Shown: positions 1 to 64,000, counted from the stretch's first letter. The stretch is DNA of 64,000 nucleotides from Leptospiraceae bacterium (GCA_017996175.1 JAGOHK010000013.1:1-64000), one strand, 5' to 3'. The notes: a model not told the origin generated them from the sequence alone. Translations and numbers: made by a program.

Positions 1-659
1 GGTGCATTTGGATTTGCTTTCTGTCCTAGTGGACTATCATCTAACATACTATGATTATGAGTTTCATCGGTAATTGCCCCAACTTTTTTAAATTCCTCAG
101 GCGTTAATACGATTGTTTTTCCTGCTTTAGTAACGACTAGGTAATCAGCATCGTGACTTCCTGAATAATTAGTTGAATTTTCTTTGAAATCAACTGCTCC
201 CTGGCAGTGGCAAAGCCCTGTTATTCCCGCTTCTTTTATTTCGAAAGAATAAAGTTTCGTTCCTCTAATTCCAGCAACCGATGTTGGCATTACAACTTGA
301 AAGTTTGTATCTTTGTTTAACTTCTTAGCGTCTAACCAGAAACTGCCGCTCTTAGAAATTAACTCTTGTTCTTTTGCATTGAATTTGCTAATTACAAATT
401 CTGAATTTTGTTGAATTTCAACAGAGCCTGCATTGTTTTCAAAAATAACGATAGCCGCTGACTTCGCTCCAGTTTGAATCGAATCACCTTCGTTTATTGC
501 GTCGTCTTTTTTTCCTGTTCTTTTTGTTCCATTATTTATAATCGAAACGTCTCCGATTACAAAGCTTAAACTACCTTTGTTTGACTTTGTTTGTTCTTGT
601 GGTTTAGTGCAATACGTTAAGCCTATTGTCATAAGTATGAATAAAAATAAATGTCTCAT
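1..659 (-). CDS. FecR-domain lipoprotein, 3' end outside window
   Basis: The frame is open from an ATG at 659 down to the window edge, giving about 219 residues without a stop. A GAGGAAA ribosome site lies just upstream. The N-terminus is a lipoprotein signal (hydrophobic stretch, then LTYC, Cys17). The next ~150 residues follow the FecR/PF04773 pattern: a duty to bring in a negative or charged 'effect' stated as INEGDSIQTG, then SAAIVIFENN, then VAGIRGTKLYSF. In the family this beta-rich domain lies in the periplasm; in classical systems it senses and passes signals to an ECF sigma factor, but many spirochaete lipoproteins carry it with no such partner, and none is visible here. The gene is divergent from the P450-lipoxygenase pair. 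Family assignment is solid; function is unknown. Confidence 0.8.
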   Translation of the reverse strand, partial: MRHLFLFILMTIGLTYCTKPQEQTKSNKGSLSFVIGDVSIINNGTKRTGKKDDAINEGDSIQTGAKSAAIVIFENNAGSVEIQQNSEFVISKFNAKEQELISKSGSFWLDAKKLNKDTNFQVVMPTSVAGIRGTKLYSFEIKEAGITGLCHCQGAVDFKENSTNYSGSHDADYLVVTKAGKTIVLTPEEFKKVGAITDETHNHSMLDDSPLGQKANPNA

Positions 660-747
660 TGTTTTCCTCTCTATATCCATTACTCGATTTTGGTTTTAAA
701 GTTACAATTCATTTTAATTAACTTGAACTCAACGTAAGAAAAAGAGT

Positions 748-854
748 TAACCACAAAGAGCACAAAGGGAAATGCACGCAAGGTTCACAAAGAAAAAACT
801 CAATTGATGGAACTCTGTAACCTTTGTGAAAAAACTTTGTGTCCTCTGTGGTTA
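748..854. repeat. Imperfect palindromic intergenic repeat (CCACAAAG type)
   Basis: The left arm (748-767) begins TAACCACAAAGAGCACAAAG; the right arm (835-854) is its near-perfect reverse complement. An inner pair TTCACAAAG (784-792) and CTTTGTGAA (822-830) extends the fold. This fills most of the 301-base gap between the divergent FecR and P450 genes; no gene is seen there. Short palindromes of this wording are dispersed non-coding repeats in many environmental bacteria, but this copy could also act as a folded RNA or a spacer. Confidence 0.6.
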
Positions 855-908
855 GAAAATCCTTACATCTGTTCGTGTTAATTAAGTCTATGTAGAAATC
901 TTTATTTA

Positions 909-939
909 TTGACTGATTTTTACAACTAGGAACTATAAC
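909..939 (+). promoter_or_regulatory. Candidate promoter for the P450-lipoxygenase pair
   Basis: TTGACT at 909-914 and TATAAC at 934-939 resemble sigma-70 -35 and -10 boxes. The 19-base spacer is longer than ideal. The start codon follows 21 bases after the -10 box. Weak evidence. Confidence 0.35.
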
Positions 940-960
940 AAAGTATTCGTTGAGGTATAG

Positions 961-2376
961 ATGAGTTTTTTACAAAAAGTTTTTGCATTTTTCTACAAAG
1001 ATAAGATTCGCAAATTTGAAGCCTTTCCCGGACCGACTCCAAGTTTCCCGCTTGGAAATTTAGATTTACTTCTAGGACAAAATCCATGGGAGGCTACGTC
1101 TGGTTTAGCGCAGAACTATGGAAATATTTATGTTCTATGGTTTGCCTCTACTCCTCAGATAGTCGTTAATTCTCCTGATTTTTTTCGCGAAGTTTTGGAT
1201 TCCAGTTGGTCAGATTATCATAAAGATGCTCCACTTAAACAATTAAATCCAGTTATCACAAAGTATACTCCTTTTCTTGCAAATCCACCACAGTGGCAGA
1301 GTATGCGCGCAAACAATCCATTTAGCGCTGATTGGTTTTCTGATTGGCTTAAAAAACAACCAGAGGTTCTAAGTGCTGGAATGTCTTTAATAGTCTCCGC
1401 GTTAGCCGCAAAGTCTAAAGCAGAGAACTTAGATCTTACAAAAGTTTTACAAAAAGTTTCCTTTGATTCATTTTCGCTTTCTGTTGCCGGAAAATACCTT
1501 CCTGAATTTGTTTATAAACTCTTTGTTTCTCTTGGAAAAACTGGTTCTAGGAGACTTGTAAATCCCTTTATACTTTCTTTTGTTCTAAATCCGTTTTTTT
1601 ATTTAAAACGAAAAATCTGGCTTGGGTATTTTGAAAAATTAATTAACACTGCGGATAATGAAATGAATTCACAGGCTACTGATCTAATCCAATGGACATC
1701 TCGGGAAGGAGCAAAAATTTCCGACGTTTCCCTCACTGCAAATACTGCCGATATTTTCTATGGAGGAGTATATTCCGTAACCAGTAATTTTGTTACTGTA
1801 GTTTGGTTTTTAAGCCAACCGGAAAATAAAAAATACGAAGAGAAATTAAAAAAAGAAATAAAGTCTGTTTTAAAAAACAAACAAACTTTCACTTACGCCG
1901 ATTTAGAAAAAATGGAATTCTTAGATAAAGTAATTCGAGAGGCTATGCGTATTTTGCCTCCAGTCCCATTTTATAGTAGAAATAGTTCAAACACCCAAGT
2001 TGTATTTCTAAAAGATAAACAAAAAAACAAGGAATACAAAATTCCAACTAACACACCAATTGTTTTATCGAATTATTTTTTACATCGAACAGAAGAACAC
2101 TGGAAAAACGCATTGGAATTTAATCCAGAAAGATGGACGAAAGAGGTTATGAAAGATAACCCTTATGGAAGCGATTATTTTTTTCCATTTGGTCGTGGAC
2201 CTAGAAGTTGTATGGGTATGCCTTATGCACTTATGTATCTTCAAACTGCCATTGCTTCTTTTTATGCGAAGGCAAGATTCGAACCAACGAATAAAGCAAA
2301 GTATGAACAGTCTTTTTTCTTCGGTGTCATGATGCCTTCTGGATTAAAGGGCAAAGTAGTGCTCGACCAAGACTAA
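961..2376 (+). CDS. Cytochrome P450 with atypical I-helix
   Basis: A 471-residue P450-fold haem protein. The proline-rich hinge is near residue 23 (FPGPTPSFP). The K-helix ExxR motif is E327-R330, the meander motif is NPERW (388-392), and the haem-binding loop FPFGRGPRSCMG places the thiolate ligand at Cys417. The I-helix, where monooxygenases usually have (A/G)Gx(D/E)T(T/S), reads GGVYSVT from residue 268, with Tyr271 in place of the acid and Ser272 in place of the first Thr. P450s lacking this acid-alcohol pair often do not activate O2 but rearrange peroxides (CYP74, CYP152, prostacyclin synthase). The next gene, 21 bases on, is a lipoxygenase that makes lipid hydroperoxides, which fits a peroxide-handling role (inference). 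There is no membrane anchor or fused reductase. A GAGGT ribosome site supports the ATG start. Confidence 0.9.
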   Translation: MSFLQKVFAFFYKDKIRKFEAFPGPTPSFPLGNLDLLLGQNPWEATSGLAQNYGNIYVLWFASTPQIVVNSPDFFREVLDSSWSDYHKDAPLKQLNPVITKYTPFLANPPQWQSMRANNPFSADWFSDWLKKQPEVLSAGMSLIVSALAAKSKAENLDLTKVLQKVSFDSFSLSVAGKYLPEFVYKLFVSLGKTGSRRLVNPFILSFVLNPFFYLKRKIWLGYFEKLINTADNEMNSQATDLIQWTSREGAKISDVSLTANTADIFYGGVYSVTSNFVTVVWFLSQPENKKYEEKLKKEIKSVLKNKQTFTYADLEKMEFLDKVIREAMRILPPVPFYSRNSSNTQVVFLKDKQKNKEYKIPTNTPIVLSNYFLHRTEEHWKNALEFNPERWTKEVMKDNPYGSDYFFPFGRGPRSCMGMPYALMYLQTAIASFYAKARFEPTNKAKYEQSFFFGVMMPSGLKGKVVLDQD

Positions 2377-2397
2377 GTTATTTTAAAGGAATAGAAT

Positions 2398-4185
2398 ATG
2401 TGGCTAACAAAAATTTGCCTTCCTCAATACGATAAAAATTTAAAGTGTAGAAACAAAAATCTAGAAAAAAAGAAAAATGAATATAGATACAATTACAATA
2501 TCATTCCACCGCTTGGAATTGTGGATGGTCTACCTAAATCAGAAATACCTTCTCTTATTTGGGTATTTAAACTTTTACAAGTTGCCGTCGCCCTTGTAAG
2601 AAATGCGTTAGCTGCGAGAGAGAGAACAGCTTGGAATTTTAGGAAATATTTTCTACCAGAAATATTTAGAATAAAAATGTTACTCCGTCTCTTGGGACTT
2701 CTATTTTCCGGAGATCCCACTAATTTTTTTGTAGCGGGTGGAACGTATGTCGCAAAGTTTTTGAAACCCGGAGAAGGTATTGACTTAGGAGAATACAACG
2801 ACTTATTCGGAACAATTTCGATTCCGAATCAAGACTTAGATTTTCAATCCGATGAGAACTTTGCCATCATGCGAGTTGCCGGTTGGAATCCAGCAGTTAT
2901 AGAAAGGTTGGATGCACTCCCTAAAAATTTTCCTTTCAATGATAAATTATTTCGTAATCTCTCTCTATTTAAAAATGATTCCATTGCGTCTGCACTAAAA
3001 GAAAAAAGGCTTTTTATGACCGACTACAAAGCCTTAGAAATTTTGCAAAATGGAAACCAACCAAATGGGGATAAATATTGTTATGTGCCAATGGCGTTAT
3101 TTGCTATTGATAAAGGTGAAAAAAAGCTACGACCGATTGCAATTCAATGTGGACAAAATCCAAAGGAATTTCCCATCTTTACGCCTAAGTCCTCCGAGTG
3201 GGCATGGAAAATGGCTAAGTCGGTCGTGAATTCGGCTGACGGAAACCACCACGAACTAGTTACTCATTTATCTAGAACACATCTTTATTTAGAGCCTTTT
3301 GTAGTTGCAACATACAGACAATTATCCTCTCGTCACCCTCTTTTTAGACTTTTAGTTCCCCATTTTCAAGGAACGATTTTTATTAATTATCTCGCAAAAG
3401 CAAAGTTAATCGCTCCTGGCGGTGGAGTCGACTATTTACTTTCTGGAACTATCGCGTCTGACGCGGGTGTTGCCGTTCAGTCTGTTTTAGATTTAAAGTT
3501 CAACGAATCTTTTTTTCCTACTTCTTTAAAAAAAAGAAAAGTAGATGATCCAGATTTTTTAGAATACTATCCGTACCGAGATGATGGATTACTTGTTTGG
3601 ACTGCAATTGAAAACTGGGTGAAGTCTTACTTGAAAATATTCTATCAGCATAAAGAAGATATTAGGAATGACTTCGAATTACAACTCTGGGCAAAGGAAG
3701 TTTCATCGATCACAGGTGGTAGGGTAAAAGATTTTGGCGAAGATGGAAATGGTAAATTAGAAACATTTGATTATTTAGTATTAGCCGCTACTCAAATTAT
3801 TTTTACTGCAAGTGCAGGTCATTCTTCTGTTAACTTTCCACAAAGAGAATTAATGCTTTATGCTCCACAAGTTCCACTTGCACTGTATGACGAAGCGCCA
3901 AAGGCTAATCGAAATTATACCGAAAAAGATTGGATCAGTATGTTACCAACTCTCGATATCGCATCGTTACAGTTAAATCTGGGTTATACTCTAGGGGCAA
4001 TATATTTTACAAAATTAGGGGAATACCCAACATTCTGGTTTAAAAATTCAGTGAAAGAAAAAACTTTAGACGCTTACCAAGAGGAATTAAAAAAAGTAGA
4101 ACAAACTATTCATTCAAGGAATAAGACGCGTTATCCTTACCCGTTTATGCTGCCTTCTCGACTAACACAATCTATTAACGTGTAA
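2398..4185 (+). CDS. Lipoxygenase, catalytic domain only
   Basis: A 595-residue lipoxygenase that would insert O2 into polyunsaturated fatty acids to give hydroperoxides. Expected non-haem iron ligands are present: His285 and His290 in HHELVTHLSRTH, His475 and Asn479 in SAGHSSVNF, and the C-terminal carboxylate of Val595 after QSINV. EPFVVATYRQLSSRHPLF and PYRDDGLLVW also match conserved lipoxygenase blocks. The N-terminal PLAT/C2 domain of plant and animal enzymes is missing, as in other compact bacterial forms, and there is no clear signal peptide. The last residue is Val rather than the usual Ile; fungal manganese lipoxygenase also ends in Val. An AAAGGAA ribosome site precedes the ATG, and the gene is almost certainly cotranscribed with the P450. 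Substrate and regiospecificity cannot be read from the sequence. Confidence 0.9.
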   Translation: MWLTKICLPQYDKNLKCRNKNLEKKKNEYRYNYNIIPPLGIVDGLPKSEIPSLIWVFKLLQVAVALVRNALAARERTAWNFRKYFLPEIFRIKMLLRLLGLLFSGDPTNFFVAGGTYVAKFLKPGEGIDLGEYNDLFGTISIPNQDLDFQSDENFAIMRVAGWNPAVIERLDALPKNFPFNDKLFRNLSLFKNDSIASALKEKRLFMTDYKALEILQNGNQPNGDKYCYVPMALFAIDKGEKKLRPIAIQCGQNPKEFPIFTPKSSEWAWKMAKSVVNSADGNHHELVTHLSRTHLYLEPFVVATYRQLSSRHPLFRLLVPHFQGTIFINYLAKAKLIAPGGGVDYLLSGTIASDAGVAVQSVLDLKFNESFFPTSLKKRKVDDPDFLEYYPYRDDGLLVWTAIENWVKSYLKIFYQHKEDIRNDFELQLWAKEVSSITGGRVKDFGEDGNGKLETFDYLVLAATQIIFTASAGHSSVNFPQRELMLYAPQVPLALYDEAPKANRNYTEKDWISMLPTLDIASLQLNLGYTLGAIYFTKLGEYPTFWFKNSVKEKTLDAYQEELKKVEQTIHSRNKTRYPYPFMLPSRLTQSINV

Positions 4186-4320
4186 ACATTTCAGAAGAAA
4201 AACTTAGGTATTTTATGGTTGACAATTAATTTACTGGAGAAGTTAATGAAGTAACTTATACAATGTAGCGTATAAATTCGACCTAAGGATAATGAAGAAT
4301 ACCTAATAGTAATTCAATAT

Positions 4321-4437
4321 GTCATTTCCAAAATTCCACCCGCTTTCGCCGCTACCACCGAGCGATATTGGGAATCTCTTGTTCGATGTAGAATTTTATA
4401 TTAGTTGAGATCCCCGACAGAAAAATTCGGGGATGAC
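4321..4437. repeat. Palindromic repeat family A, copy 1
   Basis: A 117-base element in the 305-base gap after the lipoxygenase. It opens with GTCAT and closes with ATGAC, with internal GGGAATCTC and GAGATCCCCGA that let it fold as two hairpins. Near-identical elements lie at 49601-49718 and, shorter, at 36850-36919. It probably also ends the upstream transcript. The rest of the gap has only a 9-base inverted pair, TTAGGTATT/AATACCTAA. Confidence 0.75.
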
Positions 4438-4490
4438 AAAGAAGGAAAATTTTATTATGGAGAACTCACTTTAAATAAGGTAAACATATT

Positions 4491-5138
4491 ATGTTGAAAC
4501 GTATATTTGTAATTCTAAGTCTGATTCTTTTAGGAAGCATTGCGGCATATATTGTTTATCTGGAAGATATGCGTTATTCATTACCGACTCCTGTGCCTAC
4601 GAATTATGAAATGATTCCCCTTGGAACATTTATTTCTCCTCCAAGCCCAATTCTGACTGTCAGAGATAAACCTTTATTCATTCATTTTTTTAACCCATAC
4701 TGTCCTTGCTCTCGTTTTAATTTGGAACATTTTAAAGAATTGATTTTCAAATTTTCAAATAAGGTTGATTTCGCTGTTGTTTTACAAATTGAAAAAGAGA
4801 ATGCAGTTACAAAGTTTAAAACAATGGAGCTAAATTTGCCTTATGTCGAAGATAATAAAGGAGAGATTGCCGATAAATACGGAGTATACTCTACCCCGCA
4901 GGCTATCATTTTAGATAAGACCGGGAAATTATTTTATCGTGGGAATTATAATAAAGCGAGGTATTGTTCACTTAAATCTTCCGAATATGCAAGGCTTGCA
5001 ATAGAGGCTTTACTTCGGGAAGAAAAAATGGGCGAACTCCCTGTTTATGCTAGAATTGCTTATGGTTGCCAATTGCCATCGGAAAATTTAAACCAACGAA
5101 GAAATGAAATTTTAGATGATTTGTTTTCTATTTTTTAA
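4491..5138 (+). CDS. Membrane-anchored thioredoxin-fold protein with CPC motif
   Basis: A 215-residue protein. Residues 5-24 form a membrane anchor or uncleaved signal. The rest is thioredoxin-like: FNPYCPCSRF gives a Cys71-Pro-Cys73 redox site, and STPQAIILD supplies the cis-proline loop. A CxC motif instead of CxxC usually means an altered redox potential. More Cys residues near the C-terminus (NKARYC, AYGC) may form a second disulfide. It probably works on thiols outside the inner membrane, but I cannot name the family. Only three bases separate it from the next gene, a chemotaxis receptor, so the two are likely one operon. It could instead be a redox sensor subunit rather than a general oxidoreductase. 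Confidence 0.7.
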   Translation: MLKRIFVILSLILLGSIAAYIVYLEDMRYSLPTPVPTNYEMIPLGTFISPPSPILTVRDKPLFIHFFNPYCPCSRFNLEHFKELIFKFSNKVDFAVVLQIEKENAVTKFKTMELNLPYVEDNKGEIADKYGVYSTPQAIILDKTGKLFYRGNYNKARYCSLKSSEYARLAIEALLREEKMGELPVYARIAYGCQLPSENLNQRRNEILDDLFSIF

Positions 5139-5141
5139 ATT

Positions 5142-6689
5142 ATGTTAAAACTTGATATTGAAAAAATTAAAAAGATAACAACCAAAGAAGAGTTAAATGA
5201 AGCTATGCTTCCGGTTTATCGGAAAGCAGAAAAAATCATGCAAGCGATGATTTTGTTTCATACAGCTTTATCCTTTGTTCTTGTTTTTTATTTTGATACA
5301 TGGCTTGTTACATTGGGAGTTGTGATTCCTGCGGTTATTGCTTATTACCTTGTAGTCAAATTATACCCGAATACAAGATTTGCAAGATCAAATGCTGGAA
5401 TTGTAATTCAAACTTTTATGATGCTCCATATCTATCAAATGCATGGACTTATGGAAATGCATTTTTTCTTTTTTACATCGACTGCTATTATGATAATCTA
5501 TATGGATTGGATAAGCATTGTTCCAATGGCAGTTTATGTTTCAGCCCAACATCTTACTTTTATCCTATTACATAACGCTGGATGGCAAATTTATTTTTTT
5601 GAAGATCCTTATATTGGTCTCACAAAGGCTATTTTCCATTATGCGGTGGCTGTTTTTCAAGTTGTAATTTCTTGTTTTTGGGCTTATACTTTTAGACAAA
5701 GAGTTTTAGAAAATTTTTATCAAAACCAAGCACTTGCTAAATACAGTGAAGAACAATTAGAAGGCAAAGATAAGGTTATGCGAAATATGATCCAAGAGTT
5801 GAGTCAAGTAACCTCTTCGGTTCGGGACTCATATAATGATATTGTAAATAGTACAAAAGAAGTTTCTCTTTCTCTTCAATACATTGCTGAAGGGGCAAGT
5901 AGACAAACAGAGTTAGCCGATAATACAGTAGTAGATTCTCAAAAATTGGGAGATCGGATTAACTCTATATTAGTCACAGCTAATCTTTTGATTGAAAAAT
6001 CAAAAGAAATGAAAAATGAAAACCTACTCGGTTTAAAACAAATTCAAAATCTCAAAAACAATTTTGCCAGAAACCAGGAAGCTACAAGACATGTAAATGA
6101 TGCAATCACTGATTTATCTGCAAGATCGAGAGATGTGGCATCCATTATTGAAAAAATAAAATCTATCGCAGACCAAACTCACCTTCTTTCGCTTAACGCA
6201 TCTATTGAAGCCGCAAGAGCAGGAGATACAGGAAAAGGTTTTGCTGTTGTTGCCTCAGAGGTTGGAAAACTCGCAGATGAGTCTTCCAGGTCTACAAAAG
6301 AAATTTCCACAATCGTAAACCAAATCAATAAGTTCATTAATTCGGCTAAAGAACAAATGATGCAAGCGGAATCTTTATTAAAATCATCGGAAGTAGACAT
6401 GAACCAAACGGTGAATACCTTTCATGAAATTGAGAAAACTGTTTCCGAAGTTGCTGACAAAAATGAACTTCTACTTTCTGAAATTGAATCCATGGATGAA
6501 TTAAAAATAAACACAATCGAAAACTCTCGTAAAATTTTAACTGTTATCCAAGACTCTGCCTCATCTACGGAAGAAATTAGTGCAACTACAAACGAACAAA
6601 CGAATTCCGTTCAAAGCATTTTATTCAAAATCAATGAGCTTGATGAAAAGGTGAAGATTATTACAAAGACAATGGAAAATAGCGATTAA
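5142..6689 (+). CDS. Methyl-accepting chemotaxis protein with His-rich membrane sensor
   Basis: A 515-residue receptor. Residues ~33-185 hold about six membrane helices with almost no periplasmic loop, so the signal is probably sensed in or near the membrane. The cytoplasmic part is a long coiled coil with the signalling hairpin [14 protein letters not shown], which contacts CheA/CheW. No HAMP domain was recognised. The membrane region has a recurring bacterial pattern MEMHFF with Glu105, His107, His137 and His166; the receptor at 27498-29069 has the same residues at matching spacing. There is no good ribosome site, and the start lies 3 bases after the upstream stop, suggesting translational coupling to the thioredoxin-fold gene. 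Confidence 0.92.
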
Positions 6690-6719
6690 CCACTATTACC
6701 TTCTTAGACTTGATCATTT

Positions 6720-6761
6720 AATCTGATTTCTAATCGAGCGCGCTCTATTAGAAATCAGATT
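6720..6761. terminator. Bidirectional hairpin between convergent genes
   Basis: A perfect 15-base inverted repeat (AATCTGATTTCTAAT and its complement) with a 12-base loop lies between the receptor gene and the convergent crotonase gene. There is no long T-run, so strong intrinsic termination is not certain, but position and stem suit a shared terminator. Confidence 0.65.
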
Positions 6762-6767
6762 ATTAAA

Positions 6768-7538
6768 TTAGAAATTAGGTTTTCTTTTTTCTAAAAATGC
6801 GCTAAGCCCTTCGTGGGTTTCTTTGTCGTTGAATATAAAGCCGAATGCTTTTTGTTCTAGCCGCATTCCTTCATCTTGACTAGTCTCTAGCCCTTCCCAG
6901 ATAACACGTTTTGCTTCTTTGACTGCGTGTGAGCTTCGTAGGCAAATAGAATTCGCAATTGCATTTGCAGTGGTTAATAAATCTGCTGGTTCGACTAAAC
7001 GATTTACAAGACCGATTCTATATGCATCTTCTGCTGTGATCATTTCGGCTGTAAATATAATTTCTTTTGCAAGTCCGGCACCTATGAGCCTAGGTAAACG
7101 TTGTGTTCCCCCAAATCCTGGAATCAGTCCAAGCCCAACTTCGGGTAATCCTAATTTTGCGTTCTTGGATGCCACTCGGATATCACAAGCTAATGCAAGC
7201 TCTAATCCTCCACCAAGCGCAAAACCGTTGATAGCCGCAATGATTACCAAACGGGATCTTTCTATATTCGTAAATACTACTTGACCCAGTCCTCCGAACT
7301 CGTAACCTTTTTCGTAATCAAAGTCTTTCATCGCGGCTATATCTGCGCCGGCTACGAATGCTTTTCCGCTTCCGGTAAGAATTACAACTCTATTGGTACT
7401 ATCTTGTTCTAAATGAGCTATACATGATTCTAATTCAATCAGTAAATCTTTATTTAAAGCATTTAATGCTTCGGGGCGTGAAATTTCTACTGTTACAATT
7501 TTTTCTTGTTTTGTTACTTTTATATGTTTAAATTCCAT
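6768..7538 (-). CDS. Enoyl-CoA hydratase / crotonase family protein
   Basis: A 256-residue crotonase-fold enzyme, full length for the family. The oxyanion-hole segments are AFVAGADIAAM (~60-70) and NGFALGGGLELALACD (~104-119). Both hydratase glutamates are present: Glu113 in GGLEL and Glu133 in LPEVGLG, followed by IPGFGGTQRL. This fits hydration of 2-trans-enoyl-CoA in fatty-acid beta-oxidation or a related CoA pathway. An AGAGGAAAAT ribosome site supports the ATG. It lies downstream of the PP2C phosphatase gene on the same strand, with no other beta-oxidation gene beside it, so the exact substrate is open. Confidence 0.9.
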   Translation of the reverse strand: MEFKHIKVTKQEKIVTVEISRPEALNALNKDLLIELESCIAHLEQDSTNRVVILTGSGKAFVAGADIAAMKDFDYEKGYEFGGLGQVVFTNIERSRLVIIAAINGFALGGGLELALACDIRVASKNAKLGLPEVGLGLIPGFGGTQRLPRLIGAGLAKEIIFTAEMITAEDAYRIGLVNRLVEPADLLTTANAIANSICLRSSHAVKEAKRVIWEGLETSQDEGMRLEQKAFGFIFNDKETHEGLSAFLEKRKPNF

Positions 7539-7550
7539 ATTTTCCTCTGT

Positions 7551-7570
7551 TATTTATTTATTTATTTATT
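7551..7570. repeat. Tetranucleotide microsatellite
   Basis: Five tandem TATT units lie in the 27-base gap between the phosphatase stop codon, which they overlap, and the crotonase ribosome site. Such tracts can change length by slippage; here that would alter the spacing of the two cotranscribed genes. Confidence 0.7.
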
Positions 7571-8867
7571 CAATTTCGAATGCTAAAAACATTGCGTCGT
7601 CGTTAAATTCTGATTTGCCTGAGAAGATTGAAATGTCAGAAATTACTTTTTCTTTGAGCATTTTTAAATCTGCAATTTTCCTATTTTGATTTAAAATTTT
7701 TAGAAGTCCGCTAGACTCTAACAATTCTTGTTTTTCATTCATATTTTCGATAAGCCCGTCAGTATAGATGAAAAAACGATCTCCCGACTCATACTTAAAT
7801 TCTTTTGTTTCTGCGACTGGATCGTGCAAACCGAATCCAAGTAGAGTTCCGAAGGTTTCGATTTCTTGAAATTCTTCTCCCTTCTTTGCATAAATAAAAT
7901 ACGGATGACCGGCATTACCCAATAAAAAAGTTTGAGTTTGAAAATTGATAAAAATATATAAAGCAGTCGCATGATGACTTTTGATCTCATTTGTAAGTTT
8001 TTTGTCGATATACCCGAGTAAGCCAGTTGGATCCAATTTTAAATAATAGGGTAGGGTAGATACCATGACTTTTAGCATTGCAGCGACCATTGCTGACGAA
8101 TACCCATGTCCTGCCACATCTGTAATAAAAATTCCGATATTACCTTCTCGTAACTGAATGAAATCATAAAAGTCTCCACCGATTTGGTTATGTGACTTTC
8201 TAAATATTTCAAATTTTAAACCTTTTAGTTTAGTAATTTGCGGAAAAAGTGATTCTTGGACGTTATGCGCAAGTGCCATGTCACGGTTAATCGAAATTTT
8301 GTCCTGTAATAAGTCCGCATAATACTGAATAGCCTTTCTTTTGAATTGGTTTATATAGTAGCCGAGACTAGTGCAATAGGTGAGAAATAAATACGGAATG
8401 ATTAATTTATATGTAATTGGGAAAGACTGGAAATCCTCGATAGAAAAAACAACAACAGTATAACTTGTGAAACCTAAGAAGGAAATAAACAAATACGCAT
8501 ACTTATGCACACGCATGGACTCGTGGATAATGGTAAAGGAAAGTGCTATATAATATAATTGCCAATTTAAAATAGAATTGATATCTCCTTTTGAAATGGA
8601 GGTAAAAAAAGCTGTAAAAAAAAATAAAAGAAAAAGACTAGAAAGATGATTCCATAAATAAATTCGAGGGCTTAGATTTTTTTGTAAGATTGCAAATAAT
8701 CGAAATAGAGAAAAAAGTATTGCTGGAATAATTATGAATAGGTTTAACTCTAATTTGAAAACGAAAAAAATACAGTACACAGCCCATTGAGTATAGAAAG
8801 AAAAAAGGCTAAATCGTTTTTCGGATTTTAATTCTTCTTGGAACTGAGCTTTTGATTTTGTGTACAT
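7566..8867 (-). CDS. Membrane-bound PP2C/SpoIIE-type phosphatase
   Basis: A 433-residue protein. Residues ~20-170 contain about six hydrophobic membrane segments with no recognised extracellular domain. A short linker leads to a SpoIIE/RsbU phosphatase domain (~200-433). Metal-binding blocks are visible: IGGDFYDF, ITDVAGHGYSSAMVAAM, LGNAGHPYF, FFIYTDGLIE and FNDDAMFLAFE. Family members dephosphorylate anti-sigma-factor antagonists or other Ser/Thr phosphoproteins; spirochaetes have many. No anti-sigma partner lies next to it. The ribosome site is weak. It probably shares a transcript with the crotonase gene downstream. Confidence 0.9.
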   Translation of the reverse strand: MYTKSKAQFQEELKSEKRFSLFSFYTQWAVYCIFFVFKLELNLFIIIPAILFSLFRLFAILQKNLSPRIYLWNHLSSLFLLFFFTAFFTSISKGDINSILNWQLYYIALSFTIIHESMRVHKYAYLFISFLGFTSYTVVVFSIEDFQSFPITYKLIIPYLFLTYCTSLGYYINQFKRKAIQYYADLLQDKISINRDMALAHNVQESLFPQITKLKGLKFEIFRKSHNQIGGDFYDFIQLREGNIGIFITDVAGHGYSSAMVAAMLKVMVSTLPYYLKLDPTGLLGYIDKKLTNEIKSHHATALYIFINFQTQTFLLGNAGHPYFIYAKKGEEFQEIETFGTLLGFGLHDPVAETKEFKYESGDRFFIYTDGLIENMNEKQELLESSGLLKILNQNRKIADLKMLKEKVISDISIFSGKSEFNDDAMFLAFEIE

Positions 8868-8952
8868 ATTAATTTTGCTATTATTTCAATCTTTCATTCG
8901 CAGAATTTCTGGCAAGTAATTTGATTTTTTAAAACCACACAGTTCATTTACC

Positions 8953-9300
8953 CTACTTTCCATTTTCCAATAATTTGTAGGATTTAATCTCTGAGCCTTT
9001 TAAAAAAAGTTTTACATCTAAGCCTAAATCTAGATGTTTATCTAATTTTTTCGCTGTTTCCTGTGCTGTGTTTGCGTCTTGGTACCTTATGAAAAAGGCA
9101 TAGGATGAACTTTTGTAATTATAAGGAAAACGATCGGAAACAACTAGGCTTACTCTATAGTGGTCATTACGTGTTTCCATCACGATATGACTAATATGTT
9201 TTCGATTCACAATTCTTTCGAATAAAGAAAGCCCCCAAGGATTTGTTTCAGAAGCAAGAGAGAATGCGGTGAACAAATAAAAGATGAATTTCGGGATCAT
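8953..9300 (-). CDS. Small exported protein of unknown function
   Basis: A 115-residue protein with a probable signal peptide (MIPKFIFYLFTAFSLAS, cleaved near residue 17). The rest mixes beta-prone and charged segments; HYRVSLVVSDRF and SSSYAFFIRYQD look like strands, followed by a charged helix around TAQETAKKLDKHL. No Cys pair, repeat or known motif is seen. It is divergent from the recombinase gene and upstream of the phosphatase gene. I do not recognise the family; it is probably periplasmic. Confidence 0.65.
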   Translation of the reverse strand: MIPKFIFYLFTAFSLASETNPWGLSLFERIVNRKHISHIVMETRNDHYRVSLVVSDRFPYNYKSSSYAFFIRYQDANTAQETAKKLDKHLDLGLDVKLFLKGSEIKSYKLLENGK

Positions 9301-9309
9301 AAATACTTT

Positions 9310-9350
9310 ATCGACTAAAAGGTCTTTATCTTTGATGTAGTAAAGTCGAT
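9310..9350. repeat. Short inverted pair between divergent genes
   Basis: ATCGACT (9310-9316) and AGTCGAT (9344-9350) are perfect reverse complements in the 77-base gap between the small exported protein gene and the recombinase gene. They could be an operator or a recombinase binding pair; a chance match is quite possible. Confidence 0.3.
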
Positions 9351-9377
9351 TCTTGTTAAGTAAGGAATTTTACCAAT

Positions 9378-10295
9378 ATGAATTCTGCTATAGCGAAAGT
9401 AGAGCAAAACAACGGAACGTATTTTTTAAAACCTGTAGGTAACCTTACTCTCGATGCCCATATTAGACAATTCAACCTCTGGGCAAAGGAAAATAATGTG
9501 GATAATTTGGGTAATCCTCTGGTGGTTTCTACTTCTACGATAAAGGATTTTTTTGACCATCTTCTCAGAGATAAGAATAAATACGGCAGAAAAAATAGAG
9601 CATCGACTCTTCATGGCTATAAGTCCGCGATTAAAAAATCAGTTTCTAAGACTTTTAAGATGAGTATGGAAGAAAAAGTAGCGTTTGAATTATTCTTTCG
9701 AAAAATTAAATTACCGAAAGCCGCTCATGCTATTAAGGCTATTTCTATAGAAGACTTGCAGTCGCTTATAGATGAATCTGATATTCGAACAAACTTAATA
9801 ATTCGATTTCTAGTAATGTCTGGTCTTAGAATTTCTGAAATGATAAATGTGCGGGTATCTGATGTTATGCTATCAGATGATAAATCTGATTATAATATTT
9901 ATGTAATTGGAAAAGGAAATAAAGAAGGATTAATAACAGGCATTCCAAAACAATTAATCAAAGAAATTCAAGAAGTTTTTAAAGGTAAAGAATACTTATT
10001 CGAAAGAAATAAAAAACCAAAACGCCTAAACGAAAATAAAGAGGAGATAATGAAGTATACCCGTAGACAAATGTACGTTTTAATAGAAAAAGCAGGACTT
10101 TCTATTTTAGGTAAAAGAATTAATCCTCACATGACTCGCCATACTTGCGGACGAATCTTAATGGATCGTTTAAGAGATGTAAATAAAGTGCAAGATAGAC
10201 TTAGGCATTCTTCCGTAAAAACAACGATTGAAAATTATCTAACCACAAAGATTACTAATAAAGATGTAAAAGAAGCATTTGAAGGAATCCTATAG
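9378..10295 (+). CDS. Tyrosine recombinase (XerC/XerD-like)
   Basis: A 305-residue integrase of Xer-like length. The N-terminal SAM-like domain (~20-115) includes TLHGYKSAIKKSVSK. The catalytic residues are complete: Arg151 in SGLRISE, Lys179 in GKGNKEG, His251 and Arg254 in HMTRHTCG, His277 in RLRHSS and Tyr287 in ENYL. It would cut and rejoin DNA through a 3'-phosphotyrosine link. It could be the chromosome-dimer resolvase acting at dif, or a stand-alone integrase. No attachment site, excisionase or phage gene lies nearby, which favours a housekeeping or orphan role. Its last six bases overlap the convergent hemW gene. Confidence 0.88.
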   Translation: MNSAIAKVEQNNGTYFLKPVGNLTLDAHIRQFNLWAKENNVDNLGNPLVVSTSTIKDFFDHLLRDKNKYGRKNRASTLHGYKSAIKKSVSKTFKMSMEEKVAFELFFRKIKLPKAAHAIKAISIEDLQSLIDESDIRTNLIIRFLVMSGLRISEMINVRVSDVMLSDDKSDYNIYVIGKGNKEGLITGIPKQLIKEIQEVFKGKEYLFERNKKPKRLNENKEEIMKYTRRQMYVLIEKAGLSILGKRINPHMTRHTCGRILMDRLRDVNKVQDRLRHSSVKTTIENYLTTKITNKDVKEAFEGIL

Positions 10296-11441
10296 TTCGC
10301 TAATTTCAAGTATAAATTCATCTAAGCGGGTAACAGCATGTATCTTCCACTGAAAAATTCCATTTTCATAAACGCAAAATCCAGATTTGACCCAAGTCTG
10401 GATTAATTTTTCAAGGGCAGATTTTTTTTCTGTGATTAAAATCGAAAAAGAGTTTAAGTCGAAAGGAATAAACAAACGAAATAAACACAAAGCAAGTTCC
10501 TCTAAAAGTTTTGGTTCTTCGTAATCCTTTCCAAATTCACCGGAATTGTATTTTTCAATCGAACGATTATTGAAATAACGCCCATTATCCGTAAATCCAT
10601 GCGCGCCGGGACCTAGGGAAAGATATTTTTCCATTGTCCAATACTTTAGATTATGGCGTGATTCTTCTCCTTCTCTGCAATAATTGGAGACTTCATATTG
10701 TCTGTATCCTTTTTCACCGAGAAAGGACGGTAAAATTTCTAAAATTTCTAATTGTAAATCTTCATTCGGCGGTTTTGCTAATTTCTTTTTTACCTGCTTT
10801 GCATACTCAGTGCCTTTTTCGACCGTGAGACTGTATAGGCTAATATGCGTTACCCTTGCGTCAAGAGATTTTTTTAAATCTAATAGGAACATTTCTAAAG
10901 TTTGTCCGGGAATTCCATACATCAAGTCTATACCGAAACGTTTTATTTTAGAAGAGGAAAGATGATTTAAAACTTGTGAATATTTTTTTTCATCGTTGTA
11001 CCTATCGAGTGTAGTCAGTAGACTTTTATGAAAACTTTGAATTCCTGCATTGACGCGGTTAACACCAATCGAATGCATGATGGAAAGTTTTTCGGGAGAA
11101 ATATCTTCCGGGTTCATCTCCATTGTAAACTCGGTATCTTCTGAAAAAATCAATTTAGATTTAATGTATTCTAAAATTTCAGCAAGCAAATCTAGATTAG
11201 CCAGAGAAGGAGTCCCACCTCCAATAAAAATCGTATCAAAAGTATATTTTTGAATAGTCGGATCTAACTCGAGGCGTTTGTTAAATTCCTTTTTGTAGTT
11301 ATCAAATAGACTCTTTTGATCTGGTGTATTATTTTTTCCAATTCCTACTGAATAAAAATCACAATAGGAACATTTATGGATACAGAAAGGAAAATGAAGG
11401 TATAATCCCGCGTATCCACTTCTGTAAATAATCGGTTGCAA
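10290..11441 (-). CDS. hemW: HemW, radical SAM haem chaperone
   Basis: A 383-residue radical SAM protein. CIHKCSYCDF near the N-terminus gives the CxxxCxxC iron-sulfur cluster site. Phe at the second position after the last cluster Cys, where HemN has another Cys, marks it as HemW rather than the oxygen-independent coproporphyrinogen oxidase. IGGGTPSLA, EMNPEDIS and GIPGQT are typical HemW/HemN barrel motifs, and the C-terminal ~100 residues match the HemW helical domain. The family binds haem and inserts it into target proteins. It overlaps the recombinase gene by six bases and starts 8 bases after the GH3 gene ends, so it may be cotranscribed with it. Confidence 0.88.
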   Translation of the reverse strand: MQPIIYRSGYAGLYLHFPFCIHKCSYCDFYSVGIGKNNTPDQKSLFDNYKKEFNKRLELDPTIQKYTFDTIFIGGGTPSLANLDLLAEILEYIKSKLIFSEDTEFTMEMNPEDISPEKLSIMHSIGVNRVNAGIQSFHKSLLTTLDRYNDEKKYSQVLNHLSSSKIKRFGIDLMYGIPGQTLEMFLLDLKKSLDARVTHISLYSLTVEKGTEYAKQVKKKLAKPPNEDLQLEILEILPSFLGEKGYRQYEVSNYCREGEESRHNLKYWTMEKYLSLGPGAHGFTDNGRYFNNRSIEKYNSGEFGKDYEEPKLLEELALCLFRLFIPFDLNSFSILITEKKSALEKLIQTWVKSGFCVYENGIFQWKIHAVTRLDEFILEISEL

Positions 11442-11449
11442 TGAATTTT

Positions 11450-13192
11450 TTATTTTCGTAAAACTTGGCTAGTGAAAAATAAATCGGTCGCCGGAATCTC
11501 ACGCGATTTATCAGTATTCAAACTTTCATTTATAAGCGCATGAATAGATTCTTTTGTCGGAGAAAACGAAAATACAATTCTAATATTAGAGAGTTCTCGA
11601 AATTTTAAAAAGGGAGAACCATAATGCAATACAATAAATCGAACCTTAGGATTCTTTTCTGCTAAATTATAAATTGAATCTATTTCTTTTTGATCTTTCG
11701 AATCGAATACAATTGTTCTCACTCTTCCTTTCTTTAAAAGTTTAGGAATTTTTTTCTCCGAATAATAAGGAATATTTAAAGTGGAAAGCTCAGAACGGAC
11801 TAATTCATTTTTACATACGTAAACAAAGTTTTTAGACTCAGAAATCGGAAATGTTTTAAATGGAGCCTTATAACTCTTAATCGCATCTGATGATATACGC
11901 GCATTTAACTCTTCTATATTTGCTACTTTTAAGTTATTGTATCGTTCATCCGATTGTTTTCTTTTTTCTTCTATAAATTCATCTAGAGTTGAGTCCTCAA
12001 TTTTTTTATAGGAATAGGAAGTATGAAAAAGTCCATTTTCAATTTTTAAAGCGATTTGTCGCTTTAAGGATTCGTCTAACGCATTTTTTCCATCCACTTC
12101 AAACTCTTTATTTTTAATACTTTCTAGAATCATATTATAATAATGCGTTGTAGTTTCTCCCCAACTAGTAAGTAAAATTACATCAGCACCGGCTAGAATT
12201 GCAAGTGGACCCGTTTTTTCATTCTGGAAATTTTTTGAAATCGCGTGCATCTCCATTGCATCTGTCATTACCATACCATCAAAACCTAATTTTTTTCGAA
12301 GAATATCTGTTAGAATTTTTTTGGAAAGTGTGGATGGATATTTTGAATCTAAGTTGGGGTAAATGATATGTGCACTCATGACTGCTTTTGCACCATCTTT
12401 AATTGATTTTTGAAAGGGAACTAATTCAAAATCTAAAAGTTCGGCTTCTGTTTTTTGAATCACAGGAAGTCCCAAGTGGCTGTCCACATTTGTATCTCCA
12501 TGACCGGGGAAATGTTTTATGACAGGGATTGCCCCACCGAGTCTCGCTCCTCTCTCATAAGAAATTGCAAGTTCACTTGCGTCTAACGTCATTCCAAAGG
12601 ACCGAGTATTGATAACTGGATTCTGTGGATTATTGTTTACATCGAGTACGGGGGCTAATAGTAAGTTAATCCCAAGACTATTTAATTCATAAGAAGTAAT
12701 GAGACCAACATTAAACGCATAGTTTGGATTTTTTGTTTGCCCAATGGCAAGTGCCCCCGGAAATGTGGTAACTCCCTTTTCTACTCTGACAACTCTTCCA
12801 CCTTCCTGATCGATAGAAATAAAAAGAGGAGGTGAGTTTAGATTTTTCATTTCTGTTTGTAATCCTTTTGTTAAGGCACGGATTTCTTTTTTCTTACCAA
12901 CGTTTACTCCAAATAGTATTACCCCACCTGGACGGATTTTTTGTAATTCAGAAACTGCAATTTCATCTAGATGATTTTTGGGAATTGCAATATGAATTAC
13001 TTGTCCTGCTTTTTCTTCATCAGTCATTTGCGAAACAATTTTTGTTGCTTCGTCTAATGATCGTTTGCGAATTTCAGAAAGATCTACTGCACTTAGATTT
13101 TGATTCAAACTGGTGCAAGTTAGGAGTAGAATAAAGATTGATGATAGTTGAAGGAAATAATAAAAAATTGATTTATTTAATGTTGTATTCAT
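11450..13192 (-). CDS. Glycoside hydrolase family 3 beta-N-acetylhexosaminidase, lipoprotein
   Basis: A 580-residue NagZ-like enzyme. The signal ends at ILLLTC, so Cys26 is probably lipidated. The barrel (~50-370) has SIDQEGGRVVR, the signature KHFPGHGD (226-233) with the acid/base dyad Asp237/His239 in NVDSHLG, and the nucleophile Asp311 in MTDAMEM. It would remove beta-linked GlcNAc from muropeptides or other glycans, outside the inner membrane if lipidated, unlike the cytoplasmic NagZ of E. coli. About 200 residues beyond the barrel resemble the C-terminal domain of longer Bacillus-type enzymes. It lies upstream of hemW on the same strand. Confidence 0.88.
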   Translation of the reverse strand: MNTTLNKSIFYYFLQLSSIFILLLTCTSLNQNLSAVDLSEIRKRSLDEATKIVSQMTDEEKAGQVIHIAIPKNHLDEIAVSELQKIRPGGVILFGVNVGKKKEIRALTKGLQTEMKNLNSPPLFISIDQEGGRVVRVEKGVTTFPGALAIGQTKNPNYAFNVGLITSYELNSLGINLLLAPVLDVNNNPQNPVINTRSFGMTLDASELAISYERGARLGGAIPVIKHFPGHGDTNVDSHLGLPVIQKTEAELLDFELVPFQKSIKDGAKAVMSAHIIYPNLDSKYPSTLSKKILTDILRKKLGFDGMVMTDAMEMHAISKNFQNEKTGPLAILAGADVILLTSWGETTTHYYNMILESIKNKEFEVDGKNALDESLKRQIALKIENGLFHTSYSYKKIEDSTLDEFIEEKRKQSDERYNNLKVANIEELNARISSDAIKSYKAPFKTFPISESKNFVYVCKNELVRSELSTLNIPYYSEKKIPKLLKKGRVRTIVFDSKDQKEIDSIYNLAEKNPKVRFIVLHYGSPFLKFRELSNIRIVFSFSPTKESIHALINESLNTDKSREIPATDLFFTSQVLRK

Positions 13193-13426
13193 AAGTTAAA
13201 TTCATTTTTTTTTAAATAGGATTTTACGCGATTGGAAATTGAACTGATGAGATAACATCTATAAAAAAAATCGAACCCCACAGTTCGAAGTAAAATATTG
13301 CGACTCTGTCAAGTTGCATTAGATTTATTTTCTAATAATATTATATCTAAATTTCAATACATGACAAAGTAGCAATATTCAAGCCGGATTGGTTTTCAGT
13401 AAAGAAAATTTATTTAGACTGGATTA

Positions 13427-13443
13427 ACAAGATTTACAGGATT
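13427..13443. repeat. GGATTAACAAGATT-type interspersed motif
   Basis: GACTGGATTAACAAGATT and the following TTACAGGATT form a 'GATT(A)ACA-GGATT' wording that recurs as a dispersed repeat in many bacterial genomes. It lies in the 458-base gap 13193-13650, which otherwise holds only the inverted repeat at 13520-13645 and a small TCGAAC/GTTCGA hairpin near 13271. No gene is seen. Confidence 0.4.
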
Positions 13444-13519
13444 AAAAATCCGAAAACCAATCTAATCTGAGTATATAACTCTCGTATATTTCTGCGTAAG
13501 AGGGTACGTCTTTTTCGGT

Positions 13520-13645
13520 GGGACTGTTTAAAGGGATTTGCCACACAGATACATAGAATTGGTGTTTTTAAGCATTTTGGAAACAAAGATCTATGCTTTT
13601 ACACAACTCCTTAAAAATATCTGTGGCAATCGTTTAACAGCTCCC
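13520..13645. repeat. Long imperfect inverted repeat downstream of tandem paralogues
   Basis: The left arm runs GGGACTGTTTAAAGGG then TTTGCCACACAGATA; the right arm (13618-13645) is its imperfect complement, ATATCTGTGGCAATC then GTTTAACAGCTCCC. A loop of about 65 bases separates them. It ends six bases before the stop of the exported paralogue at 13651, so it may act as its terminator, or it may be a MITE-like repeat. Confidence 0.6.
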
Positions 13646-13650
13646 AAAAA

Positions 13651-14298
13651 TTAAAATCCTTCTAGTTCTTTTGTGGACTTTTTATCCTTCTCATGACCTG
13701 CGTTTTGTAAATATCCATCTATTTTATAAATAGAACCTAGTAGGTTACTATCAATAGTTTTTAAAGTACGAAGTTTTACATCAGCAGAAAAGTCTTTGTA
13801 GTTTTCAGTGGTAGTAACTCCTTTTGCTTTATGCTCTACTTTCTCTGTAACTATGCGGATACTATCAAAATTCGCTGGAGTCAAATACATAGTTCTATAA
13901 ACATAAATCACATTATCTCGTAGTGATTTCTTTTTGTAAATGTATCTAACTTCTTTGAGTTTGTTTGCAGATTCAAATTCATACTCGAGATAACGAACGA
14001 TGCTATAATTTTGACGCTCTTCGAAAGTCGAAAGTGTGTTTTCATTTACGATAGTGATTGTTTTTTGTAATCGTCCATCATAACTTACAACTTTTGTTTG
14101 TAGCCTTTCTATTTCCGATAACTTTGCAGTGATAGATGTTTCAAATGCTTTAATACTATCTTGCAAAGCTTTTTCACGTAAGCTGTCCCCTGGGTCGACA
14201 GTCGTGACTGATGCATGGCCAGTCGCTGCCGCTTTAGATTGTGCAGATATCCCAATGGTAAGAAATATACAAGTTGTAATGATAAACTTTGCAAACAT
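13651..14298 (-). CDS. Exported protein, tandem paralogue 1
   Basis: A 215-residue protein with a signal peptide (cleaved after GISAQ, ~residue 20). A helical, possibly coiled-coil segment (~40-75) is followed by a beta-rich part with YLEYEFESANKLKEVRYIYK, and a C-terminal block NYKDFSADVKLRTLKTID. The protein ends ELEGF. The gene just upstream encodes a clear paralogue with the same layout and the same C-terminal motif. I do not recognise the family; I considered spirochaete flagellar sheath proteins and could not support that. It is probably periplasmic or surface-linked. Confidence 0.7.
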   Translation of the reverse strand: MFAKFIITTCIFLTIGISAQSKAAATGHASVTTVDPGDSLREKALQDSIKAFETSITAKLSEIERLQTKVVSYDGRLQKTITIVNENTLSTFEERQNYSIVRYLEYEFESANKLKEVRYIYKKKSLRDNVIYVYRTMYLTPANFDSIRIVTEKVEHKAKGVTTTENYKDFSADVKLRTLKTIDSNLLGSIYKIDGYLQNAGHEKDKKSTKELEGF

Positions 14299-14313
14299 AA
14301 AAAATCCTCTCTT

Positions 14314-14982
14314 TTATAAGCCTTCTAATTGGCGTTGGTTTTTTGTATTTTTAACAGATTGGCTTCTTTGTACGAAACCATCTAAACGATAAATTGTGGT
14401 TAATAATGTTTTGTCAAGTGTCTTGAGTGCTTGAAGTTTTACTTCTGGCGCAAAATCCTTATAATTCTCAACTTCTGAAATTCCATTTGCCTTAGAATCT
14501 AATCTGTCTATAGTAACTTTAATGCTATCTGGATTGCCTGGATTAAAGGAAACTACTTTAACGATAGAATAAATATCATTTGTTAATGATTTATGCCTAG
14601 AAACAAGTCTCATTTCTTTAATTTTATTTCCACCCTCAAAACTATATTCTACATGACGAGATACTAAAAACTTATGATGATCTGGAGTAGGTAAGTCGGC
14701 TTTTTCATTGATAATAAATATTTCTTTTTGAAGGTTCTTATTAAACTCTATTGCCTGTCCTTGTAGTTTTTCCAAGTCATCTACTTTTCCGGCGATACTT
14801 TTTTCAAATTTTGCGATATTTTCAATGACTGCTTTTTCACTTGGACTATTACTCGCTTTTTCTTCCCCTTTTTTTTGAACAACTCCAATATTTTCTCTGT
14901 CGGAGTTAGCTGCCTTATTTGCTTGAGCAAAAATTGCTCCTATTGCAAAAATAGAAATTAATAGATAGATTCTAAATAACAT
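14314..14982 (-). CDS. Exported protein, tandem paralogue 2
   Basis: A 222-residue protein with a signal peptide (LISIFAIGAIFAQ, cleaved near residue 20). A charged, low-complexity stretch (~25-50) precedes a helical region. The C-terminal half aligns with its downstream neighbour: HVEYSFEGGNKIKEMRLV against YLEYEFESANKLKEVRYI, and NYKDFAPEVKLQALKTLD against NYKDFSADVKLRTLKTID. It ends QLEGL. The 15-base gap between the two genes suggests a single transcript after local duplication. No function can be given. Confidence 0.7.
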   Translation of the reverse strand: MLFRIYLLISIFAIGAIFAQANKAANSDRENIGVVQKKGEEKASNSPSEKAVIENIAKFEKSIAGKVDDLEKLQGQAIEFNKNLQKEIFIINEKADLPTPDHHKFLVSRHVEYSFEGGNKIKEMRLVSRHKSLTNDIYSIVKVVSFNPGNPDSIKVTIDRLDSKANGISEVENYKDFAPEVKLQALKTLDKTLLTTIYRLDGFVQRSQSVKNTKNQRQLEGL

Positions 14983-15180
14983 AAAGATTTCCTCGTATTT
15001 AAATTTATCGGCAAAGATTCTTGCTAAAAGTATTGCCTAAGTTGATAAAACTTTTCTTTTCTTATTTCTTCAAGGAATAAATAATTTTTTCATTTAAAAT
15101 GAAATTTCGGCGTTCCAACATAAACGGTACTGCTCTGAATAATTCTTGACCAAAGGTAAAATTGGAAAAATAACAACGGA

Positions 15181-16005
15181 ATGGTTGGGAAAAAATTTAA
15201 TTTCACTTGGTTGGTTTTGTTTATTGTACTACAATTGCAATTTTGTGAGAAAATGGCTGAGATTGCTTTTTCTGATAAGGATGACTGGGAGCTCGGCAAT
15301 TCCATTGACCTAGAAATTCGGTCTAAAAGAGAACAATTTAGAGTCCTAGAGAATATAGAACTTCAAACCTATATTCAATCTATCGTGAAACAATTGATCC
15401 GAGCTCCCCAAATAAAAAAAAAGAAACTTTTCTCTTACAAAGTCACGGTTCTAGATGATGATGGAGTGGTAAATGCCTTTTGTACTCCGGGGGGATATAT
15501 TTATGTATACACGGGGCTACTAAAATTTTTAGATGATGAGGCTAGCCTTGCGGCTGTTCTCGCTCATGAGATTGCGCACGCAGAAAAAAGGCATGTCAGG
15601 CAAAGAATGCTTTCTGCTATGGGGCTTCAGATAATTCTTTCTGCTTTAATTGGGAAGGACTCATCTTTAGTCAAAGAAATGGGATTTCAACTTGTTGGAA
15701 ATTTAGCCTTACTTTCGAATAGCCGTGCAGAGGAGATGGAGGCAGATGAATTAGGATTTTTGTATTTGAAGTCTAGTCCTTACTACCAAGGAGCAATGTC
15801 GTATTTTTTTGAAAAAATTGCTAAGGAAGAAAAAAACTCTTCTTTGAGTAAAGCAATGGAGAGTTTACTTTCTAGTCATCCAATTCCGGAAGAGAGGTTA
15901 CAGGCAAATTCAAAAAGAATTCGAAAGAACAAAATTCAACCTCCCATTCCATCCAATCTTTTGAAGACTCGCTATCAGAATATAATGAAAAAAAATTTAA
16001 AGTAA
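15181..16005 (+). CDS. M48-family metalloprotease
   Basis: A 274-residue zinc protease. The N-terminus is hydrophobic and ends LQLQFC (Cys22), so it may be lipidated, although Phe before the Cys is unusual. The active site is HEIAH (129-133), and the third zinc ligand is the Glu in RAEEMEADELGF. KVTVLDDDGVVNAFCTPGG and YVYTGLL are typical of the BepA/LoiP/YcaL group. These proteases work on the periplasmic side, often in outer-membrane protein quality control. The ATG lies shortly after a weak AACAACGG; no better start is seen. It probably acts alone, being followed by an independently spaced peptidase gene. Confidence 0.88.
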   Translation: MVGKKFNFTWLVLFIVLQLQFCEKMAEIAFSDKDDWELGNSIDLEIRSKREQFRVLENIELQTYIQSIVKQLIRAPQIKKKKLFSYKVTVLDDDGVVNAFCTPGGYIYVYTGLLKFLDDEASLAAVLAHEIAHAEKRHVRQRMLSAMGLQIILSALIGKDSSLVKEMGFQLVGNLALLSNSRAEEMEADELGFLYLKSSPYYQGAMSYFFEKIAKEEKNSSLSKAMESLLSSHPIPEERLQANSKRIRKNKIQPPIPSNLLKTRYQNIMKKNLK

Positions 16006-16154
16006 CTGACTTTATGCAAATTATTACGAATAAAAGAATATTAGATAAGGCTAATGAAATAATAAATCTTGCATTGTTTGCCATAAGGGCGGAAGTTTAT
16101 CGAATAGGACAATAACCTGTAGCGTGCTTCCATTAATAAGGAGTAAATAAGAGT

Positions 16155-17972
16155 ATGGAAAAAATTCTAAAAAGAAAAGATGTGGCAGAAGAAGAAACAT
16201 GGGTCTTAGACGATTTATTTAAAAATTTTGGGGATTGGGAAAATTCTTTTAATCAATTACCCAAAGAAGAAGAATTAGATAAAATTATAAATGATAAATT
16301 TAAAGGAAAACTGAAAAATAACCCTGAGGTTTTATTTGAGTGCCTAAAGTTTAAAGATAATCTTTCTAGGAAATTAGAAAACTTATATGTGTATGCCAAC
16401 CTTAGAAGCTCTGAGGATGTTGCGAATAAAGAGGCAAATGAGTTTAGTGGAAAGATAGAAGTTAAGATGACCGGTTTATTCACATTATTCGCATTTTTAG
16501 ATCCAGAAATTTTAACGATCCCGAATATAGAGAGTTGGTTAGAAATAGAGCCGTTGAATGTATACAAGTATCAGATTCAGGAGTTACTGCGCTTTAAGTC
16601 CCATATTCTATCTGAAAAAGAGGAGGCAATCCTTTCTCAGATGGGTATTCCACTCAGAGTTTTTAATGATATACATAGTAAGTGGAATAATGCAGATTTA
16701 AAATTTCAATCGGTAAAAGATTCTAACGGGAAAGAACATCTAGTTTCAAATTCCCGATTATCCACAAATATGGAATCCTTTGATAGAACTCTCAGGGAAA
16801 ATTCTTTTCATTCTTATTATACGGAAATTGCTAAATGGGGAAATACAATAACTGCGAACTATTATGGGAATATGGTGAGCGGATCTACAGTTTCAAAAAT
16901 TAGAAACTATCCCAGTTTTATCGAAGCGGAATTATTTAAAGATGACATTCCAGTTTCTCTCTATGATAACCTAATTGCAACAGTTAGAAAAAATTTAGAC
17001 AGTTTACATCAAAGTATGGAACTCAGAAAAAAAATATTAGGGATAGATTTAGTTGCGCCTTATGACCGTTATGTGTCTTTATTCAAAGCAAACGTTGAAC
17101 TTAAATTTACCTGGGAAGAGGGTAGGGATTTAGTCCTTTCTGCCATAGAACCACTTGGTAAAGAATATGTTTCCATCGCTAAACAAGGATTAACCGTTGA
17201 TCGTTGGATTGATCGAGCGGAAAATGAAGGTAAACGCTCCGGGGCTTTTTCTTGGGGAACGTATGATTCTAGACCGTATATGCTGCAAACTTGGAGTGGT
17301 AGCTTGAGCGATATATATACATTAGCTCATGAATTAGGGCATTCTATGCATAGTTATTACAGTCATAAAAATCAGCCTTACCATTATGGAAACTATACAA
17401 TCTTTGTAGCTGAGGTCGCAAGTACTCTAAATGAAGCATTGTTGACAAACTATATTTTACAAACGAATCCGAATAGTGATCTCGCAAAATCAGCATTATC
17501 TGAATCTATTGGAAATTTTGAAGGAACGGTACTTAGACAAGTTTTATTTGCCGCATTCGAAAAAGAGGCAGCGGCTATCGCAGATTCTGGTGATGTTTTT
17601 ACACCCGAGAAAATGGATGAGATCTATATGAATCTAGTCAAAGAATGGTATGGGGCAAACAGCGCGTATCCGGATTTTATCAAACACGAATGGATGAGAA
17701 TACCTCATTTTTATTCTCCTTTTTATGTCTATAAATATGCCACCAGTTATTGTGCTTCTCTTGCTCTCTGTCAGTCTTTAAATGTAGATATAGACAGGAG
17801 CAAAGAACAAATATTTACTCTTTTAAAATCAGGTGGAAGTAAACCTTCTTTAGAAATTTTAAAAACAGCCGGAGTTGATCTTTTGCAATCAGAAGCAATT
17901 GACCAAGCTTTTGATAATTATAAACAAAATCTCAAGATTGCTGAAAAATTATTTTTATCTAGTAAGTTTTAA
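16155..17972 (+). CDS. pepF: Oligoendopeptidase F (M3 family)
   Basis: A 605-residue M3B peptidase, full length. The zinc site is HELGH (392-396) in TLAHELGHSMHSYYS, with a downstream glutamate in FVAEVASTLNEALL. KKILGIDLVAPYDRY and GSYDSRPY-like wording (WGTYDSRPYMLQTW) are typical of PepF. It would cut short cytoplasmic peptides. There is no signal peptide. An AAGGAG ribosome site lies just before the ATG. It stands alone on this strand, with a 352-base gap after it. Confidence 0.93.
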   Translation: MEKILKRKDVAEEETWVLDDLFKNFGDWENSFNQLPKEEELDKIINDKFKGKLKNNPEVLFECLKFKDNLSRKLENLYVYANLRSSEDVANKEANEFSGKIEVKMTGLFTLFAFLDPEILTIPNIESWLEIEPLNVYKYQIQELLRFKSHILSEKEEAILSQMGIPLRVFNDIHSKWNNADLKFQSVKDSNGKEHLVSNSRLSTNMESFDRTLRENSFHSYYTEIAKWGNTITANYYGNMVSGSTVSKIRNYPSFIEAELFKDDIPVSLYDNLIATVRKNLDSLHQSMELRKKILGIDLVAPYDRYVSLFKANVELKFTWEEGRDLVLSAIEPLGKEYVSIAKQGLTVDRWIDRAENEGKRSGAFSWGTYDSRPYMLQTWSGSLSDIYTLAHELGHSMHSYYSHKNQPYHYGNYTIFVAEVASTLNEALLTNYILQTNPNSDLAKSALSESIGNFEGTVLRQVLFAAFEKEAAAIADSGDVFTPEKMDEIYMNLVKEWYGANSAYPDFIKHEWMRIPHFYSPFYVYKYATSYCASLALCQSLNVDIDRSKEQIFTLLKSGGSKPSLEILKTAGVDLLQSEAIDQAFDNYKQNLKIAEKLFLSSKF

Positions 17973-18324
17973 ACTTCAATTTCCCTGATTTGATTTTTGA
18001 AAATGCAATACATAAAAAAGGGAAGATTGAAATTTGCACTGCGATAGAATTGCGAATTGCATTAAATGAAATTTAGTTACCGCAAAATCGCTATTAGCTA
18101 ATAGGATTTTGACAAAAGTAAATTCTAAAACTATAAAACTTGTTTTAGCAATTGAGAAAATTAGCTAAACTTATTTATAGAAGTGGTATATAAAGATTTT
18201 TTTTGCGGTTAACACTGAATTTCCAATACACGTACGTTTTCGCTAATTTGAGTCAATATAAAATTGACTTGTATTTTTAAAAAGACTTAAGGGTATAGTA
18301 TTTTTAGATAACAAGGTATAACAA
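17973..18324. other. Intergenic stretch with palindromes, no gene seen
   Basis: 352 bases without a credible gene. It holds a perfect 14-base palindrome CTATTAGCTAATAG at 18091-18104 and a loose inverted pair (TTACCGCAAAA near 18077 and TTTTTTGCGGTTAA near 18202). The end of the gap contains the GGGTATAGTA motif described separately. Confidence 0.5.
18289..18300 (+). promoter_or_regulatory. AAGGGTATAGTA motif upstream of lipoprotein gene
   Basis: AAGGGTATAGTA lies 25 bases before the start of the DUF1566 lipoprotein gene. The same 12 bases occur 29 bases before the repeat lipoprotein gene at 23715. TATAGT could be a -10 box, but no clear -35 box is placed at 16-18 bases in either case. Confidence 0.4.
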
Positions 18325-19767
18325 ATGAAAAATAACTATAAGAAAATATGCATTCTAATATTGATAATTTTATTTTTTCCAAATTGTAGGAAATCCAAAA
18401 AAGATGCACTGTGGCCTCTTTTATTAATGGGCGGAAGCTCTAGTGCCCAAACATCTGATACAGCTACGGCTTCTACTGAGACACCAGAGATTACACCCAC
18501 ACCGATCGAAACAGTTTCTGCTCCAACTTTTTCTCCGACTACAGGACATTATACGAGTCCCCAATCTATTACTATTTCTACTTCAACCGTTGGGGCTACT
18601 ATCTATTATACGATAGATGGTTCTACCCCAACTACAAGTTCAAGTATTTATACTATTTCTATTTCTGATACAAGAAGCCTCGCGGGTAAGACGATTAAAG
18701 CATTTGCCGTCAAATCAGGATTAACCGATAGTTCTGTAGTAAACGGAGTTTATAGTTATCCGCTTGTAAAAACGGGACAGACATTGTGTTATGATAATAG
18801 CCATAATCCTGTTACATGTAGCTCTACTTACAAAGGACAGGACGCACAAGAAAGTAAAGGTCTTACTAGAAGTTATACAGGACCTACCCAACACTCTACG
18901 CATACTTCTGATTATACTACAACCGATAATGCAACCGGACTTGTTTGGAGATCATGTTCCCAGGGACAGAGTGGAGAGACATGTACTGGAACGGCAGTTT
19001 CGAATCTCACAAAAGACACGGCGCAATCTGATTCTACCAATGGATGCTCTGCACTTAATTCTGCAAATAGTGGAAGTGGATACGCGGGTAGGACAAACTG
19101 GCGATTACCCACAGTCTTAGAATTAGCTTCTTTAATTGATTCTAGTAAAGATTACACTTTATCTATGAATTTGACGGCATTTCCTAACACCCCCGGAACT
19201 TACCAGGGATTCGATAGTATTTTTTATTCATCTACTCCGTAGACACCTTTTCAAAATTGGAATGTAGATTTTAGCATGGGAGATGTTGGTCCATCCGCCG
19301 GTTCTGGTATTTATGTGCGATGTGTTTCTTCTTCTTTTACAATTCAGAATCCGCAAAATTATACGGATAATAGTGATGGAACGGTGCGAGATAATTACAC
19401 CGGGCTTACCTGGCAAAAATGTTCTAGAGGTCAGACGAATGATTCTACTTGTTCAGGAACCGCGACAACTTCTAATTGGGCGGATGCTCTATCGTATTGT
19501 AATTCCTTAAATCTTGCTGGAAAAACTTGGCGGCTTCCAAATCGAAATGAATTGCATAGTATTGTAGATTATACTAAATCAGTCGGAGCTATCATAAACA
19601 CTACTTACTTTCCGGCGACAATGAATCAGCATTATTTTACATCCAGTACCAATCTCACAATTAGTACATCCTATGTTTGGGCTGTTTATTTCTTTAGTGG
19701 GAATTTGAATTTTTTTGATAAGACCAATACAGGGAATGCTTATGTTCGCTGTGTGACAGGACCTTAG
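18325..19767 (+). pseudogene. DUF1566 lipoprotein interrupted by in-frame TAG
   Basis: One reading frame of 480 codons plus a terminal stop, broken only by a TAG at 19240-19242. The first part is a lipoprotein signal (FFPNC, Cys21), a Thr-rich linker, a chitobiase/CHB_HEX-type beta domain (~70-140: TIYYTIDGSTPTTSS) and a first Lcl/DUF1566 domain with TGLVWRSC and NWRLPTVLELASLID. The TAG falls in the conserved end of this domain, in SSTP-stop-TPFQNWNVDF. The same frame continues to a second DUF1566 domain with TGLTWQKC, WRLPNRNELHSIVD and AYVRCV. Either this is a recent nonsense mutation, a sequence error, or a 305-residue protein plus a separate restart at 19276 (no good ribosome site). DUF1566 domains are carbohydrate-binding-like surface modules of unknown function. 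Confidence 0.75.
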
Positions 19768-19936
19768 GTTTTTTGTAAACTGTATCTATAACCTGAACGC
19801 CGAAATGCCTATAGCACTTAATTAATTTCAAAAAACAATCCATTTCTTATTAACTTTGTTCTTCTATTATCACTGAACGGTCGAAAATTTAAGAGAAAGA
19901 CTTAAATCTTCCGAAGAAAAAACTGGCAAAATAAAT

Positions 19937-20788
19937 ATGATTAAACTAGCGATTTTATTTTTTGTAATTATCTTAATTGTTCTCGTAGTGTTGATTCTTC
20001 TTTATGGAGGGAAAACTAGTTTTAAGAATACTTTGTCTGGTATTATTTTACTAGAAGGAGAGCCTGTTTTTAATTCGGCTATGATCGAGAGAGATCTCTA
20101 CAGTCGTTATAAAATTAAGGCTAGTAAAAAATCTTCCAATGACGGAATTGTGATTTTTTCGGCAGATAAAGTTCGAATTGTAATTGTTGCGGTTGATGCG
20201 GAAATTCCTACAGATGAAATTGAGTCCGTCTGTAAAATTTCTCATCTATGGAAAGATGCTCTCGAAAATGCATCCAAACATGAATCTCATATTATCCTTT
20301 CTGTATCTTCGGATATTACTGACCCTGTGGAACTAAATTTACAATTTACAAAAATTGCTGCTACCCTCCTTCGAAATACAAAGTCGATAGGAATTTATTT
20401 AGGAAATCAATCTCTTATTTCACCCAAAGACCACTATATCAAAATCACCGATAGTATGACTAATAGTGATTTGCCGCTTGCGAATTGGATTTATTTTGGA
20501 CTCAGGGAAAATAATTTCAAACGAAGTGGTTTTACTATTGGTTTAAAGGAATTTGGATTTAGAGAATTTGAATTAGCAGATTCCGAAAAGTCGTTTGAAG
20601 AAATTTATAAAATACTTTATGATCTAAGCCACCATGTTTTACAGTCTAGAGAGCCTCTGAAAAAAGGGGAAACACTTGATTTGTCGGAGAGCGAGAAAAT
20701 TTCTTTCGAGTCTAGAGTAGGGGAATTCAGAGACACTGAATCGATGCATATTGTAGTGATGGCAAATGAAAAATCAGCCTTGCCTTAG
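19937..20788 (+). CDS. DUF4261 domain protein with membrane anchor
   Basis: A 283-residue protein. Residues ~3-24 form one membrane helix, and the rest is probably cytoplasmic. It follows the DUF4261 pattern: WKDALENASKHESHIILSV, then IGIYLGNQSL, then LPLANWIYFGL, FTIGLKEFGFREFEL and KGETLDLSESEKISFES. The family has no known function; its members often lie among genes of uncertain role, and the usual forms lack a membrane anchor. It is followed by a ParA-like ATPase gene 58 bases on. Confidence 0.75.
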   Translation: MIKLAILFFVIILIVLVVLILLYGGKTSFKNTLSGIILLEGEPVFNSAMIERDLYSRYKIKASKKSSNDGIVIFSADKVRIVIVAVDAEIPTDEIESVCKISHLWKDALENASKHESHIILSVSSDITDPVELNLQFTKIAATLLRNTKSIGIYLGNQSLISPKDHYIKITDSMTNSDLPLANWIYFGLRENNFKRSGFTIGLKEFGFREFELADSEKSFEEIYKILYDLSHHVLQSREPLKKGETLDLSESEKISFESRVGEFRDTESMHIVVMANEKSALP

Positions 20789-20846
20789 AGAGAAGTTAAT
20801 TTTTTTTATATTTGACTTGCGTACCTTTTGATTTTTCTGTATTAGA

Positions 20847-21527
20847 ATGATACATTTTATAGGCGGCGAAAAGGGTGGAGTTGGAAAATCAGTAATTTCT
20901 AGACTACTTGCACAATATTTCATAGATAACCAAGTTCCATTTACGGGTTACGATACAGATAGATCTCATAATACGTTTTTACGTTTTTATAAGGATTATG
21001 CTTCTTCTACTACAGTTGATAGTTACGAACAACTGGATGCTTTGATTGAAAATTTTGACAGTCAAGTTGTGAGTAGAATTATAGTCGATCTAGCTGCACA
21101 AACAAACCTTCCTCTCTTGCAATGGATTGAGGATAGTAACGTAATTGAGCTTTCCAATGATTTGAACTTAAAACTAAAATTTTGGCATGTGATGGATGAT
21201 AGTAAAGATTCTGTTCTGCTTTTGGAAAATCTCTTAAATAAATTTCAGGATAAAGTAGATTATATTTTAGTTTTCAATCAAGGACGAGGAACTCAATTTA
21301 AAATATTTGAATCCTCTCCCGTAAAAGATCTTGCGATACAATACAATGCATCTTTTATGATTTTAAAAAAATTACACGAAAGAACCATGCAAAAAATTGA
21401 TGATACTAACTCTAGCTTCTGGGCGGCTATTCATAATAAACCTTCCAGTCTTGGGCTAATGGAAAAAGAAAGAATTAGAACCTGGCTTACCTCTGCCTAC
21501 GCAGAATTTACAAGATTGAATGTTTGA
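20847..21527 (+). CDS. Orphan ParA/MinD-family ATPase
   Basis: A 226-residue P-loop protein. The deviant Walker A motif KGGVGKS lies at residues 9-15 and the Walker B-like strand is RIIVDLAAQ (~75-83). The C-terminal part (NSSFWAAIHNK, MEKERIRTWL) matches no classical ParA. No ParB gene or parS-like site is near, so it is not a standard partition pair. It resembles the small ParA relatives found in mobilisation modules and in positioning of protein complexes. It is cotranscribed in all likelihood with the histidine kinase 21 bases downstream. Confidence 0.8.
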   Translation: MIHFIGGEKGGVGKSVISRLLAQYFIDNQVPFTGYDTDRSHNTFLRFYKDYASSTTVDSYEQLDALIENFDSQVVSRIIVDLAAQTNLPLLQWIEDSNVIELSNDLNLKLKFWHVMDDSKDSVLLLENLLNKFQDKVDYILVFNQGRGTQFKIFESSPVKDLAIQYNASFMILKKLHERTMQKIDDTNSSFWAAIHNKPSSLGLMEKERIRTWLTSAYAEFTRLNV

Positions 21528-21548
21528 TTGGTAAAATAGAGTATTACT

Positions 21549-23468
21549 TTGAAAAGAATATTCTTCTTCTTTTTACTTTGTTTTACAGATACATTGTTTG
21601 CGATTGATCCTGTCATCTTGAATGATACGACTGGAGAATATCCGTTAGGGCTTTATTTAGAAATTCTAGAAGACAAAGAAGGAAAACTAACGATAGACGA
21701 TATACAAAAGCCAGAGATGGAATCTCTTTGGGTGAAGAGTAATTCGGATGTTCCCGGATTTGGTTATTCTAAGTCGATCTATTGGGTTAGATTCGAGTTA
21801 GCCTCAAAATTAGAAAAAAAATATTATTTAGAAATCGACTATCCGCATTTAGATCAAATTGATTTTTATAGTATCAGTAGTATAGGGAAGATAACACATA
21901 AAAAAACAGGAGATAAACTTACTTTTGAAAATAGAGATATAAATTATCGAAATTTTATTTTTTTTATTTTTGTGTCCGAATCATTTTCAGATAGATACTA
22001 TATTCGATTTGAATCGGAAGGTTCTATATTGCTGCCGTTGAATCTTTGGAGCCCTGTTACATTTTTAGAAAAGAAAAATATAGAGATGATTGGTTTTGGT
22101 TTCTTTTTTGGTGCCCTCATTGTAATGGCATTTTATAATCTATTTCTATGGGCTTCGATTAGAGACCGAAGTTATGTTTACTATGTATTTTATATTTTAG
22201 CGAATGCGTTAGCCACTGCTAATGTGCTTGGTTTGACATATCAATTTCTTTGGATTGGATCTCCTGAACTTTTTAATAAAGTATTCTCATCTCTCTCTAT
22301 ATTCTTGAATTCATTTATTTCCCTTGTATTTACTGCAAATTTTTTACAGGCTAATAAGAATTTACCTCGATTTCATTTGGTATATAAAATTCTAGCAATG
22401 GTATGTATTTTGGGATTTTTTCTAGCCCCATTTATGAGCTATCGATTTGGATCGGTTACTGGAATTTTGACAATATTTTTCTCTTATGTCTGGATGCTTA
22501 CGGCTGGCGTCATGGTCAGTTTAAAAGGTTATCGCCCCGCAAAATTCTATCTTTTATCTTGGAGTGCTTTTTTGTTTTTTTCGGGGTTTGGTTTGTTGTA
22601 TTTCTTAGGGATTATTCCGAGAAACTTTGTAAGTACCTATTCTGGTATGTTTGGTTCTGTGATGCAAGTTATACTTCTTTCCTTTGGACTTGCGGATAGA
22701 ATCAACGATTTACAAAAACAAAATGAAGTTTCTCAGATTCGGGCACTCGAAGCAGAGAAAAAAGCAAACAAAGTAAAGGATGAATTTTTAGCAAATCTTT
22801 CGCATGAACTTAGAACACCGATGACTTCTGTATTTGTTTTATCGGAAATGCTTGCGAGTAATCGAGATTATCCGGAAGAAGTCATTGAATATTCCAAAGA
22901 GATTCGACTTGGTGCAGGAAAGTTAAATGATTATGTAAATGATTTAATTTTAGTAACAGATATAGAATCTAATTTAGAGTTACAAAAATCGAATATCGAA
23001 TTACAGTCGCTAGTCTCTGATGTAATAAAAGAATTTAGCTCGCTTTTAGAAGAAAAGAATATCCAACTATTCTTTGAAAAAAAAGATCCAATCGAAATGA
23101 ATTGTGACCCCATTTTATTGACTAAAGCCACTGGTGTTATTATTAAGAATGCGATAACATACAATAAACAAGACGGAGAAGTTCATGTTTTTATTAGAAC
23201 ACGCACCTTAAAGACATTAGACCGTACTCTGCATGGAATAGAAATAAAAGTTATCGATACTGGAATTGGAATCGCAAAGGAATTTCAAGAAAAGATATTC
23301 GATAAATTCTTCCGTGTAGATTCTTCTCTATCTTATGAAGTAAGTGGGGTAGGTATAGGACTTTTTATTGCCAAAAAAATCATAGAATTACACGGTGGGG
23401 TAATTGAAGTAAAAAGCGAGTTAGGAAAGGGAAGTGAGTTTACTATTAGTTTGCCTCTACCACAATAA
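21549..23468 (+). CDS. 7TM-DISM sensor histidine kinase
   Basis: A 639-residue kinase starting at TTG, as there is no in-frame ATG upstream. A signal peptide (~1-18) leads to a 7TMR-DISM extracellular beta domain (~25-165, SIYWVRFEL), a seven-helix membrane domain (~175-390) and a HisKA domain with the phospho-acceptor His419 in LANLSHELRTP. The HATPase domain has IIKNAITYN (N box), VIDTGIGI (G1), IFDKFFRVD (F box) and GVGIGLFIAKKI (G2). It autophosphorylates in response to a ligand bound outside the membrane, often a carbohydrate in this family. No response regulator lies nearby. Confidence 0.92.
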   Translation: MKRIFFFFLLCFTDTLFAIDPVILNDTTGEYPLGLYLEILEDKEGKLTIDDIQKPEMESLWVKSNSDVPGFGYSKSIYWVRFELASKLEKKYYLEIDYPHLDQIDFYSISSIGKITHKKTGDKLTFENRDINYRNFIFFIFVSESFSDRYYIRFESEGSILLPLNLWSPVTFLEKKNIEMIGFGFFFGALIVMAFYNLFLWASIRDRSYVYYVFYILANALATANVLGLTYQFLWIGSPELFNKVFSSLSIFLNSFISLVFTANFLQANKNLPRFHLVYKILAMVCILGFFLAPFMSYRFGSVTGILTIFFSYVWMLTAGVMVSLKGYRPAKFYLLSWSAFLFFSGFGLLYFLGIIPRNFVSTYSGMFGSVMQVILLSFGLADRINDLQKQNEVSQIRALEAEKKANKVKDEFLANLSHELRTPMTSVFVLSEMLASNRDYPEEVIEYSKEIRLGAGKLNDYVNDLILVTDIESNLELQKSNIELQSLVSDVIKEFSSLLEEKNIQLFFEKKDPIEMNCDPILLTKATGVIIKNAITYNKQDGEVHVFIRTRTLKTLDRTLHGIEIKVIDTGIGIAKEFQEKIFDKFFRVDSSLSYEVSGVGIGLFIAKKIIELHGGVIEVKSELGKGSEFTISLPLPQ

Positions 23469-23561
23469 TTTAGTTTTGGAACAAATAGAGGATAATTCTC
23501 CTTACCTTGCGTTTCCTGAAAAAGCTTTAAATCCATCTACAAAACAAAAAGCATTAGCTAA

Positions 23562-23587
23562 AAGCATACGTACGCGTTTTTATGCTT
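23562..23587. terminator. Weak hairpin after histidine kinase
   Basis: AAGCATA (23562-23568) pairs with TATGCTT (23581-23587) around a 12-base loop in the gap after the kinase gene. A short stem without a T-run after it; a possible terminator only. Confidence 0.35.
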
Positions 23588-23674
23588 CTAAAGCCTGAGT
23601 TTTTCCCGGAGAAATTTTAAAAACCTTAGTCAATTAATAATTTCTGCTTTTCAAATTTAACGTTATACGAAATA

Positions 23675-23686
23675 AAGGGTATAGTA
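23675..23686 (+). promoter_or_regulatory. AAGGGTATAGTA motif, second copy
   Basis: The same 12 bases as at 18289-18300, here 29 bases before the GTG start of the large repeat lipoprotein gene. Two lipoprotein genes share this element, which suggests common control, but the number of copies is too low to be sure. Confidence 0.4.
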
Positions 23687-23714
23687 AATTTATTTCCAGC
23701 GCAGGGTAATTAAA

Positions 23715-26700
23715 GTGAAGCGAAAACTCTTTTCTCTTGAAAATAAAAAAACTATATTCCTGGTTTTTCTTGTAATCTCAAATTTTTATAATTGTATTCC
23801 CTGGCCTAGTGCCTTACTCGGATCCTTAGTAATTCAGAAAGATAAAAAATCTCCACTTTTATTTTCACCTCTTGGTATTTCTGCTTTGAGTGGAATGGGA
23901 AATTCATCTACTCCGACAACGTTTCCAGAGGACTCTCCAAACGTCATAACTCCGGAGAACGCCGATTTTTTTGTAAGCCAAAGAACTGGACTTTTGACTA
24001 GCGAGTTAGGAACTAACGCTACATTTACCGTTAAGTTGACCAGAAAGCCATCCTCTTCTGTTTCTTTGCATTTAGTTTCTTCTAATCTTTCTGAAATTAC
24101 AGTTAGCCCGTCTAATCTAATTTTTACGGAAGAGGATTGGCAGATAGAACAGACTGTTACTTTAACAGGGGTAAATGATTATTACCTAGATGGAAATCGT
24201 GCCGTTACGATTGATCTTGGTTCAGCTATAAGTTTAGATACCGGTTATAATCAATTATCCGCAGGTGTCGTGGAAGCAGAAAATATAGATGACGAGACTA
24301 AAGGTATTACTGTATCTCTAACAAGCGGGCATATAATCAGCGAACAAGGTTCATCTTCCTCATTTCATGTAGTCTTAAATTCTAAACCAACGGCTGATGT
24401 TGTTATACCAGTGGTTAGCAATGATTTGACGGAGGGTTTGGTTAGTCCGCCTGTTTTGGTTTTTACAGAGTATAATTGGAATTTACCGCAAACTGTAATA
24501 ATTACAGGAGTAGATGATAACATTGCAGATGGGAATACTATTTTTACAATTGCGCTAAACCCAAGCACGAGTGATGATCCCAATTTTAATGAATTGTCTC
24601 AAAGCAATATTGGTGTAACAAATCAGGATAACGATCTAGCGGGTTTTACAATCATTAACCCCACACTAACTACAAGTGAATCTGGAATAGCAAAGGTATT
24701 TTATGTTGTATTAAATTCAGAACCTACGGATACTGTATATTTACCTCTTCTAAATCAAAATCCCACGGAAGGCTCAATAAATAAAATTGGATTAACATTT
24801 TCTACATCCAGTTGGAATATAGAGCAGGCGGTGACTGTTACTGGTTTGGATGATTTTAATCTGGATGGGAACATAAACTATTTCATTCAAGTCGGGGCAC
24901 CTGAGAGTAATGATACTTCGTATTCTACGCTTTCCTCTCAAAGTGTAACTGTAACAAATTTGGATAATGATACTCCGGGATTTAATATTAGTTCAATGAA
25001 CAGGCATACAAATGAAGATTTAGAATCAGCGAGTTTTCAAGTGAAGTTATACACGATTCCTTCGAATAATGTATCTATCTCATTTTCTTCTTCTGATACT
25101 AGTGAAGGTATTATTCAGTCGGGAGCATCGCTTGTATTTACGCAGGCTAATTGGAATTCTCCTCAGACGGTTATAGTTAAGGGAGTAAACGACAATTTAA
25201 AAGATGGAGATATTACTTTTAGTATTATTTCCTCTCCGGCAACAAGTGAAGATACAAATTATAACGGAATTAATCCGGTCGATATTTCGGTTATAAATGA
25301 TGATAATGATACCGCAGGAGTTGTAGTTGCCGCAAGCCCTGATCCACTTGTTACGACTGAAAGTGGGGGCAAAGCCGCATTTACCCTAAAGCTTAGAACA
25401 AAGCCTACCGCAAATGTTACCATATCTGGAATTGTAAGTTCCAATACTAGTGCAGGAAGTGTATCACCAACAAGTGTTACCTTTACGCCGACTAATTGGA
25501 GTATTCCAAAAGTAATTACAATTACCGGTGTGGATAATGCATATTACAATCAAGAAGGCATTTTATATTCAATTCATGTTCCATCTCCAACTAGTGTCGA
25601 TTTGGATTACGTAGGATTGCCTGCGAATTCAGTGAACGTTAAAAATTCAGACAATGATACACGCGGGTATACAATTAGCAAAACGAAAAATTTTATAACT
25701 GCAGATTCGAATAAATCCGATTCTTTTACTATCCGATTAAACACAAGACCTGTTGGGGGTGATGTAGTTATACCTGTAACTAGTGCTAATAATGCGGAGG
25801 TAATTGTTTCTCCTTCGTTACTTACGTTTACAGCGAATAATTGGAATACGCCGCAAACCGTGACAATGACTGGTAAGCCCGATGGAGTAGTAGATGGTTC
25901 GAAGCAAGTTACAATTGCTTTAGGCACTCCAACAAGTGCTTCCGGCTTCAAAGATTATTATCCCAATGCAACCGGAAGTGATTATACAACTGTAAAATTA
26001 CCTGATTATAATGGAGCCACTGCGAATAACGGAATGTTTACCCTAAATAATTGTGATACGGACACGAAAATAGCAGTATGTCTACCAATTGTTACAGAAA
26101 GAATTACGTCTGAAGCCGGAACTAGTTTTCAATACTATATTTTACTAAATCAACCTCCTGTTGATACGATTACGTTTAATGTATCATCTTCTAATATAAA
26201 TGAGGGTACTGTATCGGTAGCGAGCATAACAAGAGATGCCACTAACTGGGATTCGATTCAACTTATTACTGTAACTGGTGTAAATGATCCAACTCTGGAA
26301 GTGATTGGCGAACAAATAGATGGGGAGAAGATATATAGTATTATTCACTCGACTGTAAATACCTCTGATAGTTATTACAATGGATTTGACGTTGCAGATA
26401 TTTCAAATATTAGAAATACTGATCCAGATAAACCGGCAGCCATATTTACTCCAGTGAGTACATCGAGTAACAGAATTTTACTAATCAATAATGAGTCGAG
26501 GCAAATATCTGTTAGGCTTAATGCCCAACCCATAGCTGATGTTAGTTTTAATTTATCAGGATTAGGATTTACATCAAATCCTGCTTCGCTTATTTTTACT
26601 TCTACAAATTGGAATGTGAATCAGCAAATTACTGTTAGCTACAATGGAACATCGGGAAATAAAACTTTATTAACTTCCGCTTTTAGTAGTGCAGATATGA

Positions 26701-27086
26701 AGTTTCAGGGAAAAACGGTAGAAGATGTATTTTTTAATATTGTGCAAGCTGGATTTACAATTGGCTCTATTAGCGGAAATACAGATGAAACAGGAACTAC
26801 AAGGACTTTTACGGTTAAACTAAATTCTCCTCCGGCGGCTAACGTAGTAGTAAGTATTGCTTCTACAAATACAAATGAGGTGATAGTTCAGTCTAACTCT
26901 ACTTTGACTTTTACTTCCGCAAATTGGAACACCACCCAGACTGTTACCGTAAAAGGTGTAGATGATCTTGAAGTCGATGGAGATAAGTCAGTCAGGATAG
27001 AATTATTACCAGCAGTGAGCACTGATATTTCGTATAACGGTTTAGATCCTGTTGATGTAATCGTAATAAATCTTGACAATGATTAA
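23715..27086 (+). CDS. Large lipoprotein of nine Calx-beta-like repeats
   Basis: A 1123-residue protein starting at GTG. The signal ends NFYNC, so Cys27 is probably lipidated. From about residue 85 there are nine consecutive repeats of about 105-130 residues. Each typically runs SESG, then F-V-LNSKPT, then a strand, then FT-NWN-PQTVTVTGVDD, then DGN-FTI, then YNGL and TN-DND. The pattern resembles Calx-beta-type domains of bacterial surface proteins, and the acidic DND ends could bind calcium. Repeats 6-8 diverge most; repeat 9 is again close to consensus and ends at the stop. Probably a long surface fibre or adhesin; no binding partner can be named. There is no C-terminal anchor, so the lipid is the only tether. 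Confidence 0.88.
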   Translation: MKRKLFSLENKKTIFLVFLVISNFYNCIPWPSALLGSLVIQKDKKSPLLFSPLGISALSGMGNSSTPTTFPEDSPNVITPENADFFVSQRTGLLTSELGTNATFTVKLTRKPSSSVSLHLVSSNLSEITVSPSNLIFTEEDWQIEQTVTLTGVNDYYLDGNRAVTIDLGSAISLDTGYNQLSAGVVEAENIDDETKGITVSLTSGHIISEQGSSSSFHVVLNSKPTADVVIPVVSNDLTEGLVSPPVLVFTEYNWNLPQTVIITGVDDNIADGNTIFTIALNPSTSDDPNFNELSQSNIGVTNQDNDLAGFTIINPTLTTSESGIAKVFYVVLNSEPTDTVYLPLLNQNPTEGSINKIGLTFSTSSWNIEQAVTVTGLDDFNLDGNINYFIQVGAPESNDTSYSTLSSQSVTVTNLDNDTPGFNISSMNRHTNEDLESASFQVKLYTIPSNNVSISFSSSDTSEGIIQSGASLVFTQANWNSPQTVIVKGVNDNLKDGDITFSIISSPATSEDTNYNGINPVDISVINDDNDTAGVVVAASPDPLVTTESGGKAAFTLKLRTKPTANVTISGIVSSNTSAGSVSPTSVTFTPTNWSIPKVITITGVDNAYYNQEGILYSIHVPSPTSVDLDYVGLPANSVNVKNSDNDTRGYTISKTKNFITADSNKSDSFTIRLNTRPVGGDVVIPVTSANNAEVIVSPSLLTFTANNWNTPQTVTMTGKPDGVVDGSKQVTIALGTPTSASGFKDYYPNATGSDYTTVKLPDYNGATANNGMFTLNNCDTDTKIAVCLPIVTERITSEAGTSFQYYILLNQPPVDTITFNVSSSNINEGTVSVASITRDATNWDSIQLITVTGVNDPTLEVIGEQIDGEKIYSIIHSTVNTSDSYYNGFDVADISNIRNTDPDKPAAIFTPVSTSSNRILLINNESRQISVRLNAQPIADVSFNLSGLGFTSNPASLIFTSTNWNVNQQITVSYNGTSGNKTLLTSAFSSADMKFQGKTVEDVFFNIVQAGFTIGSISGNTDETGTTRTFTVKLNSPPAANVVVSIASTNTNEVIVQSNSTLTFTSANWNTTQTVTVKGVDDLEVDGDKSVRIELLPAVSTDISYNGLDPVDVIVINLDND

Positions 27087-27128
27087 TGTGATTCTGATTC
27101 GGTATTTGTTTTATTTCATAAGTTTCTC

Positions 27129-27421
27129 CTAGAGTATTTTATTTATTACCAACCAGTCAATTGCATCCATAAACTCAGAGTAACCGTAGTCTTTTCGTGT
27201 CAGCAGGATCACTAAAGGAAAAAAGCCATTCAATATTTCCATTTGGTCTTGCTATATAACCATCTAGGCTTGTTGCGATATACCAATTGCCAAAAGAAAA
27301 TACCCATTCGCTTTGAAAAGAGCCTTGCTATCGCTTTTTTGGGCAATTGGGAATACCGAACTTTTTTTAAAATTGGAAATTACTTTTGGCGTAACGGTAT
27401 ATAAACTGAAATTTTCATCAT
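27129..27421 (-). pseudogene. Decayed dihydrofolate-reductase/RibD-C-like gene
   Basis: On the minus strand, an AGGAGAAG ribosome site and ATG-ATG (27421-27416) begin MMKISVY. The frame is then broken by a 119-base insertion and resumes with IATSLDGYIARPNGNIEW, the hallmark N-terminus of the DHFR/RibD-C family (usual form: YIATSLDGYIA...NG.I.WL). After DPADTK the frame shifts by one base and goes on as DYGYSEFMDAIDWLVINK, again typical of the family, then stops. The remaining two thirds of the gene are absent. The gene is therefore dead three times over: insertion, frameshift and truncation. It fills most of the 378-base gap before the second receptor gene. Confidence 0.8.
27281..27399. mobile_element. 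119-bp MITE with TA target duplication
   Basis: The element starts TACCAATTGCCAAAAG and ends with the imperfect complement of TACCGTTACGCCAAAAG. TA lies directly on both sides (27279-27280 and 27400-27401). Removing the element and one TA rejoins the broken DHFR-like codons exactly (MMKISVY-IATSLDGYIA). TA duplication and short terminal repeats fit a non-autonomous element moved by an IS630/Tc1-mariner-type transposase. It carries no gene. Confidence 0.75.
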
Positions 27422-27497
27422 CTTCTCCTAAAAGTATTTACAAATATAGGTTTGACTAATAAATTTGACTAACCCTATTTTTAGAAGAAAAATACAG

Positions 27498-29069
27498 ATG
27501 GTAAATGCGTTTATGAAAAATTCACAAAGCAATGATTTATATATCGAGAATTTAACTCCAGAGGAAGCTTATATTGCAGATTGTAAGAAGAACGATAAAT
27601 TTATGCTTATTTTAATGTTTTCGCATCTTCCTTGGATTATAATTTTTGCCTACGATTATGGAACACTCATTCCGGGTCTTATTCTATATACAATTTTAGC
27701 TTTGATTTCAATTGCAAATTTTTTTTTCCTTCAGGGAACCCAGACTTCACGCCAAATTTTTTCTATCCTAGTAATGAGTTTCTCTTCCATTTTGATTTTT
27801 GTTCAATTGGGTCGAATTGAAATGCATTTTCATGTGTTTGTGACACTTGGATTTTTACTCATTTATAAAGATTGGAAATTATTTGTTACGGCTACTCTGA
27901 CTGTTGCGCTACAACATGGGTTATTGAATTTGAGCCAGGAAAATAATTTTACTCTTATTGGAATTCCACTAAAAGTATTTAACTATGGACATGGTTGGGA
28001 TATTGTATTTCTCCACGCGATTTTTGTGATTTTTGAAAGTGCAACTATGGGTTATTTTTCTAGGCGTTTGAAAGATCAATTTATGAGATTTGAATCTTTG
28101 AATATATTAAATAAAATGTATGAAAAAAATTCACACCTCATAACGGAAGTAGGTGCCATTTCCCAAAAAACGAAAGATTCTGTTGGTAAAATATATTCCT
28201 TTTCCGAAAAGATTTCATCGGAAGCATATTCTCAGGTGAAATCCGTTCAGGAAATAAATGACTCTTTGAAATTAATCTCTGCCAGTATTTTAAATGTATC
28301 TAATAGCACAAAATCACAGTATGCCAGCACAGAAGGATTAACTTCGAACTTAAAAATTTTGAATGAGGAAAACGGTCATTTGCTACAGATGATTGGAGAT
28401 TCTGAAAAAGGAATTTTTAGAACACGTAATGTCGTACAAACTGGTGAGGCTACTTTGTTTTCGATGCAAAATTCGATGACCAGTATTTCTAATACTTACC
28501 GAAATATGCAAACGATCATTCAAGGAATTCATGAAATTGCAGATAGAATTAATTTACTTTCTTTAAACGCCTCCATTGAAGCCGCAAGAGCTGGCGAATA
28601 TGGTAGAGGTTTTGCGATTGTGGCACAAGAAGTTTCTAAATTGGCTGACCAAACCGCAAGGAGCATTCGGGAAAGTGACAGTTTAATGAAAAGCATTCAA
28701 ACCGAAGTCAGACAATCCGTAGATTCTGTAAGTAAAGGTATGGATGTATTTGTTGAATTAGCAAAACAATTCAATAAACTTTCTGAACAATTTAAAGGTG
28801 TGATCGAAACAGCCAAAGAACAGACTCGGAAGTTTGAAGAGATTGGTGTAAATATTACTTCGATTAATAAGGATGCCTATACAATTCAAAATTCGACCGG
28901 TGAACAGCAGAAATCTATGGAGTCAATTTTATTTTCTATTTCTGAGTTTCATCGGACGACGGAAAGTTTTGTGGCTAATGCGCAGGATTTAGTTTCACTC
29001 GGGAAGTCATCAGAAGAAATTATTAAAGACTTAAACCGTGCCATCGAGTCTTTAAAAAATGAATCGTAA
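27498..29069 (+). CDS. Methyl-accepting chemotaxis protein, second His-rich receptor
   Basis: A ~523-residue receptor, counting from the ATG at 27498. A TTG at 27465 would add 11 residues, but it has no ribosome site, and from the ATG the first membrane His falls at nearly the same distance from the start as in the receptor at 5142. The membrane region (~35-190) carries IEMHFHVF with Glu and His residues, a His 32 residues later (LQHGLL) and another in FLHAIF. The signalling hairpin is [20 protein letters not shown]. No HAMP domain was recognised. The gene overlaps the SCO1/SenC gene by 11 bases. Confidence 0.9.
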
Positions 29070-29667
29070 AAGTAGACAATTTCGATATGGGTTTATATTT
29101 TTTCTGCATGTAATAGTTTTTATTATTCTGTATCTTTTTCATATAAATGCAAAGTACTATGGGTTTGAATCTTTTTTAAGAATACAACCTTTTGAACTGG
29201 AAGATCATAACGGGGAGAAGTTTACTGAAAAAGATTTAGACGGTAAGTTTCATTTTTTGTATTTTGGATTTTTGCATTGCACAGAAGTTTGTCCGAAGGG
29301 TGTAAGTTTGCTTACAAGAATTGCAAAACAAATTTCTGATCCGGATCTAAGATTCGTATTTGTTTCCATTGATCCCGCGCGAGATACAAAAGAATCTCTA
29401 AATACATTTATCCAAAATCGAGACAAAAGATTTATTGGACTAAGGGATTTTGAGATTAGAAAGATAGAAAATTTTGCTGGAGAGTTTAATTTACAGTTTG
29501 CGCGCGAACTATTTAGCAAAAATAATTCTGCCTACAACATTAATCATAGCTCTGTCATTATACTTTTAAATAAATCTCTTACAAAAGTAATTCAATACCC
29601 AGAAGGATTAGATGATTTAGACAGAATACAAAAAGATTTTGAAAAGTTTAAAAGTAATAGCGACTAA
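29059..29667 (+). CDS. SCO1/SenC family copper-binding thioredoxin-fold protein
   Basis: A 202-residue protein with an N-terminal membrane anchor (~10-29). The copper site is complete: Cys74 and Cys78 in HCTEVCP and His163 in [15 protein letters not shown] and the [10 protein letters not shown] strand are typical of SCO proteins. The family delivers copper to the CuA site of cytochrome oxidase or acts as a thiol redox protein. It overlaps the receptor gene upstream by 11 bases, so the two are translated from one message. No cytochrome oxidase gene is nearby. It ends four bases inside the convergent antiporter gene. Confidence 0.9.
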
Positions 29668-31403
29668 CGTTTTGAATCAAACACAATATTACTATTTGAA
29701 CGAATAATTTCTTCTTGATCCAAAATAGTATTTTTATCAATTCCGAATTTTTCCAAGAGAGTGGAAAAAATTTGAATAGAAGATTCGAATTCCTCTGTAA
29801 CTACAACGTCCGCTCCCATCTCTTTTATTTTATCCTGGTTGAGTAAATACCGTGTGCGAACTAAAATATAAATATCGGGGCGTAATTTTTTCATGAGGGA
29901 AGTGGATTCTTTAACTGCTGCTTCGTCAGAAATCGCAATTACAACAGCCTTTGCTTTATAAAAACCGGCTCGTTCGAGTGCTTCTGGGTCAGTACAATCT
30001 CCATAAAAAATAGGGAGCCCATCTGACTTCCCATCTTTCACGTTGTTTAAATTCATTTCCATTATATTAAAAGGAATCTTTGTTGCCTTTAGTACATTGC
30101 TTACATTTCTTCCAATTACTCCGAAACCGAGAATCAATACTTCTGGTGATTCTGATTCTCTATCTGATTTTGGATTCGATTTTTCTTTTTTGTAGAGAGA
30201 TAATTTGTGTAGCGGTATAAAGCTAATAGCCGGAACTGCCTTTACAGCAAGGTTAGGGGCAAATGCAATCATCCCAGGCGCCAAAATCATAGTAATCACC
30301 ATAGCCGTAAGTATGATTTGAAAAATATCATTTGTGATGATTTGATTTTGCAAAGCAACACTTGCAAGTACGTAGGAAAATTCTCCCACTTGTGCGAGAG
30401 CCATTCCCGCTAGAATGCTGACTTTAGGAGTATTACCTAAAATGAGTGACACAAAAGAAACAATCGCACCTTTGACTAGTATGACGCCTAACGCTACTAA
30501 AATATAAAAATGAATGAATTCAAACTTGATGTTAATTAAAAGACCCAATGACATAAAAAAAATAGCAGTAAATGCATCTCGGATTGGTTCAATTGTTTTT
30601 GCTACTTTATGACTTTCGTCAGAGCCAGCAATTACTACACCGGCGACAAAAGCGCCTAACGCTAAAGAAAGACCAGCCAAGTGACTCAAATAAGCTGCTC
30701 CAAAACAGAGGGCAAGTCCTCCGAGAACCCAAACTTCTTGGGCTTGGAGATGAGAAATCATTCTTAGTAGCTTAGGTAGAAAAAATCGAAAACCTCCAAA
30801 AATTCCACCACCGAGTAGTATCATAAGCCCAATGTCCTTAGCAATTTTTCCGAAGGAACTTGATTCGGCTGGGTTTAAAAAACTGACTCCGATCATTAAG
30901 GGAACAATTGCAATATCTTGAAAAATCAAAATTCCTAAAGAAATTTTTCCGTGTTCTTGGTTTAATTCTTTTCTTTCTTTTAGAATTTTTAGACAAATAG
31001 GGGTGCTGCTAACGGCAAATACCATTCCATAAAAAAAAGCTTTTTGAAAGGGGATTTGGGATGTGATAAAGGGAGAGAGGATAAATGTGAGTAGACTTAA
31101 TCCAAGGATTGTGATTAATACTTGTAATCCTCCACCGACAAAGACTATTCTTTTGAGTTTGGATAATTCTGCCAGAGAAAATTCTAACCCGATAGTGAAC
31201 AACAACAATACTACTCCTAGTTCAGATAGAGAGTTTATTACATCCATATCATCTACAATTTTAAATCCACTTGGTCCTACTAAAACTCCAGTAAGAATTA
31301 ATCCTATTACAGAGGGGATTTTAAATTTCTGAAATACTATAATAATTAAAATGGCAACTGTAATTAGTAAAACTAAATCTGGTAAAAATTTCATTTCGTG
31401 CAT
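29664..31403 (-). CDS. Kef-type K+/H+ antiporter with RCK domain
   Basis: A 579-residue CPA2 transporter. Residues ~5-390 hold about twelve membrane helices with family wording such as GLILTGVLVGPSGF, LFTIGLEFS and GAFVAGVVIAGS. A cytoplasmic RCK/TrkA-N domain follows with the Rossmann motif ILGFGVIGR (~425), YGDCTDPEALERAG and EFESSIQIF. It would exchange K+ or Na+ for H+ under NAD(H) or ligand control. No KefF/KefG partner is adjacent. Glutathione-gated KefB/C are mainly proteobacterial, so the gating signal here is unknown. Confidence 0.9.
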   Translation of the reverse strand: MHEMKFLPDLVLLITVAILIIIVFQKFKIPSVIGLILTGVLVGPSGFKIVDDMDVINSLSELGVVLLLFTIGLEFSLAELSKLKRIVFVGGGLQVLITILGLSLLTFILSPFITSQIPFQKAFFYGMVFAVSSTPICLKILKERKELNQEHGKISLGILIFQDIAIVPLMIGVSFLNPAESSSFGKIAKDIGLMILLGGGIFGGFRFFLPKLLRMISHLQAQEVWVLGGLALCFGAAYLSHLAGLSLALGAFVAGVVIAGSDESHKVAKTIEPIRDAFTAIFFMSLGLLINIKFEFIHFYILVALGVILVKGAIVSFVSLILGNTPKVSILAGMALAQVGEFSYVLASVALQNQIITNDIFQIILTAMVITMILAPGMIAFAPNLAVKAVPAISFIPLHKLSLYKKEKSNPKSDRESESPEVLILGFGVIGRNVSNVLKATKIPFNIMEMNLNNVKDGKSDGLPIFYGDCTDPEALERAGFYKAKAVVIAISDEAAVKESTSLMKKLRPDIYILVRTRYLLNQDKIKEMGADVVVTEEFESSIQIFSTLLEKFGIDKNTILDQEEIIRSNSNIVFDSKR

Positions 31404-31901
31404 ATTGATTCCTTTTTTTCATTACAGAAATTAGGCATTAGAAAGAAAGAAAAAAAATTTAAAGGAATCTGAACTTTGTCACCTTGAACATTTTAAGACG
31501 AAATTGCGCTCAAGCTCAAGTTGTAAAATCGTTCCTTCTGAATCTCTCAGTTGCGTTGCCGCAAACCCAGCCGCCCAAGCAACGATAGATAATGACATAT
31601 TGATCCACAGATAATTAGAACTATATCAAATGTTACTCGAATAAAGTCCTTGTGAAAAATTTCTTCTATCATTTGGTTTATATTAAGAATGGCTAAGTGC
31701 TATTAGCCGTCATAGAAAATACTCGGGATAAGTCTTATTTGTAATTGGATTAAAATTTAATTGGCATATAGAATTAGTTCGATGTCGAATAAAAAGAAAT
31801 AAAGTTTGACAGGTTTTAATTTCACTATTTTTTGAGGGGAAAGAATTTAGATTCCAAACTAATCTACTTCTCGGAAGTGAAAATTATTCAAATTCCTTTT
31901 T
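31404..31901. other. 498-base intergenic stretch, possible small ORF
   Basis: No clear gene is present. On the minus strand 31598-31479 could encode 39 residues (MSLSIVAWAAGFAATQLRDS and so on), but it has only a poor ribosome site and no recognisable motif; it may be a gene remnant. A hairpin GGCTAAGTGCTATTAGCC lies near 31690, and TTGACA before a T-rich tract near 31808 may be a promoter for the cyclase gene. Confidence 0.35.
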
Positions 31902-33719
31902 ATGGATAATGATATGGATGATATAATTGTAGAACGAACAAAACGCAAACTAGCCGCTATCATGGCAGCCGATGTGGTTGGGTATAGTAAGATGATGGAG
32001 ATGAATGAAACTGGAACGATGAACCAGTTGCGAGCTCTTTTGGATTTGACGATTAAACCGCTTATTAGTTCTTATGACGGAAGAATTTTTAAACTTATTG
32101 GCGATGGAATTATGAGTGAGTTTAGTAGCGTAATGGATGCAACTGAATGTGCAATCAAGTTTCAAAAAGAAATGTATCGTTTGAATGCACTCTCCCTAGC
32201 TGATAAGCAATTACAATTTCGCATTGGCGTTCATGTCGGTGACGTAATAATAGAAGGCGATGACCTTTTCGGAGATGGTGTCAATATGGCTGCGCGGCTA
32301 GAGTCGATTACCCAGCCTGGAGGCATTTGTATTTCAGGAGATGTGTATAGACAAGTTCGCACAAAGATTAATGTCACATTCGTGGATATGGGCGAACGAA
32401 AAATGAAAAATATTTCGGAGCCAATACAGGTTTATAAAATAGAATTATTTGAAGCCGATGAGATTGAATCTAAAGCTATCCAAACCCAAACTTCTCAAAT
32501 CAAGATACTGAACTTACAATCCGATAAACCTTCGATAGCTGTGTTGCCATTTGTCAACGCGAATGGAAATCCCGAACATGATTTTTTCTCCGATGGAATT
32601 GCAGAAGATATTATTACCGATCTCTCGAAGAACAAGGCATTGTTGATTATTTCCCGCAACAGTTCCTTTTCTTACAAGAATGAAAAGAAAGATACTACCC
32701 ATATCGCTAGAGAGTTAGGAGTGAAATATTTGCTTACTGGAAGCGTGCGAACTTCTGGAAATAAAGGGCGGATAACAGCTAACTTAATAGAAGCAGAAAC
32801 CGGAACACAGATTTGGGCAGAAAGATATGACAGGGCATTAGAAGATATTTTTGCAGTCCAAGATGAAATTACACAGAGCATCATAACAGCCGTTATCCCC
32901 GGTATCTTTCAATCTGAGAACCAGAGATCAAGTCGAAAAGTTCCAGAAACTCTCGGGGTATGGGAATTGATTATTCGTGCTCATGCGTTTCTCGGAAATT
33001 TTGGTAAAGCAGATTTGGTACAGGCACGTCTACTTTTAGAAAAAGCCCTAGAATTAAGCCATAATAATTCAATGGCTTATAGTGATTTGGCGCTCGTGCA
33101 TCATTTTGAAGCAGTTTTTGGTTGGACAGAATCTCCAGAAGAATCCCATAAAGCTTTCATTCAGTCTGCTAAACGTGCTGTTGAACTTGATAACGCAAAC
33201 CCTGTTGCCCACACGGTTGCTGGAATTTCGGATTTATTTTCCGGCGACCATACCAAGGCATTTGAAAGACTTAAACGAGCTTTAACTCTTGACCACAATT
33301 TAACTCTTGCACACGGATATACTGGGATAGTACACGCATTTGCAGGAGAGTATGAGGATTCCGTAAAACAAGCAGATCATGCAATACGTTTAAGTCCGAG
33401 AGATGGTTATTTAGTTGTATGGAATATTTGCAAAGCATGGGCAAGTTTGAACGAAGAAAAATATGACGACTGTTATTACTTTGCAGATCTCGCGGTTGAG
33501 ACTAAACCTGAGTTCGCAGATGGCTATTTACTATTAGCCGCAAGTGCTGGACACCTTTATCTAAAAGAAAAAGCAAGAGTTGCATTAACATCGTTAAACG
33601 AAAGAATGCCAAATCTTACTATAAACGATCCTAGACTGAATCGTCCTTTGAAACGATCGGAAGATAGGGAGCGACTACTCGAAGGCTTGCAAAAAGCCGG
33701 TATGAGAACAGATGTTTGA
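31902..33719 (+). CDS. Class III adenylate cyclase with TolB-like and TPR domains
   Basis: A 605-residue regulator. Residues ~15-185 form the class III cyclase domain: AAIMAADVVGYSKMM holds the first metal Asp, LIGDGIMSEF the second, and GDGVNMAARLE the central helix. Residues ~210-330 match the TolB/FlgO-like N-terminal domain often fused to such cyclases (SIAVLPFVNANG, LLTGSVRTSG). Residues ~350-600 are TPR-like helices. It would make cAMP (or another cyclic nucleotide) under control of the TPR module. This three-part arrangement is common in rhizobia and Leptospira. There is no membrane segment. Confidence 0.9.
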   Translation: MDNDMDDIIVERTKRKLAAIMAADVVGYSKMMEMNETGTMNQLRALLDLTIKPLISSYDGRIFKLIGDGIMSEFSSVMDATECAIKFQKEMYRLNALSLADKQLQFRIGVHVGDVIIEGDDLFGDGVNMAARLESITQPGGICISGDVYRQVRTKINVTFVDMGERKMKNISEPIQVYKIELFEADEIESKAIQTQTSQIKILNLQSDKPSIAVLPFVNANGNPEHDFFSDGIAEDIITDLSKNKALLIISRNSSFSYKNEKKDTTHIARELGVKYLLTGSVRTSGNKGRITANLIEAETGTQIWAERYDRALEDIFAVQDEITQSIITAVIPGIFQSENQRSSRKVPETLGVWELIIRAHAFLGNFGKADLVQARLLLEKALELSHNNSMAYSDLALVHHFEAVFGWTESPEESHKAFIQSAKRAVELDNANPVAHTVAGISDLFSGDHTKAFERLKRALTLDHNLTLAHGYTGIVHAFAGEYEDSVKQADHAIRLSPRDGYLVVWNICKAWASLNEEKYDDCYYFADLAVETKPEFADGYLLLAASAGHLYLKEKARVALTSLNERMPNLTINDPRLNRPLKRSEDRERLLEGLQKAGMRTDV

Positions 33720-33803
33720 TTAACTTATTTCAGAAAGTAAAAAAGATTGACTCTAGTTCTATATTAAAGCAGACTAAGCTACAAAAAAATAAAGGAATAA
33801 AAA

Positions 33804-34205
33804 ATGGGAATATTAGATTCACTAAAAGGTATGGTCGGAAAAGGTTCTCCTAAAGTAGAAGTAAAGCTTTTGAAAAATCAAGTATCGGTCCAAGAAAGTG
33901 TAAAGGGACTTGCTACTTTTACTGGGGGCGAATACCCTGTAACCATTGATTCAGTAGTTTTATATATGCTTATGGTTGAAGAAATTAAAGAGCAGGAAAA
34001 AACAAAAGAATCGACAGAGAAAGTGGGAACAATTACTTTTAATGATTATATTTTAGAACCAAAAGAAGTGATAACTCTTCCGTTTCAACTTGTAGTTCCT
34101 AAAGATAATTTAATCAGCTCTGCGGCTATCAAACATTTTGTGCAAGTGAAATTAGACATCAGTGGACAAGATGCTTACGGAGTTTGTGAAATTAAAATAA
34201 TTTAA
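33804..34205 (+). CDS. Spo0M-like arrestin-fold protein
   Basis: A 133-residue protein that matches the first half of sporulation-control protein Spo0M (PF07070): it begins MGILDSLKGMVGKGSPKVEV, followed by KGLATFTGGEYPVTIDSVVL and a ligand-like LPFQLVVP strand. The second half of Spo0M is missing, giving a single arrestin-like domain. Spirochaetes do not sporulate, so the role is different; in Bacillus Spo0M links to cell shape and division. An AAAGGAA ribosome site is present. It is flanked by repeat B. Confidence 0.75.
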   Translation: MGILDSLKGMVGKGSPKVEVKLLKNQVSVQESVKGLATFTGGEYPVTIDSVVLYMLMVEEIKEQEKTKESTEKVGTITFNDYILEPKEVITLPFQLVVPKDNLISSAAIKHFVQVKLDISGQDAYGVCEIKII

Positions 34206-34376
34206 AGATTACCACCGATCGCTATCGCTAATACCGAGAGCACCGATAAGTGAACGATAAAAAATATTATGTATTCGAACGAGATTAAGAAAATTTATGA
34301 ATTAACGTATCTTTTATCCGTGTTAATCGGTGTTCACATATTCGGCTACGATCAGTGCAAGTCGGTGGTAATCTTT
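34204..34376. repeat. Palindromic repeat family B, copy 1
   Basis: AAAGATTACCACCGA (34204-34218) and its perfect complement (34362-34376) bracket 173 bases. An inner near-palindrome (CACCGATAAGTGAAC and TTAATCGGTGTTCAC) suggests a longer fold. The left arm overlaps the stop codon of the Spo0M-like gene. A related copy with a foreign insert is at 36787-36950; half-copies lie near 40280 and 49503. Confidence 0.75.
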
Positions 34377-34395
34377 GAGTAGGTGAGGAGGAAAA

Positions 34396-35142
34396 ATGTT
34401 AAGTGATTTTCCGAAAGTAGAATGTCCATTTGTTCGTAAAGTTTACAAAGTAAATCCAAGCGATTTTAAAAAATTCGGCTCTTCTCTTAAACTAAGAGAG
34501 CCTGCTGTGTATTTAGTTGAGCCAGAAATCAACGAAGGTTTTGATTGGGTTTTAAATGACCCGAATACTTTTGCAGTAGAAAAAGTAGATGGTTCTAATT
34601 TAGCCATTCGAATGGAAGGCGGGCGGCTAATGGAAGTGCAAAACCGTATGAATGTAATTGATCCTTTGCAAATTATGAAGGGAAATATTTATCATATAGA
34701 AGGAATATTCAAGGCAATTGAAAAAGATTATTTGAAATCAGATGGAATTCAATATGGTGAATCGTTAGGTCCCAAACTACAGGCTAACCCCTATAAGCTC
34801 CCTCATCACCTCTGGTATCCATTTTCCAAAGCCAAAGAGTCACTTCGCTACAAATCTTTTGAGAAACACCCAAAAGGTTACTGGGAGTTTAGCGAATGGT
34901 TTCGGCTTCATTTAAAAAGCCTATTCTATTGTCGCTATCATAAAATTCCTATCTCGGATATGGCGACTAACGCTGATGTTCCTTTTGCAGAGGGAGTAGT
35001 TTTTTATAATGGGGATAAAATTTCTAAACTAAGAAGAGATATGTGGTATTGGCATTACTGCGAGAAGGTAGAAATTTATGATTTAAGTGAGGCTACTCTT
35101 GCTAATGCGAAACAGCTTGGGATTACTGTTAAGGGATATTAG
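34396..35142 (+). CDS. Probable ATP-dependent RNA ligase
   Basis: A 248-residue nucleotidyltransferase of RNA-ligase type (PF09414-like). The AMP-accepting motif I is EKVDGSN with Lys63. A motif III candidate is YGESLGPKLQANPY. Motif IV is EGVVF (Glu199) and motif V is KISKLRRDMW (Lys211). These are the expected order and spacing for a minimal catalytic domain like that of T4 Rnl2, with no extra domain. It would seal RNA 3'-OH and 5'-phosphate ends. A GGTGAGGAGG ribosome site is strong. The next gene is 3 bases on, encoding an exported protein of no obvious link. Confidence 0.75.
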   Translation: MLSDFPKVECPFVRKVYKVNPSDFKKFGSSLKLREPAVYLVEPEINEGFDWVLNDPNTFAVEKVDGSNLAIRMEGGRLMEVQNRMNVIDPLQIMKGNIYHIEGIFKAIEKDYLKSDGIQYGESLGPKLQANPYKLPHHLWYPFSKAKESLRYKSFEKHPKGYWEFSEWFRLHLKSLFYCRYHKIPISDMATNADVPFAEGVVFYNGDKISKLRRDMWYWHYCEKVEIYDLSEATLANAKQLGITVKGY

Positions 35143-35145
35143 GCT

Positions 35146-35574
35146 ATGACAACAATAATGAAAAAATTTCTTCTAATCTTATTACTACCTTTTCTTATTT
35201 TCGCGGACGATTCGCAAGATAATACACTACAATTCTTAGCAGGCAAATATCTGTTAATTGGTCAAAAGCCAGATTCCAAAGAAACTTACTCTGGGACTAT
35301 TTCGTTTAGCTTTGATGAAAAGAAAAAAATTTTAAACTTTAAACGAATTGTGAATGGAAAAAATACTTTGGGTACTGCAAAAATCGAAAAGGCGCTGGCA
35401 GGGGAAGCGGAGGTTCTAAGGCTTCGATTTGTAGAAAATAAAAAAGAATACGAAGGCACTTTTTTATGGAGATCGGATTTGGATAATTATGGACGGCTTT
35501 CTGGTTATATTTATCTAAAAAATAATTCCACGAAGTCTCCGGGATTAGAAGCTTACTTTATTCAGCAGGAGTAA
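35146..35574 (+). CDS. Small exported beta-rich protein
   Basis: A 142-residue protein with a signal peptide (FLLILLLPFLIFA, cleaved near residue 20). The mature part looks like a small beta-barrel: TYSGTISFSFDEKKKILNF, YEGTFLWRSD, GRLSGYIYLKNN. No Cys and no known motif. An ATG four codons later is possible, but AAGGG lies well placed before the first. It is only 3 bases after the RNA ligase gene. Function unknown. Confidence 0.65.
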   Translation: MTTIMKKFLLILLLPFLIFADDSQDNTLQFLAGKYLLIGQKPDSKETYSGTISFSFDEKKKILNFKRIVNGKNTLGTAKIEKALAGEAEVLRLRFVENKKEYEGTFLWRSDLDNYGRLSGYIYLKNNSTKSPGLEAYFIQQE

Positions 35575-35577
35575 ATT

Positions 35578-36774
35578 TTACAAACTCGTAGACTTAGTAA
35601 GATTCACTCGCAAACTATCTCCATCTAACTCAGTCACTTTAACACCGCGTTTTATTACGCGAGTTTTATCTTCTTTGATATTGATACGAATTGGTTTTCG
35701 TAGACGGCTATTTTTTCCATCGGTGAGTAGTTGAACGATAATATCCGCTCCGTCAGGATTAGCTTTATAATGTAAAATTTGCGCTAGTTCATTGGTGGAA
35801 AGTAGTACGAGCGAACCTTTACTCAGTTGGCTTTTTGCAGCGAGCGAATTCTGAATATCGTGAATGAATTTATCCGCGATACGAGGGGCAAAGTGAGTTC
35901 CTGTGTAGGTTTCGATTACTTGAATTGATTCCTCAGGAGAGAAGGCTGGTTTGTAAGATCGCACAGTGGTTAATGCATCGTAAACGTCAGCGAGTGCGAC
36001 TATTACAGAGTAGTCGTCTAGTTTGTCGCCCGATATTCCGAGTGGATAACCTTTTCCATCGTATCTTTCGTGGTGTTCATACGCCATGTTTACAATTCGT
36101 GGATTTAGATTTTTATCCAGTTTCATAATTCTGTAAGAGTGAGAAGGGTGGGATTTCATGATTCGTTTTTCTTCTTCCGAAAGAACAGTTGTTTTGTTGA
36201 TTAGATTTGCGGGAATTGCAATCTTTCCTATGTCATGTAAAAATCCACCTAGTCCAATCAGTTCTACTTCCTCATCCGGATAACCCATCTTTTGCGCTAG
36301 GGCTAGGGAAATAATTCCTACATTGATAGAATGGCAGAATGTATAGTCGTCGTGGTTTTTTATGTCTAGTAAATTGATTAGGGCAGAGGGGTTACTCTTA
36401 ATTTGCTCGTAAATCGCAAAGATGGAATGTTTGCAGGAGTTGAAGTCAATCGATTCATTTCCATTGAGTAAGTTAAACGTAATATTGCGAAAGCTGGCTA
36501 TAGAATTTTTGACTGATTCTTTTGTAATTCCCCCGTAGTGAAAACCATCTACAATTTTTTCTAAAAATTCTTCTTCTCGTTTTTCTTTGTCTGTGACTTT
36601 TGTTTTTTCTTTTAAGGGAAAGAATTCTACTGTTTGGATATTTTCTGCTTTTAGTTTTCGGATTACATCTTTTGTAAATACAGTTCTATTTGGGAAAAGT
36701 ACAGCACCATCAATGCTCGTTACTTTTCCATCTAAAATCGTTCCTGCTTTTAATTTATCTAACTGAATTTTCAT
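35578..36774 (-). CDS. HD-GYP cyclic-di-GMP phosphodiesterase
   Basis: About 398 residues from the ATG at 36774 (MKIQLDKLKAG). A longer frame back to 36882 exists, but those 36 residues translate repeat B, so I reject that start. Residues ~1-90 form a small N-terminal domain (DUF3391-like); residues ~130-310 are the HD-GYP domain: FLHDIGKIAIP carries the HD pair, and HHERYDGKGYP the GYP motif. It would hydrolyse c-di-GMP to pGpG or GMP. There is no membrane segment, so it is cytoplasmic. The gene is convergent with the small exported protein gene, 3 bases apart. Confidence 0.88.
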   Translation of the reverse strand: MKIQLDKLKAGTILDGKVTSIDGAVLFPNRTVFTKDVIRKLKAENIQTVEFFPLKEKTKVTDKEKREEEFLEKIVDGFHYGGITKESVKNSIASFRNITFNLLNGNESIDFNSCKHSIFAIYEQIKSNPSALINLLDIKNHDDYTFCHSINVGIISLALAQKMGYPDEEVELIGLGGFLHDIGKIAIPANLINKTTVLSEEEKRIMKSHPSHSYRIMKLDKNLNPRIVNMAYEHHERYDGKGYPLGISGDKLDDYSVIVALADVYDALTTVRSYKPAFSPEESIQVIETYTGTHFAPRIADKFIHDIQNSLAAKSQLSKGSLVLLSTNELAQILHYKANPDGADIIVQLLTDGKNSRLRKPIRINIKEDKTRVIKRGVKVTELDGDSLRVNLTKSTSL

Positions 36775-36786
36775 ATTAAGGAATTT

Positions 36787-36950
36787 TACCACCGATGGAC
36801 ACCGATTAACACCGATGTTTTTATTGGCTTTACTGTAAGGTTTTTCTATGTCACCCCCGAAATTTTCTATCGGGGGTCTCAAGTAGTTGAGATTCCCGAT
36901 AGAAAATTTCGGGAATGACTATTAGGAATGTCTCTCTTTTATCGGTGGTA
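36787..36950. repeat. Palindromic repeat family B, copy 2, with nested family A
   Basis: TACCACCGAT (36787-36796) and ATCGGTGGTA (36941-36950) are the outer arms. Inside is ACACCGATTAACACCGATG wording like the other B copies, and then a complete short family A element. The copy lies directly upstream of the HD-GYP gene. Confidence 0.7.
36850..36919. repeat. Palindromic repeat family A, short copy 2
   Basis: A 70-base element from GTCAC to ATGAC with CCCCCGAAATTTTC, GTTGAGATTCCCGA and ATTTCGGGAATGAC. It lies inside family B copy 2, which implies it arrived after it. It lacks the ~45-base centre of the two longer copies. Confidence 0.7.
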
Positions 36951-37095
36951 ATCTTTTTATTCAAATCAACTTAACGAACATGATTTAAAAAACAAGGATT
37001 TTTTATTCCATAATGTACTGAATCAGTTGACTTTAAACCCACATCAAAAAAAGTGATATTTCTGGCTATTAATAGCTTAAGAGAAGGACAATTTT

Positions 37096-37167
37096 GCCCT
37101 CTTAGCTCAGCGGTAGAGCACCTCCATGGTAAGGAGGGGGTCGCCAGTTCAAGCCTGGCAGAGGGCT
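37096..37167 (+). tRNA. tRNA-Thr (GGT)
   Basis: The acceptor arms GCCCTCT and AGAGGGC pair fully. The D-arm is GCTCAGCGGTAGAGC. The anticodon stem CCTCC/GGAGG carries loop ATGGTAA, anticodon GGT. The T-arm is CCAGTTCAAGCCTGG. CCA is not encoded. Confidence 0.95.
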
Positions 37168-37181
37168 GATAGCCTGATTTT

Positions 37182-37255
<74 letters not shown>

Positions 37256-37287
37256 ATATGGCAAGAAAAGTTTAGAGTATTATTATT

Positions 37288-37476
37288 ATGAAAACAATAA
37301 CATTTTTACAAGAGTGTAGAGCAGAACTGCAGAAAGTACAATGGCCTTCTAGAGAAGAAGTTATCAACTCTACGATGGTCGTTTTGGGAACAGTGATTGT
37401 ATTTTCCCTGTTTTTATTTTTATCGGACTCTCTATTTGTAAGGCTCCTCAAGTGGTTTTGGAGTCTTTCGGGTTAA
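37288..37476 (+). CDS. secE: Preprotein translocase subunit SecE
   Basis: A 62-residue single-span SecE. The family segment [17 protein letters not shown] precedes one membrane helix (~28-55). It clamps SecY in the SecYEG channel. It lies just before nusG, as in most bacteria. Confidence 0.95.
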
Positions 37477-37490
37477 TAGGTTTAGAAATT

Positions 37491-38024
37491 ATGGCAATTA
37501 AGTGGTACGCATTACAAGTTTATTCTGGTCATGAAAATAAAGTCAAGACCAACATCGAAAAGATGGTAGCCCAACATTCCTTAGAGGAAAAGATCACCCA
37601 GATCAAAATTCCTACTATGGAAGTCGCAGAAATGCGAAATGGCAAAAAAACCATTACTAAGAAAAAACTTATGCCCGGTTATGTTTTGATTGAAATGGAC
37701 ATGGATCCTGATACTCAATTTAGAGTGCAGAATCTTCCCTCGGTTTCCACTTTTGTAGGAAACAAAGTCCCTGAGCCACTCACGTTAGAAGAAATAAAAA
37801 ATCTCTTTAATGAAATGGGAGATGTTAAGTCTGAGGAAACTACTAAACCTCGACTTTTATTCAATGTAGGAGAGACTCTGAAAATCGTAGATGGACCTTT
37901 TGCGAATTTCAGTGGAATAGTAGACGAGATTTTTCCTGATAAGGGAAGACTTCGTGTTAAGGTAGAGATATTTGGACGCTCTACCCCAGTAGAATTGGAT
38001 TTTTTACAAGTAGGAAAAAGTTAA
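37491..38024 (+). CDS. nusG: Transcription factor NusG
   Basis: 177 residues from the ATG at 37491 (MAIKWYALQVYSGHE, the usual start); a GTG 39 bases earlier inside secE is less likely. The NGN domain (~1-115) contains LMPGYVLIEMDMD, and the KOW domain (~125-177) is GPFANFSGIVDEI. It binds RNA polymerase to speed elongation and couple it to translation or Rho. It is part of the secE-nusG-rpl run. Confidence 0.95.
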   Translation: MAIKWYALQVYSGHENKVKTNIEKMVAQHSLEEKITQIKIPTMEVAEMRNGKKTITKKKLMPGYVLIEMDMDPDTQFRVQNLPSVSTFVGNKVPEPLTLEEIKNLFNEMGDVKSEETTKPRLLFNVGETLKIVDGPFANFSGIVDEIFPDKGRLRVKVEIFGRSTPVELDFLQVGKS

Positions 38025-38054
38025 AATTTATTTTAAGTAAGGATTTCTATTAAA

Positions 38055-38483
38055 ATGGCAGCTAAAAAATTTGTTAAACAGATTAAATTACAAGTAGAGG
38101 CAGGAAAAGCAAATCCAGCCCCTCCTGTTGGACCAGCACTAGGTCAAGCAGGTCTGAATATCATGGAATTTTGTAAACAATTCAATGAGAAAACCAAAAC
38201 ACAAATTGGAATGAAACTTCCAGTTGTAATCAGTGTATTCAGTGATAAAAGTTTTACATTCGTAACCAAATCTCCACCGGCTGCTCTTCTAGTGAAGAAA
38301 GCAATCGGAATTGAATCTGGTTCAGGAACTCCTCATGTAACGAAAGTGGGAACCATTACTAGAAAACAATTAGAAGAAATTGCAAAAACCAAACAAGCAG
38401 ATTTGAACGCAAATGATTTGAACGCAGCAGTAAATATCATCGCTGGGACATGCCGCTCTATGGGCGTGACTGTAGCAGGTTAA
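38055..38483 (+). CDS. rplK: Ribosomal protein L11
   Basis: 142 residues, the family's usual length. [15 protein letters not shown] is the N-terminal signature, and [10 protein letters not shown] is near the C-terminus. L11 binds 23S rRNA in the GTPase centre. It follows nusG by 30 bases. Confidence 0.97.
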
Positions 38484-38501
38484 TTTTAAAAAGAGGCACT
38501 T

Positions 38502-39194
38502 ATGAAACGCGGTAAAAAATACAAAGCACTAAAAGATAAAGTAAATAGAGAAAAATTATACAACTTAGCTGATGCAGTTGGTTTAGCAAAAGAAACTTCT
38601 TACACAAAGTTTGATGGATCTATAGAAATTGCTACTCAAGTAAATTACAAAAGTTTACAAAATATTCGTGGAACTGTTTCTCTTCCTCACGGAACTGGTA
38701 AAACAGTTCGCGTTCTTGTATTCTGTAAAGGCGACAAACAAACCGAGGCTAAAAATGCTGGTGCTGAGTTTGTAGGTGATATGGATTTAATTGCAAAAGT
38801 GGCAGCAGGTTGGACGGATTTTGATGCTTGCGTGGCTACTCCTGATATGATGAAAGAAGTAGGTAAACTTGGACCGGTTCTTGGTCGTAAAGGTTTAATG
38901 CCTAAGCCAAAAGCGGGAACCGTTACTACTGATGTCGCAAAAGCAGTTACTGAACTCAAAAGTGGTAAAGTAGAATATCGTCCAGACAAAGGTGGAGTAA
39001 TTCACTTAGGAGTAGGAAAAGTATCTTTCGACAAACAAAAGTTAGTCGAAAACATCACAACAGTGGTTGCAACTTTATTTAAAGATAGACCTTCTGACGC
39101 AAAAGGGGATTACCTTAAAAATTTTGCAGTTAGTGCAACGATGGGAATTGGTGTAAAAGTAGACGCTAAAGAATTAGCAAATTCTGTTATATAA
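38502..39194 (+). CDS. rplA: Ribosomal protein L1
   Basis: 230 residues, full length. Conserved segments are VNYKSLQNIRGTVSLPHGTG, LGPVLGRKGLMPKPKAGTV and GVIHLGVGKVSF. L1 binds 23S rRNA at the L1 stalk and often represses its own message. It has its own ribosome site 18 bases after rplK. Confidence 0.97.
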   Translation: MKRGKKYKALKDKVNREKLYNLADAVGLAKETSYTKFDGSIEIATQVNYKSLQNIRGTVSLPHGTGKTVRVLVFCKGDKQTEAKNAGAEFVGDMDLIAKVAAGWTDFDACVATPDMMKEVGKLGPVLGRKGLMPKPKAGTVTTDVAKAVTELKSGKVEYRPDKGGVIHLGVGKVSFDKQKLVENITTVVATLFKDRPSDAKGDYLKNFAVSATMGIGVKVDAKELANSVI

Positions 39195-39212
39195 TAAAGA
39201 GAGAAATAGATC

Positions 39213-39740
39213 ATGGCAAATCAAGAAAACATAGCAGCAGTAGCTGAGTTAAAATCCAAGCTAGAAGCAAAACCAAATTTTATTTTAGCGGCTTACAGTG
39301 GTTTAACTGTTAAAAATATGACCGACCTCAGAGCTAATCTTAGAAAAGAAGGCTCTGAAATGAAAGTTCTAAAAAATAATTTGTTCCTAAGAGCTTTGAA
39401 GGAATCCAAGAATCACAGTTCTCAAAATGTTGATTTTGGAGCAGAATACAAAGGGCCTCTAGCGGCTATTTTCTCGACAGATAATTTACCAACTGTTGCA
39501 AAAATTTGTAAAGATTTTGCAAAAGCAAATGAAAAGTTAGTAATGAAAGGTGGATTTTTTGACGGTGCTGTTCTAGACCCTAAAGGTGTAGATGGAATCG
39601 CTGGATTACCTTCAAGAGAAGAACTCTTAACACAAATCGCATTCGGTATGAACAATGTAATGTCTACTCTCGCAAGAGCTATCAATGCTGTTGCAGAGAA
39701 AAACGCAGGCGGAGCAGAAGCAGCACCGGCAGCCGAGTAA
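39213..39740 (+). CDS. rplJ: Ribosomal protein L10
   Basis: 175 residues. The N-terminus includes [19 protein letters not shown] and [13 protein letters not shown], and the C-terminal helix, which carries L7/L12 dimers, ends in an Ala/Glu-rich tail. L10 is the base of the stalk and can repress the rplJL message. Confidence 0.96.
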
Positions 39741-39766
39741 CAAGAACGAAAAGCGGTCACTGAGTG

Positions 39767-39786
39767 ATTTTCATTCTTATGAAAAT
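39767..39786. other. Perfect hairpin in rplJ-rplL gap
   Basis: ATTTTCAT and ATGAAAAT form an 8-base stem with a 4-base loop in the 120-base gap. It could slow RNA decay or be a processing site; it lacks a T-run. Confidence 0.35.
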
Positions 39787-39860
39787 TGTATCGAAGTGGC
39801 GGCTTATTTCAATTAAACGTTTAGTATAACAATTTTTTAAAGACGACACAAGGAGAAAAC

Positions 39861-40235
39861 ATGTCAACAGAAAGTTTATTAGAGCAAATCGGGAATCTTA
39901 CTTTAGTTCAGGCGGCTGAACTAGTAAAAGCTATGGAAGCTAAGTTTGGTATCTCTGCTGCAGCACCAGTTATGGTAGCAGGCGGCGGCGGTGGCGGCGG
40001 AGCTCCTGTTGCAGAAGAACCAACTGAGGTTAGTGTAATTTTAAAAGCGCATGGTGATAAAAAGATCGACGTGATCAAAGCGGTTCGTGAGATTACCGGT
40101 CTTGGCTTAAAAGAAGCTAAAGACCTAGTTGAAGCTGGTGGAAAAGCAGTTAAAGAAGGCATTTCTCCAGATGAAGCTAATACAATCAAAAAGAAATTAG
40201 AAGATGTTGGAGCACAAGTAGAAATTAAAAAATAA
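39861..40235 (+). CDS. rplL: Ribosomal protein L7/L12
   Basis: 124 residues. The N-terminal dimerisation domain (~1-30) is followed by a glycine-rich hinge ([14 protein letters not shown]) and the C-terminal factor-binding domain with [20 protein letters not shown]. It recruits translation GTPases to the ribosome stalk. An AAGGAG ribosome site precedes it. Confidence 0.97.
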
Positions 40236-40518
40236 TTTCTACTAAGCAAATCTTTCAGTAGGGATTTCATAAAAAGCTATTACCACCGAGGCATGGATTC
40301 GACGCTAGAAGCTAAGTTCACCGCGGGCTCCGTCGCCGAGAAGAATGTTTCTCTAAATTCTTTGCCTAGGTTTTTCTGTTTTTATTAAGTCCCTTAACTT
40401 GGGCAGAAAAAGTTGTATTTTTTACTCGTGGATAATGGGTATTTGTTCATACATTTTTTGTCTTGTTTTATATTTCTTATTTAGCCGTAAGGCTCACACT
40501 CCAGGAGTTTAAATTTTA
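40236..40518. other. rplL-rpoB gap with half of repeat B
   Basis: 283 bases without a gene. TTACCACCGAG near 40280 is a half-copy of repeat B, with no matching right arm. CGACG near 40298 and CGTCG near 40332 could pair. In E. coli this gap holds an attenuator and an RNase III site; no such structure is clear here. Confidence 0.4.
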
Positions 40519-44196
<3,678 letters not shown>

Positions 44197-44209
44197 AGGC
44201 AACGACTGA

Positions 44210-47200
44210 ATGAAAAATTATACAAGCTTTGACTCAATTACAATCAAAATCGCTTCTCCTGAAAGAATTAAAGAATGGTCTTACGGAGAAGTAAAAAAAC
44301 CGGAAACAATCAATTACCGTACATTAAAACCAGAAAGAGAAGGTTTGTTTTGTGAAAAGATTTTTGGGACAACCAAAGACTGGGAATGTTACTGCGGTAA
44401 ATTCAAATCTATCCGCTACAAAGGTGTAATTTGTGATAAGTGTGGAGTTGAGGTTACTCACTCTAAGGTGCGTCGCGAAAGAATGGGGCATATTGAGTTA
44501 GCCGCTCCTGTATCTCATATCTGGTACTATCGTTCTGTTCCATCTAGAATGGGACTTTTACTTGACATGACGATGAACGCTCTCAAGACAATTCTCTATT
44601 TTGAAAAATATGTAATCATTGATCCTGCTGATTCAGGAAGACTCAAAGGTGAGTTGCTAGATGAGGATGAATACCATTCTTATTTGGATGAATACGGTGA
44701 TAAATTTATCGCCGGTATTGGTGGCGATGCCATCAAAGAACTCCTCGCTCGTATTGATGTAGATGCAGAGGCGCGTGTTATCCGCCAAAAAATCCAAGAG
44801 AAAAAAGTTACCGACAAACGTTTAATTAAACGCCTTGAAGTGCTCGAAGCATTTCGTGATTCTGGTAACCGTCCTGAGTGGATGGTTCTAGATAACGTTC
44901 CTGTTATTCCACCAGAACTTCGCCCAATGGTTCAACTCGACGGAGGTAGGTTCGCTACTTCTGATTTAAATGATTTATACAGACGTGTAATTAACCGTAA
45001 CAATCGTCTCAAAAGACTTTTAACTCTGAAAGCGCCAGAAATTATTGTTCGTAATGAAAAACGTATGTTGCAAGAAGCTGTAGATGCGTTATTCGACAAC
45101 TCTCGCCGTAAAAGAACCGTTAAAGGAAAAGGAAATCGTCCTCTTAAGTCTATCTCCGATATGCTCAAAGGGAAACAAGGTCGATTCAGACAAAACCTTT
45201 TAGGTAAACGGGTAGATTATTCCGGTCGTTCTGTAATCGTAGTAGGTCCTGAACTTAAATTTCACCAAATGGGTCTTCCTAAAAAAATGGCTCTTGAATT
45301 ATTCAAACCATTTATCATGAAACGCCTTGTGGATTTAGAACTTGCGCCTAACATCAAGTCTGCGAAGAAAAAAGTAGAAGCAGAAGACAAAGATGTATTC
45401 GAAGCATTAGAAACAGTAGTAAGAGAACATCCAGTACTTTTAAACCGTGCTCCGACATTACATAGACTTGGGATTCAAGCATTCCTTCCAATTCTAGTAG
45501 AAGGAAAAGCAATCAAACTTCACCCGCTTGTATGTCATGCGTTTAACGCTGACTTTGACGGGGATCAAATGGCGATTCACGTTCCATTATCTCCTAAAGC
45601 GCAGTTAGAAGTTTGGATGCTTATGCTTTCCCCGCATAATATCCTTAATCCTGCAAACGGTCATCCAATTTGTGGACCAACACAAGATATCGTTCTAGGT
45701 ATATACTATTTAACCTCTGAAGTAGCTAACGCCAAAGGTCATGGAAAATTCTTCACAAACTTAGAAGAAATTCAATATGCACTCGATGGTGGTTGGTTAG
45801 ATTTAAGAGCAAAGATTAGTGTTCTCTATAACGAAAAAATCATCGAAACAACTCCTGGTCGTATGATATTTAACACTGCAATGCCTAAAGGGTATAACTT
45901 TGTTAACCGCGTACTCGGTGATAAAGAAACAAACAAAATTATTTCCGATGTATATGATTCATTTGGACCTGCGGCAACTGTCGTTATGCTCGACGAAATC
46001 AAGAAACTTGGATACCGTTATGCAACTATCTTTGCTCCAACGATTTCAATTGAAGATATTCGTGTTTCTCCTCAAAAACCTATTTTAGTTTCAGAGGCAA
46101 ACAAAGAAGTAGAAAAAGCGGATATGGAGTATCGTAAAGGTATTATTACCAATGAAGAACGTAAGAAAAAAGTAATCGAGATTTGGACAAAAGCAAATGA
46201 TAGAATTACGGACAGTATGTTCAAAGAACTCGAAAAAGACAAAGGTGGATTCAATCCAGTTTATGTCATGGCAGCGTCTGGTGCTAGAGGATCTAAAGCA
46301 CAAATTCGTCAGTTAGCTGGTATGCGGGGGCTAATGGCAAAACCTTCTGGAGAAATTATTGAACTTGCTATTCGTTCTAATTTCCGTGAAGGTCTTGGTA
46401 TCTTAGAGTTCTTCATTTCAACTCACGGTGCTCGTAAAGGTCTATCGGATACAGCTCTTAAAACAGCCGATGCTGGTTACTTAACAAGAAGACTTGTAGA
46501 TATTTCTCAGGATGTAATTATCAACGAACCAGATTGTGGAACTGATCAATTCGTAGAGTTAAGCATTGTAAAAGAAGGCGAGAACGTGATTGTATCTCTT
46601 GCTGATAGAGTCTTCGGACGTTATACGGCAGAGGAAGTAATTGATCCAGTCACTGAAAAAGTTGTGTATCCAAAAAATACTTTAATTGTCCGATCTGTTG
46701 GACAAAAAATTGAAAACCTTGGTTATACAAAAATCAAAGTTCGCTCTCCATTAACCTGTGATGCTAAACAAGGAATTTGTATTAAGTGTTACGGGATGGA
46801 TATGGCGCGACTTGTGCCTGTTGAAATCGGAGAGGCAGTGGGAACTATCGCTGCTCAGTCGATTGGTCAGCCTGGAACACAGTTGACGATGCGTACTTTC
46901 CACATTGGGGGTGCTGCGTCTGCTAAAGTTAAGGAAAAGGAACACAAGGTATCTTTCCAATCCGTTGTTAAATTAGTAAATGGAAGACTTATTCAAAACC
47001 AAAAGGGGCAAACAATCTTTAGCCGCCGTGGCTCTATTGTGGTGCAACATTTAATCCAAGATCTACTGTTGTCTGAATTACAAAATATCCGTGTTGTAGA
47101 TGGTCAAAATGTACTCAAAGGGGAAGTAATTTCCACCAATATGAAAGGGGAGATGATTCACGCTGAAATGCCTGGTAGGGTAGAAATTGCAAATGGTCGT

Positions 47201-48466
47201 TTTAGAATTATTGGAGAGGACATTGTAATTCCTGTTAAGATTGGAACAATTTTATTAGTAAAAGAAAATGATATTATCAAAGCAAACAGTCCAGTAGCAG
47301 AGTTTGATCCGTTCAACGATTTAGTTGTATCGGAATTAGAAGGAACTGTTGCTTGGGTGGATTTGGAAGTTGGTAAAAACGTTCGTCGTGATGAGGACGT
47401 AAAAACTTCTAACGTTATTTATAAAGTAATCGAACAAAAAAGAGAAAAATTAAATCCACGTATGGTTGTTAGCGGAGAAAATGGTTCAGAAGAATATGCT
47501 GTTCCAGTTGATGCTTTGATCAATATTGTGTCCGAGGATAAAGTTAAAATCGGAGATATTCTCTTTAAGATTCCGTCTATCGCTGAGAAGACTCGAGATA
47601 TTACAGGTGGTTTACCACGAGTAGACGAACTTTTTGAAGCACGTCGTCCGAAAGACGCGGCAACACTTGCTGAGACAAGTGGACGTATTGAGGACAAAGG
47701 AGAAATCGTAAAAGAAAAGCGCGTATTCTATATTATCCCCGATAACCCTGATTTAGAAAGAGTCAAAGTTGCAATTCCGGTCATAAAACAATTACGTGTG
47801 GCTGACGGGGATTATGTGAAACAAGGTGACCAGTTAGATGATGGAAACTTTGATCCACATGATATTTTGCGAGTTAGAGGAACTAACGCATTACATGCTT
47901 ACTTAGTTAAGGAAGTGCAAGAAGTTTATCGTCTACAAGGTGTGCATATCAATGATAAACATATCGAAGTAGTTGTAAGACAAATGCTTCGTAAGGTGAT
48001 GATTACCGATAGTGGGGATACCTCTTTTGTATCACAACAACAAGTAGATCGTTTTTCTTTTAGAGAGGAAAACAAACGAGTAGACGCTGAAGGTGGAAGT
48101 CCATCTCAAGCTACTCCGATTTTACTTGGTTTAACAAAAGCATCTCTCAACACAGAGTCCTTTTTCTCTGCCGCATCATTCCAAGAAACTACAAAAGTTT
48201 TAACGGATGCTGCAATCAAGGGAAAAACAGATCATCTGATTGGATTAAAAGAAAATGTAATCATAGGTCATATGATTCCGGCTGGAACTGGAATGAGAAA
48301 ATACCAAGACATTGATGTTTTCAAGGAGTTCTACGGGGATTTAGAGAGACAAGCTGGCGAAGAAGAGGAAGAAAAATTTCCACCTTTGCAAACAAACTCT
48401 CTAGCGGTTCATATCACGGACAAAAATGATTTGGAAGCAGATCACGATGATGAGGATGATGAGTGA
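44210..48466 (+). CDS. rpoC: RNA polymerase beta' subunit
   Basis: 1418 residues. The N-terminal zinc finger is CYCGKF through CDKCG. The catalytic Mg site is [10 protein letters not shown] with Asp448, Asp450 and Asp452. The second zinc site includes [13 protein letters not shown]. The C-terminus ends in an acidic tail ([10 protein letters not shown]). The bridge helix and trigger loop segments ([15 protein letters not shown]) are intact. It is cotranscribed with rpoB. Confidence 0.98.
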
Positions 48467-48554
48467 GAACTGTTTTATACAGTTTTCACTTTACAAAAAG
48501 GAATAATGAAAAAATCTGACAGTATAAGGCTGTTATATATATTTAGAGGAATGA

Positions 48555-48929
48555 ATGCCAACAATTAATCAATTAATTCGACACGGAAGAAACAAACAAA
48601 AAAAGAAAACCAAGTCTCCAGCACTTAAAAGTTGCCCTCAGAGACGTGGTGTTTGCACAAGAGTAATGACATTTACTCCCAAAAAACCTAACTCTGCCCT
48701 ACGTAAAGTAGCAAGGGTTAGACTCACAACTGGAATTGAGGTAACAGCTTATATACCAGGCGAAGGTCACAACCTACAAGAACATAACGTTGTTCTAATT
48801 CGTGGTGGAAGGGTAAAAGATTTACCTGGGGTTCGTTATCATATTATCCGCGGAACCATTGATACACTAGGTGTGGATAAAAGAAGAAGAAGCCGTTCTA
48901 AATACGGTGCTAAGAGACCAAAGGCTTAG
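48555..48929 (+). CDS. rpsL: Ribosomal protein S12
   Basis: 124 residues. [20 protein letters not shown] holds the lysine at the streptomycin-sensitive position and [13 protein letters not shown] the second, both in the sensitive form. S12 lies in the decoding centre. An AGAGGAATG start is clear. Confidence 0.97.
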
Positions 48930-48943
48930 GTTAGGAGAAATAT

Positions 48944-49417
48944 ATGTCTAGAAGAAGAACAAAAGCAGAAGCAAAACATATCGTACCAGATATTAAATAC
49001 AATGATAAAGTTATCAGCAAATTTATCAATTGCCTAATGTATGATGGAAAAAAGAGCACAGCGCAACAAATTTTCTACAATGCAATGGATAATATCCAAA
49101 CCAAGCTAAGCACGGATCCTTACAAAGTATTCCACGAAGCGCTTAACAACGTTAAACCGGAAGTCGAAGTTAAATCTAGACGTGTGGGTGGGGTTACTTA
49201 TCAAGTTCCTATTGAAGTTCGTCCTGAAAGAAGACTTGCACTGGGGATTAAATGGATTATCCGCTACTCTAGGGACAGAAATGAAAAATCTATGGCTTCC
49301 AAATTAGCAGCAGAGATTCTAGACGCTCACAAAGGAACTGGATCTTCTATCAAGAAAAAAGAAGATATTCGTAAGATGGCAGAGGCTAACAAAGCTTTCA
49401 GTCACTACAGATGGTAG
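48944..49417 (+). CDS. rpsG: Ribosomal protein S7
   Basis: 157 residues, the usual length. [20 protein letters not shown] and the C-terminal AFSHYRW are signatures. S7 starts assembly of the 30S head. Ribosome site AGGAG at 48931. In many bacteria fusA and tuf follow; here a strong terminator follows and no fusA is within the window. Confidence 0.97.
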
Positions 49418-49464
49418 TCTGATTTTAAAATTCGAAGATCGCTTAACGGTGATTTTCTACTCAG

Positions 49465-49493
49465 AAAGCCGGATTTATTCCGGCTTTTTTTTT
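49465..49493 (+). terminator. Intrinsic terminator after rpsG
   Basis: AAAGCCGG and CCGGCTTT form an 8-base GC-rich stem around ATTTATT, followed by a run of at least seven Ts. It ends the large ribosomal-protein and RNA-polymerase transcript. Confidence 0.93.
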
Positions 49494-49500
49494 GCTTGGA

Positions 49501-49718
49501 AAGATTACCACAGATAGGGACGATGAACACCGATGTGATTAGTTATTTAATATGAATTTGGTGTAAGGATTGCGGGTAATACTGAAAAATCACGTAAGCT
49601 GTCATTCCCGAAATTCCACCCGCTATCGCCGCAACCGCCCGAGCGATATCGGGAATCTCTTGTTCTAAAAGGGATTCAATATTACTTGAGATCCCCGATA
49701 AGGGATTTCGGGAATGAC
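49501..49718. repeat. Repeat B half-copy plus family A copy 3
   Basis: After the terminator, AAGATTACCACAGATA followed by GAACACCGATG is a half-copy of repeat B (about 49501-49537). At 49601-49718 is a full family A element, 118 bases, almost the same as the one at 4321-4437, with GTCATTCCCGAAATT and ATTTCGGGAATGAC ends. No gene lies in this 353-base gap. Confidence 0.75.
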
Positions 49719-49770
49719 AAAAAGAATAACTCCTTTACGCCTAATTCAATTTATTTTATGGATTTAATTT

Positions 49771-50310
49771 ATGCAGATAATAAAAGAATATCCTCTGATT
49801 GATGAAATCCTTATCGAATATCGAAATTCGTTGCAAGCAGATTTCGAGCGTTATAAGAATCATGTTTATCGAGTTTTCAATTTTGCATTATTTCTTTTGG
49901 GAGGTAGGACGGAAGACTTTGATAAATTAGCAATAACTCTCGCTTTTCATGATTTGGGTATTTGGACTCATCAGACATTTGACTATCTAGATCCTTCGAT
50001 TGAAATGGCAGCAGAGTATTTAAGAAAAGTAAATAGGTCAGATTGGATTTCTGAAGTCTCTCTTATGATTGATATGCATCATAAAGTAACTCCTTATACT
50101 GGCGATTTTTCGAATAGTGTGGAGTTGATTCGGATTGCAGATTTGGTCGATGTAAGTCTAGGTGTGTATAAGTTTAATATTCCAGAAGAATTTGTAAAAG
50201 CGACTCAGGCTGAGTTTCCAAATTTAGGTTTTCACAGTAGATTATTTCAATTGGGGCTTGGTAATTTTTTTAAAACTCCATTCAATCCCCTGCCAATGTT
50301 TAAAAAATGA
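49771..50310 (+). CDS. HD-domain phosphohydrolase-like protein
   Basis: A 179-residue protein with the metal-binding pattern of HD proteins: His31 in NHVYRV, the His60-Asp61 pair in FHDLGIW, and MHHK further on, with RIADLVDVSLG supplying the last Asp. The family cleaves phosphate esters of nucleotides or similar compounds; the substrate is unknown. There is no membrane segment. Its stop overlaps the ogt start by 4 bases, so the two are translated together. Confidence 0.75.
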   Translation: MQIIKEYPLIDEILIEYRNSLQADFERYKNHVYRVFNFALFLLGGRTEDFDKLAITLAFHDLGIWTHQTFDYLDPSIEMAAEYLRKVNRSDWISEVSLMIDMHHKVTPYTGDFSNSVELIRIADLVDVSLGVYKFNIPEEFVKATQAEFPNLGFHSRLFQLGLGNFFKTPFNPLPMFKK

Positions 50311-50807
50311 AAACGATTACTGTATATTCTAATTTTTCAACTGTAGATTTGGAAATAGTAGGGGACGAAGATAAAATTCATTCCATTTCTTTTGTAAAAT
50401 CTGAATCTAAAAAGAATGAATTGGATGTAGAGGGAGAAACGGCTATTATCCGTGAATGTATCCAACAACTAAAAGAATATTTTTCTGGAACTAGAAAAGT
50501 TTTCACAATTCCATACCAATTAACTGGAACTGAATTTCAAAAAAGAGTTTGGAAAGAACTAGAAAAAATTCCTTACGGAGAAACGATATCTTATCTTGAA
50601 CTTGCCGGTCGACTTGGAGACGAAAAAGTAATTCGTGCGGCAGCTTCTGCCAATGGAAAAAATAAATTAGGAATTATTATTCCTTGTCATCGTGTTATTG
50701 GGGCTAATGGAAGTTTAACGGGTTATGCAGGTGGAATTGAAAATAAAAAGTTACTTTTGGAGTTAGAAAAAAGAAATTCTAAAATTGAGAGTGGGTTGTT
50801 TGATTAG
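50307..50807 (+). CDS. ogt: Methylated-DNA--protein-cysteine methyltransferase
   Basis: A 166-residue suicide repair protein. The active-site motif is PCHRVIG with Cys127. The DNA-binding helix-turn-helix segment is YLELAGRLGDEKVIRAAASA, and the catalytic domain begins FQKRVWKELEKIPYGETISY. It moves the methyl group of O6-methylguanine to Cys127. It lacks the Ada regulatory domain. The start overlaps the HD-protein stop by 4 bases. Confidence 0.95.
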   Translation: MKTITVYSNFSTVDLEIVGDEDKIHSISFVKSESKKNELDVEGETAIIRECIQQLKEYFSGTRKVFTIPYQLTGTEFQKRVWKELEKIPYGETISYLELAGRLGDEKVIRAAASANGKNKLGIIIPCHRVIGANGSLTGYAGGIENKKLLLELEKRNSKIESGLFD

Positions 50808-50845
50808 GACGTGAATCCTGTATAAAAAAAGAATTCACATCCTAA
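50804..50845. terminator. Bidirectional hairpin between ogt and the cus operon
   Basis: TTAGGACGTGAAT (50804-50816, including the ogt stop) pairs, with one mismatch, with ATTCACATCCTAA (50833-50845). It lies between convergent genes, so it can end both transcripts. Confidence 0.6.
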
Positions 50846-50861
50846 AAACTACACTAAAAAT

Positions 50862-51095
50862 TTACTTTTTGTTTGGTGCTTCTTTAGCGTCTTTAGCAGA
50901 TTTTGCATCCTTCGCATCTTTAGCAGATTTTGCGTCTTTTGCATCTTTAGCAGACTTAGCATCTTTTGCGTCCTTTGCTGATTTAGCAGACTTCGCATCT
51001 TTAGCAGACTTTGCGTCTTTTGTATCTTGTGCTATAACCGCTACACTTACGAATAGACTTAACACTAAACTAATAATTAATTTTGAATTTTTCAT
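50862..51095 (-). CDS. Tiny exported protein of DAK/SAK triplets
   Basis: A 77-residue precursor starting at the ATG at 51095, which follows AAGGAGA; a start at 51173 would lack this ribosome site and place the signal peptide inside. A signal peptide (SLVLSLFVSVAVIAQ, ~22 residues) is followed by a mature part made of DAK and SAK triplets, about 15 of them (for example DAKSAKDAKSAKSAK), ending EAPNKK. The chain would be a highly charged, probably helical or disordered peptide with Asp, Ala and Lys in strict three-residue register. It is 40 bases after the DUF3347-like gene, as the last gene of the copper cluster. The codons for the triplets vary, so it is under selection for the protein rather than a DNA repeat. 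No known family. Confidence 0.7.
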   Translation of the reverse strand: MKNSKLIISLVLSLFVSVAVIAQDTKDAKSAKDAKSAKSAKDAKDAKSAKDAKDAKSAKDAKDAKSAKDAKEAPNKK

Positions 51096-51135
51096 TCCAT
51101 ATTCTCCTTTGATTTTCCTATATACTAGGACGGTA

Positions 51136-51579
51136 TTAAATTTTTTCTCCACAATTTCGCATTTCTTTATCATAAGGATTTACAATTGTATCTCCTTTTG
51201 CTATCCACTTCTTTTTTACCATAGGGCAGTAAAACAAATTGGCACCTGCTTTGTTATTTTTCTTAACAACTATCGTTAGAGTTTCAATTAGCTCCGCGTA
51301 AGCGTTTTTCTTTGACTCTAAAGAGTTTGCTTTCTCCAATTTTTGCAAACTTGGAATTGCTTTATTGAATGTTTCCGAATCTTGTTTAGAGTCTCCACCC
51401 TGTTTGAGTAATTTCTCTAACTGTTTTACATTCAATTTTGAAGTGGATTCCTTTACAAGCATATCATGAAGTTGGAATAATTCTTCCAGAACTTTTGTTG
51501 TTTTTGTTTCCTCGCCCCAAACTTGACTGCCAAGTAGGAAAAGTATTCCTACTAACGTTATTTTATAAACCTGTTTCAT
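51136..51579 (-). CDS. DUF3347-like metal-site periplasmic protein
   Basis: A 147-residue protein with a signal peptide (VGILFLLGSQVWG, ~22). The helical part (~27-110) precedes a C-terminal FYCPMVKKKW ... NPYDKEMRNCG. The residues Cys118, Met120, Met140 and Cys143 match the CPM...NPY...M..CG pattern of DUF3347, found in proteins that travel with Cus/Cop systems and probably bind copper. It is 12 bases downstream of cusA. It may be a periplasmic copper carrier that passes metal to the pump; that is inference. Confidence 0.7.
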   Translation of the reverse strand: MKQVYKITLVGILFLLGSQVWGEETKTTKVLEELFQLHDMLVKESTSKLNVKQLEKLLKQGGDSKQDSETFNKAIPSLQKLEKANSLESKKNAYAELIETLTIVVKKNNKAGANLFYCPMVKKKWIAKGDTIVNPYDKEMRNCGEKI

Positions 51580-51591
51580 TGTTTTCTCCTT

Positions 51592-54500
51592 TTAATGAAC
51601 TTCTAACTCTTTTCGCTTCCATAAGTAATAAATAGCAGGGTAAACTAAAAGTTCTAGGGCGAAACTGGAGACAAGTCCCCCAACCATTGGGGCGGCAATT
51701 CGTTTCATCATATCCGAGCCGGTTGCTGTTGACCACATAATAGGAAGTAACCCCATCATAGCACAAAGGACTGTCATGATCTTTGGGCGAACTCGTTTGA
51801 CTGCACCATGTAGAATTGCATCTTTTAGTTCTAGATCATTTCTAAGTAGACCTTTCCGTTTTGCATCGTCATACGACAAATCCAAATAGAGTAACATAAA
51901 TACTCCTGTTTCCGCATCAAGCCCCATGAGAGCAATCATCCCGACCCAAACAGCGATAGACATTTGGTAATCTAAGATAAATAAAAATCCCACAGCACCA
52001 ATTAGAGAAAAAGGCACCGCACACATAACAATCATTGTCTTCGTATAGGATTTCGTATTCATATAAATCAAAAAGAAGATGATAAAAAGAGTGATGGGAA
52101 TTACAAGTTTCATCCTCTCTCTGACTCGGATGATGTTTTCGTATTGACCAGTCCAGACTAACGTATAACCCTTTGTGAGTTTTACGGATTCGGTTACTTT
52201 CGATTTTGCGCGCTCTACAAATCCCCCGATGTCAGATTCTCCTGTGTCTAAATATACGTAGCCGGTGAGAAATCCATTTTCATCTCGGATCATCGCAGGT
52301 CCTGTTTTATATTCTAAGTCGGCAATTTCTCCGATTGGAATATGAGAATCAGTGAGAGTAGGGATTAGAATTCGTTTGAGTTGGTCTACGTTCTCCCTTA
52401 GCGCTCTCGGATAACGGATATTAACCGTATATCTCTCTCGCCCTTCGATGGTTTGTGTAATTGGCTCTCCTCCTATTGCAGTCAAAATGATATTTTGCGC
52501 ACTAGCAATCGTGATTCCATACCGAGCTAATTTTTCTCGTTTTAAGTTGATGTCCAAGAAATATCCACCAGCAGTTCGTTCTGCAAAAACTGACCTTACG
52601 CCCGGAAGTGTTTTTAAAACTCCTTCCATTTCAATTCCCAATCTTTCAATTTCTTCGAGCGATTCTCCTTGGATTTTAATTCCGATTGGTGTGCGAAGAC
52701 CTGTTGATAACATATCAATTCTAGTTTTAATCGGCATCGTCCATGCGTTCGACACTCCAGGAAAAGAAAGTTCTTTGTCTAAAATCGCAATCAATTCCTC
52801 TTTGGAAATTCTATCAGGAAAAAAACTTCTAAATAGGAAATGAGTGAAACTAGGTAATTTAGAATAGAATCTTTCTTTTTGTCTCCATTCCTTTTGTGGT
52901 TTGACTAGCACAACTGTTTCCATCATGGAAAAAGGAGCACTATCGGTTGACGTATCTGCTCGTCCGGCTTTCCCAAATACGCGAACAACCTCAGGAATAC
53001 TTTTTAGTTTTCTATCCATATTTACCATTAGCCGCTCTGCTTCGGCAACGGAAATTCCAGGTAATGTTGTTGGCATATAAAGCAAGGATTCTTCGTAGAG
53101 AGGTGGCATAAACTCGGATCCTAGATGTAAGTAGACAGGAATAGTCAAAAGCACTGCAACTACAGAAGAAAGAATTACTTTCTTGGGATGAGCTAAAACC
53201 CAAGTGCAAGCTGGCTCATAGTATTGGAAAAGAATTTTACTGATAGGGTGATTCTCTTCTTTGTAGTATTTACCGACAAACAACGTAGTAGCCGCTTGAT
53301 TTAAAAACTTGTTCTTAAAAGTAAACGGATCCATACGAGTAAAAAGCATTCTAAAAGCAGGATCAAGGGTTAAAGCAAGAATAGCCGCAATTGCCATAGC
53401 CAGATTTTTAGAGTAGGCGAGGGGGCGAAATAGTCTTCCTTCTTGATCGACCAATGTGAATACAGGTAAAAAGGCGACAGCAATAACAAGAAGCGAAAAA
53501 AACACAGAAGGTCCGACTTCTAGAAGAGCTTCGAGTCGCACTGCATGATAGTCACCCACTCGACCACCAGATTCCCATTCTTCTAACTTTTTATAAGCAT
53601 TCTCTACTTCTACAATTGCACCGTCTACTAAGACTCCAATAGAAATCGCAATTCCAGAAAGAGACATGATATTGGAATGAATATCCAGTGCATACATAGG
53701 AATAAACGAAATGAAAACGGAAATAGGAATCGTAAGAATCGGCACAATAGCAGAAGGAAAATGCCAAAGAAAAATTAATATCACAATCGAAACGATAATC
53801 ATTTCTTCTAGTAATTTTTCTTTTAAGTTGTGAATGGCATTTAGTATCAAAGAAGAACGATCATAGACTGTGACAATTTCTAATCCTTCTGGTAAAGAGG
53901 GGGTAATTTCCATTATCTTCTCTTTGACTTTTTCTATCACAGAAAGAGCATTTTCCCCATGACGCATAACAATGATTCCCCCCACCGTATCTCCATCCCC
54001 ATCCAAATCAGAAATCCCTCGTCGTAAATCAGGACCCAATTCGACTTTGGCAACGTTTTTAATTAACACAGGAGTCCCCGTAATATCCGTTCCAAGGCTA
54101 ATGGTTTCAATGTCTGAAATGTTACGGATATAACCTTTTCCTCGAATCATGTATTCCGCACCACTTAACTCCATGAGCCTTGCCCCTGTTTCTTGGTTGG
54201 ATTCGCGGATCTTTTGAACAACAGATTCCATGGAAACTCCATAAGCCTGAAGTGCGATGGGGCTAACAGTGACTTGATACTGTTTTTTAAATCCACCAAT
54301 GCCTGCTACTTCTGCAACACCGGGGATTGCATTTAACAGGTAACGGAGTTTAAAATCTTGAAAAGAGCGAATGTCGGTTAATGAGTTTTTGCCGCTCTTG
54401 TCTACTAACGCATATTGGTAAACCCAACCTACACCAGTCGCATCGGGACCTAACTCGGTTTGTACGCCTTGGGGCAAACGAGATTGGATTCGAGATAAGT

Positions 54501-54861
54501 ATTCTAACACGCGAGACCTCGCCCAATAAATATCCGTTCCATCTTGGAAGATAACGTATACGAAGGAATAGCCGAAGTCGGAAAAACCGCGAATGACTTT
54601 TACTTTGGGAGCACCGAGAAGACCTGTGATGATCGGATAAGTGACTTGGTCTTCGATGATGTCGGGACTTCTATCCCAACGAGAGTAAACGATCACTTGC
54701 GTATCCGAAAGATCAGGAATTGCATCCAGTGGGATATGGGTTAGAGAATAATAAGAAGCAATGAGAATTACTGCCGTCATAACTAAAACTAAAAACTTAT
54801 TATGTGCTGAGAAACGAATGATTTTAGAAGTAAAGGAATTTGGATCAGTGGTTGTGTTCAT
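51592..54861 (-). CDS. cusA: CusA-type Cu(I)/Ag(I) RND efflux pump
   Basis: A 1089-residue inner-membrane RND transporter. The proton-relay segment is IGVLVDGAIVEVENAYKKLEEW. The three-Met path of E. coli CusA is conserved: Met596 in LLYMPTTLPG (M573), Met646 in FSMMETVV (M623) and Met717 in RIDMLSTG (M672). This argues for Cu(I)/Ag(I) rather than Zn/Co/Cd. There is a ~22-residue insert between the last two, in ERFYSKLPSFTHFLF. It overlaps cusB by 17 bases and works in a CusCBA complex that moves metal from periplasm and cytoplasm out of the cell. Confidence 0.93.
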   Translation of the reverse strand: MNTTTDPNSFTSKIIRFSAHNKFLVLVMTAVILIASYYSLTHIPLDAIPDLSDTQVIVYSRWDRSPDIIEDQVTYPIITGLLGAPKVKVIRGFSDFGYSFVYVIFQDGTDIYWARSRVLEYLSRIQSRLPQGVQTELGPDATGVGWVYQYALVDKSGKNSLTDIRSFQDFKLRYLLNAIPGVAEVAGIGGFKKQYQVTVSPIALQAYGVSMESVVQKIRESNQETGARLMELSGAEYMIRGKGYIRNISDIETISLGTDITGTPVLIKNVAKVELGPDLRRGISDLDGDGDTVGGIIVMRHGENALSVIEKVKEKIMEITPSLPEGLEIVTVYDRSSLILNAIHNLKEKLLEEMIIVSIVILIFLWHFPSAIVPILTIPISVFISFIPMYALDIHSNIMSLSGIAISIGVLVDGAIVEVENAYKKLEEWESGGRVGDYHAVRLEALLEVGPSVFFSLLVIAVAFLPVFTLVDQEGRLFRPLAYSKNLAMAIAAILALTLDPAFRMLFTRMDPFTFKNKFLNQAATTLFVGKYYKEENHPISKILFQYYEPACTWVLAHPKKVILSSVVAVLLTIPVYLHLGSEFMPPLYEESLLYMPTTLPGISVAEAERLMVNMDRKLKSIPEVVRVFGKAGRADTSTDSAPFSMMETVVLVKPQKEWRQKERFYSKLPSFTHFLFRSFFPDRISKEELIAILDKELSFPGVSNAWTMPIKTRIDMLSTGLRTPIGIKIQGESLEEIERLGIEMEGVLKTLPGVRSVFAERTAGGYFLDINLKREKLARYGITIASAQNIILTAIGGEPITQTIEGRERYTVNIRYPRALRENVDQLKRILIPTLTDSHIPIGEIADLEYKTGPAMIRDENGFLTGYVYLDTGESDIGGFVERAKSKVTESVKLTKGYTLVWTGQYENIIRVRERMKLVIPITLFIIFFLIYMNTKSYTKTMIVMCAVPFSLIGAVGFLFILDYQMSIAVWVGMIALMGLDAETGVFMLLYLDLSYDDAKRKGLLRNDLELKDAILHGAVKRVRPKIMTVLCAMMGLLPIMWSTATGSDMMKRIAAPMVGGLVSSFALELLVYPAIYYLWKRKELEVH

Positions 54862-55894
54862 TGGAAGATCCTCCTAGTTTGATTTTGCTTTCTGAGTCTA
54901 ATAAAAAATTGGATTCGACTACTATTTCATCTCCTTCCTTTAAGCCATCTAGAACTTCATAGAAGTCATCGGTCTCCATTCCAGTTTTTACCATCACAGG
55001 AGAAAATTGGTCAATCGAAACTTTTTTGTAGGCTAACTTATGTTTGCCGGTATTGAGAAGAGCGGACTTTGGAATGGAGAGAGCTTTTTTTAGAGGAATA
55101 GAAATTTCGATATTTCCGAACATCTGCGGTTTAAGCATATTATCCTTATCAGTAACATAAGAACGGAATCGGAGGGTTCGATTTTTTTCATCTAGAATGG
55201 AGTCGACGCTTTGAATAACACCGGTAAAAATTTTATCTGGAAACGAATCCATCTTTAGATTTACTTTGAGACCTTTTTTTACATAACCAATGTCAGATTC
55301 ATAGATGGAGGAATAAATGTAGGCTCGTCCATTTTTACTTCCCAAGATTAGCTCATCAGGATTACGAGTGGAATTTCCCCATTCAGAGATTTGAGAATCA
55401 GAAAGTCCCAATTGCCTAAGCCGAACAATGCTGGAATTGGCAAGAGAATTTGGCATTGGAGTTGAATCTTCTGTGAGTAACTGAGTCGCTTTTCGTGCTT
55501 CCCTGTATTCTAAGATAGCCGTATACAACTCAGGGTCATAGGCTACTCTAGAGTAGGCGATGATTTTTTTATTTAGAGGGATCGTTTCTACAAGGGCAGT
55601 CCTAATGCCAATAAGCCTTTGTTTGTCTTCCGGCAAATAGATAGTATTCTCTGCTTTCTTTTCACCAATTGGAGCCGAGGTATTTTCGTGTTCATGCTCA
55701 TTATGTGGCATGGATTTAGCAGGGACGATTTCTTTTTTGACTAGGTTCATATTGCAAATAGGACATTGCCCTGCTCGATCAGACGTATAAGTTGGGTGCA
55801 TTGGACAATACCAGGTTTCTTTTTCCTTTTTGCAGGATTCTAAAAAAGAAACGAGGGTAAGAATTATGATAATAGAAAGGAATATTTTTTTCAT
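54845..55894 (-). CDS. cusB: CusB-type membrane fusion protein with metal-binding N-terminus
   Basis: A 349-residue periplasmic adaptor. The signal ends SFLESC, so Cys21 is probably lipidated. The next residues, WYCPMHPTYTSDRAGQCPIC (28-47), form a heavy-metal-binding domain with Cys30, Met32, His33, Cys44 and Cys47. A barrel-sandwich part and beta-barrel follow: VNLKMDSFPDKIFTGVIQSV and SIPKSALLNTG. It links CusA to CusC and passes metal to the pump. The start is 1 base after the cusC gene. Confidence 0.92.
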   Translation of the reverse strand: MKKIFLSIIIILTLVSFLESCKKEKETWYCPMHPTYTSDRAGQCPICNMNLVKKEIVPAKSMPHNEHEHENTSAPIGEKKAENTIYLPEDKQRLIGIRTALVETIPLNKKIIAYSRVAYDPELYTAILEYREARKATQLLTEDSTPMPNSLANSSIVRLRQLGLSDSQISEWGNSTRNPDELILGSKNGRAYIYSSIYESDIGYVKKGLKVNLKMDSFPDKIFTGVIQSVDSILDEKNRTLRFRSYVTDKDNMLKPQMFGNIEISIPLKKALSIPKSALLNTGKHKLAYKKVSIDQFSPVMVKTGMETDDFYEVLDGLKEGDEIVVESNFLLDSESKIKLGGSSNEHNH

Positions 55895-55895
55895 A

Positions 55896-57224
55896 TTAGT
55901 TTCCTGTTGGTTTAAGTAAATTGTCAGTTAGTTCTAGGATTAATAGAGTAGTAATTTTTTTCTTCTCTAGTAATTCTTCTTCTGTGATATATGCATTTTG
56001 TAACTCGACTTTAGTGCTAAGGACTTCTATTAAGTCCAATTTCCCGCTGGCATATTGAGAGGATAATGCAGATAAACTTTTATTTAGTTCTGGAATTAAT
56101 CTCTTTTGATAAAGTTCAATTTGCAAATCCAAGGATTCAAGGGTAGAGATTAGTTTGTCAAAGTTGGATTCTAAGAAGAGTTTGTTTTTTTCGAGTTCAA
56201 ATGCCTTAGAGCGGGTATTTTCATTTGACCGCTCTTTTAATTCATGGCTAGAAAAGAAAGACCAAACTGGCACGCGGACATTCATTCCGACAGAAAACAA
56301 ATCTCCCCGGTACTCGGTATTGTCCATGATTTGGTAGTTTAATGGACCGTTATCTACAGTCACAATCTGATTTCGCCTTCTCATATAGGCAAAGAAAATT
56401 TCCGTATCAGGAGCATGAAGTAGAGAAGAAAGTTTACTTTCATTTTTTGCACGCTCGATGGCGACAGAGGCTAATTTATAATTTGGATTTTCTACAAGAT
56501 TTTGTTTTAGATTTTCCTTGTTTAATTTGATGAAATTTGCTTTTTCGGAAAGGTATTTGCCCGTATCCGCTTCTAAAATCTTAGATAGATTCGAAGACTC
56601 GGTTTTAAAATATTCCAAAGAAGCAAGAGAAGTTTTTTTATCCCGATCGTATTCAATACCACGCTCTTCAGAGCGGGTAACTTCTACTTGTAGCTTTAGA
56701 GTTTTAGAAAGAGCGGAATTTCCAGTGGCAAAGGTAGAAGAAGAAATCACCTTTTGACTTTCTAAGGTTTTTCGAATTAAGCTATTCAGTAAAATTTTCC
56801 TTTCGGTAGTTTTTAATCGAATCAACTGGGTAAGGTATTCAAGTAAAAATTGATTTTTGCGAGACCTAGAGAAATGTAGAAATTCCATTTCATTTAGTTT
56901 ACTCACTTTTCCTTGTAAAGTCAATCGACCCGGAAATGGAATTTCTTGGGAGATGCTGTATTCAATTCCAGTCATACTCGGAGTGTCGTAAGCTCTATCA
57001 TTAAAAGAATAGGAACGTGTCGGATAATTACGAAATGCCACTCCAATCTTTGGGTCTGGGTATGTGGTTTCATGTCCGGCATTTGCACGTTTGGAATTTA
57101 ACTCTGCGTTTAGAGACTGAATTTCTGGGTGTGCAGAAATCAAATTTTCTAACTGGGTATCCATTTCTTGTGAGTGAATAACCATTGTTAAATGGAAAAT
57201 TAAAATTATAAGTATTCGATTCAT
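55896..57224 (-). CDS. cusC: CusC-type TolC-like outer-membrane channel
   Basis: A 442-residue protein with a signal peptide (~18 residues). It shows the TolC pattern of two related halves with long helices: HPEIQSLNAELNS (first), NPNYKLASVAIERAKNESK (second) and QYASGKLDLIEVL near the end. It forms the trimeric exit duct of the copper pump. There is no lipidated Cys. It is the first gene of the operon, preceded by a 352-base gap. Confidence 0.85.
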   Translation of the reverse strand: MNRILIILIFHLTMVIHSQEMDTQLENLISAHPEIQSLNAELNSKRANAGHETTYPDPKIGVAFRNYPTRSYSFNDRAYDTPSMTGIEYSISQEIPFPGRLTLQGKVSKLNEMEFLHFSRSRKNQFLLEYLTQLIRLKTTERKILLNSLIRKTLESQKVISSSTFATGNSALSKTLKLQVEVTRSEERGIEYDRDKKTSLASLEYFKTESSNLSKILEADTGKYLSEKANFIKLNKENLKQNLVENPNYKLASVAIERAKNESKLSSLLHAPDTEIFFAYMRRRNQIVTVDNGPLNYQIMDNTEYRGDLFSVGMNVRVPVWSFFSSHELKERSNENTRSKAFELEKNKLFLESNFDKLISTLESLDLQIELYQKRLIPELNKSLSALSSQYASGKLDLIEVLSTKVELQNAYITEEELLEKKKITTLLILELTDNLLKPTGN

Positions 57225-57576
57225 TGTAATCCTCCTAAAGGATTTTTAAATAATATTAGTAAATAAAGTGAACTCAGTATAAGAAAGACCGCTAATTAGC
57301 GTAAGCGCCATTCTTGAATTCAATTGCTGTCAAGTTAGGGGGGTGCTTACACAGTCACCTCGAACAGTATCACCGTGAGAGGTCTATTTTACTTACAAAG
57401 TATAAGATAAGCCTAATATTATGTTTGCTAGATAGATTTCTCACGCTGGAGCTACTGCGCACAAACTGATGTGTCTACCCATTTGCTTTGTCGTAAATCC
57501 AGCACCTTCGTAGGTTCGAAATGACTGTAAATAATTTCCTTAATTTTACAGCATTGAGCAATATTGGAGAAAAAAA
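57225..57576. other. Upstream region of the cus operon
   Basis: 352 bases between cusC and the Cys-rich gene. No gene is seen. It should hold the promoter of the cus operon; GCTAATTAGC near 57291 is a 10-base palindrome that could bind a regulator. No known copper-regulator box can be named. Confidence 0.35.
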
Positions 57577-57945
57577 TCAAATCAGAAGATGAATAGTTTT
57601 GACTAAGCAAGGTTTTGAATGCGGGGAAATAATTTTAGGAACAAAAGAAAAAAATGCGTTAGAGGAAATATCAAAAGGGCACAATACATTTAAAGGAGAA
57701 TTAAAAACAAACTCGATACGAAAAGATTTTTTTAAATCTTTACTTGAATCTTGAATACTGGTTGTTTTGGTTTTAGCACAATCACAATCCTTCTTTGATG
57801 ATTCTTTCTCTTGATGACACTTTGGTTTGGTTTTAGAGTCTTGCGTTTTTATGAGGTAACAGACAGTTTTAGATGCCATTAGATCACGGCAATCAAAGCT
57901 AAAAGAAATAGCAAATGCCAGTAGTAGAATAAAAAAATTCCTCAT
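57577..57945 (-). CDS. Small Cys-rich exported protein upstream of cus operon
   Basis: A 122-residue protein. Signal peptide (FILLLAFAISFSF). The mature part holds Cys19, Cys29, a KCHQEKESSKKDCDC cluster (Cys43, His44, Cys54, Cys56) and further Cys at FNSPLNVLCPF and KPCLV. Cys/His clusters of this kind often bind copper or zinc. Its position, upstream of the cusCBA operon on the same strand, supports a metal role, but no family is recognised. A lone gene, 352 bases from cusC. Confidence 0.6.
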   Translation of the reverse strand: MRNFFILLLAFAISFSFDCRDLMASKTVCYLIKTQDSKTKPKCHQEKESSKKDCDCAKTKTTSIQDSSKDLKKSFRIEFVFNSPLNVLCPFDISSNAFFSFVPKIISPHSKPCLVKTIHLLI

Positions 57946-58000
57946 AACACTTTTTTAGACACAATAATTTCTATGGCAAGAACTTTTTTGTGAAAAAAGT

Positions 58001-58028
58001 TTGACCGAAAGACGTATCTATATAAATT
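58001..58028 (+). promoter_or_regulatory. Candidate tRNA-Asp promoter
   Basis: TTGACC (58001-58006) and TAAATT (58023-58028) or TATAAA (58021-58026) lie 16 or 14 bases apart, just before the tRNA. The boxes are weak matches. Confidence 0.4.
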
Positions 58029-58042
58029 GGAAAATGTCTAGA

Positions 58043-58116
<74 letters not shown>

Positions 58117-58220
58117 AAATTCCTCACTTACTCCTTTTTAAATTTCTTGGGTGTTCCCCTTGCAATTTTTCCAAGCACAAAAATCCAAATGAATTAAAGC
58201 AAGGGTCGGGCTTTCGCTCT

Positions 58221-58284
58221 TGTCAAAAAATTGTAAACCAATTTAAGCAGAAAGGAATTCGTACGCCAACACAATTTTTTGACA
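58221..58284. repeat. Perfect 14-base inverted repeat
   Basis: TGTCAAAAAATTGT (58221-58234) and its exact complement (58271-58284) lie 36 bases apart in the gap after tRNA-Asp. It follows the wording GGGTCGGGCTTTCGCTC. It may be a hairpin or the ends of a small element. The rest of 58117-58434 shows no gene. Confidence 0.6.
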
Positions 58285-58434
58285 CCGCTTAATCCCTAAC
58301 ACTCGGAGTAGATGTATTTCGTTCTTTTGAAATTATGCTTTATTGGCTTTGATGGAATTTACTTTGTGAAAAATACAGCTTCGCCTAATTTCGATTTGCC
58401 TTGATACGGGTGCTGATAAAATTTTTAGAATTTC

Positions 58435-58974
58435 CTAAACTTTGCGATAAAACTTATCTCTCCGATATTGCATTTCCCTGCCAAAGACTGAATTTTTCCT
58501 AGAAAGGAATACTTTTGTGCATAGTCGAAATTTGGATAGTGTCGGAATTCCAAAGTTGGCTAACTGTTCGGGAAGAGTCTCTGCTACACCTAGAGAGTCA
58601 AGCATTATCAGAAAGACTACGATAAGGCAAATACTTTTGTTAAAGAAAGCTTTTAACTGTTTAAGCTCTGCCCAGTCTTTCGGATAAGGACGAATAGCCA
58701 CTTTCTGGAGATTGAGGTCATTTTTCTGAATTTCGGTCATCAGATTTTCGTTTTTATGTAAGATTCCATTATATATCAAAAACCTATACTTCTTGAGCAG
58801 CAAATGAAGGTAATCCCTAAGGCTGTGTTCGCCACCTCTAGTTTTTGTGTTCCAAAAACCTATTAAGTTTTTTGGAATTAGTAGGGTTGAGCTATATTGA
58901 TCTTCGTTTAGATTTTTACATTTATTGTAAAAAGTTGGAGTATAAAAAATTTTCATAATAATCCGGGATTGCAT
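58435..58974 (-). CDS. DUF1564 domain protein
   Basis: A 179-residue protein. It matches the Leptospira DUF1564 layout: SSTLLIPKNLIGFWN, a helical YLHLLLKKYRFLIYNG, then VAIRPYPKDWAELKQLKAFF and a hydrophobic SICLIVVFLIMLD segment. The family is multiplied in Leptospira genomes and of unknown function, often near mobile or accessory regions. An ATG six codons later (58956) is an equally good start; neither has a clear ribosome site. Confidence 0.75.
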   Translation of the reverse strand: MQSRIIMKIFYTPTFYNKCKNLNEDQYSSTLLIPKNLIGFWNTKTRGGEHSLRDYLHLLLKKYRFLIYNGILHKNENLMTEIQKNDLNLQKVAIRPYPKDWAELKQLKAFFNKSICLIVVFLIMLDSLGVAETLPEQLANFGIPTLSKFRLCTKVFLSRKNSVFGREMQYRRDKFYRKV

Positions 58975-59088
58975 TTGTGAAAATCAGGAAAAGAAATTTA
59001 GCTAGAAATAATTTTTTTTTTTAGAAAAATTACGTGTTAGAGCGAGATAGAATTGACTTAATCTTTATTTGGGAACACCATTTCAAAA

Positions 59089-60246
59089 ATGAAGAACTGC
59101 TTAGAAAAAAACCTATTACTTCTCGTTATCATTTGCATGTTTATAATTACCTGCAAAAAAACTCCTGAGCCAGAAGCACCGAAGGAAAAAACATTTATTG
59201 TTCCCAAGAAAAATTATCTTTCCAGAGAATGGGTAAGTTACAAACAAACAATTGTAAATGGAGAAAATATTTCTGCCTCAACTCGGGAACAACTACAATC
59301 TAAGGCTTATGCTAAAATACAAAAAGGAATTCGATTCTATAAAGCCAAGAAATATTTAGAAGCAATTCAAGAGTATGAAGAGGCAATTGAATTTTATCCA
59401 TTAACAGAACTCTATTATCACTATGGAAATAGCCTTGCGAACTTGAATCGTTTAGAAGATTCTATTTTGGCTTATCAGATATCTCTTTCTATTTCTGACT
59501 GGCAATACAGAGATGAATTGAATCGACCAGAACTTGTGATGTATAACCTAGCCTGTTCTTATAGTCGATTAAATCAGTTGGATGAGGCATATAGCTATTT
59601 GGCGAAGGCTGTTGATCGTGGTTATAACGCATTTGCCTATGTTGAGAAAGATCCTGATATGGAAAATCCTCGAAAACACCCTGACTGGAAGGCGAAAATT
59701 CAAAAATGGCGACAGGAGTATAGTTATGATGAAACTGCTGTTGCTGGTGTAATTAAAGATATGGGACCAAGAGATGCAATATTATATTATCTTTGTAAGA
59801 ATGGAGTTGCAATTCAAGCAGGTATAAATTACTGCCCTGGTCATGAAAAGGGAACAGTCGGATATTATAAGGGAATTTGGCGGCTTGTAAAAGGAGATAT
59901 TAAGGTGGATATACAAGAATCATGCTTTCCGAGTTATGTTATCAGCAAAAAAGAGAAAGAAAAGTATAATTATGAACATCAGGGAGCTGCTTCGTATTGC
60001 CCGCCTGGAATCCCTGAATTCAAGGGAAACTGTGAGGTCAAAATTAGAAATGTACATAATAGAAATCTAATCTGGAGAGAAGTTGTAAAAGATATTATAA
60101 AAGGAGAATCCACATATAGCAAAAATGAAACGTATACGGGAGAGTTCTCTTTTAAAAAATTACGAGAAAATCAAGAACCCAAACAATGTGATCCGGACTT
60201 CGTTCCTAAAACTTTAAAAGATATTACGATTAAGGAAATTCAGTAG
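59089..60246 (+). CDS. TPR-containing lipoprotein
   Basis: A 385-residue protein. The signal ends FIITC, so Cys22 is probably lipidated. Residues ~70-210 are TPR-like: KYLEAIQEYEEAIEFYPL, YYHYGNSLANLNRLEDSILA, VMYNLACSYSRLNQLDEA. The remaining C-terminal ~170 residues are a separate domain with many Cys (CKNG, YCPG, SCFP, YCPPG, NCEV) and no known match. The same C-terminal part might form disulfides outside the cell. Function unknown. Confidence 0.75.
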   Translation: MKNCLEKNLLLLVIICMFIITCKKTPEPEAPKEKTFIVPKKNYLSREWVSYKQTIVNGENISASTREQLQSKAYAKIQKGIRFYKAKKYLEAIQEYEEAIEFYPLTELYYHYGNSLANLNRLEDSILAYQISLSISDWQYRDELNRPELVMYNLACSYSRLNQLDEAYSYLAKAVDRGYNAFAYVEKDPDMENPRKHPDWKAKIQKWRQEYSYDETAVAGVIKDMGPRDAILYYLCKNGVAIQAGINYCPGHEKGTVGYYKGIWRLVKGDIKVDIQESCFPSYVISKKEKEKYNYEHQGAASYCPPGIPEFKGNCEVKIRNVHNRNLIWREVVKDIIKGESTYSKNETYTGEFSFKKLRENQEPKQCDPDFVPKTLKDITIKEIQ

Positions 60247-60340
60247 AATTCAGTCGTTCTTTTTTTTGCAATTTTAGATTTATCTAAATTATCCGCAAGT
60301 ATTCATTCTACAATAAAATATTTCTACTCCTACGTATCAG

Positions 60341-60385
60341 CGATGTGAAGGCGTTTAAACGCTTCCGTGCCTTCAAATACTGATG
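60341..60385. other. Palindrome-rich hairpin after TPR lipoprotein gene
   Basis: GAAGGC (60347-60352) pairs with GCCTTC (60369-60374) around a perfect 12-base palindrome GCGTTTAAACGC (60351-60362). It lies between the TPR lipoprotein gene and the convergent PLD gene and may be a shared terminator. Confidence 0.45.
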
Positions 60386-60398
60386 CGACACCCAAAAA

Positions 60399-62369
60399 TT
60401 AATTTGTCAGACAACTCATCTCTGTATCAGAGTCCAATGGATTCTCAAAATAAATTTGTTTTAGCAGGTAATCGAAAATAGCCTTATTTGTTCTCGTTCT
60501 ATCCTGGTAACAAAAAAAGTAAAAGCTATTTTCTGTTTCAATGAATGCTGCTCCAAAAAGGCGCTCTGTGGAATTGGTAGAAATATTTGCTGAATATCCG
60601 CTTTCCCCATTGACAGGCTGTTCGATAGTTGCCGCTCGCATTTCTTTTCCGGGAATCCAGTAGCGAATTTGTTTTCCTTTTATATCTAGATTTTCTCTCA
60701 TTTCGAAATAGATATTATTATTTGTAAAACTTAGATACTTTGGCTTTTTATAGATGATTCTTTTTCCTGAGTAGAAAAGCGAATCCGGGTTGGAAGAATT
60801 ATAGGTATAAGAAATATTCGAATATTTATCATAAATCTGAAACGAATCCCAAAGAGGTTCGAGTGATAAAAAATCATTTCTATCTCCATTTGTAAGTCCA
60901 GATGAAATTTTCGCATAACTTGAAACAAAAAAACAATTTGTATTCTCTACTTTCGGATAATAAAGATATGTTTTCCAAATCCCGGTGCCTAGTTCAATGA
61001 CTGGTGATTTTATGTTCTGCGGCAAACAAATATTACCTTGAGAGATTGGAAAAATTTCTAATACTCTCTTATCTGGAAACACATGAAATTGATTCATTGG
61101 TTGTGGATAGGATTTATCTTTAATTCGATTAAATTCTTCTTGAAACTCAAAAGTTAGGTAAGGATTTTCGCTCATAAATAGAATTTCTCTATTTGAATCT
61201 CTTGCGTTCGTCGAGTAATTATAAGAACCGGATAATACTATTCTGCCGTCAATGATCATCGATTTGTGATGAAGTAAACCTCCTTCTGGAAATTTGGTTG
61301 TCTCTATAATGTCTTCATTTCCATCTTTATAAATTCTAGAGGTGAATCCGTAAAATTGATTTGCTAGGTACCTACCTTCTTCGTCCACCGGAGCATCATA
61401 TATGCCGGTAACTTTTACCCCGCGCGAGCTTGCTTGTTTTAGCGCGTGAGTTATTACTGCATCAAAATGATCGAAGATTAAATAATCAATGGAAATTCTA
61501 GCTTCACTAATCTTTTGCAGGAGTAGGTTTTGACTTAGAAAACCATTTTCCGGTGAAGAAATGAATTGGATTTTATTTGTATTTAAGACTGGAACATTTA
61601 GTTTTTCTTCTAAAAATTCTAACATTGTGTTTCGATTTATTTCTTCTATCGTAAACTGTATGTATCCATTCCAATCATTGGTAAGTCCTTTCTTGGAGAA
61701 ATTTCCAGTTCCGGTGAAAAATATGCTATTATCCGCTACAATTACTTTTATATGGTGAAGCCCGGGCTGCTTCCATACGTTGATTGTAAATCCATTCTCT
61801 TGCGCCAACTCATAGTTTTGCTCTTTGTCACCAGTAATCTCAATAATGACACCGCGTTTTTTTGCTTCTTTGAGTGCCCCGATAATTTCCGGATTGTTGA
61901 ATGAATAAGCATAGATTTTTAAGGAAAATTTTGTTTTTTCTATGATCGAGAGAATTGAATTCAACACTTCTCTTTTTTTATCTCTATGAATAAAACGCCC
62001 GGGGTAGGAAAATAAAGCTTTTGTATCATCGAATGAATTACTCAACAAAAGAGCTAATCTTTGTTTGTCTGCATTTCCTTTACTGTTGCTGCAAAAAAGA
62101 AATGAAAATAAAACAATAAGCAAAAATACATTCAATACAAATTTTTTTTTGTATTTAGGAATGAATTTTTTTAATTGCGATTCTGTTTTAGTAGAATTGA
62201 TTTGACAGGAAATTTTTTCATTCTGTCTAATATTTTTCTGAGAGGAACGTATTTCCCAAGACAAATAATTCAATCCATTTAGGACAGTTTTTACATTTAC
62301 TAATCCTATGAAAGAGCAGAGTCCTTTTTCTAAAATAATACTGAAGTTTGCACAAAGTTTAATTTTCAA
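60399..62369 (-). CDS. PLD-superfamily protein, probable lipoprotein
   Basis: 656 residues from a TTG start that overlaps the upstream stop and follows GGGGGGT. Two HKD motifs are present: His206-Lys208-Asp213 (HIKVIVAD) and His367-Lys369-Asp374 (HHKSMIID), each followed by a Gly/Asn block (GTGNFSKKG, GSYNYSTNAR). A membrane-like segment ends FLFCSNS at Cys93, which looks like a lipoprotein signal 72 residues inside; the true start may thus be later. The C-terminal ~230 residues form a separate domain. The pair suggests phospholipase D, nuclease or phosphatidyl transfer activity; the substrate is open. Cotranslated with the barrel gene upstream. Confidence 0.82.
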   Translation of the reverse strand: MKIKLCANFSIILEKGLCSFIGLVNVKTVLNGLNYLSWEIRSSQKNIRQNEKISCQINSTKTESQLKKFIPKYKKKFVLNVFLLIVLFSFLFCSNSKGNADKQRLALLLSNSFDDTKALFSYPGRFIHRDKKREVLNSILSIIEKTKFSLKIYAYSFNNPEIIGALKEAKKRGVIIEITGDKEQNYELAQENGFTINVWKQPGLHHIKVIVADNSIFFTGTGNFSKKGLTNDWNGYIQFTIEEINRNTMLEFLEEKLNVPVLNTNKIQFISSPENGFLSQNLLLQKISEARISIDYLIFDHFDAVITHALKQASSRGVKVTGIYDAPVDEEGRYLANQFYGFTSRIYKDGNEDIIETTKFPEGGLLHHKSMIIDGRIVLSGSYNYSTNARDSNREILFMSENPYLTFEFQEEFNRIKDKSYPQPMNQFHVFPDKRVLEIFPISQGNICLPQNIKSPVIELGTGIWKTYLYYPKVENTNCFFVSSYAKISSGLTNGDRNDFLSLEPLWDSFQIYDKYSNISYTYNSSNPDSLFYSGKRIIYKKPKYLSFTNNNIYFEMRENLDIKGKQIRYWIPGKEMRAATIEQPVNGESGYSANISTNSTERLFGAAFIETENSFYFFCYQDRTRTNKAIFDYLLKQIYFENPLDSDTEMSCLTN

Positions 62370-63682
62370 AATATTACCCCCCCTTGTAAATACGTTGAAG
62401 TTCCGTCTAATAAAATATCTTTAGAAGTATAAAGTTTGGAAAGATTACATCTAATAAAGAATCCATCAGAATTTCGCCTATCGTATAAAATTGATCCGGT
62501 TAGCTCGAATAAGAAAATTTTTTCGTAATCTCCTCTCTCGAAAGAAATACTACCGGTTGCCGCTCCTGTTGTGAGTCTTGGAACCAAGTAGTCTCCCTCT
62601 AAAATAAAAAATATATCTTCGAGTCGCATGGAAAAAAGTATATTCGTCCAAAAGGAATTTTTCCTTCCACCGTAAATAGAGTCTACTTTCTGTAATCCTC
62701 CCTGAGTGACCCAACCCGCAGGATAAAAGTTTAATTCTTGGTTTAATAAAAATGCTTTTCCTGGATAAGAGCCAAATCCTACGTAACCGCTTTCAAGCGT
62801 TTCTCCCTGAGAATTTCGTTTGTCTGCATCTGGTAAAAAAAATTCTAACTTTGTCTGAAAAAGTCTCCAATACGACTCGAAATATACGCGTAGTAACTCT
62901 CCCGAAATAGGAAGAGATTTTTCTTTCCTAACTGAATTGGACTGGGTTTTGTCTAGACCTCGTACGACTTGTATTTCCATTCCCATTGTAAAATACTTGG
63001 TTTGTTCCGAAATATTCCAAGCTCCAGTGTAAATGAAATCGGAATCTCCGCGTGGTTGGGATCTTATATCGTCTCTAGTCCCATTTCCCCAGTTACCTAG
63101 ATTCAAATAAGTAAAATGCAATTTGGAAAATAGATTTCCTTTACGGTAAACAAGAGATAGCCCATGTCGAAATCGTTCCCCGTTTTCTTTCTCGTCTTGA
63201 ATATTTTGATAAAGAAAAAACTTTTCAAATAGTGGATAACCTCGATAAAAGTCCACTAGATAAATATAGAATCCGAAATACTCAGATATTTGTGTTTTTA
63301 TTCCAACTCCTTCCATTCCGTCTTTCCAGCTTGACTGGACAGTTTTACTTTGTGGAAATAGAAATCTTCCGAACACAATTTCCATTTTTTTTATAGGAAG
63401 AGATAGATAACAGTTATCCCCTAGATATAGAATATCCTTGTAGTCCTTATCATTGAATCGTTTGTTTAAAATAATATGGATATCATAGCCAAAAGTATTT
63501 TTAGATCCAGAAAATTTTCCATGAATTGCAACTATATTATCCGAAGTTCGTGACTCTGTAGTAATTGTTTCTAATTTCTCTTGTCTTTCTTGGATTGTTC
63601 TTTTGTTCACTGTCATTACATCTACATTATATTCAGCATATAATGTAGATGCGGCAAATAGTAATATGGCGATCTTTACCAT
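62366..63682 (-). CDS. Outer-membrane beta-barrel protein
   Basis: A 438-residue protein with a signal peptide (LLFAASTLYA, ~16). The rest has alternating hydrophobic and polar residues as in beta-barrels, with many aromatic girdle residues (for example YIYLVDFYRGYPLFEKFFLY, RVYFESYWRLFQTKLEFFL). It ends in Phe, as outer-membrane strands commonly do (LQGGVIF). No known family is seen. It overlaps the PLD gene and the lamin-tail gene by 4 and 7 bases, so the three form one translational unit. Confidence 0.75.
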   Translation of the reverse strand: MVKIAILLFAASTLYAEYNVDVMTVNKRTIQERQEKLETITTESRTSDNIVAIHGKFSGSKNTFGYDIHIILNKRFNDKDYKDILYLGDNCYLSLPIKKMEIVFGRFLFPQSKTVQSSWKDGMEGVGIKTQISEYFGFYIYLVDFYRGYPLFEKFFLYQNIQDEKENGERFRHGLSLVYRKGNLFSKLHFTYLNLGNWGNGTRDDIRSQPRGDSDFIYTGAWNISEQTKYFTMGMEIQVVRGLDKTQSNSVRKEKSLPISGELLRVYFESYWRLFQTKLEFFLPDADKRNSQGETLESGYVGFGSYPGKAFLLNQELNFYPAGWVTQGGLQKVDSIYGGRKNSFWTNILFSMRLEDIFFILEGDYLVPRLTTGAATGSISFERGDYEKIFLFELTGSILYDRRNSDGFFIRCNLSKLYTSKDILLDGTSTYLQGGVIF

Positions 63683-64000
63683 TTCACGACCTCGTAGTCG
63701 TATTTGTTTTCTCCTCTTTTTTCGGGGGACAAAAGTATAATTTCATCTGTATTAACAGGAATTATAAATGGCGCGTGAGAATATTTATTTCCAAATGAGT
63801 GGATATGCGTTCTTTGCCCGCCGCTTGTTTTATATAGATCTAACATTTCGCCAGAGGAAATTCCATTTCCGATGGTGCTCGTTGACCTGGTTGTAAAGAT
63901 AAGAGTTGGGCTAATTCCCATTAGCTTTAAGTTTAATTTCGAAGCATCTGGATCTACTAGGTATCCGCATTGACCTGGCGAGAGTAAAGTAGAATTTCCA
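63676..64000 (-). CDS. Lamin-tail-domain protein, 5' end outside window
   Basis: The frame is open from the window edge to the stop at 63676, giving 107 residues; an internal ATG at 63921 is not the true start. The residues match a lamin-tail (LTD) domain: LLSPGQCGYLVDPDASKLNL, TIGNGISSGEMLDLY, and a beta strand ending in DEIILLSPEKRG. In bacteria LTD domains occur in surface proteins and beside PLD or other nucleases. Here it overlaps the barrel gene by 7 bases, followed by the PLD gene. Confidence 0.7.
   Translation of the reverse strand, partial: GNSTLLSPGQCGYLVDPDASKLNLKLMGISPTLIFTTRSTSTIGNGISSGEMLDLYKTSGGQRTHIHSFGNKYSHAPFIIPVNTDEIILLSPEKRGENKYDYEVVKW

Follow-up and report, generated by a model that had tools for sequence, protein, structure and literature searches.

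Can a spirochaete make oxylipins from polyunsaturated fatty acids with the products of two adjacent genes? The question is raised by a window of 64 000 nt (the whole stretch of Leptospiraceae DNA that was analysed, the start of a 72-kb contig in a genome of 5.4 Mb), in which a gene for a 471 amino acid cytochrome P450 (positions 961–2376) and one for a 595 amino acid lipoxygenase (LOX; 2398–4185) follow each other on the plus strand. Both reading frames are intact and exactly 21 bp lie between them (GTTATTTTAAAGGAATAGAAT; 2377–2397); within this gap the motif AAAGGA (2385–2390), 7 nt before the LOX ATG, is likely the ribosome-binding site of the LOX gene. A scan for promoters and terminators gave fewer matches in the real sequence than in shuffled sequences.

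A gene for a thioredoxin-like protein is found downstream of the LOX gene (4491–5138; Pfam annotation of the window); it is also present downstream of the LOX gene in two genomes of the same genus (G217 and G100) and absent at the pairs of a third (G029). A chemoreceptor (MCP) gene comes after it in the window (the two genes spanning 4491–6689), in G217 and in G100. No ferredoxin or reductase gene was noticed beside the window pair. The statement of the initial annotation that there are no other lipid genes was inexact: an enoyl-CoA hydratase/isomerase gene is located on the other strand (6768–7538), 2.6 kb downstream of the pair; nothing ties this gene to the pair.

Features of the P450

The P450 is complete, as had been proposed: it matches Pfam PF00067 (E = 1.1e-53) and possesses both the ExxR motif (E327-x-x-R330; 1939–1950) and the haem cysteine, Cys417 (codon 2209–2211), in a canonical FxxGxRxCxG loop, FGRGPRSCMG (2188–2217). 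Its AF2 model (pLDDT 80.7) has the P450 fold. The top Foldseek matches of this model are CYP3A enzymes, the top 50 are mostly CYP3A structures, a fold search that does not distinguish between possible functions, and the closest solved structures by sequence and fold alike are CYP3A. Together with homologues found beside other LOX genes it belongs to a family, here called type A, whose HMM scores members above 280 bits and other P450s below 130 bits.

The canonical acid-alcohol pair of the O2-activating I-helix, (A/G)Gx(D/E)T, is absent from the window P450, which has GGVYSV instead (G268-G269-V270-Y271-S272-V273; 1762–1779). In an alignment without gaps this motif is matched with AGHETT in both remaining P450s of the host (the genome has only three Pfam P450s), so that Tyr stands at the acid position and Ser at the Thr position. 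In the 45 type-A pairs the P450 has Phe (35), Tyr (5), Arg (2), Thr (2) or Val (1) at the acid position, never Asp or Glu, and Ser (43) or Asn (2) at the Thr position; the haem Cys and the ExxR motif are present in 45/45. The two members with Asn are the cyanobacterial P450s of L144 and L145 (TAGTRNV), which also have Arg at the acid position. Of eight unpaired P450s compared, all encoded in LOX-bearing genomes and the remaining two of the host among them, seven show AGHETT, AGHETS or AGHDTT; a motif search of the eighth found nothing. CYP152 peroxygenases have Arg-Pro in the I helix; Tyr271-Ser272 stands at those positions in the window P450. Loss of the acid is as expected for a P450 that would work on a hydroperoxide, and peroxide-isomerising P450s (plant allene oxide synthase, AOS; prostacyclin synthase, PGIS; thromboxane synthase, TXS) also have altered I-helix motifs (PMC13049297).

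The P450 is not a CYP74 enzyme, and in this respect the plant parallel drawn in the initial annotation fails. The definition of CYP74 includes a nine-residue insertion in the haem-binding loop (PMC8124189, PMC6627107); FGRGPRSCMG lacks it and aligns gap-free to the canonical P450s of the host. The I-helix groove Asn of CYP74 (AtAOS Asn321, three residues before GG) is likewise missing: in this register, judged by the AtAOS motif given in PMC13049297, the window P450 has Ile265 (IFYGG). Membership was rejected on both grounds.

Features of the lipoxygenase

The LOX, also complete as first described, matches PF00305 (E = 3.8e-67) over residues 145–577. It is of the bacterial type, no PLAT domain being shown by Pfam. 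Its best solved relatives are the LOX 8x8f (E 2e-111) and the Pseudomonas LOX 4g32 (PA-LOX; E 5e-106), and its nearest relatives outside the host are encoded by Leptospiraceae MAGs (94% and 83% identity), which marks the host as a member of the Leptospiraceae that has not been cultivated. The full set of metal ligands is present: His285 and His290 (3250–3267), His475 and Asn479 (3820–3834) and the C-terminal Val595, at the carboxylate ligand position (4180–4182). These residues are conserved in nearly all of the 45 paired LOXs (H285 in 43/45, H290 in 44/45, H475 and N479 in 45/45; C-terminal Val in 34 and Ile in 11), the exceptions being one truncated and one very divergent LOX. Ala333 (3394–3396) aligns with the Coffa–Brash Ala of PA-LOX, and this position is Ala in 43/45 paired LOXs. 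Ala at the Coffa–Brash site predicts S-stereochemistry of the hydroperoxide, and the window LOX is thus predicted from Ala333 to make an S-hydroperoxide. It is a putative dioxygenase of polyunsaturated fatty acids by analogy to relatives in which the activity was measured, such as MF-LOX1 (PMC6612559). Two unusual LOX genes were encountered beside type-A P450s: the LOX of L143 (6966–9014), which has a cyanobacterial P450 as its neighbour, diverges extremely and shows no first His ligand in the alignment, and in G483 a truncated LOX remnant (L126; 9293–10093) adjoins a second P450 copy, possibly a decaying pair.

Conservation of the pair in Spirochaetota

LOX genes were found in 5/393 Spirochaetota genomes sampled, four of them from this genus and one (G190) from another family. 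In all four genomes of the genus the P450 gene directly precedes the LOX gene, ending 6 to 28 bp from it, and in G029 this arrangement occurs twice in tandem. When 30 genomes of the order were searched with a P450 profile, type A was found only in these four; neither the LOX of G190 nor a second, divergent LOX of G217 has a type-A P450. Since the pair is carried by four separate assemblies, contamination is unlikely. Within the genus the branching of the P450s agrees with that of the LOXs, including the branching order of the two G029 pairs. P450 and LOX distances correlate as well (Mantel r = 0.93 for 44 pairs and 0.59 for 16 lineages, P = 2e-4), a result that mostly reflects shared descent and whose value lies in the agreement of the two histories within the genus. 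In this genus the two genes have been inherited together. The P450 gene of G100 (L013; 10614–12911) follows SDR, thiolase and OB_ChsH2 genes at a distance of about 3 bp, as if the pair had been joined to a beta-oxidation-like operon.

Type-A pairs and other P450 families beside LOX genes

Outside Spirochaetota up to 386 genomes were searched per phylum, a partial sampling. Type-A P450s are present in 48/195 Myxococcota genomes (profile search). LOX is directly adjacent to 32 of 36 myxobacterial copies and about 5 kb away from 2, and none was found within about 9 kb of the last 2, on flanks that were 1.5 kb for most copies and in genomes that include possibly incomplete MAGs. Type A was also found in 4/386 cyanobacterial genomes (next to LOX in all 4), in one of 297 Acidobacteriota genomes (L036, where an MCP gene, 9795–11441, lies between LOX and P450) and, beside LOX, in one unclassified SCN18 bacterium (L043) among 294 genomes of its phylum. 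The genomic observation by which the initial annotation would have been refuted, homologues that are never adjacent, was looked for in Leptospiraceae and in other phyla and was not borne out. The proposal of a bacterial pair in a spirochaete is therefore sustained as regards a conserved unit, adjacent in all genomes of the genus and also across phyla, but not as a peculiarity of spirochaetes, the pair being commonest in myxobacteria among the sampled genomes. We found no report of these LOX–P450 pairs in the open-access literature (PMC), a search that would miss reports in subscription journals.

The gene order is P450–LOX in Leptospiraceae and L143 and LOX–P450 elsewhere, so the link has survived rearrangement. 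Myxobacterial LOXs belong to a different LOX branch; they and the L143 LOX are far more divergent than their partner P450s, and the two trees disagree in places. The varied gene order and the different myxobacterial branch together indicate that the P450 stays tied to LOX through rearrangement and change of partner. Chance adjacency was ruled out by the comparative data, given that LOX is rare in Spirochaetota, that the host has few P450s and that the neighbourhood is kept across genus and phyla.

A scan of GTDB contigs with the LOX alignment gave 64 loci, 27 of which have a P450 or P450-like gene of one of three types (A, C and D) beside or near LOX, and 37 of which have none nearby. Type A accounts for L019, L020, L021 (two pairs), L036, L043 and L048 (Acaryochloris). 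Type C is found at 16 cyanobacterial loci, mostly of Nostocales (L023–L026, L029, L030, L032–L035, L039–L042, L080 and L082); these P450s are divergent (Pfam 1e-17 to 1e-19), follow the LOX gene, are about 448 amino acids long and have an I-helix HIAGTAGTSALLG with a conserved His and a haem loop GHERxCPG. Type D, at five cyanobacterial loci beside LOX (L045, 9752–11098; L046; L059; L060; L067), is very divergent, with the motifs ECAR and AGRICPG and an I-helix IAALQGP. It has an ExxR and a C-terminal Cys motif, matches Pfam below threshold and is matched to type C by HHalign (95.6%), and on these grounds is best called P450-like; the AF2 model of one member (type-D neighbour A5) has a pLDDT of 36. 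The acid-Thr pair is missing in both types.

Giant HstK-like kinases (Pkinase, AAA, GAF and HATPase domains; ~1800 amino acids) were seen beside LOX or LOX–P450 genes in several distant lineages (L011, 15000–20000; L014, 320–5746; L015, 11110–16464; L048, 1652–7165; L075, 2468–7195; L122, 10638–16034; L123, 10926–16358). A third module member of this kind was considered but is recorded as an observation only: there are 8–22 matches per genome in this group and enrichment is unproven.

A putative two-step pathway and its alternatives

We favour, with a probability of roughly 0.7, the reading that the two genes are expressed together and encode a two-step oxylipin pathway in which the P450 would rearrange the LOX hydroperoxide without O2 or a reductase. 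The LOX would turn a free polyunsaturated fatty acid into an S-hydroperoxide; the host genome has four FA_desaturase matches, so an endogenous fatty acid is possible, uptake being another route. The adjacent P450 would then take the hydroperoxide as both oxidant and substrate, its haem splitting the O–O bond without O2, NADPH or reductase, and the product would be rearranged. We infer that the genes are co-transcribed, that the substrate is handed over and that there is no redox partner, and the product is inferred as well; that the LOX product serves as the P450 substrate would be the most economical reading, and independence from O2 and reductase is suggested by the missing I-helix acid. Because the haem-Cys loop is canonical, with no CYP74 insertion, oxygen rebound would be expected to give an epoxy-alcohol or a diol more than an allene oxide or an aldehyde, the product class being a guess. 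Weakening of the thiolate has been ascribed to the CYP74 insertion (PMC6627107).

Several observations speak against this pathway, and most of them would suit a conventional O2- and NADPH-dependent monooxygenase, coupled to the LOX and reductase-dependent, that acts on a fatty acid or on the LOX product (the hydroperoxide or the reduced alcohol). By both sequence and fold the P450 stands closest to ordinary CYP3A monooxygenases, and its haem loop is canonical; the Thr position is Ser and not apolar, which makes some O2 activation conceivable; and the host encodes other P450s, so that redox partners are presumably present elsewhere in its genome. Nevertheless, such an enzyme seems unlikely to us in view of an acid that is missing from every pair and kept in nearly all unpaired P450s compared, of the recurrence of this loss in two further LOX-associated families and of the lack of a noticed redox-partner gene beside the window pair. 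The many bacterial LOX loci without a nearby P450 also count against the pathway, since they indicate that LOX can work alone, and so do the two myxobacterial type-A P450s for which no LOX was found within about 9 kb.

The genomic evidence would be identical if the P450 were a detoxifier, a peroxygenase or hydroperoxide-reducing partner that shields the cell from the products of the LOX or from oxidised membranes and yields no signalling compound. The thioredoxin-like gene downstream of LOX in the window, G217 and G100 would agree with such a role; the G029 pairs do without it, and there would be little reason to destroy a hydroperoxide made by a dedicated LOX, which makes this explanation quite improbable. 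Adjacency without functional coupling, the two genes hitch-hiking in joint horizontal transfer, could account for the patchy distribution and for the places where the P450 and LOX trees disagree (myxobacteria, L143), but it is hardly credible when both gene orders, different LOX branches and three P450 or P450-like families are involved and short spacing is kept over deep divergence.

With the two-step pathway as the preferred reading, we also lean towards a wider proposal, that LOX–P450 cascades leading to oxylipins arose on several occasions in bacteria, outside the CYP74 clan. Dedicated, self-sufficient isomerases of fatty-acid hydroperoxides, each encoded beside its LOX, would then make up type A (in spirochaetes, myxobacteria, cyanobacteria and Acidobacteriota), type C (chiefly in Nostocales) and perhaps the P450-like type D. 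The data point to a little-noticed bacterial counterpart of plant and animal lipid-signal pathways. Bacterial LOXs have mostly been studied alone, and little is known of the products that they form in nature; if the proposal is true, a conserved P450 partner supplies the missing second step after bacterial LOX, two small genes provide a non-CYP74 route to oxylipins, and P450s have in an independent case lost O2 activation to become hydroperoxide isomerases.

Relation to known systems

In plants, LOX hydroperoxides are rearranged by CYP74 enzymes (AOS, HPL, DES, EAS) that have no acid-Thr pair and depend on neither O2 nor a redox partner (PMC10813956). Shared chemistry would be the likeness here, whereas the P450 lacks the Cys-loop insertion and the Asn, and the gene pair is a bacterial one. 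Fungal DOX–CYP fusions (LDS, EAS, AOS; Ppo) also place a dioxygenase and a self-sufficient P450 in series (PMC13049297); the Ppo parallel of the initial annotation does not extend to the architecture, however, and a Ppo-type fusion was rejected, since the two proteins are encoded by separate ORFs and the dioxygenase is a LOX without haem, in contrast to the COX-like haem DOX of the fusions. Catalase-related AOS/HPL–LOX fusions (in corals; catalase–LOX in Acaryochloris) likewise combine LOX with a haem partner that converts hydroperoxides (PMC5617202, PMC11719350), but that partner is a catalase relative and not a P450. Prostacyclin and thromboxane synthases (CYP8A1, CYP5A1) are peroxide-isomerising P450s whose I-helix is altered (see the SRS4 motifs in PMC13049297), and PGIS Asn287 is apparently the same Thr-position Asn as in the two cyanobacterial type-A members; unlike the proposed enzyme they act on a COX endoperoxide, and the solved structures nearest to the window P450 are CYP3A.

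Among myxobacteria, MF-LOX1 of M. fulvus is an active, intracellular, enantioselective n-9 LOX (12S-LOX) that makes n-9 hydroperoxides from C20 and C22 polyunsaturated fatty acids; the paper does not mention a P450 partner (PMC6612559), and no report of one was found in the open-access literature. M. xanthus MXAN_0683 and MXAN_2304 were tried as thromboxane synthases and were inactive (PMC5760719); by locus number they are not neighbours of the M. xanthus LOX genes, and the published Myxococcus assays concern LOXs. The LOX of the myxobacterial locus L130, beside a type-A P450, has the same encoded termini (MTVEYK...CGITV) as the MF-LOX1 cloning primers, and by this match MF-LOX1 corresponds to the L130 LOX. 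The proposed pathway, if true, explains what the myxobacterial 12S-LOX may feed into. At L128–L130 a second, divergent LOX gene lies upstream on the other strand, a two-LOX layout which the MXAN_1744/1745 LOX pair of M. xanthus would fit.
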